From: Patellaria atrata CBS 101060
Lineage: Eukaryota > Ascomycota > Dothideomycetes > Patellariales > Patellariaceae
Direction of reading: 5' to 3'
NCBI GenBank assembly: GCA_010093705.1
Contig: MU006095.1
Span: 686,315-750,314 of the forward strand
Length of the DNA: 64,000 nucleotides
The first letter of the stretch is position 1. Each line of letters opens with the position of its first letter. The position numbers and the translations under genes are program-made. Of the stretch, positions 1-64,000 are shown piece by piece. The notes below the pieces were generated by a model that made no database searches, was not told where the DNA came from, and saw only the letters and a list, made by a program, of their open reading frames with translations.

Positions 1-148
1 TGTTGTGTCGATTCTTTCTTGCAACTTCAGCAGACCTCCGCCTAGGACTTGACATTTTGACGAATGTCTTAAGATTTTAGCACACTGTGCGAATAAGTCA
101 GGAAAAATCTCGTCAGACGCTGTGGGAAAGTGTCATAAGTGTTTCGTC

Positions 149-783
149 ATGGGGAATAGCACCGAACATATAAACTCAAACGGAAAACGAATGGACTCTA
201 CGACTGCCGTGGGGATCATTATCCCATCCTTATTTGCAATGGTCCTCCTTGTCCTCATATTGGTGTCTGTAAATCTTTCTTTTGATTTTGAGTCCATATA
301 ATCCTAAGAAAACTGCTTATCAAACCTCCACTTTTACAGAGCCATTGTTCTCCCTCGAATGGCAAGAGGCAACTATGAGTCTGCATCCGCGCGTGAAATC
401 CGCCAGAAGTCCCGCATCGCTCGCTTAAACTCCTTAGTCCAGACACAGGCGTATCATGACTGGAGTCTGAGTCAACAGGACAAGCTCCCTCCGGATACTA
501 TGAAAACGCATCCAATATGGTCAGAATCCTCCACTTGACGTAAGATCAGAAAACTAAGGCCATTTGTAGCGTCATATGCCTTGATACCATCGAAGATGCT
601 GCCCAGATTCGAGGTTTAGGCTGCTTACACGTTTTCCATCAGACTTGTCTCGACGACTGGTTTACTCGCATGAACGAGTTCTGTCCGCTGTGCCATCGCC
701 CAATTGTCCCACCGGATCCAAAAACAAAGGGGCGAAAGCTAGCAAGAATTAGGACGCACCTACCAGCTGGTACAATGGTGTGA
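149..783 (+). CDS. Membrane-anchored RING-H2 finger protein (probable E3 ubiquitin ligase)
   Basis: The ATG at 149 opens a short polar leader, then a hydrophobic segment (IIIPSLFAMVLLVLIL) that looks like one transmembrane helix. An intron of about 70-75 nt follows, ending at a TTTTACAG acceptor near 339. The next exon encodes a basic juxtamembrane stretch (REIRQKSRIARLNSL). A RING-H2 finger then lies at about 570-705: C-x2-C, CLHVFHQTC (the C-x-H-x2-H-x2-C core) and CPLC. The frame ends at TGA 781-783. Proteins of this layout are membrane E3 ligases that recruit a ubiquitin-loaded E2. One junction is odd. The first RING cysteine codon would be formed across an intron-like stretch of only about 30 nt (near 538-569) without a clean GT donor, and reading straight through meets a stop. 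The gene may therefore be broken, or the splice model wrong. The family call is good; intactness is uncertain. Confidence 0.6.
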
Positions 784-1353
784 AGGGTAGGTTCAATCGA
801 GAACTATCCTGCAAAGTTATTAGCTGAAGCGTTTATGTGATATTAGTCTTGTTAGTTATGTTACGGAGGATATCCCAAAACGGGTTGTAAAGTTATATTG
901 TTTGCATAATGCTGATCATAATCTGCTCCCCTAAGATATGTCTCTCTACTATTTGATTTTCACTACTCCTAAACATTGCCGCAGAAAAGCAGGTTTGCCG
1001 ATTAGACTCTCTACGACCAAACCGGGCAGTACTATTGCAAGAGTTACGATAGAATGGATCAGAACGGATCATGTCAAGTCTGACATAGTCTACCAGTGGG
1101 CTGGGGATAAGCGTCGGCCAGTATCCTTCCGGGCGGTAAATCTATAGTACTACGTCGTCTTTGCCCCTTTCTATAACCTTTATCCCCACTTATTCCACCC
1201 TTTTATAACAATTGTCCTTCAAAACATTAACAACCCAGCAATCAGCGTTGAAAGTCCTGTATATGACCCCGATATTAAGAACAAGTTATGGCCGACACAC
1301 TTCGGATAATAAAAAGCCTTCAACTGAAGATTGCCAATGAAAGATCTGGAAAT
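784..1353. other. Intergenic stretch, no recognised feature
   Basis: This stretch lies between the 3' ends of two convergent genes. The only reading frame of note (938-1147, plus strand) has no recognisable motif and no supporting splice signals. I see nothing else. Confidence 0.5.
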
Positions 1354-1741
1354 CTATCGAGGAGGGTTGGATGTGTAAGTCCCTGAGTTTGCACACATCT
1401 CCCTATCGACCGAGCATGTCGTATTCGTCGGTACGCTCGTAGTCTGCAGCGTAGCCATTGTCACATAGACACAATTCCAGGTACTATTTTCGCAACGGAT
1501 ATACCACAGACGAGTGCCACTAGGCGGAGTGTTGTCTCGAATGCACCATCTCTCCACCGCATCCGGACACGGTGTGGGATTTTGACGGGATTGAATGCGA
1601 GGCTGGAACAGTGTTAAGCCTCCTTTCCTACGCTTAGCTTGGATCGAGAACCCTTACCGCTAGTCCATAATTTGGTAAAGAACTACCAACATCCACCATC
1701 ATCCAGAGGACTAAAAACTGAATTATCTGACTAGGTCGCAT
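1354..1741 (-). CDS. Small secreted cysteine-rich protein, effector-like
   Basis: Two exons join cleanly in phase 0. Exon 1 is 1741-1658 (28 codons), the intron is 1657-1603 (55 nt, GTAAGG donor, TTCCAG acceptor) and exon 2 is 1602-1354, giving 110 residues. I chose the ATG at 1741 because it begins a classical signal peptide (MRPSQIIQFLVLWMMVDVGSS); the frame is open further upstream but that part is not signal-like. The mature part has six cysteines (contexts TPCPD, RWCIR, IRCEN, WNCVY, TTCSV, EMCAN), compatible with three disulfides, and several N-x-S/T sites. No known family is recognised. Size, secretion signal and even cysteine count are typical of fungal apoplastic effectors or antimicrobial proteins, but that role is inference. 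Confidence 0.65.
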
Positions 1742-2589
1742 TTTTTTGGTGAAAGAATGGGTGATAGTGCAAACTACCAGGGTGATTACAGAAAAAAGAT
1801 ATTCGGCGACAAACGACTGTGTACAACTCGCAATGCAGTACACTCGAACAGCCTCTATCCATCTTTTATCTTTTTCTTTCTTACCTTCTGTATAGCCCTC
1901 GAAAGTTATTCCTGTCGGCAAATAGTTTGAAACTTTCTTCGTCGTCGAATTAAAATATTAAATTGTTGCGGGGTTGGACAAGGACAATTTAATACCAAGA
2001 ACGGGTAAATAGTAGGTAGTGTCTTACCTATTTACTTAACTCTTTTTCATTGAAAGGGATTACTTTTTTCTAGCAAGGCTTTCATTAATGTTTATTTTCT
2101 CGCTATAAGTCATGCAATGGAAAGATGAAAAGGTATATGGGTAGTAAGTTGGCGTCACTCTCACCTATTCTCACAATAAGCGACGTTACAATCCTTGGCG
2201 ACGTTCCAATTTGAAGCTAGTGCTAACCAAGCACCAATCGTGATCTGGAGATCTCGTGCTAATCTTAATTTAGACTCGTGGCAAAAAGTATGGACGAAAG
2301 TGGCAACACATCATTCTTTCCCCGCCGTTTTTTGTTTCTGATATTTGTCGATGACTTCATATCTTTTGACTTTCATAACTATGTCTTTATTTCTCCAGAT
2401 AGTTGGGTGTTAGCATCATACAATATTCAGTTTCCCGAGTTTGTATTTCGCTCCTTATCTTGTCCAGCTTATTATTTCTCCTTTGAGTCAGCTCTATTTT
2501 ATCAAAGGCGTGAACTTTTCATTATAGGACTCAACTAGGATTGGCATTTGCATGCAAGGAAGAGCTACGATTTGGTATACGGGAAGAGA
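1742..2589. promoter_or_regulatory. Shared upstream region of two divergent genes
   Basis: This 848-nt AT-rich spacer separates the start of the minus-strand secreted protein (1741) from the plus-strand F-box gene (2590). A frame at 2278-2538 is open but starts with GTG, is rich in Phe/Ser and has no motif, so I treat it as non-coding or 5' leader. No specific operator was recognised. Confidence 0.35.
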
Positions 2590-3919
2590 ATGATCCTCGC
2601 GGATCTGAACGAAGATTGCTTACATGAAATCTTCTCTTGCTTTACCACACCTAGTGCCGAACTATTTCATCTATCCCTTGTTTGCCGACGACTTGCCCAT
2701 ATAGTTCATAAACATGCCCTGCGTCATATCGATATAGGAACTGGGGGACTATTAACGAGATCTACCACTGCTCAACAGCTCAATAGTCTTTTGGAGACTC
2801 TTCAGCAAAATCCATGTCTCGGTTTTCGAGTCCGCTCCACTCGTATCGGACCCTGTTCGGACGATCCGGAGGGTGCCGCTCAGATCGATGAAATCCTAAC
2901 ATATATGCAAAATGTCCGGCGATTAGAGATCTACGGATTCCATCATGGGCCCACAATTCGGCAGAGTTTATCGTTCTATCAGCACAATAGTCTACAAAAC
3001 CTGCGACATGCGACTCTCCGCGGCGGCACGATGGGAGAGCTTGCTTATGAAATTCTTCAGCGCAAGAGTTTACGCACTTTTACGATCGAGTACCTTAGAC
3101 TAGGAGAATCCGAACTGCTCAATCCGACCCGAAAAGCACAATATGAGCCTCTCCACGAATTCCAACTCTCCGAGGGACGACTTTCCTACGACTGGATAGA
3201 GAATATTCTAACACAACGTCCTGCGGTCTCTAGATTAACACTTCTTCGATGTTATATTGGCCCTACTGGGAACAGTCGGGATGGAATGAGACATCCCAAA
3301 GATCCCCCTACCGTGAGCTTCTCATCCCAGAAGTTTGGGCGCTCTTTGGAACCCACATCCCGTTTTCTAACAAGTTTAACCATCCGTGATAAAGTGCACT
3401 GGTGGGATGGCGTTGACATGTCACGTATGGATCTGTCTTCGTTCAAATGTCTACGATCTATTGAAATCCCAGGTGATATGCTAGTGGGATATGAGGCTAG
3501 CCCCTTGAGTAGAGATTGTGCATACCGGCTTCTTCCGCGGTGCCTTGAGCGTATAAAGGTTAGTAATCCTTGAGGCTCGTTTTATGGGTTTACTCTGATT
3601 GTTAAATTCCTAGCTAAACTTTGAACAAAACACCTCTGTATTAGTACCAGAAACACTTGAAAGCGCAGAGAAAGCTCCAATTGATAGAATTCGTTGGATC
3701 ACGGAAATCTTGGATCATAAGCGTTCATCATATCCGGCATTGAAGTTATTTATCGCACAGGAGATCCTACAGCTTCACAGAAGGGGAACATATGAGGAGA
3801 CGAAGCAAGTAGGTCCTATGTTCTACTGGATCCCGCAACTTCTTGCTCAGCGCGCAGAGCAGACAGCTGTCCACATCGAACTTTGGTTCAGATCACACCC
3901 ATTTCGAGTGCAGTCATAA
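2590..3919 (+). CDS. F-box protein
   Basis: Exon 1 is 2590-3558, the intron 3559-3613 (55 nt, ending TTCCTAG) and exon 2 3614-3919, predicting 424 residues in one frame. The first 45 residues form an F-box: LNEDCLHEIFSCF, then LFHLSLVCRRLAHIV. F-box proteins bind Skp1 and present substrates to an SCF ubiquitin ligase. The rest resembles the leucine-rich, irregular C-terminal region common in fungal F-box proteins, with many Leu/Ile-spaced segments but no clean LRR repeat. I took the ATG at 2590 because it opens directly into the F-box; an upstream in-frame TTG is unlikely to be used. The substrate cannot be told from sequence. Confidence 0.75.
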
Positions 3920-4302
3920 AGGTAGCAACGAACGTTTCATAATAACATGCACCTTGGTTTTGATGACGTAAAGATTTTGATGACAGCTCCTAGACTATTT
4001 TTTTTTACGTTATGATCAACGCGATGACAGTTTGAGATTTAGCGGTTCGCCCCTTCCACAAGATCTCTTATTTTAGTCAATGTTTCGTATAATTTTGACA
4101 TATTATTCTAGTTTTAATATCTTTAGTGTCTTGTTTTCTTCTATCAGATACCAGTCCAATATAAGCTATTCCTAAACTGACCCAGTTCGTCCAAATCACT
4201 TCACTATCTTTCAATATCGCGGGAGTCTAGATCTTGAGGAATTACCGAAATTTATTTCAGGTACACCTTTCAGATATAAGATATTTTGCCTAATCATCAA
4301 CT
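3920..4302. other. Convergent 3' intergenic region
   Basis: This AT-rich stretch lies between the 3' ends of the F-box gene and the GH43 gene, which converge. It has T-rich runs, no open frame and no repeat. It probably holds the two 3' UTRs. Confidence 0.4.
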
Positions 4303-5842
4303 CTAGTCCCACACAACCTCAATGCTCTCTAAATGCATTTCGAAATCTGAAGACCCAACGCCACCAAAGGTAATGGTATTCTCACTTCCTTCCTTAAGAT
4401 CGAGTTCAACTGGAACGACATGATGATATCCAGCCCGATGGTTCAGATTCGAGATGTTTAGTGGTAATGGGTCATCATTGACATAGACGTGAGCATCCCC
4501 ACGGTTTCTGTCATTGACGTTGTAATGGAATTGCACCCATTGCCGTCCACCAGCTGCAGTGACGTTACGGAAAGTGATTTGGCTTGATGAATCAACTATC
4601 ATTTAAGGTCAGTACCTTGAACTGCACTTCAAAAATAAAGAAGCAGGATATAGCTTACTCTTATGAACAGATCGTTTACTAATGCAACCTTCGCAAGCAG
4701 TCAACGCGGCATTGCCCTTGATATCGGCATCCGCAGCTTCATATCGTTTCTTATTCTGTGGAGTGCTGACGACCCCAGTCGCTGGATCTATCTTCCACTG
4801 CGGGTAGTATTGCAGCGTCACAGATTTACTTCCTGTGTTGACGTTCATGGGTAACCACACGTAGTTGCTATCTGGACCACCCTTCGAGTCCCACGAATCA
4901 CCCATGTAGATATACGTCGTCCGCTGGCTCCCCTTTACTGTCAACTCAAAAGTGTTTTGTGAGTTGTACGTTTTCTGATCCTCGGGTGCGACATTCGAAG
5001 GACCGTTCCATGAGCCTCCAACGAGCTTATCGGTCCAGAACATCTTGTTTGGATTACTACGCCAACCAGTCTTGCCTGACACAATTAGGTAATAGATCCC
5101 ATCCACTTTAACGATACCGGGGGCTTCGTAAGCGCCTTTGGCGAGGCGGTTGACTCTCTCACCAATTGATCCGTCTGCGTTGATGCGATTGACCTGCACT
5201 TCGTTATGGTCGGCCGAAGTGAGCAGATACCAGGTACCTGATCTGGTATCAGCCAATGTGTAAAAGACGTTTTATGAACGAAAATAAAATGCGCACCATC
5301 ATCGTCCTGAAACATCCCGGTATCCGAATAACTGTAGCTGCTGGGTGGCAGGAGCACAGAGTTACCGCTTTTACTATAACCTCCGACCATCTGTGAGGAG
5401 ACAAGAGCTTGCACTCGGCGGTCTACTTGACCGTAAATCTGTCATTGATGTCAGGATCGCATCGAAGAAAAGATAGAGAACCTCTTTACCCAGAACTGGC
5501 CATTTGGTTTCGCAATCTTCGGTCGCCACATCCACTCGATAGAGTTCTGAGGATTATTTGCTGGTTCCCAATTTAGGAGATCTTTGGACGTGTACAGATA
5601 TGGTTGTACATCTTGTCAAAAGTGAGTTAGAGTTTTAAAGACTTATTTCAACGAAGCATACTGTGACTAGCAGCCTGTCCGATCCAGTAGAAAGTATCTC
5701 CGCGAAGCACAACTTGGCCACCATGTGCGTCAATCTTAGTGTTGGATGTGGACATCCAAGGGGAACCGGGAACAATCCATGAGTTCGCAGCTATGGTTGT
5801 CGATACTAAAGCAGAAGTTAGATAAGCTTGTGAAAGACGCAT
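4303..5842 (-). CDS. Secreted GH43 enzyme with C-terminal CBM35 (exo-beta-1,3-galactanase-like)
   Basis: Five exons joined by four short introns give about 440 residues. The ATG at 5842 starts a signal peptide (MRLSQAYLTSALVSTTIAA). Next comes NTKIDAHGGQVV, the beginning of a GH43 five-bladed propeller with its catalytic-base Asp, then YTSKDLLNWEP, TGMFQDDDGTWYLLTS and GAYEAPGIVKVDGIYYLI, where the Glu of YEAP is the expected general acid. The propeller ends near KRYEAADADIKGNAAL. The C-terminal roughly 110 residues (SSQITFRNVTAAGGRQWV through FGGVGSSDFEMHLESIEVVWD) form a CBM35-like beta-sandwich. This architecture is typical of GH43_24 exo-beta-1,3-galactanases, which trim arabinogalactan side chains of plant cell walls. 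The family is clear; substrate specificity is inferred from architecture. Confidence 0.88.
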
Positions 5843-6441
5843 GATGTTAACGTTAATCCAGCATTTGCACACAATTTGCTGGCACTACGGAGTAGGTCAG
5901 TTTATATTCAAGGCTATGAAACATATCTCTCGGTTTCTCGCAATTACTGGATCACCAAATCTATAAAATTGCTAAATTCATCCAGGCGTACTCCGCTTTC
6001 CCCGTAAGAAGTCAATCGGCTAGCCGAGATGATGTGCCACTGCGGAAGCTATAAACAAGCAATGAGCGAGTCAGAATCCGACATACCTTACTACCTGGTT
6101 AAGTGCGGCAGTAATAATAACGAATGCTACAGTTATATGATTGGTGCTAATTGTTATAATTCCGGAATTTTAATTAACCCATCCCTGATATAGTTCTTCC
6201 ACCATGAAGCTTTTGCGGGGCAACTCTCAACCGAGCATCAATCTTTAACCCAGTTCTATACTCTATATTCTAGTGTCAGTTTGAAAAAAAATTGCTCGAA
6301 GTACTTGTTTGACGACTATCTTATAAGATAGGGTATTATAATACGCATCGGTTTAGCGTGAATCCATTCACTTATCAGATTGAGCCTGATCAACACCTCG
6401 GCTTTTACACTATGGAGTAATCTCTTAATGTATATCTTTCC
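5843..6441. other. Upstream region of the GH43 gene; nothing else seen
   Basis: This AT-rich intergenic DNA lies between the GH43 start and the 3' end of the HET pseudogene. No open frame of interest and no repeat was recognised. Confidence 0.35.
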
Positions 6442-8561
6442 TCACCGATTTGTTTCCCATGTCAAGTCATACTTTCCCCACAAACTCGCTTGCTTTACCC
6501 CTTGAATGAAAACAGGGGTCTTGAGGACAAAGTTCTCATGCCGTGGTCGTATGAGTAAAGGATGCAGACAGTGATTAACCACCACAACAGTCTCGCCTTG
6601 CTCGATGGATCCAAAACCAAGACCAATGAAGCATTCCTCAAGTATAAAGAAGGTCTTGTTTTTTCCGTTGAACAACTTCGATGAGCTCGGTCCGTTCTCT
6701 GGACCATCGGAGCAGTGCAACCACTGCGTGTAGTCATTCCATTACTCGTCGGTGTGGTCAAATCCTGGGAGACGACATAGACAATGGTAAAACGCTTCAA
6801 TAGTGCCCATAGAGTACATCTCTTTGCTGTCAGCCTGAATTTTGGCCTTCCAATACTAGAGTCGATTTTGCAACTGTGTTGTAGAGGGCGACTAGAAAGA
6901 CTGAGTATTATGGATTTCCAGACCTTGATCCCTAAGGTCGTCAGGAGTGAATTTGAAAGCAGTCGCATCAATGCTAAGGTCAACTCTGCCGATATAGAAA
7001 GCTCTTATATTCAGTTTTAAATCCACGGCCGAGAAGATACAGTGAGATCTCGACCGATCAGTCATCACTCGTGGGTCTATGTTCTGTTCTGAGAGAACTT
7101 CAAACGTTTCATCACTCTAGTCAGGTACTTAGGAAGGAAGATCCTGGCGCCGATTTGCACTCCATACCAACTCCAGGACAGTGAGCTGAACATCATTCTT
7201 CAAACATGCAACTGTAGCCTCGGTATATATCTGAGCCAGTGATATTAAATACTCTGGTTTCGTAAGGCTCTTCGCTGGGTGTAAACCAAGATCTCTATTT
7301 ATAGAGTATAAGGCGAAGACTCTGTCCTTGGGATCTGATGTTTTTCGAGAGCGTGCGGCTTGAAGGTACCTGTGGATGTCGTCGTGCAGGCCCACAGACC
7401 GTCGCATATGCTGATGGTGCTCATCGCGGATCCGAGTCTCCTTTCGATCGTCCCTCAGGATATAGTCTGCAACCCACCGGGGGTGATTCGAGCTGTAATT
7501 ATACGTGCTTCGATTGCGCTAGCTGAACATTTGATATACTATGGGGTAACTTGAGTGTTCTGCGACAGCTAGCCATTCATGTTCAAGTAACTTGTCGGTA
7601 GCGAAACGAAATCGCTCCCATGATAAGCTCATACTTCCGCATATTACTACTGCTCTCCTTGACAACAAGAGCTCTTGAAGTGTCCACATCCGTTGAAACT
7701 ATTCTCGACTGAGTACCTCCTTAACGTAGGTTGAGACTGCTGGAAGGTTCTTCTTATCTATATTGATAAGCGCTACGGGACTATCATGTTAACAATATGC
7801 GCATCATTTACCTATATTCCTTTTGTGCGATTTAAAAATCCCTTGACCGACTATGTTTGAGATCTCATCATCGCCGAAGATCAGAGATTGACCCTTAAAA
7901 GCGTGGAAATATGCATCGGACAGGTCTCGCCTTCTCCTAAATAGAGATTGACAGTGTTGGCCATTTCGTAGATATCGCCCATCATTGTAACATGGGAACT
8001 CCTTTCATCTTCATTCGTCCGATCTATGCAGACTGCATCCACCCATAACAAGCGTCCATAGTCTTTACCGGGCTTGTCGCCCAAGGTCACATCTTCAGTT
8101 TCTGTGTGATGGGTGATGATACTATCGGCCTTGGTTGGTTGCAATTCCTTTTCATCTATTTCTGGTAAAATTGGATATCCAGTTTTACCACTTCTGCTCC
8201 TTTTCTTCGCCTCATTTACACGCCTTTTCTCTTCTTTCTCATGAATTTCCTCAAGTTTCTTTACCTCCTTACTTTGCTTGTCTTTCCTTTTCGGTCGAAG
8301 TTGGCGGAGTGCTGCATCACAGTTTTTCGTAATGGGGAGCATTCTCCCGCCGATCTCGCTGTAGTGATTACTCCCTCTATCGCCCCATACATACGATAGA
8401 GCTTCAAAAGGTGACTGCGAAGCGAACCCGAGATCCTGATCATGAATATTCAATGGTAATAGCTTTCCAACTGGGCGTGCTTGGGAATCCACAGCTGGTT
8501 GAGGAGATATCAAACAAATATGCTGAACAGTTGGTAAAGGAATGTGAGCGTATGGCTCCAT
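6442..8561 (-). pseudogene. HET-domain (heterokaryon incompatibility) gene, degraded
   Basis: The ATG at 8561 opens a HET domain: FEALSYVWGD, then GRLLWVDAVCIDRTNEDER and MMGDIYEMANTVNLYLGEGE, the signature blocks of PF06985. A charged Lys/Glu-rich insert of about 70 residues separates the first two blocks. The frame shifts just after LGEGE; the continuing segment (SDAYFHAFKGQSLIF) lies in another frame. Further on, the conserved block around FQRMWTLQELLLSRRA is preceded by an in-frame TAG where family members have a residue such as Trp. The segment from 7526 to 7129 carries SDPKDRVFALYSI, again typical. The 6442-6720 frame holds the C-terminal block (FFILEECFIGLG, GETVVVV). HET proteins trigger cell death on non-self fusion and decay often. 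I infer loss of function. Confidence 0.8.
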
Positions 8562-10362
8562 ATGAGAAACAGTAATGACCTTCTACCCTTAAGATTATCT
8601 GAAGCCTATGGAAATGAGGTAGCGATTGAATCAATGGATGGGAACGATCTACGATTTACGTTGTAGTGTGCGTGGGAATTCCAAAGCCTTGTAGTGATTG
8701 CATCTACGAGACGAAAATTGGAATCTTATCGTCCTCAGGAAGCTACGTCTTTATAGTCTCGAGATGGACGTAAAGTACTGTCAAGGCAATGAGATCTGGA
8801 ACGCATTGTCGAAATCTGTTGTTGGGGGCTAAAAAGGGAAAAGGGGCCAAAGGAATAGTGGTTGATGTATGCTCGTCGGTGAGTGGACCCTCAAAAGCCA
8901 ACCCCCATTATATAGCTTGAACTTCTTGCTGATTAGCCATCTTCAAGAAGACTCGTTCAAAAGGAGAAATTGATCGTGTCTATTTCATCCTTAGATCTGC
9001 ATCCCATAACTATCCTTATGCATAATATCGGAACCGTCCATACTGAGGGTTGATATATATACGGATCGGTCCGCCTACAGTATGGTATGTAGTGCGACTT
9101 CTACTATCCAAATCCTCCGTTATAATGTTGATTTATAGAGCATTAGTGCAATACAGATATTATATGTGGACGAAATTCGATGTCCCTCAATACATGGGGT
9201 CGAGTAAAGAAGGTCTGGAAAGGGTACAACTCCATGCTATGATTGAAGGGCTAGATTTTAGCTATGGAGGTCCCTTCCTATTGTAGCAGAAGGTTCGAAC
9301 ATGACAAGTGAGACTGCGAGAAATTCCTCTTCTAAAGGCAGGCCAACCGTGTTTATTGCTTTCATTCAACCTCTTCCAACATCTGTTCTGGCTAATACAC
9401 GAGATGGTTTGCTTGAAGACATCAGCTGGAGCTCGTGTTGAAAAGTCCCACCTGACGCATCAGTTTCCATGACTGCTAAAAGTGTCCCGACGGCTGAGTA
9501 GATTCAAAGTTTCTTGAACTGAGGGAGAGTAATCATTTTGTCCATTGTCGTACGATAGAAGATGATGAATCCTCCAGTGAGACAGACTGATTGATATCAA
9601 GAGACTTTAGACCAGCGTTCGAGTCTGATGTGTTATTCGTTTGCTAGGAGCATGTGCGCATAGGTCTTTTCTAGGACGATTCTGGTTTTTTTCTCCATTT
9701 CACATGGAAACGACTAGGTATAGTATATTGGACTTATTCTAGCACTAGAGATTTTGGATCAACTTTGTTGTAACATTCATGGGTCCATAATGAGCGATAC
9801 CGAACAACAGAGCAGTTTCCGGTTGTGAGGCTGTTTTTTGTTCCATCACTAAGTTAGCAAACCGCCTAGCAGAATAATCATTCTGGTTGGTTATGCCGGT
9901 CTGGAAATGCATCAAAACTGACCTCCGGATATATGCAAGATAAGGGCCTTCTTCGAGGCATAGCAGGACCACGCATTGGACCACAACCCACGCTGAGATT
10001 TCGCCACCATTGTTGGAGTGAGGCTGTATCAATAGCTTCTGACCTTTTTAACTCGGACAAATCGGATCCTGTTGGTGACAGAATAGTATTGGTGAGAGAT
10101 CGGTTCACTATACTGTCTTCAACTCAAAAGGCTGAATGGCTGCAGCCCAGCCTTGCGCAGGTAGAAAAATAAGAAGACAGCTAGGCACAGACTAAAGATT
10201 GTAGTCTCTGAATCAAAACCTCTTTTCCAGCTCATGCGCTCTTTACAAACCTGCTGTCCTTCCTAGTATATCGGTATCACGCCCCATATATTGCGAATAG
10301 TTCTTGTCATAGCCCTAAAAGTCATTTTTCGGAATACTTTAGCTCTAAAATGCAGCCCTACT
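8562..10362. other. Intergenic region with unassigned short frames
   Basis: This stretch lies between the 5' end of the HET relic and the CFEM-like relic. Frames at 9050-9286 (plus) and 9745-10108 (minus) are open but short, have no motif I can name and show no matching splice partners. The minus pair at 9745-10108 reads as protein-like in two overlapping frames and could be a gene relic. I cannot assign a family. Confidence 0.3.
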
Positions 10363-11201
10363 ATGTCGTGGTCACCAGCAAGCATAACTCTCGTATTCAT
10401 CCTACTACTACAGATAACTTCCATTCGGGGTGAATATGTGTCCTTAGCGAGTGACAGAGATCTGATAGAATAGCGAAATTGTGTGGCTATCTGCATGGTT
10501 GGTAGTGCAGTACAGGGCCACATAGACCTCACGGGAGCTATCAGATGCCCGAATGCAGATTCGTGTCTCTGTCAACCATATTTGCGGCCAGCTGCATCGT
10601 CATATCTTGAAAGCTGAATACGAACAGAGTACACAACTTGTAGCGACGACTACGCGTATGCATCTGCAGCGTCCATATACGACCGATATTGCACGTTCAC
10701 AGAACCATATACATTTACAGCGGACATAACACCAACGGCGGCCCTAACGATCCCATAACGGTTACCCGCACCCATTTCTCAAGCGGCCCGACAGTTACGG
10801 TTGTGACATCCTCCTCCTCTCAGACTATGCCTCTAAGCTCAAGTGAGTGGTCCCTAGTGGCTGCGGCGAGTCTCCTTATTTTCGCAACAAAGATCGCCTT
10901 CTGATCTGATGGTACCTGGACAGTTGGAAGGACCACGGCGTATCCGTCACACATTATCACTTCTTTTTCAGATTCTTTCCGACCTACATCAGTTATCAAC
11001 GAGAAATCAGTGACCTCAATCTCGTCAGGAACCGAACTATTACCAACAGCAAAAGACTCTGGAAAGGGACGGGAACGTGGGAATAAGATTGAGCTCTGTG
11101 TAGGATTCGTTGTGCCTACATTCTGTCTTGTTGCAGGTGGGATAGGTGGATGGCGGTATAGGAGTCGGAAGAAGAAGCCTAATAGTTCTGGTATAGCATA
11201 A
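10363..11201 (+). pseudogene. CFEM-like cell-surface protein gene, broken
   Basis: The ATG at 10363 starts a good signal peptide (MSWSPASITLVFILLLQITS). Past an in-frame TAG the frame continues with a cysteine pattern typical of CFEM-like fungal surface proteins: RNCVAICMVG, CPNADSCLCQPYLRPAASSYLES, then TTCSDDYAYASAASIYDRYC. A TGA sits where a Cys codon is expected after YLES. The Ser/Thr-rich stalk (VTRTHFSSGPTVTVVTSSSS) lies in a shifted frame. An intron then joins it to SFRPTSVINEKS and a final exon with one transmembrane helix (LCVGFVVPTFCLVAGGIGGW) and a basic cytoplasmic tail ending at 11201. The order signal peptide, cysteine domain, Ser/Thr stalk, TM and basic tail is that of a surface sensor or adhesion protein. 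Two stops and a shift argue for a recent pseudogene. Confidence 0.6.
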
Positions 11202-14096
11202 AAACCTCATCTTTATCAATGTATACGATTCTATAAGTGATATTGGTTCCCCTTACCCTGTAATGGAGCTTCGAAGTAGCTCTCAATATAGTTTGGAAAT
11301 CCTCCGCATAGCCCGACGAGGAAGACCATAATAGAGAAGAGAAGGAGATTTTTCAGAGGAGCCCTAGTTCTATGCGTACGTAGAACTCGAAGCCATCGAT
11401 GGGTAATCTTCGTAATAAACTATAGATCGCAGGGTCGAGTCCAACTGTTGACGATCGGAAGGAACGACGCACGGGCCAAGGAGCTATTCAGCATCTGATA
11501 TCCGTCCCACCCTCAACTCCAGGGCTCTTATTAGTAATAACCTCCGCTCTCAGCAATACTATATCACGTAGGCGTGATGTCCTCTTCATCGTTATTTCAC
11601 AGCAAATTGCGCTGCGCATGCTTATCTTCCAACTGATCCAAACACGGACGATTTCTAGTAGGTCAGGGTACAGAGTAGTCAGGGCGTCCTTGGGAGATAT
11701 CCTTCAATGGAACTTTCAGTCAGTAGGGGGTCATAACACCTACGTTATGTCTGAGTTCGCATATTGACTGAATATGACAGTACTCCCTCATGTCTAGCCA
11801 CTGGAAATCGCTTGCGTACGGCATCATGTTAAAAGCGGTAAGCGCTCGGGCTGCAGGGACACCCATTGACCAAAACCCTGAAATTTAGTTCTTGAGATGG
11901 AAGCTATCTACACTATTTTGCCGTTATCGCTATACCGTCTTTCGGTCAACTCTTCAGTATACAATCTACAACCCATACGGCCTGCCATGACCAGATGTCC
12001 CAAGTTTGATGCTCCGACGAGTAAGACTGCAGATGACAATGTTCGAAACGACGCGTGTCCGAAAAGAGGACGAAATTCGGTAGAGATCATGGAGATATCT
12101 GTTTACTCAGTAGGAAAAAGAAAGAATTAAATCATATTGTAAGAGTGGTCTGGCCACTGTGAAGAATAAATATAAAAAATAGATATTGAATTGTAGAAAT
12201 GTGGCTAACGAAGTGGTATGACGTCGTCCCTCACATTGGCTGTAATGCTCATAGTATATGGTCGATTTCAGGTCTGAATATCGTCGAATAGAATGAAATT
12301 GAGTATATTCTAAGTCTCTGTCTTGTTTCTCTATTATGCATGCTATGTCTCTCAACTCTGCATATGTCTCGCTCATTTTTCCATCGGTCCTATTCTTTTT
12401 CCAATTCATCCACCAAACTTGTAAGATTGTAGTTACCATGCAGCGTTTCCCCGATCGCGGACGAACCCCTGATCGGTGTGTTATCCTTTCTTTTTCAGGG
12501 AGTTATGCTTATATAGGCTGGAAGACACTTGCAGGTTTAATACCACTTCGATCAGCTTTAGCAGAAGCATAGTCTACAAGACCTCATCTCTCATTGTAAT
12601 TCACGTCTGCTTTCTTACTACGGTCTGATTTTTAAAGTCCATATTCTCTCCGATTAATGCATTATCACTTAACAGAAACGCACCACGAGCAATAAAATCA
12701 TGTGGTATTCGAAGAGGACCGGTTTGTTTATTGTCTAAGATTGATTCTCAATTCCTGAAGCAGCGCCACTCCATAGTGTATATTGGATGCAACGGACAGT
12801 GTCTACTTTAGTTACGCCGGGAAGCATCGTGGTCGAAATGAGTCGCAGTTGTGGTCTCATAAATCAGCAAATCCAGATCATTCATCACGTAGTCAGGCTC
12901 GAGGCTCTTTGCTGCGACGGTGCAAATTAGGAGATCTACAGGCGATCGGAGAAAAACCTGGCAATTAGTAGAAAAGTTCTAGGCCAAACTTTTCAAAAAT
13001 CCAAAGCCATGAAAATGATGAAAGATTTACATTGCTTGTTTTCGACCTCTCCACTTTTGTTCGGGATTAATTTTCGGCTAATTAGCCATGCTCTATGTGG
13101 AACCCTATAACTTCTAATAAGCTCGGGACACCGTCTAGAACTCTAACTCCAACTTTATATTAATCGCACGTCAACTGTTGCTTGTTCCTGAGCTTCGCAT
13201 TCTTGGTCGCATATCCAAACTTCGATAATTCCGTGCTACAGCATCGAGATTTGCTGGCCTAAACCTGGGAGATGTAATAGAAGCTTTGCTCCCCGCTGCG
13301 GACGCGCAATCCCAAATTCCGGATCAATTCGACGGGGAGCAACGGTCTAACCCCTGGGGAAAACGTGCTCTCACGCTCACACTATCCACCGCCTTGTTGA
13401 AAATTTCTTCAATATAACTACTTTCTCAGCTGTATTCACAGATCGATATCTGCTCACACGGCGGAAGTGCATACACAGTATGCCCCGTGTCGGTTCAGCG
13501 TCCGCCTTTATTCTATTCGTGGAGCAAGCATAAAAAGGTGAACCAATAAATTGCTCTGACCAGACCAGGTTTTATGCTCACCATGTGTCTTTGCTTTCCC
13601 CGCAATTTGCTAAAGCGGCTACCAGGTCTTTCAGGGGTTAGTCACTCACCTACTGCGCGCATTGCATGTTCTTTGTATGTAGATCACGTCAGACGGGGTG
13701 GATATGATGCTTGGTAGTCAATTCATTTGTTTTGAAACTGTCGTCGATTGGTTTTTATATTCACACATCGATTCATGGGGTTACTCTGTCTCCGTTTACC
13801 TCCTCGTCTTGGATTTAGGTTTTGATTTGCTTTTGGGATGACGAATATTCCTAGGATAAAGATGAAAGGCCAATATACTCAAGTTGTCAAGCAGCGGAGA
13901 CACGGGAACAGAGAAGTTTCTGACAGCGATGTGTAAAAACAGGAAACTGGGCGCTTCACGATAAATGCTAGTCTTCGATCAGAGTATAAATAGGGACGCA
14001 GTACTTCGGCATACTCACCGGTGTACTCAGAGATATACTTTCCGAAGACCTGATTGAACTGCCTTTAGTCAATCACCTCCAATCACTACCGCAATT
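11202..14096. other. Long gene-poor stretch
   Basis: About 2.9 kb without a gene I can support. Open frames (for example 11897-12130 and 12336-12572 on plus, 12107-12439 on minus) are short, overlap each other on opposite strands and show no domain, signal peptide or splice pattern. No terminal repeats were seen. A TATA-like box near the right end belongs to the next gene. Confidence 0.4.
13985..13992 (+). promoter_or_regulatory. TATA-like box
   Basis: TATAAATA lies 112 nt upstream of the ATG at 14097, a normal TATA distance for a fungal secreted-protein gene with a short 5' leader. Confidence 0.5.
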
Positions 14097-14662
14097 ATGG
14101 TTGCTGCTTCTACATTTCTCACTCTTTTGATTTCTACGTATGTACTAACCAATTTTCTATGAACCTTTTAGGAATTGATACTCGGTTACGAAGAGCATTC
14201 GGGCTAACGTACTCTAGGCTGGCTGTTGCCGTTCCCGTTGCGGAACCTGAGCCTCAGCGCCCAACTGTGCGACCAACTATTACTGGAGGTCTCCCACCCT
14301 TCCCAACATTCTCTCTACCAACTGGCGTACCGAGTTTCTCTTTCCCAATGGGCACTGGAATGTCAACACGCTCAAGCAGGCCTACGTCCAGACCTACTGT
14401 CACCAGGTCCACGAAATCTGTTCGACCAACTCCAACTCTAACCGTGACAAGGTCAACCAGGTCCGTCAGACCCACCGTGACGAGATCCACGAGGTCTCTC
14501 AGACCAACTGTTACCCGATCAACCCGTTCTATCGGATTTCCTACATTCACCCGCACACGTTCAGTGCGCCCCACCCCTACATTCTCATGGCCTTTCCCTG
14601 ACCCAGAAGATGAGGATGAGGATGATGAGGATGATGAGGATGAGGATGAAGATGATGAGTAA
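14097..14662 (+). CDS. Secreted Thr/Arg/Ser-repeat protein with polyacidic tail
   Basis: Exon 1 is 14097-14137, the intron 14138-14217 (80 nt, branch-like GCTAACG, acceptor TCTAG) and exon 2 14218-14662, giving 161 residues. The start encodes a signal peptide (MVAASTFLTLLISTLAVAVP). After a Pro-rich region comes a degenerate tandem repeat of the unit RPTVTRSTRS (copies RPTVTRSTKS, TVTRSTRS, RPTVTRSTRS twice), followed by PTFSWPFPDPEDEDEDDEDD and an almost pure Asp/Glu C-terminus of about 20 residues. No cysteines are visible in the mature part. The protein thus has a strongly basic, O-glycosylation-prone middle and an acidic end. The family is unknown. Cell-wall attachment, mineral or cation binding, or an effector role are possible; none is shown. 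Confidence 0.65.
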
Positions 14663-17148
14663 TTCCTAATTAGGAAGCTGATTACTATGCATGATTGGTA
14701 TTGGTAGAGCCTCTTGATAGGTCGTGCTTGTATTCCCTTCGTTTAGACAAACTCTAGTCGCTCATTAATAGCTTTTTAACAGCAAAGAATACGATACTTA
14801 CAAGATAAAGTTCTAAAACCCTAGTCTCATTCTATTACACCTTGCTCTGCTCCTCACTGAGTACTATGAGCGTTAATTCAGCATTACACGCGAGTCGCCC
14901 GCTTTTAACCACTGAGGCCCCACGGTATGGGCTCATGTTCTTCGTCTATCCCTTTCTGGATGTTCAAAGTAGATGTAAGACATCATAGTATCTACTAAGG
15001 TCACCCTCTGGTAATCCAGGTATATGTTGTTGTGAGAACTGTCATCTCTTTCATAACTACACAATACCTAGAAAACTTTTCGCTGGAGGTCCCCTTATTA
15101 ATTTTCCAATCATCGATGCTAAAGCTAATTTATTCAAATGGGATTGATTCAAGGGGGACACCCCACATTCCCGCAATCATGGAAAACTTCAAGCTACTAA
15201 TTTACAGTACCTGCACTCCGTGATGAGGACTGAGTAAAGGAGCGTCAACCCTTTGCCCAAATGATTGGCGATGTGAGAGGTTTAGGTAATCCCTCAGATA
15301 GAGCTTCAACAGGGGTGGATAATCATCAAGATAACGACGAGATGGTCTTTATACCAACGTGTTGTTAAATTTATCTTCCTTATAGGTGTACAGTACTGTA
15401 AATTTCAGTCCCAAAGAGATGTAGGAACAAAAATATAAACCTTTCATACAGGAATTCCAACAATGTAATTGATCCAAAGACAACACAGTGCTCTGATTCG
15501 TGTATACCGAAGAGCGAATAGGGTAGTTGGGATTAGGAGAACACCTATCTATAGCTCTATCGCTGTTCATACTCAGGTACTAATTCCAATCGCTTGGCCT
15601 GTTACACCAAGGGTCCCGGATATCGTATCGAAGACGCTCACTACTTGAGTCCCTGATCAGCCGGAACAAGGTATGGCCTTCAAACTTATACTCAACGTAT
15701 GTGAAGGAGATCTTCTTACTGCAGTGATCTGCATGTCTAAGCTCATAAAATTAGGGGACCCTACTCTTACGTCCTATGCAATACAGTATTCGCTATCCCT
15801 TACTCAAGTACTTTACTTAGTCGAAGCTAGTTGGAATCATAGGTAACAGCATTCTTAGACGAGAGAGGGGAGTGAGTCTCTCATGGACTTCAACACGGTA
15901 TACTAATACCGTAAGAACACAACCAATCGAGCTGTGTCTAGACATAATGCATTCCAGTAGCACCTTGCGCCCTCGCTGCGACTTGAGTGCGTTGCTCACC
16001 ACAAGGGTCGTCAGACTGATAGACTAGTAAAGCTATTCGATTACCATTCAGGCCAAGGGCTATTATAGTTTTCTAAGCATCACATGTTTATTTCGTTGCG
16101 AAGAACAGATCGCGTTCTACTGATTTAGTCATCTCGAACCGTTACAATCCCATATGCTTCTTTCATTCGACTGACTCAGCCAACAACCTGTTGGTTCTGC
16201 ACTGTTCCATAGTCTGTTGTTGCAAGACATTGATATTGTTCAGCTCATAATGAAAGGAAGTGAAGTTTTGTACCGGAGCCTAGTAGTTCTGTAGTGAGGA
16301 AATCGGACTCACAAAGGTGCAGTTTTGTCAAAAGGGGAAAGCCAATTCCAAGGCAATTAGTGCATAGTGTTGTCAGTTCGGACTAGACCGAATTTGGCAG
16401 TTGAATTGGGCTTATACAGGGGTCAACGGGCGTAGCCACCTCGGCTTTTATAGCGGAGAATCTTATCTTGACCAACAGATTACTTCCGAAGGATAAGCGC
16501 ATGCTGGAAGAAAGGTGAAAAGTGTCATGTCTTTTCTTGCGAGACAAGCTTCAAGCCCGACATTTCTTTGCCAGATGGAATTATGCAGGAGAAAACGATG
16601 AAAACCGGAAAGGATCAAAAGAGTAGACCCTCAAAGGCTGATCATGCACGCCACCGCCTAATATGCAAGCCATATTGCCCTGGCTGCGTACTGACAGATG
16701 TAGTACGGAGCATTATGGGCGTTCGGTTACCTGAAAGATATGGAGATACTTCTCAAGAAAAGACCTTCCGGTACGAAACATTTTCATGTTAGAAGGTCCA
16801 CGGAGATACCTTCCTCTACAGAGACGGCCTTACACCTAAAGAAATAAGTGATACAAAGGAAAAAGAGCTATAGAGTTTGTTGATAAGGTCACATACAGAG
16901 TCAAGTTTTCGGGAGGTGCGTTTTACACAACATAACTGGTCTCTGTGTAATATTATTAGTACTTCAACCCCAAAGCAAATCAGCGGCGCATTATTCCAAG
17001 CATGAACCCAGCAGTCTAGTTATACTGTATGTGGGCGGTAAATCTCGCACATCTCGTCAATCCTTAACGGTCTGAGAAGGTGCCTAGGGCTGTCATACCT
17101 TGGCGAAAGTTACAAGCTCCCAGGGGCCAAGATGAGGGATCGATGTAG

Positions 17149-17190
17149 TCCAGTCAACATCCAGTCAACGTCTAGTCAACGTCCCAGTCA
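17149..17190. repeat. Imperfect 11-14 bp tandem repeat (CCAGTCAAC-type)
   Basis: Four successive copies of an AGTCAA core occur here, variously CCAGTCAACAT, CCAGTCAACGT, CTAGTCAACGT and CCCAGTCAAAG. They lie about 0.7 kb upstream of the metalloprotease. Function is unknown; a cluster of transcription-factor sites is possible. Confidence 0.5.
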
Positions 17191-17748
17191 AAGCAGCCAA
17201 CCTTCAGCAAACCTCAAAGAATCCCAGCTAAAATCCAGCCGAACCCCCGTGACCCCACAGATCGCATCCTAGACATTCCCTGTTCCTATCCGTCTTCGCC
17301 GCTCCTATATCTCCGCTAAGATAAGCTCGAGGTGACATGCAGCTGTCTGTGTTGTTCGAAGTACCAAACGGGTATGCCCGCTTCATGCATACTTTTACTA
17401 GTGGGGTAGTATCTGCTGTGTATTCCACTATCATCCATTGCCCGTTGCTTATCTCTAATATAACCATCATGCTGACTTCCATAGACACCTTCTCTTCTGG
17501 CTTAGAACTCAACAAAATAAGACTGAGCCTATACCAACCTCCACTTCGCCGTGGCTGTTCCCTCATGACCTTTGTTGTGGCTACAGACAAGCGTCCTTCG
17601 GCTTATCGCTGAATATGGCAGTTCGTTCGCGGGAGACATGGCCAGAAGATGTAGAAGTTGTAGCAGATGCTGTTTGCGTCCTGTTCTCCGTAGGTCAAAT
17701 TGATTACCGGCGCTCCACTCCCTCCTCCCCTGTTATACTTGGAAAGAA

Positions 17749-17756
17749 TATATAAA
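17749..17756 (+). promoter_or_regulatory. TATA box of the metalloprotease gene
   Basis: TATATAAA lies about 150 nt upstream of the ATG at 17901, after a pyrimidine-rich tract (CTCCCTCCTCCCC). This is typical of a strongly expressed secreted-protein promoter. Confidence 0.5.
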
Positions 17757-17900
17757 CCATCATGGACCTCACGTTTTGTTTGCACTCTTCAGCCTTCCAA
17801 GCCAGCTCATTGTCAAGATTTCAATTCTGCTTTCCAGCCAATAGGAGATTCAGTCCCGTCGTTATTTTGAGATCAATCTTGAATATCTCAACCATTCAAT

Positions 17901-18799
17901 ATGCGCGCCTTTATCTCTGGTCTGGTCCTTGCGACCCTTGCCTCCGCAGCTCCCCACACCGCACCCCGTGATGTCAGCAAATTCGGTTGTGCTACGGAGC
18001 CAACTAAGGAGTTTCTTGCAGTTGCGGCGAAGATGCACCAAGCCGAGGTGTCAGGCAAAATGAGCTCCATTCAAGCCACCATCAACGTCCCAACATACTT
18101 TCACGTTGTTGCCGCCAGTACAAGCGTTGCTGATGGTTACATCTCTGTATGTGTCCCTATATTCCGCTTTACTTAGAACGCACAACTGACCTCTACCGTT
18201 AGGATGCGACACTCCAGCAGCAGCTAGCTGTCATGAACAGCAACTATGCCCCATATGGCATTGCGTTCCAGCTTGCCGGTACCGACAGAACCATCAACTC
18301 TCAATGGGCCAACGACAATAACGAGATGGCCATGAAGAGGGCTCTCCGCAAGGGAACCTACAGCAGTCTCAACGTCTACTTCCAGAAGAGCTTGGGCGGT
18401 AATCTCGGATACTGCTACTTCCCTACCAATGCCTCCCCAGGCTCCACCGCCTACATTCAGGACGGCTGCACCGTGCTTGCTGCTTCCGTCCCAGGTGGCA
18501 GCGCTACCAACTACAACCAGGGCAAGACCGCCACCCATGAAATCGGCCATTGGTTCGGTCTCCTCCACACCTTCCAGGGGGGCTGCAGCGGCTCCGGCGA
18601 TTCGGTCGCCGATACTCCTGCCCAGTCCTCCCCCACCTCCGGCTGCCCCGAGGGTCGTGACTCTTGCCCCAATAATGCGGGTCTTGACCCCATCCATAAC
18701 TACATGGACTACTCCTATGATTCTTGCTACAGGGAGTTCACCCCCGGCCAGCAGACTCGTGCCTACAACATGTACAACCAATACCGTGCTGGCAAATAG
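17901..18799 (+). CDS. Secreted M43-type (pappalysin-like) zinc metalloprotease
   Basis: Exon 1 is 17901-18146 (82 codons), the intron 18147-18202 (GTATGT donor, CGTTAG acceptor) and exon 2 18203-18799, giving 280 residues, the usual size for small fungal extracellular metalloproteases. The signal peptide is MRAFISGLVLATLASAAP. Catalytic features are all present: HEIGHWFGLLH at about residue 193 (the HExxHxxGxxH zinc motif) and NYMDYS at about residue 247 (Met-turn). Cysteine pairs around GYCYF, DGCTV, GGCSGSGDS, SGCPEGRDSCP and DSCYREF match the family. It acts outside the cell on proteins of the host or substrate. Exon 2 is distinctly GC- and C-ending-codon-rich compared with its neighbours, consistent with high expression. 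No defect seen. Confidence 0.92.
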
Positions 18800-18945
18800 G
18801 CGATCGATTGAGAGGCGTTTGGGTGGGATTTGTAGGAGCGTTGCATGTGTGGGCGTTGCATATGGGGTGTTATGCATGGTGTGTGGGAGAGTTGCATATG
18901 TGGTGTTCTGTATGGTAGATAAGCGTGTTGCATATGCAATGTTCG
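18800..18945. repeat. Degenerate GTTGCATATG-type repeat in the 3' flank
   Basis: Immediately after the metalloprotease stop the sequence repeats variants of GTTGCATATG and GTGTGGG several times over about 140 nt (for example near 18841, 18854, 18891 and 18928). It lies in the presumed 3' UTR. It may be low-complexity drift or a regulatory RNA region. Confidence 0.4.
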
Positions 18946-19468
18946 GAACATGGTTGAAGTCTCGATTAAAGGAAGAAACTTTTCCGTAATATGATGCCTC
19001 TGAAAAGAATTATTTGCGTTCCCTTCTAAACTCTTCGAACCGTCGCATGATATCCGGGGATACCCGGAAGTGACCTACCACTGTTCATACGACTTAACGA
19101 CTACGTTCCGAAAGGTAACTTATATCTCATCCTGGGGAACTTCCATCACGTTCTCAGTGGATATGCGAACACGCTCTTTAGGTATTTGTCAATAAGAAAG
19201 GTATATTTGTGTGTTTTCTGTCATCGTATTTATTCCTTATTGTATGTTACTTGAACTCTTTCTAACTACACTATAGCGTCCGGGAAAGGACAGAATATGA
19301 CAATACCCGTAGTCGTCAAAATAACTTATCCATATTGTTTTAGGCGTTAAACATGTACACCTATCCTCCAAAAGCACCCTGAGAAGTGTATAGGAGAGTG
19401 AACTATGTACAGAAGCTTCTAACTGTATGTAAAACTTGACCGTGCCGATGGTGCCAGTCGTGTAATAC

Positions 19469-19748
19469 TGTCACGGGTTAGACCCGATAGGTATAAGTGC
19501 CTTGGATGATCCAGCGGCTTAGCTATGCTATACTTAAATAGAACAACTTACGTTGTTCTGGCACTTTCTCTTACATTCTTTCCTTAAGTTTAAGCTCCAT
19601 GCATGATCCAGTAGCTTAGTCATGTTTTACTTTAATAGAACAGCTCACGCTGTTCTGATACTCTCTTTTACTTTCTTTCCTTAAGTTTAAGCTTCATGTA
19701 CATACAGCAATATACCTTTCAGCTCTCATCTGAGGTTGAGCCTTGACA
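19469..19748. mobile_element. Possible solo LTR (fossil, Ty3/Gypsy-like ends)
   Basis: A 280-bp segment begins TGTCACGGGTTAGACC and ends GAGCCTTGACA, giving TG...CA termini with a short inverted TGTCA/TTGACA match, as in fungal LTRs. No internal region or second LTR lies nearby, so it would be a solo relic. The flanking 5-mers (aatac/tttac) match only partly, suggesting an old insertion or a wrong boundary. Inside is a 97-bp tandem duplication, described separately. The assignment rests on ends only. Confidence 0.4.
19508..19701. repeat. 97-bp imperfect tandem duplication with paired hairpins
   Basis: Two copies begin GATCCAGCGGCTTAG (19508) and GATCCAGTAGCTTAG (19605), exactly 97 bp apart, and end near TTCCTTAAGTTTAAGCT. 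Each holds a perfect 7-bp stem with a 4-nt loop: GAACAACTTACGTTGTTC at 19541-19558 and GAACAGCTCACGCTGTTC at 19638-19655. The copies differ by an A-T to G-C pair change at the sixth stem position, which keeps pairing. Confidence 0.75.
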
Positions 19749-21222
19749 TTTACTACGCTTTTTACGGCCTGTTAGTAGTATGATAAAAAAAAAGAGATAC
19801 AAGATTACCATCCATAACGAGATGGGAGATTGTAATTCAGATACATAGTGTTTGTATTGAGTGAAATACTTGTAGAGGTATGGTAGATGTCAATTATATG
19901 TACATTCATTGGGTTTACGCATTGACCTACGTAGGAAGTCTGGAAGCTGGAGGGTGCACTTGGTTCGTAACATTTTCCAGTCGGAATACCTTTTCAGGGC
20001 AGTGCCATGATGTTAATCTTGTGTAGCAGAACAGTATACGTTGAGGTGTGAAGGCTCCCATGTTCGAGTCGGACTTCTAAGTTAGTCATTTTGATAATCT
20101 AGCTATCATTTTCTTGCTGTTTTACATTCAGTAACCTTGATACGAACGGTCTTCAATAATATATGTGGTAGTCTGTGCCTGATCGGAGGTGCTCTTAGTC
20201 CCCTACTGTCCGCACCTAGTATGGAGGCCGATGGTGAAGTGATTGAGGTTGTATAGGTTATCAATCCGTACAGCCGCTGATGGTCATCATCAAGCGGTAT
20301 TGCCTTTCAGCATCGCATCGATTCGCTAATTCCCCTATTGTTTTGTTTTGCCTGTGGAAACATATTACTGTTGTTGAAGTGTGCCGATGACGAAGAACGC
20401 GTGTACGAATGTCCATACCTTCACGGTATGGAGGCATCGAAATTATACTCGCGTAAACGCGTTGCGTACGGATATCTAAACCTAGGAAGTTTAAAATGGT
20501 TTTTTCTAAAAGTATCAATTCTGCACTAACTCCTTCAAAAAATATTAATCTTCAACAATGGTTGGACTATGACGTAAGTACAAGGTGTTCGCCCTTCTCA
20601 GCAACGCAACCTACTTAAACCACCATCGTGAGTATAAGCCCGTTAACGAGGGCGAAGAGTGCCGCTTAATTTATGGATGCAAGGCTTGATAAGCTACATA
20701 GACGAGGTCACCCCAAGATTGTAGTGGAGAAATAAGCTGCAGCCAAGCAAGCTAATAGGAGAGCGAAGATGAAAGGTGATAAGCATAAATCGATCATCGC
20801 CGTTCATTCCCAGTATCAAGTAGCATACAAATCGGGATACAACAGGTTGGGAGTTGAACTGATTTGTCTGGTTCATTGAGTGTTGAGTTTCGAACTTTGA
20901 ACAGAAGAACTTGCTTCTCATTTATGGGTAAAAGAGTATCTAACGCCGTTGTCTGAAGGGTTCAGGAGGCCTGAGAAGTCAATGAAATTACAAGGGGTCT
21001 TTGTAGAAGCAGAGTCGATACCATTCGTGGGTGCAGTGAAGACACGCAGTGAGATAGCAAGAAACAGTATATTCATTTCTCAAAAAGACTAGCCGCATTT
21101 GAAACGAGGGTATAGTTTCAATTCTCTCTAATCCTGAGCAGGTATCCACCAAGTTAACTACTTCTTACCAGACTATTACATGTTCATGCCAGGAAGATGA
21201 GGGAGCCCTGTAGCGCGAGCCG

Positions 21223-22334
21223 TTAGCTTAGAACTTCTTTAAAAGTGATGCAGGATGACTTACATCCTTCAATGTCCTCATTGACGAATGATTTGACAGA
21301 GCATGCATTCATTTGGGCCACGCTCTGGGACCTGAGAGGCCTGTTGTTTTCACAGTTCTGGAACATGCATCCGGAGTCCATAGCCTGCTGGAGGGTATTG
21401 TCTTTCCAGCCGAAGACGTAATCCGCGTGGGTACCGTAGCCTTTGTTATCGCCATAGCTTAGGACGAAAGGATTCGGTTGACCTGATTGCCACATAGAGT
21501 TGAACTGGGTCGTATCATAAAGGGTCTCGTACGCTAGCTGTGGCATGCGAACGGGATGCGAGGCTGGGCATGGACCGGCATTCAGGAAAGCCTCCTTCTG
21601 TGTGTTATACATATGAGATTGGTGATCCGGGCTATCAACATTCTTTCCGTCCCAGCATCTGTCCATAGTCAGCGATTGGCTACACTACTAAAGGAAGCAT
21701 CACTAACGAGGGGAAGTGGTGAACAGTCATGATGCCACCCCTGCAGGGCGATGTAGGGAAGTCTGGAAGCTCAGGGAATCTAGTTCCCTTATCCTGCAAG
21801 CAAACGAAACGAAGGCCTACGTGCTTCTTCGCGGCGTCTAATGAATCGGTTGTCGGGCTGCCAACCGTCATACGGAAGCCCTAAAGCTATTAGTGTCTTG
21901 TGATCGTACGATGAACTTCGCTGACTTACTTTCGGGAAGGCTGTAATCTTTTGGTTACCGTTGGAATTGAAATCTTGTTGTGTATAGTAGATAGTCATTC
22001 CACCTTTGATACCGTTAGGTAACGCAGTATTCTGCATGATCGGTACACGCTTATATGAGCCGTTTGTGGGATGCTTGAAGTACAATGCGGCAGTCCAGTA
22101 GTTGGAAAAGTCATCCGCGAAGGTGCATGTTGTACATGAACCTTTTGCACCGATGTCGCCATCCATTGTTGGTGCAAAGACATTGCCACCGACAATTTGA
22201 TGAACATGTGCGGAAGGAGAATTGCCAGGCTCAACGAGAGGATCAAGACGCTGGATACTGACACTAGAACATCCGAAACGAAGGGCAGCCTGAGAAGGCG
22301 CCGCAAGAGCGAGAGCGAGAGAAAGCCACTTCAT
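21223..22334 (-). CDS. Secreted DUF1996 protein
   Basis: Three exons joined by two introns give about 334 residues. The ATG at 22334 begins a signal peptide (MKWLSLALALAAPSQAAL), followed directly by RFGCSSVSIQRLDPLVEPG and SAHVHQIVGGNVF, the hallmark start of DUF1996 (PF09362). The second exon has GFRMTVGSPTTDS and VHHFP. Splicing rebuilds the conserved SCWDGKNVDSPDH, then SHPVRMPQLAYET and the C-terminal SGCMFQNCENNRPLR. Introns follow PK (GTAAGT donor) and HHFP (GTTAGT donor). DUF1996 proteins are extracellular or cell-wall proteins, often expressed on plant material; their biochemical activity is not established. The C-terminal WSC domain found in some family members is absent. No defects seen. 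Confidence 0.9.
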
Positions 22335-25140
22335 CTTGACAGAATAGAAGTCTATGATCTGTTCTAGCGACGGTGGAGGTTGCTGAGAAAAAAAGGACGG
22401 GTGCTCTCAGTTGTATTTGAATTCCCAGCTCATCATCCTGATTGAAGTCTTCTGTAAGTTGAAAACTTGCCGACGTTCAAGATACAAGGAATTGAAATGT
22501 TTTGTCCATCCTTTTATCTAAATGTTCGCGCACGACCAATGACATTCAAATCTTAAAGTTTCCCCGCATTTCCTTATATACCCTAGAAATCCTCGTGGAG
22601 TCTATATGGGCACGATGGGATAGAGATACCCTTGTTAAGATCTTGCCACACTAGCGCCATGGATTAGTATATTAGGGGAATATTAACCGTCCTGTCCATT
22701 CCTGGAGCTTTGTAGAATTAGAAATCCGGGCACTCTTAATTGGAAACAACCCTGGCGGCACATGGATAACAAAATTGTAAAGTGCCGAAACACAACAGTG
22801 TAACGCCGTAGAAGGATAGATAGAATTTAGAGAGAAATATCAAGATATCCAATCAGACTTATGACTGGTCATGTGATCGAGCGTTTACCTACCTTGTTTC
22901 AAGTCGATGAAGGGATCTTTGGGACCTCTCTCGGCTTTTGTGGAAGGGCCGTACTCGTACTACTTTCGATATACAGGGGTACATCATCAACCTTGATGTG
23001 AGAGCGGCCGTAGTGTCAAATATGTATCGGTAGCATAAAAATCTCGCTGTTCTTAATGAAGACAAGCAGCTAGCCCACTAAAGGACTCGCTCCGGCATTG
23101 GTGAGTCCTGAAAACCATCGACTGGTCTGCATGTCATCTGTACGACGGTGGTCCTAGGGATTCAAGAGAGAAATTTGGGTTCATGCGTCCTTCAAACACT
23201 GTTCGTGTAGAGAAAGGAATCTGTTTCGTATTGCTAATGTAGTGAGGTGGGACTCTGTATGACCACGTACTTGTAACAAGGTTTATAGTTCTAACCGTCT
23301 CTCTACTAGCCTCGCCAAGTAACTTATTCCAACGTTTCTCTTATGATACCACAAAAGGTAAATATGAGAGTACACTCTTGTCTACGAACTCTTTTGGTAT
23401 ACCCTGCTTTCCGCTGCATGAGGACATGACTACTCCGTCCGCAGCTGGACTGTACAGATGATATCTCTCCCTTCCTTTTTTACTTCCATGGCGCATCCTG
23501 GATCTTTGAAATAAGCAGCTTGTTCTAGACGAGAACTACAAACTCTATGATCTAGCAGCAATTGAATCAAGCTACGGAGAACAAGCCCGCTAAGATACAA
23601 TAGCCAAGTTGCTCAAGAGTTTCCACAATCAACTCGAAGCGAAACGTCGGTGACTATAAGATTTCTAGTGATGCAACTTTATCGACAAATTAAAGCTGGT
23701 ACGCCACGTGGGCACTCGTTCTTCGATTCCATATCTAATTTCATATCCATATCCCTCGCGGATGCGAAATCATGAAGCAATCTCTGTTAACAAATCAAAG
23801 CCCCTTTTGGATACTGGGCCAATGTAGAACCACAGTATCTTGGGATTGGTGGACGGGGTATGAGTTGGAGCAGAAGAATTCTCGAGGAAGTTTTCCATTG
23901 CCACGAGTAATATATTGAAAGATCCCGAGATACGGTGTCTCGAGTATAAAGTTGACAAAACAGAGACTCCCCCAGACCTAGTACATCCGATATATCCTAT
24001 GGTTGCGGCCTTGAATTGATTGAAGTCGATAGCGGTGACGTGTGGCAAACCCCAGTTTTTCGGCTACCATGTCTATCAACGGTACATCGGCTTACCGGCT
24101 AGAAGTGGTTCTTTACCATGTATTTGTGTTGATTATCGCCACGGGGAATAGGATATCTAGGCGACATCAATTTTATCGTGGAAAGGATCTGCACAGCTAG
24201 TTCTATGAACAACCCTACGAAATTGTCAAGCATGCCCGATGAACTGCGGAGTAGCCTTATCCTCTCGAAAAGGCAGCAACCCATGCATGGAGCAACCGAA
24301 ATTCCTTTTCCTTGGGGTGTCCTTCACCTAATCTGGAAGCTAAAAAAGTCATCAAGACAGTTGTAAGGATATCGGTTGGGTAGTGCTTTGGGTTATTGCT
24401 GAATAAACCTCCGGACATAGTCTATGTCGCAAATTCTTCCAGGAGTTCCATACACCCCTTCTCTCTAGAACATTCATGGTCGATCAGCTCTCGCTAGACA
24501 CATTCTCAAGGTAATAAGCGTTTCTCCCGTTAGGTTCAGGTCATGGCTTACATAACTTTCCCTCTATCCAACTCACTTGTCTCTCATGTTGTGACGAAAT
24601 GTCCTTCCCAAACGTCTGTTGAATACCCTTCATCTCTCTCTGGTCTCGTTTCTCTTGGATCTTGATTCCTCAAAATTTATCTTCAAAATGTCTATCTCGA
24701 AGGTCCTCATTGTATAGAGACGGCATGAAAGCGCTCAGTAAAACTTTTGCTGTTCGTTTACCCTCTCGGAACTAGCGGTCATTTCCCTTATCGACCACAT
24801 CATCCACTCATAGATATGTGAATATTGATGTCGCCAAGATATTCTATTTTGGAACGATCTTAGGATGTCCAAGGTACTAGGTATACTTTCTCTATAGCCT
24901 TTCGGTATTTCTGGAGTGATGAGACACTCCAGAGAGGCTCGAACAATTTCTTAGAGACGAGGTATGGTTTATGTGGTACCAGGACGAGAAAGTTCTATTT
25001 CTCCGCTTCGTTATGACACCGCTGTGTTTCTATCTTTAAACACTTCGGAAATCGATATGTAAACCAAAAGGTTATTTCTTTTTCTACTGAAAATGCAAGC
25101 TCCACGCATCCTCCTAGTCACTCCCCCAATATCCCATCAC
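22335..25140. other. Gene-poor stretch with one unassigned minus-strand frame pair
   Basis: This is the upstream region of the DUF1996 gene plus about 2 kb more. Minus-strand frames at 24284-24099 and 24048-23770 read protein-like (for example GLPHVTAIDFNQFKAATIGY) but I cannot place them in a family or join them with convincing splice sites; they may be a relic. A plus-strand frame from 25093 is the shadow of the gene beyond. Confidence 0.35.
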
Positions 25141-27751
25141 TCAATGATACTGCGTCGGACCTTCCACCTTCCCAACCTTCTTTCCCAGCATCTCTGCCTG
25201 CCTTCCCAGCCGTTCCCAGTGTGTCCCCCAAATTTCCTCCCTCGTAAAATCGAGCCTATGTCCGCAACGTCTCCAGAGCACGTCCTCTCTCTTCACACCG
25301 TCCGCACAACAATGACCCCAGCAATCACCGAGGCGCGTGATGATCGACTCGGTGGGATTAGATCGCCGCGTATCGTCGATAATGCGCAGCATACTGGGGA
25401 TAGCCACTTCGTGGAAGAGACGCAGTTGCCCGAAGAAGATGCTGTTGAGGAAGATGTAGTCGGGGAAGAGGCGTCGGGGGAGGTAGTAGATGTCTGACCA
25501 GCTACGCGGAGTTAGCACGTCGGACTAAATTACAAGAGTTCTCGGAAACACTCTTAGTTCGCGAAAGAAGAGTTTGGTATACTAACCCCACACACCACTC
25601 AGTGGTGTTGATAACGTATCCCACGTTTAGATCTTCGAGGATTCGCTCACCGTGCATCGTTATCTCGTGCATACCCCACCAACCATGCCACTCTGGATAC
25701 TGCTTCGGTGTGTTCATGCAGAGATACCTCGGGTTCGGACTATCGGGAAACCATATGCCGTCAAAATCCATGTTCTGGAACCCGAACGGGTCGATCCACG
25801 CGTCAAAGTGGAAATACAGCATCCCTTCGATTCCGTTATCTGGATCATCAAGAATCAGCTGCATAGTATCAGCCACTGCCTTGGTCGGCAGGTCCCCGAT
25901 ATTCCACCCGTCATGAGTCATGTTAAGGAAGTAAGCGTCTTCTTCTTCTCCGTTGTTGGGGAGGGTATGTTCATAAAGATGTGGGATGCTATAGTGCAGA
26001 GAATGGAAGAACGGTTGGTAAGCTTCCATCAGCGGCATCCGCTCTTCGTGGGGGCTATTCCAACGGATGAAGGCGAATGTGTTCTTAAAGGGCGATTCCT
26101 GGTATTTAGGCGTTTTTGGGGTGGAACTGGCGCCGAGAGCCTCGACCTGCTTGAACTTGTTGTCTGGGGATTTACTGCCCCAGAGCGTCAAGTGGGATAT
26201 TATCACAAGAGACACTAGGAGATTGGTGAGGAGTCCGATACCGCGAAGACGTCCCTGAAGCTATTAAAATCATTCTGTTCACAGATGTTAGGGAGCACCT
26301 ACCCCAGGAGCGAAAGAAGAGATTGTTCGCATGACTTTCGAAGAACCACCAAGCAAAGTTGAAGTTGCTTGAATTGAGTTCAAACCTCCCTTTGGAGTCG
26401 CTTCCATATACAACCACGTAGCTAAGAATACGACCATGGATCCAGGAATAACGAGGGGGTTGAACCAAACGTGGAAGAGAATAGGCGACACATAAAGTAA
26501 GATGGACGTCGCAATTGCAGTCGCAAGACATTTAACCAGAGCATCAGCGTCTACGTTGAATGGGTTAGTTGGGCTCATTGACATATATTTTCAATCCCGC
26601 ATGTAGTCACTTACATTTGTATACAGCCGTAATAGCAAGACCAAAGAAGACATTACTGATGATTACAATGATTGCTCCCCAGTTATGGTATCCTACGAAA
26701 AATCCAGGCTCTTCTGGGTTGACTATCCGAAGCGTGAAATGGATTACACTATTAATAGTAACACCGCACGCATACAAAACCATGTTATCGGAATGTAAAG
26801 AAGCATCTTGACTCTTGATCAGACTCTGATTATACACGCTAGAAGTCGCGCTCAGAAAAGTCTTGAAAATAAGAATTAGGTATGTAGACGCAGCATATGG
26901 AGCGCCAACACCAGGACGGTATTGGGTCACGACCACACCGGCGATCTTATTGACGTCCATTTCAGTATATGGACTCGGAAAAGGAAGGGTGGAATAACGT
27001 ACCTGTAAGAAAATAGCTACCCACTGAGTCTTTACTATTCGGGTTCCTACACCGTAATACAATACTAGAGCGGTGATCAAGGTGATTCCAGACTTAATCA
27101 ACTGTATCGTTCCTGGGTCCGCCAGTCGATACAAGACGAATACCTATGGCTTGTTAAAATATCATCGGAAGTGGGAGGAATTCTGCCATACGCAATTGTT
27201 GATCAGCGCATAAAGCAAAGCAAGCTGTGCAAAGCCGTACTTGGTCTTTATCGGAACTTCATGTATGCAATAGCCGAGAAAATCTCGGATCGTGAAGTCG
27301 GATTTTGAATCCCCGGCTAGTACATATGCCGCAGGTCGCTCATCGGTTACTTCGCTTGTGAAACTCGACGATTCGCTCAACTCCGCTGGAGGGTCGATTA
27401 ACACTTGCTTCTCATCAAGGGAGTCTCGCTCTGGCTGAGGTATTGAGCGATACTCGGTAACTGGCAGCGGATTCCTCCTTTTACATTCGCCGTAAAAGAA
27501 ACAAGTCGAGAGAACAAGCTTGAAGAACTCAGATATTGCTACTGATGCGGAAACTGAAAAGCTATATCTGCAATGTTGTGAGATACTATTAGAAAAAATA
27601 ATTAGGCTGTTACTTACTGCCCCTGGTGCTGAGCCGCTTTATAACAGATCCCGATGCCGACTTGAATAGCGATTAAGGCTATTGCTGCAACATAGGCTGG
27701 GTTTAGTTTCCCTCGAATTGATGTTAGAGTATAAGAAAGGGAAACCGACAT
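25141..27751 (-). CDS. Nucleotide-sugar transporter fused to a glycosyltransferase-like domain
   Basis: The ATG at 27751 begins MSVSLSYTLTSIRGKLNPAY. Six introns with canonical ends leave one frame of about 750 residues. Residues 1 to about 415 are a multi-TM nucleotide-sugar transporter of the SLC35A/PF04142 type: KTKYGFAQLALLYALINNC, VLYRLADPGTIQLIKSGIT, YLILIFKTFLSATSSVYNQ, NVFFGLAITAVYK, DALVKCLATAIATS. After SSFAPG a 42-nt intron (GTAGGT ... CCTAAC ... AATAG) joins in phase 0 to LQGRLRGIGLLTNLLVSL. That is a TM helix followed by a lumenal domain with AFIRWNSPHEERMPLMEAYQ, MTHDGWNIGD, GMLYFHFDAWIDPF, EWHGWWGMHE, EWCVGWSDIYYLPRR, FHEVAIPSMLRII, GDCWGHCC and RCGHRLDF. I recall this as a fungal putative glycosyltransferase-type family. 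The lumenal part has no in-frame ATG near its start, which supports a single fused gene. An alternative is two overlapping transcripts, the second starting at MRTISSFAPG. Confidence 0.72.
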
Positions 27752-27997
27752 TGTGTAGTATCTGCGCCTCCACTCTCGCTAGCAAGTACGTGACTAGGTG
27801 TTCATATGTTTCGAAAAGATCTAAGAAATCTCAAATCAACACCCTTGCTTTTGTCCGCAGGTGAGGAATGCTCAATATCGCGTTGCGGTTCGCGTCTAAT
27901 GTCTAGTGAAATGATGTCAGGGAGCTTATCGGATCGCATTCTTCATCGCGTTACACGAAAGGTACAGAATTCTAGAACTACAAAGCATGAACTACGA

Positions 27998-30414
27998 TTA
28001 AGAATGATCACCATAATTGTAAGCAGCTTTCCAAGCCGCTATAGATCCCCAATCCTTATACTGGGAAACTCTAACCCCAAAGAAGGGGTGGGATTCGCAA
28101 GTGAGTTCCCAAAGGATATCAACGACTCGAAGCTCGTTGTTGCGAGGTCTGCTATCCTTGCGTTCACAAGAGAAATCTCTAGAGCGTAATAAACGACGGA
28201 GTTTCGAAGCAGCAGAACTAAAATCTGACGCTTCGAGAAAACTCCAACCGCCACAACAGAAGTCCGATGATAAAAAAGACCCATAGGCGATATTTGAGAC
28301 CAAATTATCGTAGCTAAATGACACGTAGCTTTTCCTCATTGCGTCTACTAGGTCTGGCCGTAAAGCACTTTTAGATAGTTCGTTCGAAGTATCGTCCTTG
28401 ACGATTCGGGATACAGTAATATAGTTACCACCGGAGACTACATGGGCAAAGTCATTATCCGCATCCTTGATAAAGATAGGACCTTGAATATCTTTGGTTG
28501 TGATAGCATCAGTGATAGTCTCAACAACATCAACCGTTTGTTCTTCAGCGTAATAGAACTCGAGAAGACCGCATTTTCGAGGGCCAAGTAGATCAAAGAG
28601 CGATTCGAAACTCCCATCATCCACACAATGCTCTTCAATCGTCGATCGTAATACTATAACCACTATGCGGGAGACGTTTCTGACATCAAGATTACTGATA
28701 CAGTCGACAATCAGGGGTCGCCCATTAGACTAAAAGGATTGGTCAACTTGAGGAGCAATTAAGTCGGATAAGTGAACTTACATTGGTGGTTAAGAGCTTC
28801 ACTGCTCCATCAGGATACACCTCATCCATGTCTGGTCCTAGGGCAGGCAAAATGACCGTAATTCCTGACCCTGTCTCATGATAAGGTCTATCCAGATCTA
28901 CCGGTGACTCTAAAATGGTCGGAGCAGTCTGGAATCTCATAGGCCACATACTTTTGACAACCCTTTGAAGACCGGCCATGAGACATCTCTTTTCTTCTAT
29001 CGTAGTCATATACGGCAAAATTCGTGCAACGCAAAAGAATTCAAAAAGAGGAAGGACATCCCAGAATGAATATTTTTGGTAGGCAATGATAATCTTCTCA
29101 TGAAAGAGAGCGAGAAAGGTGACACCTCTAGCAAGCTGATCGGGGGAAATCTGCGCGACAGTGAAGAACCAGTGATGACGAACATCTTGCAACAATTTTG
29201 CGATGTCTTGCAACGGTGATTCCTAATAATCATCGTTAGCCTCGTGAGCTTGCATTGTGATATGTGCTCATGTCTTACGACGAAGCAATCAAGGAAATCT
29301 AGTACACAAAATTCTCGATTATCCGTATCTGCAAGGATATTCAGCAAGGTTAGGTCGCCGTGACAAGTACCCAGTGGTACCTCTGCATCCGACAAACAGT
29401 TCGTGTAATAACCTAGGACGAATTCAAATTGAAGGTCAATGATCTCAATGTCAAAATCAGTGAGCAGTTCGGATGAATGAAGAGCCATTCGGATATTCCG
29501 GGCCTTTGCGTTGAACTGCGGCATGATTGTGTGTAGAGGAACGTTTTTAGTCTTGGTGAGCATGTTATCAACAAGTCCAATGGCGGTGTCAATGAACCAA
29601 TCCCATGTTGACTTATCCTTCTCTAGAAGAACGGTTGTCGTATCGTGGAATGGAATATACTCCATATCAACGACTAATGTATCTTGTTCCTCAGGGATGT
29701 GTGGGGACCGAATCCCATATATTTCAGGCGTGCTAATAACAGACTGAAGGTGATCAGTACGACACCAAGCAGAAAACTCGATTTGCTTCACAATCTGCTT
29801 TAGCAGTCTGTTACCATCTTGTTTTGCGCCGCTGAATGCTTGTTTTCTTACTGCCCACATGCTCGAGGTTAGCCGTCGAATAGTGGCTTTGTTGACGTAT
29901 GATTCAGCTGATTCTAGTAGAGAAAAGTACGATGGTCTGCGTTGCGGCCATCCTTCGCGTGTCGGCAACATAGGCCTGCGTAATGCTTTTTGAGCTTGAG
30001 ATGCTCTTGAGCCGATTATGCCGAGGGAGATTTCAGACGGGTTCGGGGACGGTGAGCGCGCATGTGCTAAGACGGTCTGCATATTCTCAGACCCCCATAC
30101 TGTAGCCAAATCGATCAGTAGAAGAAATGAGATATGTGCTAGAGCTTACGTTTATCCTTTGCGGAAAGATATACAAGATCTAGATCCGTCTCACATTCGG
30201 CAATGCTAATGATCTTGACTTCACAATCAGACCTACTCACCCCCTTTAAGGTAGGGACGTGCGATTCTGCTTCCTTCTGTCCAATGCTACCATTTCGAAA
30301 ATGGGCGGGTTTGGATATTTTTGTAGCCCCATTTGCGTTGAATGACTGAGTATCCAAGTGTTGAGAAAATGAATCAGAGATTGTAACACTAGGATGTATT
30401 TCGTGTCCAGGCAT
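27998..30414 (-). CDS. APH-like kinase fused to a nucleotidyltransferase-like domain
   Basis: Exons 30414-30150, 30099-29279, 29222-28782 and 28729-27998 sum to 753 codons in one frame, with three introns of 50-56 nt. Residues 1 to about 130 are Ser-rich and unassigned. The middle is an aminoglycoside-phosphotransferase/choline-kinase-like fold: TLVVDMEYIPFHDT, then CHGDLTLLNIL at about residue 335 (catalytic HGD-x4-N) and CVLDFLDCFV (the metal-binding DFG equivalent). The C-terminal part from about residue 480 resembles sugar-1-phosphate nucleotidyltransferases: ITVILPALG, GRPLIVDCISNL and IFIKDADNDF (metal-binding DxD, about residue 595), FCCGGWSF and YKDWGSIAAW. The usual G-x-x-x-R-F loop is replaced by ALGPDMDEVYPDGAVK, so the Arg is missing though the Lys remains. 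An in-frame ATG 72 nt further upstream (30486) is possible. The substrate is unknown; small sugars, polyols or choline are candidates. Confidence 0.78.
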
Positions 30415-30667
30415 TATGACTGAACAACAACAGATTGAAAAACATATGATGAGTGTTGACTGATAAAGTGTATACTCATTTATCATTCCCCCAAATAGTC
30501 GCGAGGTTGGTACGCTGCGCGTCTAAGGTATGTAAATACCTGTTGTGTAACATCCTTCCTACATGTAGTACCTGCGCGTGGAGTTCTCAAAATTTTTAAA
30601 AAGGGATAAAAGGAAATTTTGGAGAAGGCCAAACTCCGCTAATCATTCTACCTCTTTCTCAGACATC
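30415..30667. promoter_or_regulatory. Shared divergent promoter of the two nucleotidyltransferase genes
   Basis: The head-to-head genes start at 30414 (minus) and 30668 (plus), leaving 253 nt. Such spacing favours co-regulation. The spacer has TATA-poor AT-rich DNA and no operator I can name. Confidence 0.45.
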
Positions 30668-32509
30668 ATGGGAGGAATCACTCAACACGCAACCGAAGGT
30701 ATCCACCATGCCCATTTCCAGACCAGTGGAGGGAAAGGCATCATTGACTTCCTCCGTACCTGTTCAAAGTTCGAGCTCAGTTGGTTCATAGAGCAGACAC
30801 TTGCGCATTTCCCTCGTGGTCGCGTTCTGAAGTACCCAGATTTGAAGGTTGACCTTGACAAGATCCGTATCGATGTGGACCAAAGGATCTTACACTGGGA
30901 GCCAGAATCAGAGGATGAGATTTCGAACAATATCATTGAAAATTTCATTTCATCTCTCTTCAAAGCTCTCGTGAATGGGCAGGTTACGGCTGAGAGACCC
31001 CGACGCGTACGTGAGAGTATCGCGGCAATAGTGGTGTTACAGAAGATTATCTGGAAGTTTGATGGTCTTGTCGCAAAGTGCGACGAAGAAGTGTTTTGGA
31101 ATGATACAGTTTCTCGAGAAGATAGATCTAATGGTCATTACCGATATCGGGTAGAAAAGTTACTTAGGCCTACTATTTCAAAGGAAGCAACTAGCACGCT
31201 CGGATATCTCCTCAAATCTATGAATGAAAAGATTGATGGAAAGGCGCTGGAGGATGTTCCTCGAGGTCCCGTCCCAGATAGCACGGCACCTGTACCGGCC
31301 CCTACGAGGGATGCTGATGGTTCGTTCTCACATTCTCCCAACGCTCAGGTCGTGACACGGCCACCGTTGGTCGAAGGCACTCCTAGAGATGGAACATCAA
31401 CGTTGATTCTACCGTGCGCTGGCCGTAGCTCTCGTTTTCCGGGAACCAGACCGAAATGGATTCTAACTCAGCCCAACGGCCGGCTCATGGTGGTTGACTC
31501 TATAGCCGCCTTAGAACTGCAAAAGGTTCACCGAGTTGTTTTGGGAGTCCTCAAAGAACACGTTGATAAGCATTGCGGGTCGGATGTTGATGCCATAATT
31601 CGAGGTTTTGACGACGGTCCTCCTCGACTTCGAGAAATCGAAATATCTGTTGTTATTTTAGATTTTGAAACCCGCGATCATGTGCAGACGGTCGAATGCA
31701 TCGTCCGAGCGGCTAATGTGCAAGGGCCTATCTTCATGAAAGATTGCGATAATAGCTTTCGATGTGATATTCCCGGTCGGGATGGTGTTGCTTTGTTTGA
31801 GGTGAGAAAAGACCTTGAATCTGTTTCCAATCCTGCTGCCAAGAGCTACGCTACGTTCGACAATGCAGGCATCATCACCAACATCGTCGAGAAGGTGATG
31901 CTTGGCTCGCACTTCTGTTGTGGCGGCTACTCATTCGGCGATGCTATCGATTTTCTATCCTACACTGAACTTGCGCGGAAATACCAAAAGAGCACTCGCA
32001 CCGATGACCTCGATCTTTCCGTTTCCGATGTTATCTGGCTGAAAATGGTCTCTCCTTTCTCGCCCAGGACCCCTTCCAAAGGGTTTATGGCCATTCCCGT
32101 CTTTGACTACGAGGACTGGGGCACACTGGTGGCCTGGCAAGCCTACACAAGGACTTTCAGCACCCTCTTCGTCGATATTGATGGTACTCTCGTCAAGAAC
32201 AGTGGGAAGAACTTCAAACCTTCCTACGGTGACATGCCGGCGCTTGAAAAGAATGTTATGGCTCTTCAGAAGCTGTATGCTAAAGGCCGTACGCATATCA
32301 TTCTTACGACAACACGGCCTGAGGAATACCGCGACGTTACTATCAAACAGATGAAAGATTGCGGCGTCCCGTATCATGGTATCGTATTTAGTCTTCTCCA
32401 TGCAAGGAGGGTTGTCATCAATGATTATGCAGTCACTAATCCTTACCCGTGTGCCGTAGCTATAAATCTCCAGAGAAATGGGGAGGAACTAGCGCAACTC
32501 CTAGTATGA
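30668..32509 (+). CDS. Nucleotidyltransferase-HAD phosphatase fusion protein
   Basis: This is an intronless frame of 613 residues from the ATG at 30668; the open frame extends upstream to a GTG at 30578, but MGGITQHATEG is the first Met. Residues 1 to about 235 are an unassigned domain (GKGIIDFLRTCSKFELSWF, ESIAAIVVLQKIIWKFDGL). From about residue 240 comes a nucleotidyltransferase with an intact signature (LILPCAGRSSRFPGTRPKW, the G-x-x-x-R-F-x4-PK loop), metal-binding IFMKDCDNSF (about residue 357), FCCGGYSFGDAIDF and VFDYEDWGTLVAWQAY. From about residue 498 there is a HAD phosphatase: LFVDIDGTLVKN (motif I DxDGT), HIILTTTRPEEY (motif II) and VVINDYAV (acidic motif). NTase plus HAD is a pairing found in bacterial capsule and heptose-nucleotide pathways. 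The likely role is dephosphorylation and activation of a sugar phosphate. The exact product is unknown. Confidence 0.8.
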   Translation: MGGITQHATEGIHHAHFQTSGGKGIIDFLRTCSKFELSWFIEQTLAHFPRGRVLKYPDLKVDLDKIRIDVDQRILHWEPESEDEISNNIIENFISSLFKALVNGQVTAERPRRVRESIAAIVVLQKIIWKFDGLVAKCDEEVFWNDTVSREDRSNGHYRYRVEKLLRPTISKEATSTLGYLLKSMNEKIDGKALEDVPRGPVPDSTAPVPAPTRDADGSFSHSPNAQVVTRPPLVEGTPRDGTSTLILPCAGRSSRFPGTRPKWILTQPNGRLMVVDSIAALELQKVHRVVLGVLKEHVDKHCGSDVDAIIRGFDDGPPRLREIEISVVILDFETRDHVQTVECIVRAANVQGPIFMKDCDNSFRCDIPGRDGVALFEVRKDLESVSNPAAKSYATFDNAGIITNIVEKVMLGSHFCCGGYSFGDAIDFLSYTELARKYQKSTRTDDLDLSVSDVIWLKMVSPFSPRTPSKGFMAIPVFDYEDWGTLVAWQAYTRTFSTLFVDIDGTLVKNSGKNFKPSYGDMPALEKNVMALQKLYAKGRTHIILTTTRPEEYRDVTIKQMKDCGVPYHGIVFSLLHARRVVINDYAVTNPYPCAVAINLQRNGEELAQLLV

Positions 32510-32837
32510 GGTATGGGGGATGCGTCTGGACGGCTAGGCGACAGGATTAGGACGGTATTACTCTCATCTCATCTATGTTTACTAGACATTCTACCCTGAA
32601 TATACATATACCTACTACGCTCTTTGTCACATTAACACATCAATCATTATAAATCGAAGACATAATAGCAAGTTGAGTATATTGTTATCACCACCCTGAT
32701 CTACTAATTCCTCTAAGAATTCATTAACACTAGCTTTATAACAATGTAACAATAGATAGCACTATAACCACCCATCCAACGTTGTTTCAACCAATCTCGA
32801 TCATCTCAACCCCTAAGATCCACCACATACATCCCTC
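32510..32837. other. Convergent 3' intergenic region
   Basis: AT-rich 3' flank between the NTase-HAD gene and the minus-strand frame that ends at 32838. Nothing recognised. Confidence 0.4.
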
Positions 32838-33914
32838 TCACTTCGTCTTCCCACCAGAAAATAACCTCGACCACTTCGGCAAGCTCACCACCGCATTCCC
32901 TTCCATATCCTCAAGCAGTGTAACCCTTTCCCTCTTCCTCACAAAGTGCCTCCTCTCCGAATCCACATACATCTGTCCAGGTCTCAATCCTCCTCTCACG
33001 GCTCCCGAGTGCTTCGTGGAAGTACACATGATTGTGTACATCACCCTGATAGCTCCTACGCCTTAAGGGTGTAGGACCAGGGTCTCCGTTACTGGCGTCT
33101 CCGTGGGGAGGTGTGCGAGCAAAGGCTCCCTGCGATGGAGGATAGGGACGCCGTTCGCGCTCGCGGGGAGAGTAGCGCGGGGCGGGGAATTGGGGTATCG
33201 CTGTCTCCTGGAACGATGAGCCGCTGGACTGCCATTATGCATACCGAAACGATCGGAACGTCTACGACGATGACGCCGCCTGCCACCCTGGTTCTGGTTC
33301 TGAGTATTCGTCTGGTTTATCACTACATTTACCGGGGGAACCACTGCCGACATCTCACTCTGTGGAACAGGGGGGTTGGGAGGCATTGCGGTCCCTGTGT
33401 GATGAGTGAAGCTACCCCTTTCGGTCCGAGCAGAGGGGGGGAGGTCGTGAAAAGCTCAAGGAGCCTCACTCTGGGTACGAGATTTAGAATTATGTCCGTA
33501 AGCTCCTGTATATGGGATAGGACCTACCTGTGATTGCCGTTCTGGCCATCTCTCCGCAAGATGAAGTTGACGAGGCGGTGGCACAAGGCTATGTCTACCA
33601 TCCGGTTCCTGCGGCGGAGCGTGAGCGAATCCCTGTGCCACAGGCGGTGGCATTCCATTCCCGAGCTGGGGAGGTGGAGCGAAGTCGGGAGGGAAGTATC
33701 CCGAGCTTGAGGACTGTGGATCAGCGTTCGTGTCATGATGTTGCTGTGAGGTACAAGGAGTCTGTGGAACTTGCTGACCCCAAGGGCTGTAGACCTCCTG
33801 CATCTGGTTGGCTGAAAAGGTCACCGGAGCACGTTGTCGTAGAACCTGTCCTACGTTCGGTTGACGGTCTTCAGGATGGTCTCGCCGACGAGAGTCTCGT
33901 GGACGGCGATGCAT
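32838..33914 (-). pseudogene. Pro/Gln-rich disordered protein frame interrupted by two in-frame stops
   Basis: Three open segments, 33914-33456, 33386-33063 and 33044-32838, all lie in the same reading frame, separated only by a TGA (near 33456) and a TAA (near 33063). The N-terminal part is rich in Pro, Gln and Arg (FPPDFAPPPQLGNGMPPPVA). The middle has NQTNTQNQNQGGRRRHRRRR. The last part is more ordered (ERVTLLEDMEGNAVVSLPKW). No domain is recognised. I looked for introns that would remove the stops; those with GT..AG ends were under 50 nt or moved the downstream part out of frame. It may be a young pseudogene, a sequencing problem or a stop-readthrough case. Confidence 0.45.
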
Positions 33915-34677
33915 GATAGGGATGAGGTGAGAGTTAGGGAATTCGTATCGAGGTGGTGAGAAGAGAAGATGGAGACATCTTAGGAAAAGACCATTATACT
34001 CCCTGTTACAGAAGATGTGGCATTACTATAGAACAATCACTCTCCGTTACGTACGTGCGTTCTTCCAGCTTGTGAATTGTAGAGTAGCAATTGCAAAGTT
34101 GGCGCGAGTTCGCCGGTTAGGTGAGTCTTTTGTTTTTGAACAATGTCAAGCACAGAGCGTGTGAAAATTGAGGGTGAATGCTAGAGTAAAAACAGAGATT
34201 CATTTTTAGAGCGGACGTTGGGTACTAGGCGAAAGCAAATTCTTTTCCTCAAGTGAGGGATTGGGGTCACAAAAGAATATGGTATATTTACGCCTAATTA
34301 TGAGCTTATCGGTGCTCATCGCACTTTAAATAAAAGGATCAGGAAGAATTCTATAAAGGAAAAAAAAAATGAAAAGGAAATTGAGTATGAAGGGAATTGA
34401 CTTGACTGAAAGAAATATAGAATGGATAGTGCCCCCACCAAGCCACACAAGCAGAATTAGGGATTTTCTTTCCGTGCCTCAAAAATAAGCCACCCATTGA
34501 GAAATCTGGCAAAGCGAAAGAACGCGTGACCGACGTGTCAACAAGTTTTTCATTACAGCCAAACAGTTCACGCGTAAAAGTTCGAATGACCAGTATGGTA
34601 GTCTACTAACAACGAATGGTATCTTGGTATCAAGCACACAAAATTACTCAAACACGCAACTCTACCTAGCAGGGGAA
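33915..34677. other. Intergenic, no recognised feature
   Basis: Upstream region of the disordered-protein frame and 3' flank of the urea symporter. It holds an A-rich run (near 34362-34370) and no open frame of note. Confidence 0.4.
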
Positions 34678-37107
34678 CTATGACTTCACGTCGACCTTCT
34701 CCGTTGGTGTGGCAGAGCCGCTTCCCTCTACTTCCCTCACTTCTCCATGTGTAACACGACCAGGCTTCCTTTTCCCAGTTATATCTAAAAAGATTGCCTT
34801 GAACGTCCTGGCACTTGTTGCGCGTCCCTCCCACAATGGATAGATCCCGACACAGAAGCTCGAGAAGAAGAGCCACATAATACCGACGACAACCCAGCCG
34901 GTGAAGAACTTCTTGCTGAAAATGTAGCCAGATCCATACATGGGCATAGGCCAGAGTACGAGGAGACATAATGTCATGACGACAGTAAGGATGCGCGCAA
35001 ACCTTGAGGCTTTCTTGAGTTTGGCTTGCTCTTCAGCCTCGTCTGATTCCGAATGTACACCGCCAGGTACCAGCTCAAGATCAACGTGAGCGGCAGCGGC
35101 AAGATCATGATCATCACCGCGGCGAATCGCCTTCATGCTCACCCAATCGTACGTTGGGGTTTTAAGTGTGAAGCTAAGAAGAGGAACGAAGATCAGGGGT
35201 GAGAGCAGAGCAACAACGTTACCTGCCAACATGGGGTTGCTAGATCAAAAGTCAGCGCTGATAATTATGGAACGCATTGGAATTGCTTACTTGGCACCAG
35301 TGGTTGCAACAGAGAGTTCACCGCCTTCCTTTTGGGCTGTTACCAACCATGCGATGAGAGAGCAGGCAAGACCTAGAGGAGGTGTGAAAGTAGCTGCAGC
35401 CCAGCTCTGCTTGCTCCAGAGAAGCGTTAAACTGGCTGGGAGCACAGCAGAGGATATGATTACACCCATGAGTAAGTAGAGATAACCCATGGAGATCCCA
35501 ATATAGTACAGAGCAGTACTGAAGCCGGCCATTGCTAAAGCGAAGCCAACGACACAAGCATGGGCCATGTTGATCAGACGTCTACCGCTAGCTTCAGGGT
35601 TGAAGTAAGTCTGATAGATATCATAGGTGAAGATAGAGGATACAGCAATAAGTTCGGCAGACATAGCTGATGTTACAGCCATGAAGATCAACAAAAGGGT
35701 CGCTGCAGCGCCGCCACTGCCAAGCATAGCGACAGCAGCGGAAGGAAGAGTTAAACCAGCCGAAACATCCGCAGCTGGCAGGCGGTTGGGGTAGGTTGGG
35801 AATACCGGATTATCCTCAAGAGCAAGACAAGCGAGGCCCATGGTGGTAGCAGCAAGCCAGGGAATGGCAAACCAACTGAGACCACCAATGACATATCCGG
35901 GAAGAGCATGGACCGGGTGAGCAGCAATGGCTTTGTTGTAATAACCTACAGGGGTTAACAGAGAAACTCGAAAATTGGAATCAAAATACTATACCATTGT
36001 CGCAGAAAACTGTTCCGAAGTTTCCTACAATGTTGATGACAAAGAAGATGGCACCCTCTTTTGATCTCATAGTAAGATAGCTGCCACCGGCATTGCCCTC
36101 GACTGGGTGACGGATCGCAGCTTCTTGCAACTTCTCCCAAACTGCACTAGGGCTACCAAGGATGTCGTTGGTCGCATATGTAGTGAACGCGAAGGTGAGG
36201 ATAATGATGAGGATGACGACGGTGTGGGCATAGTCCGTAAGGAATGTAGCTTTGATACCACCAAACATGGTATAGATAACGACACCGACTGGGAGCAGGA
36301 AACAAGCTGCAGCGGTGGGAACGCCTGTGAGGGAGGTGACCACAGCGGAACCACCAGTCAACAACATAGAAGTGACCAAGATGTTTGTCATCAGGCCGAA
36401 AACAATGAAAACACCGTGGGTCACTGTGCCATAACGAGCCCGGATAACCTCCAGGAACGTGTGAGCGTTTGGAGCTCTGCGTTTCAATTCGATGGCAAGC
36501 GTCGCGAACAGAATAACCTGTACGGTAGCCCCTGAAGCATACCAGAATGGGCCGGAGACACCACTATAGGAATGATTAATTGGGGTTTCAGGCTATGAGG
36601 CTAATTGCTGTACTCACTAGTTGTACGCGACGGACGAGGATTGAAGAAGCGTAGCAGCCCAGGTCCAGGACGAGACGACCGCAGATGCAACAAGACCAGT
36701 CTTGACAGTTCTACCAGCGGTACTGAACATCTCAGACGTCTGAACTTCATAGTTGTATCTGTACCATGTCAGTCTTGACTAATCCCTGCTTATGTCATTG
36801 GACGAATGTAGGTCTCCGCCCTCCGGGATCGCTATAGATTTCCGGGTGGGATATTGGGGACTTAAAAAGCAAGATGTCGTCTCCAGAGCGATAGTTTGCA
36901 GAGAAATATCTTTCAAGTACAAAGGAGAGAGCTCTGTGTAGCACGTACCGTTTGAGGATGAAGGTGGTCAAAATCATACCAAAGCTATACCATCTGTTAA
37001 CTGAAATTCTGATCATATAATATCCTAGGAACTTACGCAAAGAGAAATCCTAGGCCGATGATAACGCCATAGCCAACGGCCTGACTGAGGGGCGGGTTTG
37101 TAGCCAT
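34678..37107 (-). CDS. DUR3: Urea active transporter, SSS family
   Basis: The ATG at 37107 starts [20 protein letters not shown]. Several introns of about 50-65 nt separate the exons; those I checked at YN(Y)[16 protein letters not shown] and [20 protein letters not shown] rejoin conserved blocks exactly. The protein is about 680 residues with roughly 15 TM helices, the usual Dur3 size. Diagnostic segments include [69 protein letters not shown] and [20 protein letters not shown]. The C-terminal cytoplasmic tail ends [17 protein letters not shown]. Dur3 is a plasma-membrane proton (or sodium)-coupled urea, and in yeast polyamine, importer induced under nitrogen limitation. Two GATA motifs lie upstream, consistent with AreA/NIT2 control. 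Intact as far as I can see. Confidence 0.93.
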
Positions 37108-37446
37108 TTGTTCTTGCCTTCACCTCAATCCAATATACGAGAAGAGCTGATGAAAGAGCAGAAAGAGGCAAGAACTGGGGGGATCACGCCTATCTAAATA
37201 TCACAACGGTGATGAATAGTCCCTGAAAGATTTGAAAGAGACTAAAGCCATGTGGGATTGGCAGAATTAAGTTGAAGACTTCAAACTGGAGCTTGAGGAC
37301 GAAAAGAGGCCTTGGAGCTCTTCGCAAGCTCTAGCCTCTCCACCGAATGCATGTCCCAGAAAGAAGACCAGCCATAGCTCCCCGCAGTCACGGCAGTATA
37401 GCTGTTGTTTGAAGATGTGTGGAGTAAAACCCTAGTCGTGCTCACT

Positions 37447-37514
37447 GATAAGGATGAGCGGCAAGCCTGTGTTACGAGGAGAAAACAGTATGGAGCTGCA
37501 AAGACAGAGATAAG
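37447..37514. promoter_or_regulatory. Paired GATA sites upstream of DUR3
   Basis: GATAAG occurs at 37447-37452 (context TGATAAG) and 37509-37514 (context AGATAAG), 340 and 402 nt upstream of the DUR3 start. Both fit the HGATAR consensus bound by AreA/NIT2-type nitrogen regulators, which prefer paired sites. Binding is inferred. Confidence 0.5.
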
Positions 37515-38270
37515 ATGAAATTCGGATTTTAGTCAACATTTCCGGCCAATGAAGGAGCAATAGACTTTGGGAAGACTGGCTCCGTGTCGCCTTGCGCCTT
37601 CAACGACTTTTTTTCGGAAATCTAGCCACTGGTGATCCTAGATTGAAGTCAAAACAGACGACGTCCGCACCTGAAGGAGTCTTGAGAAGTGTTGGCGCTG
37701 CAATGCGGTTCTGCCCGTAGTTCTAGCAACTGGTAAGATTAAGATTGGGGCTAACGATTTTCGGAAGAGCTGAATAAAAGACATGACAATGGAAGATAAC
37801 TTCATACCATTGATAGTGGTCATACTTCAACAATCCTCAGAAAGATTCTCTGGTAGTGGGTACTGTACCTCATCCTTAGACCGGGTGTCTGAATTGGGAG
37901 GTCCACACACTCTGGAAATCCTCTGTCAAAGCCCGATTTTCATCAGCATAAAAGGCAGTAGTTCGGTCAACGGTAGAGTTCTTTCATGATGAGGCGCTTG
38001 ATTCGGCGATCTTAACGTGGAGGTCACCCCCAACTCCCGACTCCATGTTCCATGCTCGCACACCCACCAGACAATAAAAGGCAAAATGAGAGAAAAAGCA
38101 ACGTCCTCAGGACTTCAGCCGAAAAGTGATTTTATCACTGAAGATACTTTTAGAACTATGTTTCAGGGTCAAAGCGGATCGCTTGGCTTGCGGGAAGAGC
38201 GCTCGCTACGATGAGCCCACTGTGACAACCCACGCTCTTTAGAACTAATTGGCATAAATCTTATCTTCTC
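37515..38270. other. Intergenic, no recognised gene
   Basis: Distal upstream region of DUR3. Frames at 37783-37989 and 38017-38214 are short and motif-less. Confidence 0.35.
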
Positions 38271-39354
38271 TCACCAAGCCCCCATTTTTTTCTCTCGAAG
38301 GCTTTTAACCTCTTTAAGGTTACATCTCACTTCGACCAACTGTATCGCTATCACCGTCGTATCCAGCACACCTGTCGCGTGTATACTATATGGCCCGTCA
38401 GCTTGGTCAGCCCCCAAGTAATGTAAAATTTCACCTCGAAACATCCTCCAGTCGGGCTTATCCACCACCGAGGCGCGGATTTCGTCGAGTTTGTTCATCT
38501 GCATCTCGACCTCTCTGTAGAGGTGCAAGATGTTGCATCCAACCGATCCATGAGCAGCTGCATGAAGCAAGTGAGATATTTGTTGATTTCAGCTAATCCG
38601 GTAACAGATATCAGGTTCGAGAACGAGATAGCTTCCGCTCTAAATGGCATCCATCAACACCTATTCTATGGGCACGTGAGTCTTTACTCCTTTGCCCAGT
38701 TCTCGAAAGACTGTAGAGTTTCTTCATTGTTCCGTTTCGTTTAGAACTAGAGCTGTACGAGATTGCTATCATTCTTTACTTCTATTCTGTATTGCTCCGG
38801 GGTTGCGTCCGTATCTACCTGTCCTCCCAATCTCCAAACATCTATCAGAAACACAGCATTCCACGATCCGATCCAATCCAATCTAACATCAAAATATCCT
38901 CCGATATCGTCTGTCAAGTCCTTCCACTCGCTTGAAGCTATCCTGGTTTTGATCCTGGCTCTAGCCCGGTACAAATGCAAGCCTTCAAATACGCACGGAC
39001 ACTCCCCACAAGCCCTACAGGACAGAAAATCCCTCTATGCCATTCTTGTGGGGGTTGTCCAGTCCATGTTAAGGAGAATTCAACCATACTTCCGTGAGTC
39101 TTCGGCTCCTTCGTGGTTGGCTCTGGTTTGCGCCCTTGGAACCGAGACACCAAACAAGTGTCTAGCTTTTGCCCTTGGAGCCTCGTGGCATGTATGCAGT
39201 GAACGTTGTCTAATGTTCCGGAGGACAGGAACACCCAGATAGGCGGGAGAGATATTGCTCTGGCACAGTATCTGATGCTGGTAGAAACAAGTGTATCTTT
39301 CTCCTTAAACTTTTCGAATTCATCTTCGGGTTCAGCATTTACTTTCTCCGTCAT
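38271..39354 (-). other. Unassigned minus-strand reading frames, possible hypothetical gene or relic
   Basis: Minus-strand frames at 39354-38938, 38980-38747 and 38570-38271 follow each other and read partly protein-like (EDEFEKFKEKDTLV; GGYFDVRLDWIGSWNAVF; EILHYLGADQADGPYSIHA). I cannot join them with clear splice sites, and the first two overlap in different frames. A plus-strand frame of 159 codons (38763-39242) covers the same DNA. No family is recognised. Confidence 0.25.
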
Positions 39355-40268
39355 ATTCTGGCCATCAACTCTCTAGATTAGTTATTCCACTCTTCGGAAC
39401 CTGTGTCTTGCATTCGGAAGCAGCTGAGCGTATCCTCTGCTGAACGCGTCGCGAACAATCTTCAATATTTTTTCATCGCTCCGTCTACGCATTGCGTCTT
39501 ACTCCCATTGGGACTGTATAGCTCTACTACAGTCTTTCTACCTTATATTTCACCTTCAATATTTGAACATCTCTCTTTTTGTCTTCTTCCAACCTGCGGA
39601 AATGGTTTAGTCGCTTTATGAAGTACCTTCAGCTCATCAAACTTGTCCATCTTCTTTACACCTATGCGAACGTCGCCTCTTCTTATCCTCTGACATTCTT
39701 GAAGCCCTATTCCCGTGATCTACTCTACAACCTGAAATTAGAAAATGAACGCATATCTCGTTCGATTATTCCATTGGCTTTCCCCCGTACGCCGCCATCA
39801 TCGCACGCTACGATATTTTACGACCTACCCCGTTATCATGAGTCCAACATCGTTGATACCAAGCAAAAACTTAAAGCACATACATAGCAAATCATACAAT
39901 CCGAAGTTCACGTATAACAAATACATGATAGGAACCGCCACGAAGAGTAAACGCTTTCATTGGACCCATATACCATTTTAGAACACAAAGTTGTGAGATC
40001 TAACACATTCCGTAGGCCAGGGGGGTGATCGGGATGATTGTGCACATAAGCCGTGATGGGAGGTCTTGTTTTACATGGGATAGAAGGTAGGGTTAAAACA
40101 CGTGAACTCTTAAATTTCGCACATTCAGAACTCGTTCATTCAGGGTGACTCCCTTGATTACATTTATCATACATTCGGCTCTATAAACCCCCTCTGCCAA
40201 GTTCCAGGCCGGTCACCATAAACGCAACAAACGCGCCACCGTCGCCACCTTCGGAAAAAGAACCCAAC
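39355..40268. other. Intergenic, pyrimidine-rich DNA
   Basis: CT-rich on the plus strand with several short frames lacking motifs. It includes the 3' flank of the nucleoside transporter. Nothing else recognised. Confidence 0.35.
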
Positions 40269-42389
40269 CTAACTCGCCGTCCCGTTCGTCGGCGGCGTGA
40301 AGAAAGTCTGCTGATCCACGACCAACAATCCTGCAATACTCGCACTGGTGAGCGTCGAAATAGCGCCCGTGATAAGCGCCGAAACGGCGAGTCTGCTGAC
40401 GTCGCCACTGCGGCCGGGGGAGATCTGGGAGAGCACACCGATCTGGGTGCCAAGGGAGCCGAGATTGGCAAACCCGCAAAGGGCATATGTCGCGATGAGG
40501 CGAGAGCGCGGGGAGAGGTCGGCGTAGGCGGGGTCCTGTTGGAGGGCGAGGTAGGCGACGAATTCGTTCTGTTGTGAATGATCAGTATTTCATCTTGGAG
40601 TCACTGCGTTTTATGAGAGTTGGGGAAGGACTTACGATGATGAGCTTGATTCCGATTAGGCGGCCAACGGGGAGCAGGTCTGGACGTGGGACGCCGAGTA
40701 AGAAGGCGATGGGGTAGCAGACGTAGCCGATGATGAGCTCGAGGGTGAGGTCGTAGTCGCCGTCGAGGTTGATGTAGCGGCCCCACCATGTTAATAGGCC
40801 GTCGACGAGTCCGAGAAGCGCGATAATACAGAGGAGCGTCGCGACGATCATACCGGCTATCTTGAGACCGAGCCACGCGCCATTAGCGAAGGCATGCAGG
40901 GAGTTAGCGGCACGGTGCTCGTCGTCATCTGGAATAACGACACGACCAGCGGTTAGAGTCTCTTCTTCCTCCGGGTAGCGGAGCTTGCTGATAGCGAGGG
41001 AAGCTGGGATACTCATAACACAAGAGGAGATCAGAGCTTGGGGGTTGATGCCGAGACCGATATAAGCGACGAGGACGGAGCCTGCAATAGTGGCGAAACC
41101 GGAGCACATGACTTGATGAAGTTCGGCCATGGTAAGATGGGCAACGAACGGCTTGATCAACATAGCAGATTCACCTTGTCCGATGAAGGGGGATGCGGCA
41201 GCAACGACAGCCTCGGCACCGGACACGCGCATGCTCCAGAAGAAGAAGACGGCGAACTTGCCAATGAACCATTGGAGGAGACCCCAGTAGTACAGCAGCT
41301 GGACAAACGCGACGAAGAATATGATTGGGGGTACCACACCCGTGAAGAACCAGGGGAGCTGGGGTACGGTTGCATCAGTGAGGAAAGTGACACCATCGTT
41401 AGCGAAGTGCAGGAGTTCACGAGCAAGCTCGGAGATGAAATTGAAGATGTCGTAACCGGCCTGGGTACGGAGGACGAAAAGAGCGACAATGAACTGAATG
41501 AACATGCCAACGATGACGGTATGCCAATTGATCTTCGACCTGTTCCTGGAGGTGAGCCAGAGGACAAAGATAAACACGATGAGACCGAATAAGCTGACCG
41601 CACGGTTTGCACGCGTGTTGTCGAGACTCTCCTCGCTGGCAAAGGCACCAATGACGATAACGCCGACAACTAGAGCCGCTGCAAGCGGAATACGAAGCTT
41701 TGGTGGAGTCAATTCTGCGACTCTTACACCGGTGTGACGCCATACAAGCTTCACGGGCTGCATAACGAGGCTGACGGGAACGTAGAGGGTGATCAGACGG
41801 ATGGTGATGCACAGGTACAACAGGAATGGGATAACCCAGTTCTTGTCACTACGGTGCTCAACCAAGCTAGCAATCCACCAGCTTCAAAATAGACATATTA
41901 GTATATGATCATTAAAAATCGACAGATCAACTTCTTGGGTCAAACCTACCCAGTGAAGAACAACCAGATGAACAAATGGAAAAAGATGCGCCATTTCCTG
42001 TAGAAGTTGGAGACGGTGTGGGTTTTTGGGTCTTCTTCTGGCTCCATGTTGTTCCTTGTCGGACTGATGCTACCCTTTTCCGCATCATATGCGTCTCCCA
42101 TCATCTCTTTCTCCTGAGCTGCACCATCCTTTTTGTCGGAATGAAGTCGTCGGTGAAGTGCATGATCATTCGGATCCTGATCAGGGATTATGCTCTTTTC
42201 TGCGGTCGTGCCCGTTGTATACGCAGGTTCGTCTGTCCTGCCCCTCGGAGCACTTGAATCGTGGTGAAGATGTGTATGTTGATGCTCATGGCTGATGTCG
42301 AGAGCGGGATCGCTATTTCTAAAGACGTCACGCTGCGGGGAGGCATTATGGCTCCGCTTCGGCTCCACTGGGGTGAAGCTTTCAGCCAT
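40269..42389 (-). CDS. Concentrative nucleoside transporter (CNT family)
   Basis: Three exons give about 665 residues. Exon 1 from the ATG at 42389 encodes a long hydrophilic N-terminus rich in His/Asp (SHEHQHTHLHHDSSAPRGRT). An intron at FFTG/WWIASL and another at IKLII/NEFVAYLAL rejoin the membrane domain. CNT signatures are clear: SPFIGQGESAMLIKPF, ELHQVMCSGFATIAGSVLVA, NPQALISSCVMSIPASLA, NEFVAYLAL and LCGFANLGSLGTQIGVLSQI. CNTs import nucleosides by proton or sodium symport at the plasma membrane. The stop TAG is at 40269-40271, after PPTNGTAS. Strong complementary frames on the plus strand reflect the biased composition of the gene and are not genes. Intact. Confidence 0.93.
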
Positions 42390-44198
42390 TATGTTAAGTC
42401 CTAATTTCTAACCAGCAACTTCCAGGAGATATGAGGTGGTAAAGTCGTCGCTGCTGGATGCCCCAAAGAGAGAATTAGGAGGACAGCAAATGAGGACGTC
42501 TTCTTTTTTCCCCGTTGAGCAGCAGCTGAAGATAATAAAATATGACCGGCATGCATATTTGTGACCGGGCAGGTGGTGCTAGCTCCAAATATGCCCAAGT
42601 GAAGATCATTGATGCGAGCTGCCTCATCGAGCTTAACATCCGTGATACAACTCTGAAAAGCGTATTACGGCCCTCTGTTGGATCCGCCTAGCACCACACG
42701 GCACCCAGTATCTACACGCACGGAATCTTCTTCGGTCAGCTCCGTTCCACTCAAGAGCTCTGCTTCATCCTCGGTCTGCCGGTCATGCTGTGGTGTACTG
42801 TACTGTACAGGAACAGCCAGGCCATCAGTTCGCCTCAACTGGTCTCATCTCTTTTTGCCGTCCAACTGGAAACCCCAGGACCCCAGACTACTGTCTTCTT
42901 CCAGAGAACGACGGATGAGGACGAGACGGTCAGGTCTAAGATACAGTTAGTGCCGCTGATAACTGTCAGGCTCCCCAGCACTTATCGCTGCGGGATCACT
43001 GAGATTCGGAGACCTGCATGGATCCTTTTCGCCAACCCCTCGTTTTCGCTCATGCCGGCCATCATCCTGGATATCTATTCGATAGATTCACTTCTCGATG
43101 CATGTTCTTAGGGTTGAACCGACAGAAGATAAACATAAGAATAGATGGATGGGCCTCGGTAAAGTGGACTCTGCAGTATCAAAGCGATCCAAAGCGATTC
43201 TTCAGACTGTTTGGACAACCAAAGTAAACGCTCACCTCATATTTCGGATGGTGGCGCTGGAACTAGAACCTACCTCAGTTCTAGCGCACCTCGTTATCTC
43301 TTGAATGGCCACCAAAAACGGATGTTTCCCTTCTTTCCATAGCGCAAAGGCCTCTACTTCGTGCTGCATCCTTAAACAGTAGACGAAGTTCTAGAAGTCT
43401 TAAAAGAACCGTAAGCTGTGCTTCATCTCTGCTCAAATTGGTTGAAACTCCCGATCATCGAATGGTATCATCATGGCGTTCTTGTTCATGTGGCGAACAG
43501 ACAGTATTCCGCCTTGCAAACCCTCAGACGATAAGTGATGAACCTTCGTTCGAATCTTCTGATTGGGGGTGGTATTTGATATTTCGATCCAAAGAGGAAA
43601 GCTTCAAATACTGCTGGATCACAGACCGGATGCCCTACGCGTTAGACGGTATCTTGTCACCAAGGATTTGACATTATTTGACATATGTTTCGAGGGGTGG
43701 GTTCAACATATCCTGGCCCTTGGGAACGATCAATCCCATGTATTTGCATCTTCAAATTTCGCTGTCGCGGGCCTGTTGGTTTAATCGAGAAAACTTAAAG
43801 TCAACTTGGGCAATTGTACTTTATAACTGCGAGATGTGGTTATAAAAAGGTGAGGCCATAGAAAGGAGTCGGGAAGTTTTTCGATGACGCTTTCACGCCC
43901 TACGGTATATTTTAGAGCCTTTTTCTAAAAGGTAGGGTGTCCATTTCAGGTACTGGGCCTATTTTGAACACCTCTTTCTCGCATCAATACAGAGTACTCA
44001 ATACTACGCATCGGAGGGTTCAATAGACACCAAAACAGGTCATCTGCAAAACATACACGAATTAAGAATCAAGCTTTAATCTAAAGCTACAATTCATACG
44101 ATGCGGTTGATTCAACTCGATCCCCAACTCCACATCCACTTTAAGCTATGCAACCAACGACGACCGACAACACCACCTGCTGAAACATTCTCTATATC
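42390..44198. other. Intergenic region with unassigned plus-strand frames
   Basis: Upstream region of the CNT gene and 3' flank of the xylitol dehydrogenase. Plus-strand frames at 42678-43304 and 43438-43784 are open; one stretch (SSDWGWYLIFRSKEESFKYC) reads like a folded protein. I cannot assign a family or a complete gene structure, so these may be relics. Confidence 0.3.
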
Positions 44199-45423
44199 TC
44201 ATTCTTTTGGCCCTTCGATGAGGATCTTAATTCCCTTTCCGGCCTTAACATCTTCAAACGCCTTCTCTGCATCTTCAAATTTGACTTGACCAGTGATCAG
44301 TTCTTTCACACTCAGTCTTCCGCTACCGACTAGATCCACAGCAAGGGCGTAGTCTCCACTACCGTATCTGAAGCTACCTTTGAGATTCAGCTCTTTGACG
44401 CACATTGCAACAATTGGGAATTCAATGTCTGGCTTGCCCATACCTAGTCCCATTATCAGCTTTGCGATTATAGATCCTGAGAGAGGGCTGGAACTTACCC
44501 CCCTGAACATAGGTACCACCAGTCCGTAAGGCGTGAATTGACGTCTGGATGCAAGGCTCTGCACCACTGGCATCGATTATTACATCAGCACCAACTCCCA
44601 AGTCACAGTCCTTTATCAGTCTCTTCGCACTATCTTCAGCACTCTCCTTTTGACTCCTGAATGCGCTTGATGCCGCATACTTCAGTGCGAATTGCAACCT
44701 CTCTTCGTTGATATCCACCGTCACAATCTTGGTCGCGCCAAATGCTTTTGCAACAGCACAACACAAGAGCCCCACCGGGCCAGCTCCAAATACGACCACC
44801 TTGTCTCCCGGCTTGATGCCAGCTTGCTTGCAAATATGCACCGCAACAGCAGTAGGCTCAATCAGCGCCCCCTCTTCTAGCGACATGCCCTCGGGAAGCT
44901 TGTAGCAGAAGTCCTCGGGTAGACTGTAATACCGTGCAAGAGTACCATCGAACGGTGGGGTTGCAGCAAACTGCATGTCGAAGCAAAGATTGTACTTCCC
45001 CTCTCTACACCGCACGCATCGTCTGCAGGGTACACCAGGCTCCATCGCAACCCTATCACCAACCTTAAGACTTTTGACATTTTCACCAACCTCAGTGACC
45101 ACGCCCGCAGACTCGTGGCCCAGCACCATAGGGTTCTCGACCACGAAGTTGCCGATGCGACCATGGACCCAGTAGTGGACATCGGAGCCGCAGATGCCGG
45201 TGTATTGCACGTTGACGATGACATCGTGGGGTGATTTGAGGGTCGGCACAGGTCGATCTTCAAAAGTCACCGCTCCCGGCTTTTCGAGCACGAAAGATAG
45301 GTTTCTGGAGGAGGTGGAGGAGCCGTTAGTCTTTGCTTTCTTGCTGGATCTGGGCGATGTGGGAGCTGGCGGGGCATCCGCAGTTGAACGCCGTGCTGAC
45401 CTGCGATTTTTGGATTCTGACAT
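44199..45423 (-). CDS. Xylitol dehydrogenase (D-xylulose reductase), zinc MDR family, with N-terminal extension
   Basis: Two exons; a 60-65 nt intron (GTAAGTTCC ... GGACTAG) rejoins YVQGG to MGKPD, giving about 386 residues. Zinc-dependent medium-chain dehydrogenase features are all visible: YTGICGSDVHYWVHG (catalytic zinc Cys), GHESAGVVTEVG (catalytic His-Glu), CRRCVRCREGKYNLC (four structural-zinc cysteines) and VVFGAGPVGLLCCAVAKAFG (Rossmann NAD loop) followed by VDI with the NAD-selective Asp. The closest match from memory is fungal XDH, which oxidises xylitol to D-xylulose in pentose catabolism; sorbitol or L-arabinitol dehydrogenase is less likely. Unusual is a basic Ser/Pro-rich extension of about 40 residues (KNRRSARRSTADAPPAPTSP, SSKKAKTNG) before the enzyme proper. 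A TATATAT lies about 65 nt upstream. Confidence 0.9.
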
Positions 45424-47099
45424 ATTTTTAGGGGCCAGATTGGACTTGATAGGTAAAAGAATTGTGCAATTGAGTTTTCCTTTCTACGGATATATACGCT
45501 GGGGGGATTTTTCCATTATGTACTGCTGGATTTTTCTTCTAGAGCTCCTCTGCCTTAGTTCTACCTACCTGCCCGTTCATGACGAAACTGGACGAGAAGC
45601 CCCGCTATAGCACACGCCGAAGCTCTCCCGGCCGGTAGAATGCGACTCAAGACAGCTCTGGCAGCACCAAGAGCTATCAGTAACAGTGTGACCACATCAA
45701 TTCAACCGGAGCTTGATTACTGGCTATCAAAGCTACAGATCAAAAGCGTTGAGGTGACTTTTGGTTCGTTTCTCCTCTTTGCAAAACGCACACCGACTTC
45801 GCATCATGATTGGGACAGTCACTGGGATAATCTAAAGTTATGCAGATTCGAAATTGAGAGCAAGTAATCGAGAGAAGTGAACAATGGCTAAGTATCATGC
45901 CTATCAGTATTTCTTATTTCCTTGCTCTGTCGATTTGTGGACTGAATATTTGCGCCGAAAACTCTTCAGATAGAGCTAGAGCTATAAATCTCCTGTCTCT
46001 TGCCCCAGCGTGGATCGCTATGGTCAACATCATACTGATATCCAACTTTCCGTACAGAAGAGCCAGAAATGTCAAAGGTACTCCCAACCGCACGCGCTAC
46101 CTCAGCGTATAGACATTCTTCTTGTACGGTCCGTCTTGAGCGATACTGGTGCTTTCAACTTTACTATAGCATGCAACTCTCAAAGTTCCCAGTCTGAACT
46201 ACTCCAAATTTCATTTACAGCAAGAATTGAGTCAAAGAAAGCCCAAAATGTATCATAATACCGCAAAAACATGACCCGAGTGGCCCTTGACCAAACAGAT
46301 GCAGAGCTTTACGTTGTAGAATCGGTGGGATATACTTGAAGCCGGGAGTCCAGCTAGCCACAAGAGAGAAATTCGCTATTTTTACCACTACAATAACCGT
46401 TATAGCTTTGTGCGGGGCTTTAAAACAGCTCTAGATCTAAGGATTCTCGGCTAGGTGTCTAACTACACTGCATTTGGACGGCTCTCACTTATTTCTCGAA
46501 CGTCAATTAACACTACTATACTCTATACCTAATTGAGTACATGAAGCAGTTTGACATCGGATGGTAGGTACTCAATCATTGATAGGTATCCATTTCTGCT
46601 CTATCTAGCTATTGGTGTTTTTGAGTTGGTCTCAGCCACCGATTGTTCCAGCCATCAGATCTACTCTTAACATCACCTTATGAACCTTCGCCCCCTAGAT
46701 ATGTTGTTCACAGAGACTTCCTTGCTATCGTTATGCGCGTATACCTACAGATACTCACACCACTTCGGTCGCTCACTCTCTCCAGATCACTGTCACCTGT
46801 CCAGCCAGGCGCTACAGTTCGGGCCACGAAAGCACACTTTCAGTATCATGTCAGCGACAAAACTACTTAAATCCTGCAGAGAGACCAGGGTGATTGATAC
46901 GGATCGTCCTACTAAAACTCATTTCTTAGTAGAATCATTTTCGTTCTTCTTGCAAGATCAAGCCTTCTTCATTCACGATACGATCCTGTGCACCTAGCCG
47001 TATAGGATGAAATCCCACTAATAAGACTTAATCTATCTGTATGCCGAATCGTACATCTTTTTCAACAACATACCCTTATAGAGGCCCCAGAAGTGCAAA
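45424..47099. other. Intergenic, no recognised gene
   Basis: Upstream of the xylitol dehydrogenase and before the Hint-domain relic. Short plus-strand frames (45640-45867, 45897-46112, 46680-46997) have no motif and no splice support. Confidence 0.35.
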
Positions 47100-49728
47100 A
47101 ACAGCGAAGAGATCGCGGACGTAGTCCAACGGAAGGCTCAAGACCTCCTTCATGTGCTCAAGACCGGGACCCCGTTTGAGACGTCCAAATGGCCCTCAAA
47201 TCTTCTTGAGACCTGCAAAGAGATTGGCACGATTAGTGCTCTGAAAAATCTTCTACCAGCACCATCTGCGACTAACGATAGCCTGCAAACATTCAAGAAT
47301 TTTGCGAGAAGCGATGGTCAATGTCGCGACTGTCTTCGATATCTCATACTTGGTTCGATAGGCAAAAGCTCCTGTGAAATCAATGATTATTACGGTTTTA
47401 GTAAAATAACGAACCAAGTAAAGCGATTGTCTATCGCGAGTCCTGAATACATGCTAACATCATCTAGAATACTGTCGATATGGTCAGAATGGCGCTGCTT
47501 GATCTCTTACTTCGGATAATTGAAGTTCATATTGACAGGTTAGTTTACCAAATCAGACATTCCGAAAACGCCTCAGTCTTATTATTAACTATAGCACAAT
47601 TGCCTTGCAAAATGCAGAGAACGCTAAGAAGAGGTCAATACCCACGGAACGCGATGCCAACGATGAGCCGGTGATGAATCTGGAACCTTCAAAGGTACTA
47701 GGACAGGGTCGTAATTTCGTGGAGAACTTTGAAATGGAGCTTATCTCCGATCGTAAGCTTAGCCCTACAACTACTGAAGTCCTCAATTGACACGTTAGGT
47801 TTCAAACGAGCACTCAAAGATGTGGAAGACTTAAATATTTACAATTCCAATGCGCAAAGGAACTTTCGCATCAACGTCTTTTTTGTCCACAACTACTTCT
47901 AAGTAGGGGGAACACCTTCAATCATAGACAAGCTTCCATCCATCGATTCTGGGAGGATTCTATCCATCTTGCAGTCATGGCTGGAGCATACAGTTGCAAA
48001 AGCTGAAGGCACGACTTACGCGAATGTTCTCCAACAGATGTTGGAAGCTAAATAACGTGGCCAGGGTCCAGAGACCGCAGTTAAAGATCATAAGAAATTT
48101 TGCCAAGGTCTTGCACGACTCTTAGCACCTATCAACGGGCTCTATTTGCCAGATCTCAAATTAGATCCCTCCCTATCTGTCACCGTTAAGTATACACTCG
48201 AGTCACTCTATCCACAGGTTGATCATGTGTTCAGGAATGAGCCCGCGTTCCTGGGTAACTTACCGGATGAAACCATTCAGATAAGTCTTGGACTCAATCA
48301 AGATTGGGGTTATCAAAACAAAAACTTCAAGCATGCGGTTGGAGCCTCTCTTGGTACTGCTGATATTACAAAGGATCGGTGGTACTATGATGGCGCGCAA
48401 TTCCCTGACGTCTACGATGACCGTGAGTATGGCCGAGCGGTTGCGACCGAACTGGAAAACCTATCCTATCTTCAGGCAAGACCTCAGGCATTTGGAATGC
48501 TCAAAAAAAGACATCGAATAGTACATCACTTCATCGATCCTCAACCCTTCAAAGTTCCAAACTTACATGTCAAAGATGGCTATCGCAAAGACCAACTTCC
48601 CAATCTCAGTGATTATGACCGAATAATCTACCCAAATGGCCCGAAGAAACCTGTGCCGTGGGAACAGATCCTTCCCGCCAATTTAGACAAAAAGATTCAG
48701 ACCATAATCGAGTCCGGCAATGGGTGTTTTGCCCCCGGGACTATGGTATGGACAGACACAGGAGAAATACCAATCGAAACACTTAGAGAGCATGATAGGA
48801 TCTTGACTAGAGCAATTTCAGGCAAATACGGACTAAAATCTGACGAGGTTGTTGCGTTACCTGTCGAAGGTGGGAAGGTAGTTCTTTACGGCTTTAATGG
48901 CCAGCGCCCATTTTTCACCAGAAATCATGTTTTCCACACCACCACTGGACTAAGAGCAGTGGATCTGATCGCTGTAAAGATGGAGAACCTGTGGCTTGAG
49001 GTTGGTAAATTACGCTGTGGTAATACGTTGCTATATACTAGCGACGGACGGTTCTGCGAGCATTTCACCATCTGGAGTCTTTTGAATATTGTTGAAGAGT
49101 GTGATCATGTCTAGGGTATACACTTAAGAGAAAGCTTTCGAAGCTACCACGCTAACGGTTACCTCGTTCATCCAGACTATCCCGAGATTACAATCAAGTC
49201 TATTGCTGACTCCATAAAACAACTCCCTATTGATCAAGGAGTTAGGATCCTAGGCTCTCTCAAAGAGCTAAAGCCAATCTTCCAGAGATTTGGGGGTGTC
49301 ACAGTCGAACAGATTCTTTTGAGAGAAATTTCTAACGATGAGGTGCTTCGCAAGATGAAGCACAAGCCTACAGAGGATTTTGCCCCCCACCCTTGTACTT
49401 CCAAACGAGAAGCTACCAAGTCATCAGCATAAACGAGAATCATTCATGAGCATTATACCTTACCTATCCTTGATTGTCCTGACGGCGTCCTCTATATTGA
49501 TGGCGAACCATGCACTAGGTCACGGATTCTTCGGCGCGGGTTCGCTTGGTCTCGCAAAATACGAGAGGCTCTATGGGAGCATGGAATGTGCACATTTGGA
49601 GATGATCACTATCTCTTAAACGGCGATGGCTTTATATGGCTGTTCAAGGAGGAAAATCCAAAAGAATCTGACATCAAACCTATTCAGTTCTAAGTACGTT
49701 CTATATCTCTTTGGACACGATACACAAC

Positions 49729-49950
49729 AGAAGAAGTAGAAGAAGAAGAAGAAGAAGAAGAAGAAGAAGAAGAAGAAGAAGAAGAAGAANNNNNNNNNNN
49801 NNNNNNNNNNNNNNNNNNNNNNNNNNNNNNNNNNNNNNNNNNNNNNNNNNNNNNNNNNNNNNNNNNNNNNNNNNNNNNNNNNNNNNNNNAGAAGAAGAAG
49901 AAGAAGAAGAAGAAGAAGAAGAAGAAGAAGAAGAAGAAGAAGAAGAAGAA
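49729..49950. repeat. GAA/TTC trinucleotide microsatellite flanking an assembly gap
   Basis: Nearly pure (GAA)n runs from about 49737 to the gap and from 49890 to 49950. The true length is unknown. It lies inside the Hint-domain relic and in one frame would encode poly-Glu. Confidence 0.95.
49790..49889. other. Assembly gap (100 N)
   Basis: Exactly 100 N, the conventional placeholder for a gap of unknown size, sits between two GAA runs. The repeat is the likely cause. The distance between the flanking sequences is therefore not known. Confidence 0.99.
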
Positions 49951-52900
49951 AAAGAAAAAGGCGAGCCTCGATTCTCTAAGATGGCATGAAGTGAAGCTTT
50001 CCTACCGGAAGCTGGAGTGCTACCCAAACGACTTACAGAAAATCCGAATGGGTCGGAATTTGAGAAGCTATTGAAGTCAAATCCTGACCTGCACAAATTG
50101 GTAGGGTCTGAGACGGCGTATCAGGAGAAAGCAAAACTTGCCGAGAAGGTTGAAGGACCAATCCCGCGAAGACCAGAGAATCTGACAATCAATGTTAACG
50201 AGACCTACAAGGTGAAATATGACCCTGCGAATACGAGATCATGGCTGAGCCGAGCTTTGATGAGGATTTATTCAGCATAACTCGTTTTCTAATCGGTGAT
50301 GATAAAGACGTGAAGACTCGTCTTTAAGGAATTCTTGAGCTAGACAAGATTGCCAAAGCGCGGCAGCGAAAGCTAGGCGCAACTGAACCGATAAAATTCT
50401 ATGAGTCGACGTTTACCTCTATCAGAAAGAATGTTATAGAGGCGTTGATTACGATTGTCAACTCAGAAACGCTTGCACTTACAGCGGACGGCAATGTGGA
50501 TACAACTACTACACCACCAAGGATCAAATCTTTCACAAACCTTACTTTTAGGCAATCTAATAGTTCACTCGTGCTACCTTTCCTATTCAGCAAGATTCAG
50601 TTTCGGCCAGACACACTACGTGGCACCTTCAGGGGTAAGATCACAGAGTACGAACCCGATTCCAAAAAAGCTTCTAAGGACAAAGGAACCCTACATTTTG
50701 TTTACGGAGAGCTTTTAAACGACTCACCATCTCCTCCAACGACCGCATAAGGAAGCACAAGCAGTGCAGCACCCACAGAACCTGGTAGTCTAGCACTACT
50801 CACCGGATCTGATAATGCGATAAATAAGATCAGGAGTGAAATTAATCTCATTAGCAACTTAGGCGTCAACTCTGACGACCTGAAGCAAGACGCGCAAGAA
50901 TTAATTTACAAAGCGATGCTTTACCACATAGCCGACGAGGACCGAGAAAACATGACCGATGTTACGAAACTTCGGTAGGAAGCGACCTAAACCTGCCTGA
51001 CATTCTCCCGACCGAGTTGGGTGATGAATTGGACGATGATCTCAAATAATGGCTCAAGAGTACATGTTGCATTGCATATCCAGCACATAATCTACCGGAG
51101 TTGAGCAAGTCGAAACAGGAGGCTTTCAAAAATGTCTTCACTGACACTGAACTTAAGCGTCTTGACTACTTCTGGCGCGGTAAGGGTGCTAACTGCCTCA
51201 GCAGGAGGCCGGAATATAATTGACTAAATTCTTTCGTTACGACTATCGCCTTCCGTAGACATGTTCCACAAATCATAAACTACATCGGGGATAGAAAGAA
51301 AGAGGATGTCATTGATGAGAATGGTAACACCGTGAAGAATGTGAATGGTGGGAAAAAGTGGGCATATCTGTATTATCACCAGATCACCTGGAAAGACTAC
51401 ATCGAGGGTATTATTACTCAATGTCAATACACCGATTTCACCGTAAGTACTGTACTCGGTAGTCTTCATATCAAAATGCTTATTCGTAAGGGATCTTAAT
51501 CCACTAGAGTAGCACAGTACTGTGCTCCATGCGCTCTGGGCTGAACCACTTGGGTGCGCTGATGGATGGGGCTGGGCTCGCAAAACTCCTCGCGGCAATG
51601 GTCCATCGTAATGTAAGGGAAAAAAAAATCGTTTTAGGTATGCACTGTTAGAAGACGTGGCTACGATGAAGAATGGCTTGCGGAATTACTTCAAGGCTAT
51701 CATTGACATTCTTCTGGATGAACGCAAAGCGACTGCAGCGGGTATCTATCCTAATGTCAGAGAGGTCATTTTAAAAGACCTCCTGAGAATAACAGAGTAG
51801 AACCAAGATCAGACCAGGGTCAATAAGTTCACGGATGAGCAGAAGTATGTTATAGTCCTTTGTTGTTGATCACTTATAAGGCCAAATCGGTGTTACTTGG
51901 TCTTATTGCTTAGAGCGCAGATGCTTATGACTCTTTACCCCGGAGTGACGGCATTTGTAGAGGCCAGCGCGCCGTTAGTGAAGCGTGGATTCTCTTGGAT
52001 CCTAACCGGTGTGCGACGTGCTATCAATAGAGGAAACGCGGAAAATATCGCCGAAGACATAATCGAACTCGTTCCTCGTGCTGGTCAACCTGCGGCTGGC
52101 ATACCTCCACGAGCTGCTGGTGATGCGCCTCAACCTGTTCCTGCTGCTGGGTAATTTGGCGATGCTGCTGGAGACGCTACTGGGAATGTGGGCGAGGCTG
52201 GACGAGGTGTATCGAAATGGACCAAAGCTAGAGCAGCGGTAGGATTCATTCTTACCATAGCTGCAGTAAGCGACCTCAGAGTAATGAAGTCAAAGAAATG
52301 ACAGAACTGACATTCCTTCAGGTCGCCTACGTATTTTATGGCAGTCGAGATCCTTGGGGCCACACCAATGACCTTGGTCATGTGGATAGAGGTATTCTCG
52401 TCACTTTTGGCCTACAAACATTGAGTACTTTCACTCTTCCCGCACACTCATCGGCGAAGGTATATTACGGATGGGGAAAATTCCCTGCGCAGCAAGCCGC
52501 CGCAGCCATGGAAGCTGATCGCCAAGCCGCTGGCCGCATCGCGAATGCCTCAGTAGAAAGAGTAGTAGCAATGAATTCACATCTCGAAGCAGTGGCCGCG
52601 AACCCGGGCGCAGCACAACGAGCCAACGCAGCAAACGCCAATGAGTTAGCACAAGCGGCCCACCAACCTGCCAATGCCAGCGAGGCGATGCCTTCAAGCA
52701 AGGGACCTAGACCTAGTAAATGGGCTACATTCAAAGGGAAGTTCTGAATGCGCTTCAACGTCGCCGAAACGACCCTTCGTTCCGTTGCTATCGCAATCTC
52801 GGTCGTTATGCTCGTGTTCTCCTGCATTTCCGCCGCGCAGAACTAGGATAAACTCGACACAATGGAGAAGTGGCTGACAGTTCTCAGCTTGGTTGTGCAG

Positions 52901-53852
52901 CTCGTCAGCGTTGTACTAGACATCATCGTGCTTTTCTGCTGTATATCACCGTTTTGACCCATCGGCGTGGCAGTCGTCGGTATCATTATCATGATAATCA
53001 TAGACCACCACCAAAAAAAGAAGTCTCCATCCGAGGGTCCGATTCAGAAATGGTTCCGCGAAAAAGGAAGGCCATTCTTCGATAAGCTCGACGTCCCACC
53101 CCCGCCACATTTCAACTGGACACCCAGCACCACTAAGGTGGAGGTGGGGAAAGATACCACGCTGACGATCAAGGGGACACCGTACGACGGCCACCGCAAC
53201 AAGCTAACCAAAAACTTCTACAGTGTCAGGATCAACTTCATCTCGAACAAGAGTCTCTCATCCACGCTCTTCGAATCCGAGAAGCGTTCCGAGGAGAAGT
53301 CAGAGCAGAGCTCCAGCGTAGGGATGAACGAAGTCGCTCTTTCGTATCCCGCGTCCATCACCAAAGACGTCGATGCCTCGCTCATCCAGCACAGCGTTTT
53401 TTCTCGAAAACGGCGCAATGGCAGGCGTCTATCGAGCATAAAGACCGCGGCAACCTCCGCACGTTGTATAAGGGTTTTATTCCGTACATCGACATCGCGC
53501 CGGGCAGGGCCAAGATCGCGGTCATGGTTCGTGGCAAGATCGCCAAGATGTGGGATAGGAAGGGCGGCGCGGAGCAGGGCGATGGCAGGATTCCGCCGTG
53601 GGCGAAATATACCATCATGATGTAGGAGTTGTATGCGGATGAGAAGGGTTTGCTGAGCGAGATGAAGGAGACGTTGTTGGGTTTGGAGAAGGTTTGATGA
53701 TTGAAAGAAGGGTGGAAACGTAAAATTTACGATCTGAGCAAGGGGTATAGGCATAGTGCGAATCAGTGTAAACAAACATAAGTGTATAGTTTGATTATTC
53801 CAAACATGTACCTCAAGCTCTAGTTGTGTGAATACCAATGCGCTCAACCACG

Positions 53853-54939
53853 TTACGCCCACCCGAAAACCGACCACCAACACGTAACCTCATCTTGCCT
53901 CTCGCTTCCACTAGGATCCCAACCCCAGTCATCGTAGCCTGTCTCTTCGCCTTCGTCAAGCACCTTCAATCCCGCGTCCCGCATCCGTTGCCGAAAGTCC
54001 TTGATTTCCGGCGAATACGCTTCCCGTAGCGGAAGCTCTACCACCACCCTCGCATCAGGATCGGCAGAGAGCCATTTCGAGATTGTGGTGACGAGGAGAC
54101 GCGGATGTTCGGGCGAGTAGAGCGGATCGGCTGCAAGGATTATGGGAAAGTCTGATGGGTGAGATGACATTGTTGCAGACACGGGAGTAAGGATATCAGG
54201 CTGTGTCCAGTCCAGAACGGCAACTTCGGTGCAGCCGCCGTCGGCTTCGATGACTTCCCAGTTCGCGTCGGCGTTGCGCTTGAGGTTTGGCACTATCTCG
54301 GGGAGATCAGTAAGGAGGACTGATGCGCCCAGGAGTGCGGCCGCAGCCATGCCGACAAGTCCGGTCCCTGAGCCGAGTTCGAGGATAGCGACATCCTCTT
54401 TCTGCGGGAAGGGGAAGTGTCGAAGTCTCTTGGCTAGCAAGTAAGACGACGCCCACGTCTTCAGGCCGAGATTGTCTGCGGTCAATGCAGGTTCGTGGAT
54501 GGAAATGCTTATGTAGCCAGTACCGGTAGGTATGCGGAATGTGCGCTCTATGGCCGGCATCGCTGTTCTACCAGAGCGTTCCGCTAGTCTAAGACTGGCT
54601 TGCTCCCAGATGGTTTCCTTGAGACTGTCGTCTTCTATCCAGCCTAGCTCATTTCCGACGATGCTAGTTAAATATCTTGTCACTCCTGCAGGGTCGACGG
54701 TCCGACGATTGGTAGACCCATTGACCCGATTTCCTTTACTGCGTCGAATGACAATGGGCGAATCTTCCGAATCACTCGCATCCCACGAAGGGGGCTGTGA
54801 GACAAGAAGAGCAAGTGCGTCCAATAGAGCTACTGCGCTCGGCTTGGAGTATATTTGGGGGAGGTCGAATACTGATATTGTTATAATATGGTCAGAAACG
54901 TAAAGTGAGATACCCACCATGCAATATTTGATGCTCCAT
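53853..54939 (-). CDS. S-adenosylmethionine-dependent protein methyltransferase (PF10294 type)
   Basis: A short first exon from the ATG at 54939 (MEHQILH) is followed by a 47-nt intron (GTGGGT ... ATATCAG) that rejoins to VFDLPQIYSKPSAVALLDAL; the remainder is one exon, about 350 residues in all. Motifs of the seven-beta-strand lysine methyltransferase family are VAILELGSGTGLVGMAAAAL (SAM loop), VLLTDLPEIVPNLKRN, VLDWTQP and IILAADPLYSPEHPRLLV (DPxY-type active-site block), then VVVELPLREAYSPEI. Family members methylate single lysines on translation factors and chaperones (METTL21/EFM/Rrg1-like). I cannot tell the target. Its 3' end is about 150 nt from the Hint relic, on the opposite strand. 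Confidence 0.87.
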
Positions 54940-55185
54940 GCTCTTAGAAATTCTCTTTTGTTATATTGGCATGCTATCTCCTTGGTCGGCTCTATGGCGA
55001 TATCCAGTACTAATCAAGAGAAAATGTTATACTTAGCGACAATGGATCTCAGTAGTCCGTCCGAAGTATTTCCGACGCAGTGGGTCAATATGTGTTAGGG
55101 GTTATTCAACGTCCCTTATACAGTGTACCGCGTCTATACTATACGAGACGAAAGGATAGTACTTCAGCGATTGCACTTCCAAAAG

Positions 55186-55995
55186 CTATAAGGTAGCCTT
55201 GAAGCCATAATATGCTTGCTCCATATCGAATTGAAACTCTCTCGCTTGAGCCTCATCTAGCTTATCAGCAGCGCGCATCTGGTTCAGAGTGATGAGCCAT
55301 TGTATGATCTTCCCCTTGCTTTCGAACTCCTTGTCTGTGACTTTATTGACCGCTTGGATGATCTCCACGAGTAATGGATGTAAGGTATCCTTCTCGACTA
55401 ACCCGATCTTGATGGCATCCAAGAGAGTAATAAAGTTTTCTGTAGCGGCTACGACCAGGGAAGCAGCGGCAGCTTCGGTGCCCGGTTGAACGGGTTTGTG
55501 GAATGGTTGCTCGACTGTCGCGGGGATACCGACTCGGATACGCTCAGTCGCTCTGGGGCATTCTAGCTATGGCTTCGGATTAGCATTAATCCCGGCTACT
55601 ATGGTTATTTGAAGATGTACATTCCACTCCCGCTTGAAGTTTTCTAGATCCCCAAATTCCCGGAGAACGTTCTCATCTGCGAGATTGGATTTGTACTGTT
55701 TCAGGAGACGGCTGCAAGTCTCAGTGTACTCGCTTTCGGTAACTGAGTCTTTCAGGTAAGCTTTTTCGATAGAGTCCAGAGTGAGGATTATGCTATAGAC
55801 TTCGGCGAGCGTCTCATACAGATCTCTCTCGGCGTTCGTTGCGTATAGCTTAACTTCCTGTATCTACGGTCAGGGTTGACGTCCAGATGGGAACAAGTAG
55901 GGTTTAAGACTTACTTCGTCAAGATTGATAGTAGAGGAAGTTGGGACATAGCTATATGGAGTCGGCGCGTACGCTAACTGACGAGAGCTGTACAT
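55186..55995 (-). CDS. VPS28: VPS28, ESCRT-I subunit
   Basis: Three exons give about 230 residues. The ATG at 55995 starts MYSSRQLAYAPTPYSYVPTS. Intron 1 follows INLDE (GTAAGT donor) and intron 2 follows FKREWN, rejoining to LECPRATERIRVGIPATVEQ. The N-terminal core (NAERDLYETLAEVYSIILTL, ESEYTETCSRLLKQY) binds Vps23 and Vps37. The C-terminal four-helix domain (NFITLLDAIKIGLVEKDTLH, VNKVTDKEFESKGKIIQWL, FDMEQAYYGFKATL) binds ESCRT-II. Vps28 acts in endosomal sorting of ubiquitinated membrane proteins and, in fungi, in the alkaline-pH Rim/Pal pathway. The match to the family is very close. It is divergent from NOC2 with a 185-bp spacer. Confidence 0.96.
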
Positions 55996-56180
55996 TCTTA
56001 ATAAATCTGATAACACGCCAATAAATAGGGACCATGGTGGTCTTCAAGCTCCCAGGGCTCCGTATGAGTCTCCGCAGCTCCCTGACTCGCGGAGCACCTC
56101 GCAAATCTTGGCGTAGACAAAATTTCGACCGCCGCTAAATTGAACATCCCAAACTCGTAATAGCAACAGTATAACCCACA
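55996..56180. promoter_or_regulatory. Divergent promoter VPS28/NOC2
   Basis: A 185-nt spacer between two housekeeping genes that diverge. No TATA box; probably a compact bidirectional promoter. Confidence 0.5.
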
Positions 56181-58533
56181 ATGCCTCAAACAAAAGCTAC
56201 CAGGAAGTTTGAAAAGAATAAGCTCAAAGATGTTTTGAAGAGAAGAAAAGAGGGTGCAAAATTTAAGCAGAAGGTGCAATTGAAGGAGAAAAAGAAGGCT
56301 AAGAGAGCGAAAGAAAATGCTCGTGCAGAAGATCTCGAGGATGGGCCAAAGAAAGCACAGCCGGGTAACAATCCATTTGGGGAGATGACCGTAGATGAGT
56401 TCTTCCAAGGCGGATTCGACATCCCAGAGCTTCATGGTAGCAAATCTAAAAAGAAGGCATCGAAGGAGTCGCAACAGAAGAGTCGCAAGAGAAAACGTAC
56501 ACCACCCGAGGACAAGGATGATGGCTCTGACACATCAATGGTGGATGGAGGTGCGCCAATCCAGGACAACTCTGAACATAGCTCAGATGAGGATGTGGAG
56601 GATCACAAGGAGCAATTGAATGCTTTGGCCAAGAAAGATCCTGAATTTTACAGATTCTTGCAGGAGGAGGATGCTGAGCTACTCAACTTTGACGAAAATG
56701 CCGACCTCGCAGAAATCGATGACTTGAGCGCCAGTGAGGAGGATGAACCTCGAAAGAAGCAAAAGAAGAGTAAGAAGAGCAAGGAGCAGGAGATGAATAT
56801 AGACACGGACGAGGAGCTCGGCACGGGCGCAACCAACGAGGTAACCCAAGGGATGGTCAAGAAGTGGAAGGCGGCGATGGTAGAGCAGAACTCTTTAAGG
56901 TCGACAAGAGAAGTAGTGCTCGCCTTCCGTGCTGCAGCGCACCTTAACGAGGACGGGAAAGAGTTTAAATATAGTATCTCCAATTCGGAAGTTTACCATG
57001 ATCTGCTCCTCGTAGCACTCTCTCATGTTCCAGAGGTTTTATATCACCATCTACCAGTCAAGGAGACCGCTGGGGGCAAAGTGTAAGTACAACAGTCATC
57101 CAAGAACCGTATCGTCACTGACGTCGTACAGGCGAGTGCCGACAGATTCGAAGAAATACAAATCTCTCAGTACTCTGTTGAAGTCCCACGCAACGTCTAT
57201 ACACCATTTGCTTGAAAACCTTTCAGATGCCTCGGCCTTGAGACTCACGCTCAGTTCACTACTACCCCTACTTCCTTATACCCTCTCCTTTAAGAAGCTT
57301 GTTCGTGATCTAGCAAGGGCTGTAATAGATGTCTGGTCAGATTCTTCAAACGCCGAAGCAACAAGAATCGCAGCTTTCCTAGTTCTGCGGCGACTCGTCG
57401 TAATCGGCGACCCCAGCATCAAAGAAGCGGTCCTCAAATCTACATACCAAGGCCTCGTCAAGGGGTCGCGCAACACGACCGTCCACTCCATCACCGGTGT
57501 GAATCTTATGAAAAACTCCGCCGCCGAACTCTGGGGTCTCGATCCCAGCTTAGGTTACACGACTGGCTTCACCTTCATCCGCCAGCTCGCCATCCACCTG
57601 CGCTCATCCCTCACCAACAACTCGAACGAATCCTACAAGGCCGTCTACAACTGGCAGTTTGTGCACTCCCTCGATTTCTGGTCACGCGTCCTCTCCCTCC
57701 ACTGCGAGTCTCTGCGCGAAGCCCAATCCAGCAAAGAGTCGCCCCTACGGCCACTCATCTACCCAACGGTGCAGATCACACTGGGGACCATGCGTCTCAT
57801 CCCAACAGCGCAGTACTTCCCCCTCCGCTTCCACCTTATCCGCGCCCTCCTCCGCATATCCCTAGCCACTCACACCTACATCCCGCTCGCCCCCTCCCTC
57901 CTCGAAGTCCTCAACGCCACCGAGATGAAAAAGCCCCCCAAAAACTCGACCCTCAAGCCCCTCGACTTCAGCACCGCCTACCACGCGCCGAAATCATACC
58001 TCCGCACGCGCGTCTACCAAGACGGCCTCGGCGACCAGGTCTGCGAATTACTCTCCGAATTCTTCTTCCTGTGGACTAAATCCATCGCTTTTCCTGAGCT
58101 CGCGTTGCCCGTTGTCGTGATGCTGAAGCGCTGGCTCAAGACTGCCTCTAATCGGGATACCGGGAATAAGAACGGCAAGGTCAATTCGATGATGGGCGTG
58201 CTGGTGCAGAAGCTCGAGGCGAATGGTAGGTGGATCGAGGAGAGGAGGGCGAGGGTGGAGTTTGCGCCGAATGATAGGGCGGGCGTGGACGGATTCTTGA
58301 GGGAGGAGGCGTGGGAGGGGAGTCCGTTGGGCGCTTTCGTAGTTGGGCAGAGGAAGGGGAGGGAGGAGAAGGCGAAGGTTGTGGAGGAAGGGAGGAGGGA
58401 GGAGGAGAGGAAAAGGAAGATGGAAAGGAAGGAGGAGAAGGAGGATGGGGAGGAGTTTGGAGGGTTCGAGGAGGAGAGTGGAACTGGGAGCGGGAGTGAG
58501 AGCGAGGAGGGTAGTGATAGAGAGAGTGATTAG
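56181..58533 (+). CDS. NOC2: Nucleolar complex protein 2
   Basis: Exon 1 is 56181-57082, the intron 57083-57131 (49 nt, GTAAGT donor, GTACAG acceptor) and exon 2 57132-58533, giving 767 residues. The N-terminus is Lys/Arg-rich with nucleolar-targeting character (KFEKNKLKDVLKRRKEGAKF, RKRKRTPP). Acidic patches follow, then the Noc2 core: TQGMVKKWKAAMVEQNSLR, NSEVYHDLLLVALSHVPEVL, YKSLSTLLKSHATSIHHLL, FTFIRQLAIHLRSSLTN, YKAVYNWQFVHSLDFWSRVL and RTRVYQDGLGDQVCELL. The C-terminus is a long Glu/Lys/Arg and Ser/Glu tail. Noc2 pairs with Noc1 and then Noc3 to carry pre-60S ribosomal particles from nucleolus to nucleoplasm. Intact. Confidence 0.95.
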
Positions 58534-59368
58534 GAGTGACTCCACTGGAATGAGTTGTCTAGTCAGGGGCTTTATACTAAACCTTCCATGAAGCAGAATT
58601 AACAACTTCCATCTCAAAGAATCTGTGAATATCAATTAAAGTAGGAGGCAAAGTGGCAAGAATGATGAGGCAGCTTTGCCGGTCCTGAATATCACGGAAT
58701 GCACTGGGAGGTCACAGAGTACGTATTAAACGTCGCATGAACAGAATGTTACCGAGTTCAATTGAAAGGGTTCTCAGTGTATTCTTTACCTGACATGTGT
58801 AAGATGGTATTGCGTAGTGATATTTTCTATCTAGACGTCTAATGGAACGAATTACCGAAGTCCACTTCAAGAGATCTCAGCGAGTTCATTGTCTCGACGT
58901 GTTTGAGGTAATAATGCGGTGTAAATAGAAAAGATACGCGTTGAATCAGCAAAGATAGAAGATAGTCAACCACAACACATTATCAACCACTAAACTCAAT
59001 AGGGAGCTTTTGTGTATTTTTCATAATAGATCAACATGGAGTTACTCCACACGGCTAGTATCACCCGAAGGTGTGATCCACTAGCCAGCAAAGCGAGATC
59101 CGAGAGAAGGTCAGAAAACAGACAACCCGCAAAGCACACTCATAAAGCCAAGAAATCAGAACAGCGGGTATTATCCGACAGATGCCGTCAGAGACAGAGT
59201 CCGAGGGTGATGCTGTATCCCCATAAACTCCATAGACCGATACGCCATGCTAAGTAAGCATGTTGAGGCCACCACCTGACCCAAGATGGACCATGACGAT
59301 CATTTCCTGATAATATTACGAAACAAGAGAAAGAGATTGGGAGAGATTGAAGACGACCTTGATCACGC
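58534..59368. other. Convergent 3' intergenic region
   Basis: Between the 3' ends of NOC2 and RAX1. A plus-strand frame at 59036-59257 lacks motifs and splice support. Nothing else seen. Confidence 0.4.
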
Positions 59369-60587
59369 TCAGAGACGCTTGCCAGGGACGAAGATGAAAA
59401 GGGAGCAGAGGGCTGCATCGATGAGGATGATTTCCACGAGGAGCATCCAGGCGCGTTTATTTAGAAGGCGACGAACGTAGGGTTCGCGGATGCGCGAGTA
59501 GGACATGAAGGTGTACTCGCTGAAGCCAACCAGTGCGATGATCGGATCGAGCATGTATTGGTGAGATGCTAAAGCGTATACGCCAATAGTGAAAGGTAAT
59601 ATGACCTAATTCATAATTAGAAATATGTAGAATCCTAATCGTGCGGTTTACTCACCCAGGACCTCGTGCTACGTGAATAGTTGAGGAAGATCAGCACAAA
59701 AGCGGTCCAGAAGCCACTGAACATGCTTAGAAGTCCGACGATCAAGCGAAGCATCATGCTTGGAGGGACGATGTTACCTAAGGCTTTAGCACGAAGGAAA
59801 CCAGGGTAAGCATCGCGCTCCATGGCCTGGAAGACGTAGTCCTTGGCTGGATCAAATACTTCAGGATCGTCTCGTCCATTTTGTTCGATTGCAATAATGA
59901 TCTCATTCAAAATCCCTTGGGGTAAGATGATTTCACGTTCGGATCCGCCAAGCAAGTAAGTGTACAAGATCTTTTCAGCAGATGCTTTAATATCGGAGCG
60001 TGCAACGGTGTGCTGTGGCGAATCCGATTTGTTAGCTGGTGAGCTTCCAGAATGCTGACCGGAAGGAGAGTTGTCTGTGGAGGTTCCCAAGTAACCTGGT
60101 CGCGGTGGTCTTTCCTGCCCAGGAGTTGTTTGCTCTGAGGAGCTCCCATGGTTATTAGTAGTATGTGTGGTACCGCTATCTGATCTCAAAAATGCGGATA
60201 GACGCTGTTCTGGAGTTTGCTTTTCAGTGGAAGGTCCAGCAAGTTCTGTATTGTCCAAGAGCGCTGATGAGCGTTTGCTAGTCTTTTCCAATTCTGGGGT
60301 ATCAACTAAGACCGAGCGACGTAATTCCCTCACATAGTGACGGCATAATGCCATATGTTGCATTACGTCAAGCCTATCACCCAAGTTAGCTTACAGTCCT
60401 AGGTTTAAGCATCTTTTTCATACCAGAAGTCAAGATAGTCCACCGATCGTTGTTGATCTCTCATATAAATGTAGAAAGAGAATAGGTCCACGGGTGGAGA
60501 CGTGCGTCGACTTAGGACTTCGAATAAAGTTGGAAGCCTATTCCGATTGAGATCGGGAACCGGCGAGGGCGTGTTCGCATGCGCCAT
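59369..60587 (-). CDS. RAX1: RGS-domain membrane protein, Rax1-like
   Basis: Three exons. The ATG at 60587 gives MAHANTPSPVPDLNRNRLPT, then LFEVLSRRTSPPVDLFSFYI and SVDYLDFW, rejoined by an intron to LDVMQHMALCRHYVRELRRS, the split RGS domain characteristic of Rax1. A Ser/Thr/Pro-rich insert interrupts the RGS fold; its second half is SAEKILYTYLLGGSEREIIL through DYVFQAMERDAYPGFLRAK. Three C-terminal transmembrane helices follow (LRLIVGLLSMFSGFWTAFVL; VILPFTIGVYALAS plus DPIIALVGF; LVEIILIDAALCSLFIFV), with an intron after STRSW. In yeast Rax1 marks bud sites with Rax2; in filamentous fungi it influences polarity and development. The fit is strong. Confidence 0.92.
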
Positions 60588-61493
60588 CGTGAGTCCGATT
60601 GATTATTGTTGAAGTCAGGGGAGATGAAAGGAAAATGTTGGATCGAACGAAGGTGGTCGTAGAAGCGGCGCAATGAGTTTCGTGTTACAACGGGATAAGG
60701 TACCAGCAGCTATAACCTCGAGGAGTCGATAGTGAGAGCACTCCTGTTCACGCGAATTGAAAGTTCAGTTTGATAGCTTCGATATGTTACGCGATCTGAA
60801 TTGGTTGACGTGTCGCACTGGCGCTGTTCCGGTGGGAAGAGGTGAATGAAACGGTGTCGAAGGAGGTAAAACGAATGACGGGTAGGCGTTGATTATCGAG
60901 CGTAGCGACTGGGTCGCTATTGATATGTCTTCCGCATGCGAATCGATTGTATCTTCGAACAAGCGAGGCGAGTCCAGTCGCACGGTCAGTTGAATGTTGA
61001 AGATAGAAGGTCGAGGGCAGCGTCGGATGGCTTGACTGCTTGAAGTTTGAAGTTGAGTCTGAGACTTTGGCGTTCAAACTGGTTTTGCATGAGGTAAGGG
61101 GTGCCGGGGGTCATAGCTCAAGCTGACTCAGCTAGGCCCTCATTTCCCAGCCAACACACTTCGGTAGATTAAAGGGCAAGAACTCAACTTCCTTATATAT
61201 ATAACCATATAACCACTTGTAATCATCTATAGGCTACTGCTATACAGTGGGATTATATATCAGTTTGTATTATACTGAGCTGTGTCACTGGATTTACTTC
61301 GATTTAGGTAAGCAATAAGGCTGATCATTAGGCAACCTTATAATTATCTTATTTAGAGGACGCAGCCGCAACTCACTTAGTACCTAAGTAAAAGCTTTCA
61401 TTTTTAGCATTTGTGTCCTCTCTATAGTACAACTCGTCAAGTTGCACTCCAAGATCGTACAGATATCGTACAGATATCAGATATTTCTTTATA
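60588..61493. promoter_or_regulatory. Divergent upstream region of RAX1 and the dioxygenase gene
   Basis: About 0.9 kb. Minus-strand frames at 60765-61077 lack motifs. Near 61190-61260 the DNA is TATA-rich (TATATATAT). A short direct repeat CGTACAGATAT occurs twice around 61456-61477, just before the dioxygenase ATG. Confidence 0.4.
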
Positions 61494-62366
61494 ATGGCAC
61501 CTCTTCCTGAAGGCTTTCTCGACGGTCCCGCTCCGAATCTGAAGTTATCCAAAGTTGATTTTACGAAGACTGCAACTCCGTCGTATGATGGTCTATATGC
61601 GGTAGTCATCGATGGAGTCTTGTCTCAAGGGGAATGCAAAGCACTTATAGCTGCCGCAGAAGATCACGCTGGCGACGCCGGCTGGGAAAGAGCCATGGTA
61701 AACGTTGGAGGTGGCGAGCAGAAAATGATCACCGACATTCGAAACTGTGGTAGAATCATCTGGGACTCAGAAGAGCTCGCGGAGAAAATTTGGGCACGGA
61801 TCAAGAATGAGGTACCCGATCTCCACAGCCTATCCAACTGGGGAAAGGTGACGGGGACGGGACCTGCGGCGAGATATGAGACCTGGAACCTAACGAGACT
61901 GAATGAACGGATGCGCTTTCTCAAGTATGTGGGCGGGGAATATTTTAAGCGTACGTCAATCTACTCATACTGTAGTTGAGCTTCACTCTTACCCTGCATA
62001 GCACATTGTGACGGGACATACATCACTCCTGATGGTACGGAGAGGTCCTATTTCACTTTACATCTGTACCTGAACGATTCGGAGGCAGAAATGGATCAAG
62101 AAGCTAAGGCAGAAGCGGAGAGAAATGCGAAAAGTGCTGGAGAGTCGGATCCAACACTATTACCTTTACGTGGTGGAGCAACAACTTTCCATGCTTATAA
62201 TTTTGAAGATGGATTCGATATCAACCCTAAGGCAGGCCGAGTGCTTATCTTTCAACATGCATATCTCATGCATTCTGGAGATGATGTTGTGAGAGGTACA
62301 AAATACACCATGCGAACAGACATAATGTACAAGAAGGATAGAAAGGAGGATGAGCTTTCTGATTGA
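61494..62366 (+). CDS. 2-oxoglutarate/Fe(II) dioxygenase, prolyl 4-hydroxylase-like
   Basis: Two exons; an intron of about 50 nt (GTACGT ... CTGCATAG) rejoins EYFK to PHCDGTYITPDGTERSYFTL, giving about 274 residues. No signal peptide or TM segment (MAPLPEGFLDGPAPNLKLSK), so cytosolic or nuclear. The iron-binding triad is visible: His and Asp in PHCDGTY and the distal His in YLMHSGDDVVRGTKYTMRTD, with the 2-oxoglutarate-binding Arg/Lys just after. The YETWNLTRLNERMRFLKYVG and RGGATTFHAYNFEDGF blocks are typical of fungal P4H-like proteins. The family hydroxylates prolyl or other residues; the target is unknown. Upstream of the ATG is a short direct repeat. Confidence 0.88.
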
Positions 62367-63042
62367 TGGACGAACAAAATGATAATATATAGAAGCAAAT
62401 CATGGAACATGGCGCTAAATTTCAATGTTGTAGTATCCGGAGAATCAGAGTTATGAGGGTGGAATATTGTGTATACGTGTGAACGAACCCTAATATCGAA
62501 TACCGCTCGAGATATGATAGAAATTGGCTATTCTTACTTCTCAGGCACATTCACTCTTGCGAGTCTATTGACCATAGCACCGAACCGAAGAAAAGGTATT
62601 CTACCAATCACGGCATATTTAACTTTCGAGTCTTTAACCGTGATAGAAAAAGGCTCGAAGAACTAGAACCTTAGTTACGCAAAATCAAAAGAGAACTCCT
62701 AAACAACGAAATTGGGGTCTAAAATCAAGGATGGAAGGAAGAAATATGAGATAGGTGAAAGGATTTATACTAATGATTACTACATACAGGGATTGGTGAG
62801 AGAGTAGTAAATAGAAGAGCACACAGTTGTTTAATCATTGCTAATTATCTGTACCGGTTCCAATGTTATCTTTAACCATTGCGTCTCTAACATTTACGTG
62901 ATCATCAATCCTAACAGCTACAGTAGACAAAAACTATAAAAGACTTGTTTACTTACCAAGGGGTTGAGGTAGACAAATGGGGGAACTAGGATAATCTTTC
63001 TAAGCATCTAATACAACTAAAATTACATCAGTGTCATATATT
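62367..63042. other. Convergent 3' intergenic region
   Basis: AT-rich DNA between the dioxygenase and the lysyl-tRNA synthetase. A frame at 62469-62666 has no motif. Nothing else recognised. Confidence 0.4.
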
Positions 63043-64000
63043 CTACATCTTCCTCTCTCCACCCTGACTAGCCCTAACTACATTCCTCAATAGCCCAAAA
63101 GGCAGCACATCCCCAATCCTCTCCACTCCAGCAAACAGCATAACCACCCTGTCAATTCCCATCCCCCATCCTCCCGTCGGCGGCAAACCCCACTCAAGAG
63201 CCTCTAGATACCCCTCGTCAATACCCCCCTCGGTTCCCTCTTCCTTGAACCTAAGCTGCTCTTCAAATTTCCTACGCTGCTCCCGCGGATCATTCTCCTC
63301 TTCGTACGCGTTCACGTACTCGCGACTGTTGATAAATAGCTCAACGCGCGCGGCGACGTATTGGTTTGTGGTCGGACAGAGGAATGATTTTGATAGGGGT
63401 GAGAGTACGGCCGGATGGTGGATTATGAAGGTTGGGGATGTGCAGAGAGGTTCAATGTATTCGCCTGCCAGCGCATCTAGGAGTCGTGGGAGATTAGGGG
63501 TTGCGGGAAGGGGTAAGTTGAGCTCCGCGAAGAGAGATCGGAGCTCATCAGTCGCAGATGGAGAGCTAAGGTCGGGAAGTTTGTGACCTATAGCTGATTC
63601 AAGAGTGGGAATAAAGGGGAGGCGTTTGAACTCGGGTTGGAAATCTATGGGGACTTGACTGATGGAAGGTAGTTGTTCCTCCATAGAATGTATTTTCCGT
63701 GATATGAGTCGGAAAAGGTTTTCAGTGCGTTGTATCAAGTCCTCCAGGGTCGCTAATGGCTCGTAGAACTCGCATATTGAGAACTCGGGATTATGCGTTC
63801 CGTCGGTACCTGTTAAGATTCTCAGTATTAGGAAATATGGGGTAGCCTCCGGGTGGCAATACCTTCATTTCTGAAAACTTGCCCGATCTCGTAAATTGGC
63901 TCTGAGTATCCAACCAGTAACTTTTTTAAGTATAATTCTGGAGCTATGCGAAGCCTTAAGGGCGTCCAAGGAAATTCAGTCCCTTCTGTCTCGAAAGGTC
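63043..64000 (-). CDS. Lysyl-tRNA synthetase, mitochondrial type, C-terminal part (runs off the right edge)
   Basis: The gene enters from beyond 64000. The visible part starts in the class II catalytic core: [31 protein letters not shown] (motif 2 start), then an intron of about 57 nt and [19 protein letters not shown]. The 63738-63043 exon continues the same frame with [36 protein letters not shown], and motif 3 [16 protein letters not shown] before the stop. Class II LysRS charges tRNA-Lys. The divergent, longer insert between motifs 2 and 3 fits the mitochondrial (Msk1-like) form rather than the cytosolic enzyme. The N-terminal tRNA-binding domain and motif 1 are outside the window. Confidence 0.9.

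Follow-up and report, generated by a model that had tools for sequence, protein, structure and literature searches.

Fungi are without peptidoglycan. In Pseudomonas, recycling of this polymer by MupP, AmgK and MurU involves a HAD phosphatase, an anomeric sugar kinase and a nucleotidyltransferase (NTase), which together lead to an NDP-sugar (PMC5371407). Kinase, HAD phosphatase and NTase also take a sugar phosphate to an NDP-sugar in the GmhA-HddA-GmhB-HddC pathway for GDP-heptose (PMC10680097). Among fungi, the UNGD-CHSL gene pair is a small nucleotide-sugar cluster that occurs in a subset of species and has viral relatives; it encodes dehydrogenase and chitin-synthase-like enzymes shared with algal viruses (PMC4059230).

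Here, we analysed a three-gene cluster of Patellaria atrata CBS 101060 within a window of 64,000 nucleotides, the whole stretch of DNA under study. Genes A, B and C encode enzymes other than those of UNGD-CHSL and would share the three chemistries of MupP-AmgK-MurU, in which the kinase and NTase genes are adjacent as well. On the other hand, PMC5371407 describes a separate HAD protein and MurNAc as the substrate, whereas the NTase and HAD domains of P. atrata are fused in C, and the cluster adds a putative transporter-glycosyltransferase.

Three adjacent genes carry a parts list for nucleotide-sugar metabolism

Splice models, protein matches and domain searches bore out the claim of the earlier note that three adjacent genes carry these domains (Table 1). 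Kinase, NTase, HAD phosphatase, transporter and glycosyltransferase-like domain are all present as it had listed them, with one NTase copy degenerate. Its count of two NTases stands in so far as the two domains are homologous, but not as two enzymes, given that the copy in B is without the NTP-binding signature and is probably inactive. The host, which the note took for a Leotiomycete, is a Dothideomycete. In the P. atrata genome we found no further match to B or C besides the two proteins themselves.

Table 1. Features of the A-B-C locus, in positions of the window
Feature	Position	Strand	Description	Basis
Three-gene cluster	25141..32509		Genes A, B and C	
Gene A	25141..27751	-	7 exons, 754 aa; nucleotide-sugar transporter and GT-A-like domain	splice model
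A, C-terminal part	25141..26260	-	exons 6-7; extra membrane segment and GT-A-like domain	hydropathy, alignments, fold
A, transporter part	26303..27751	-	exons 1-5; SLC35-type, PF04142	Pfam 1.5e-21, hydrophobic segments
Gene B	27998..30414	-	4 exons, 752 aa; APH-family kinase and degenerate NTase	splice model
B, degenerate NTase	28007..28865	-	about aa 482-750; intron inside at 28781..28730	
B, kinase domain	28944..29947	-	about aa 140-455; intron inside at 29278..29223; HGDLT and DFLD motifs kept	
B/C spacer	30415..30667		253 bp between the start codons of divergent B and C; putative promoter	
Gene C	30668..32509	+	single exon, 613 aa; N-terminal region, NTase and HAD phosphatase	
C, N-terminal region	30668..31387	+	aa 1-240; in fungal C-type rows, absent from relatives of about 350 aa	alignments
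C, NTase domain	31394..32155	+	aa 243-496; intact GRSSRFPGTRPKW signature; KDCDN and DWGT conserved	
C, HAD phosphatase domain	32156..32509	+	aa 497-613 plus stop codon; DxDGT motif kept	

HddA belongs to the GHMP kinases, whereas B, to which protein P0121 is 98% identical, is a member of the APH family: PF01636 matched it at 3.3e-8, with 34 bits against a cut-off of 23.2, and no GHMP match at E <= 1 appeared among the Pfam matches listed. The kinase motif HGD[LFY]TxxN was present in all 22 B-type rows among the matches listed. The second domain of B aligned with the NTase of C at an hhalign probability of 100 and is 35% identical to it. Among the matches listed, the NTP-binding signature was found in 113 of 120 C-type rows and in none of the 22 B-type rows, several of which do not extend far enough to contain it. 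At this position P. atrata B has PALGPDMDEVYPDG, and its second domain is probably no working enzyme. Judged by these motifs, labour is divided between the two genes, with the kinase motif in B and the NTP-binding signature in C.

The NTase of C combines the fold of sugar-1-phosphate nucleotidyltransferases, which make up most of the fold matches listed for it, with the GxxSRF...KPK signature. Its HAD domain was identified by a Pnkp1 profile match (6.6e-6) and by the DxDG motif, which is found in 119 of 120 C-type rows among the matches listed; Pfam matches stayed under their cut-offs.

As in other SLC35-type transporters, the N-terminal part of A exceeds the Pfam cut-off for PF04142 (aa 161-375, 77.3 bits against 27) and qualifies as a nucleotide-sugar transporter. 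A differs from these proteins in carrying an added membrane segment, placed by hydropathy at aa 416-434 of P0143, and a GT-A-like domain. P0143 is the P. atrata protein that matched the searched C-terminal part of A at 100%. Fold matches assigned this C-terminal domain, which has no existing annotation, to the GT-A fold; the predicted structure of the homologue P0147 has a mean pLDDT of 81.6, and alignments showed invariant HFDxW and CCxxxx/RCGH-type cysteines. By its modelled fold, the C-terminus of A looks like a putative glycosyltransferase. Rows entering the structure predictions numbered 56 of 120 and 49 of 75.

A candidate pathway from sugar to Golgi glycan

We propose, with a probability of roughly 0.6, that A, B and C constitute a small nucleotide-sugar pathway leading from a sugar phosphate to an NDP-sugar, with chemistry like that of MupP-AmgK-MurU or HddA-GmhB-HddC, in which A serves Golgi import and transfer. 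In the order of steps that we infer, the kinase of B would place a phosphate on the sugar, probably on its anomeric carbon, and the HAD domain of C would take off another phosphate. From the sugar-1-phosphate so formed and an NTP, the NTase of C would then make a cytosolic NDP-sugar, with the degenerate NTase of B probably acting in docking or regulation. A could bring this same NDP-sugar into the presumed Golgi compartment, where its GT-A domain, kept in the lumen by the extra membrane segment, would pass the sugar to a glycan.

More tentatively, and at somewhat less than even odds, several Dothideomycete orders, Leotiomycetes, lichens and perhaps a chytrid may keep a pathway with bacterial or viral kin that leads to an NDP-sugar not yet known from fungi, with one chain both importing the donor and transferring its sugar onto Golgi glycans. 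If true, this would add a nucleotide-sugar route to fungi and suggest that saprobes, plant-associated fungi and lichens have a surface glycan that has yet to be described, and the transporter-glycosyltransferase fusion would allow a direct test of the coupling between donor import and sugar transfer in one protein. It would also provide a candidate function for the uncharacterised prokaryotic and viral operon described below. The literature searches brought up no description of such a fungal pathway, in line with the earlier note, although those for WavE were blurred by matches to the word 'wave'.

Relatives of B and C form an operon in prokaryotes and viruses

The earlier note had likened the domain pairs to bacterial precursor systems, and homologues of the B kinase and the C NTase-HAD protein do form an operon in bacteria and viruses. 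Besides many viral contigs, at least 15 named phyla of prokaryotes carry this operon, and its proteins (loci L002-L148) are 39-60% identical to the fungal ones inside the NTase-HAD part. In 61 of 66 bacterial and archaeal loci the kinase gene lies upstream in the same orientation, directly adjacent in 49; the same holds for 80 of 80 viral loci, many of them near-copies, with the kinase adjacent in 78. Over both groups the counts are 141/146 upstream and 127 adjacent, or 140/146 and 126 under a slightly different rule; they omit L001 and L066, in which no NTase-HAD ORF was found, as well as ORFs below 110 aa and those overlapped by longer ones. This filter dropped the kinase of L018, although the profile had found one; among the other exceptions, L049 carries the kinase on the downstream side, L008 begins at the end of a contig, and L013 and L057 show no kinase. 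The fungal system differs in that its kinase carries a degenerate NTase, C has an extra N-terminal region, and the genes are divergent and in part spliced.

We found no characterised member of the operon. PHROGs assigned the NTase just to a family of unknown function and gave weak HAD labels. Bacterial neighbours include glycosyltransferases, WavE, SDR epimerase/dehydratases, a hexapeptide transferase and O-antigen ligase, and some operons lie inside surface-polysaccharide genes. These neighbourhoods bear on the possibility, which we consider somewhat unlikely, that the cluster serves to salvage a sugar of the wall: the HAD domain would first free the sugar from its phosphate, and the kinase would then turn the free sugar into the sugar-1-phosphate. 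Such salvage would employ enzymes of the classes found in MupP-AmgK-MurU, each in its role there, and Pseudomonas putida has amgK and murU next to each other (PMC5371407). Against this, no finding fixes the order of steps, and the location of bacterial copies among polysaccharide-building genes fits synthesis as well.

Linkage in other fungi ties B to C and, less firmly, A to both

In agreement with the expectation that the neighbourhood would be kept in other fungi, the locus tags of C, B and A directly follow one another in Dothideomycetidae sp. 11243 (ANO11243_056460, _056470 and _056480), and for 9 of the 18 fungal-type B rows, our own genome among them, B and C are on contigs of equal size. 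In Trichodelitschia bisporula, all three genes are on contigs of one same size.

A is less firmly tied to C than B is, because its family occurs in many Sordariomycetes whose genera are absent from the names among the B and C matches listed. These distributions raise the question of whether B and C alone form the unit, with A an unrelated neighbour that draws on a common NDP-sugar. In line with this, A sits on another contig in Sphaceloma, and three Ophiocordyceps A-type proteins are fused or run together with an SDR. We nevertheless regard this reading as rather unlikely, given the consecutive tags in Dothideomycetidae sp. 11243 and the equal-size contigs in Trichodelitschia, both of which are distant from Patellaria.

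Other donors are judged less likely

Kinase-NTase pairs also recall the LicA-LicC and CDP-ribitol systems, and the donor might then be a CDP-choline- or CDP-polyol-like compound and no sugar. We consider this improbable: such a scheme needs no HAD phosphatase, A bears a GT-A-like domain and not a LicD-like or phosphotransferase domain, and the fold list of the C NTase consists mostly of sugar-1-phosphate NTases.

Finally, the product could be an NDP-heptose made from sedoheptulose 7-phosphate, with B as C1 kinase, the HAD domain as 7-phosphatase and the NTase as nucleotidyltransferase. PMC10680097 gives the Campylobacter heptose steps as GmhA, HddA, GmhB and HddC, and three loci of the Helicobacter bilis group contain kinase, SDR and NTase-HAD genes followed 82 bp on by a gmhA-family gene, which in L005 scores above the gmhA cut-off (228 against 209). 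Members of the gmhA family occur in 9 of 146 loci, of which the one in Ferrimonas (L019) tells little because HldE is its neighbour, the arrangement to be expected where the genes serve ordinary LPS heptose; the other 137 have no gmhA within 7 kb. Attractive as the Helicobacter operons make it, the heptose reading is weakened to the point of being very improbable because SIS_2 (PF13580), the GmhA-type isomerase domain, gave no match in an exon-by-exon search of the P. atrata genome and was detected in 9 of 14 control genomes.

Ancestry of the fungal genes

In our NTase tree, fungal rows stood apart from 68 prokaryotic, viral and metagenomic rows, contrary to the suggestion that they might fall among bacterial sequences. 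This quick tree with midpoint root separated 33 fungal and metagenomic rows (SH-aLRT 97) from all 14 viral rows, which fell on the opposite side. In contrast to UNGD-CHSL, it placed no fungal rows inside the viral ones and so did not support a viral origin of the fungal cluster. The trees took in 54 of 147 loci, 36 of 120 C-type and 11 of 22 B-type rows, and the kinase tree comprised 63 rows. Viral contigs scanned with the B NTase alone yielded no relative.

We rejected reciprocal decay of a duplicated kinase-NTase-HAD gene, in which B would have kept the kinase and C the rest. The clear homology between the two NTases (probability 100) speaks for it, but hhalign gave 3% when the N-terminal region of C was compared with the kinase, showing no kinase remnant, and 2% for the tail of chytrid/lichen B proteins against the HAD domain. 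As for the fusion of kinase and degenerate NTase, the tree parts fungal B from P0139-P0142, a single clade is not rejected by the AU test (p 0.473), and a scan of viral contigs for a P0139-type fusion found no relative.

With P0092 as the query, the plasmid collection gave no match and the phage collection six records, one of which covers at least 80% of the query. In the metagenomic protein P0086, kinase, NTase and HAD domains are joined in one chain of 828 aa with the HGDLT, GRSSRFPGTRPKW and DxDG motifs intact. P0088, a single metagenomic record, seems to combine a pseudokinase with an intact NTase-HAD part.

Gene models and division of motifs between B and C

Gene models were built from open frames and GT-AG introns for gene A (nucleotide-sugar transporter and GT-A-like domain), gene B (APH kinase and degenerate nucleotidyltransferase, NTase) and gene C (NTase and HAD phosphatase). 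Public proteins of P. atrata CBS 101060 agree at 100% with gene A over the region searched and at 98% with gene B. The start codons of the divergent B and C lie 253 bp apart, in agreement with the divergent arrangement described in the earlier note; its placement of relatives as Leotiomycetes did not hold for the host, which is by taxonomy a Dothideomycete of the order Patellariales. Elsewhere in the P. atrata genome (E ≤ 0.01), C matched only the NTase part of B, B matched only the NTase of C, and A had no further match.

Features of the window
Feature	Coordinates	Strand	Product	Basis
Gene A	27751 to 25141	minus	754 aa	open frames and GT-AG introns
Gene B	30414 to 27998	minus	752 aa	open frames and GT-AG introns
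Gene C	30668 to 32509	plus	613 aa, one exon	open frame
Sodium:solute symporter, piece	35981-36592	minus		PF00474
Na+-dependent nucleoside transporter	40582-41883	minus		PF07662/PF01773/PF07670
ORF, weak Hint_2 match	48056-49114	plus	352 aa	PF13403, 26.2 bits (cut-off 28.4)

The signature GxS[ST]RF..[KR]PKW was found in 113 of 120 C-type proteins listed and DxDG in 119; at least three of the seven rows missing the signature are short (P0021, P0036, P0082; 337-343 aa). The kinase motif is present in all 22 B-type proteins and both C motifs are absent (0/22 each), these zero counts including several rows too short for the NTase part, which was present in all 11 rows tested.

Linkage in other fungi

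In Dothideomycetidae sp. 11243, C, B and A carry the tags ANO11243_056460, ANO11243_056470 and ANO11243_056480, and in Trichodelitschia bisporula (Phaeotrichales) all three are listed on contigs of equal size, which is an indirect sign of linkage and not a map. By the same sign, B and C agree for 9 of 18 fungal-type B rows, P. atrata counted, including Microthyrium, Stipitochalara, Sphaceloma and three other contigs; five of the remaining nine rows lie on contigs below 11 kb. The listed A of Sphaceloma is on a different contig, and Irineochytrium has B and C on separate contigs. A-type proteins are listed in many Sordariomycetes, and none of these genera was found among the names in the B list or the C list (120 of 401 matches; a minority of rows are named), which suggests that A is present there without B and C. 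Three Ophiocordyceps A-type proteins (P0199, P0206, P0210) are annotated with a C-terminal SDR epimerase/dehydratase domain, either a fusion or run-together neighbouring genes. The Sphaceloma murrayae B-type protein P0134 is recorded as 'DNA polymerase epsilon subunit B', probably through a merged gene model or misnaming.

Relatives in bacteria, archaea, viruses and metagenomes

Searching with C (E ≤ 0.001) yielded 401 proteins, and the 120 listed include Dothideomycetes, Leotiomycetes, lichen fungi, the chytrid Irineochytrium annulatum and 350-aa metagenome forms. Genome scanning identified 67 bacterial or archaeal loci with relatives, and the best 80 of 162 viral relatives were used; a recognisable NTase-HAD frame was present in 66 and 80 of these, respectively, the viral loci being in many cases near-copies of one another. 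Of the 66 bacterial or archaeal loci, 61 have an APH kinase upstream of NTase-HAD in the same orientation, as do all 80 viral loci; the kinase is immediately next to NTase-HAD in 49/66 and 78/80. Read stop-to-stop, the two frames mostly overlap. Kinase/NTase-HAD loci span 15 named phyla. An SDR separates the two genes in nine loci, and a WavE-family gene lies within 7 kb in 39, one scanned representative scoring above cut-off. Further scanned neighbours comprise glycosyltransferases, methyltransferases, NeuB, hexapeptide transferase and O-antigen ligase. Helicobacter bilis-group operons carry an extra gmhA-family gene; in all three such loci the operon SDR (L005, 839-1881; L006, 8956-9998; L007, 5352-6393) is split over two overlapping frames. 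The metagenomic protein P0086 joins kinase, NTase and HAD in a single chain with every motif kept, its kinase having DFLS in place of the DFLD of most kinases.

Descent of the NTase and kinase domains

A quick tree built from 101 NTase rows, with the root not fixed and the B rows long-branched, grouped fungal B and C with P0086-P0088 and other metagenomic rows (33 rows, SH-aLRT 97), all 40 bacterial and all 14 viral rows being on the other side. Placement among bacterial sequences, the check proposed in the earlier note, was not what this tree returned. In the kinase tree, the 13 fungal B kinases cluster (100) with P0086 nearest (96). Four non-fungal-looking metagenomic proteins (P0139-P0142, 526-538 aa) are kinase-degenerate NTase fusions as in gene B, and a single origin of both fusions was not rejected (p 0.473). 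For I. annulatum (P0072, P0126/P0128), the C row joins lichen C rows (SH-aLRT 97), which may reflect fungus-fungus transfer or contamination.

Proposed pathway and known systems

We propose that the kinase, phosphatase and NTase of B and C would act on a single substrate, converting a sugar phosphate to an NDP-sugar, the best evidence for which is the operon together with the P0086 fusion. Import of the NDP-sugar and transfer of the sugar would then fall to A. Transporters of this kind usually have both ends in the cytosol; given this topology, a working fused pair calls for a luminal GT-A domain, a position that the extra membrane segment would have to provide. The Helicobacter bilis-group operons include a gmhA-family gene, but no SIS_2 domain was found in the P. 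atrata genome. MupP, AmgK and MurU perform phosphatase, kinase and NTase chemistry from sugar phosphate to NDP-sugar (PMC5371407), and GmhA, HddA, GmhB and HddC equivalent chemistry (PMC10680097). A precedent of kind is the nucleotide-sugar gene pair that the fungus Wangiella dermatitidis shares with algal viruses (PMC4059230). Our literature search, partly blurred by the word 'wave', found no description of the A/B/C set. The chemistry is already known, the combination appears new and the group of organisms is unexpected.

Both the nucleoside transporter and the symporter piece lie beside the cluster, and a Hint_2 domain, if the weak match is genuine, would be unusual in a fungal gene.
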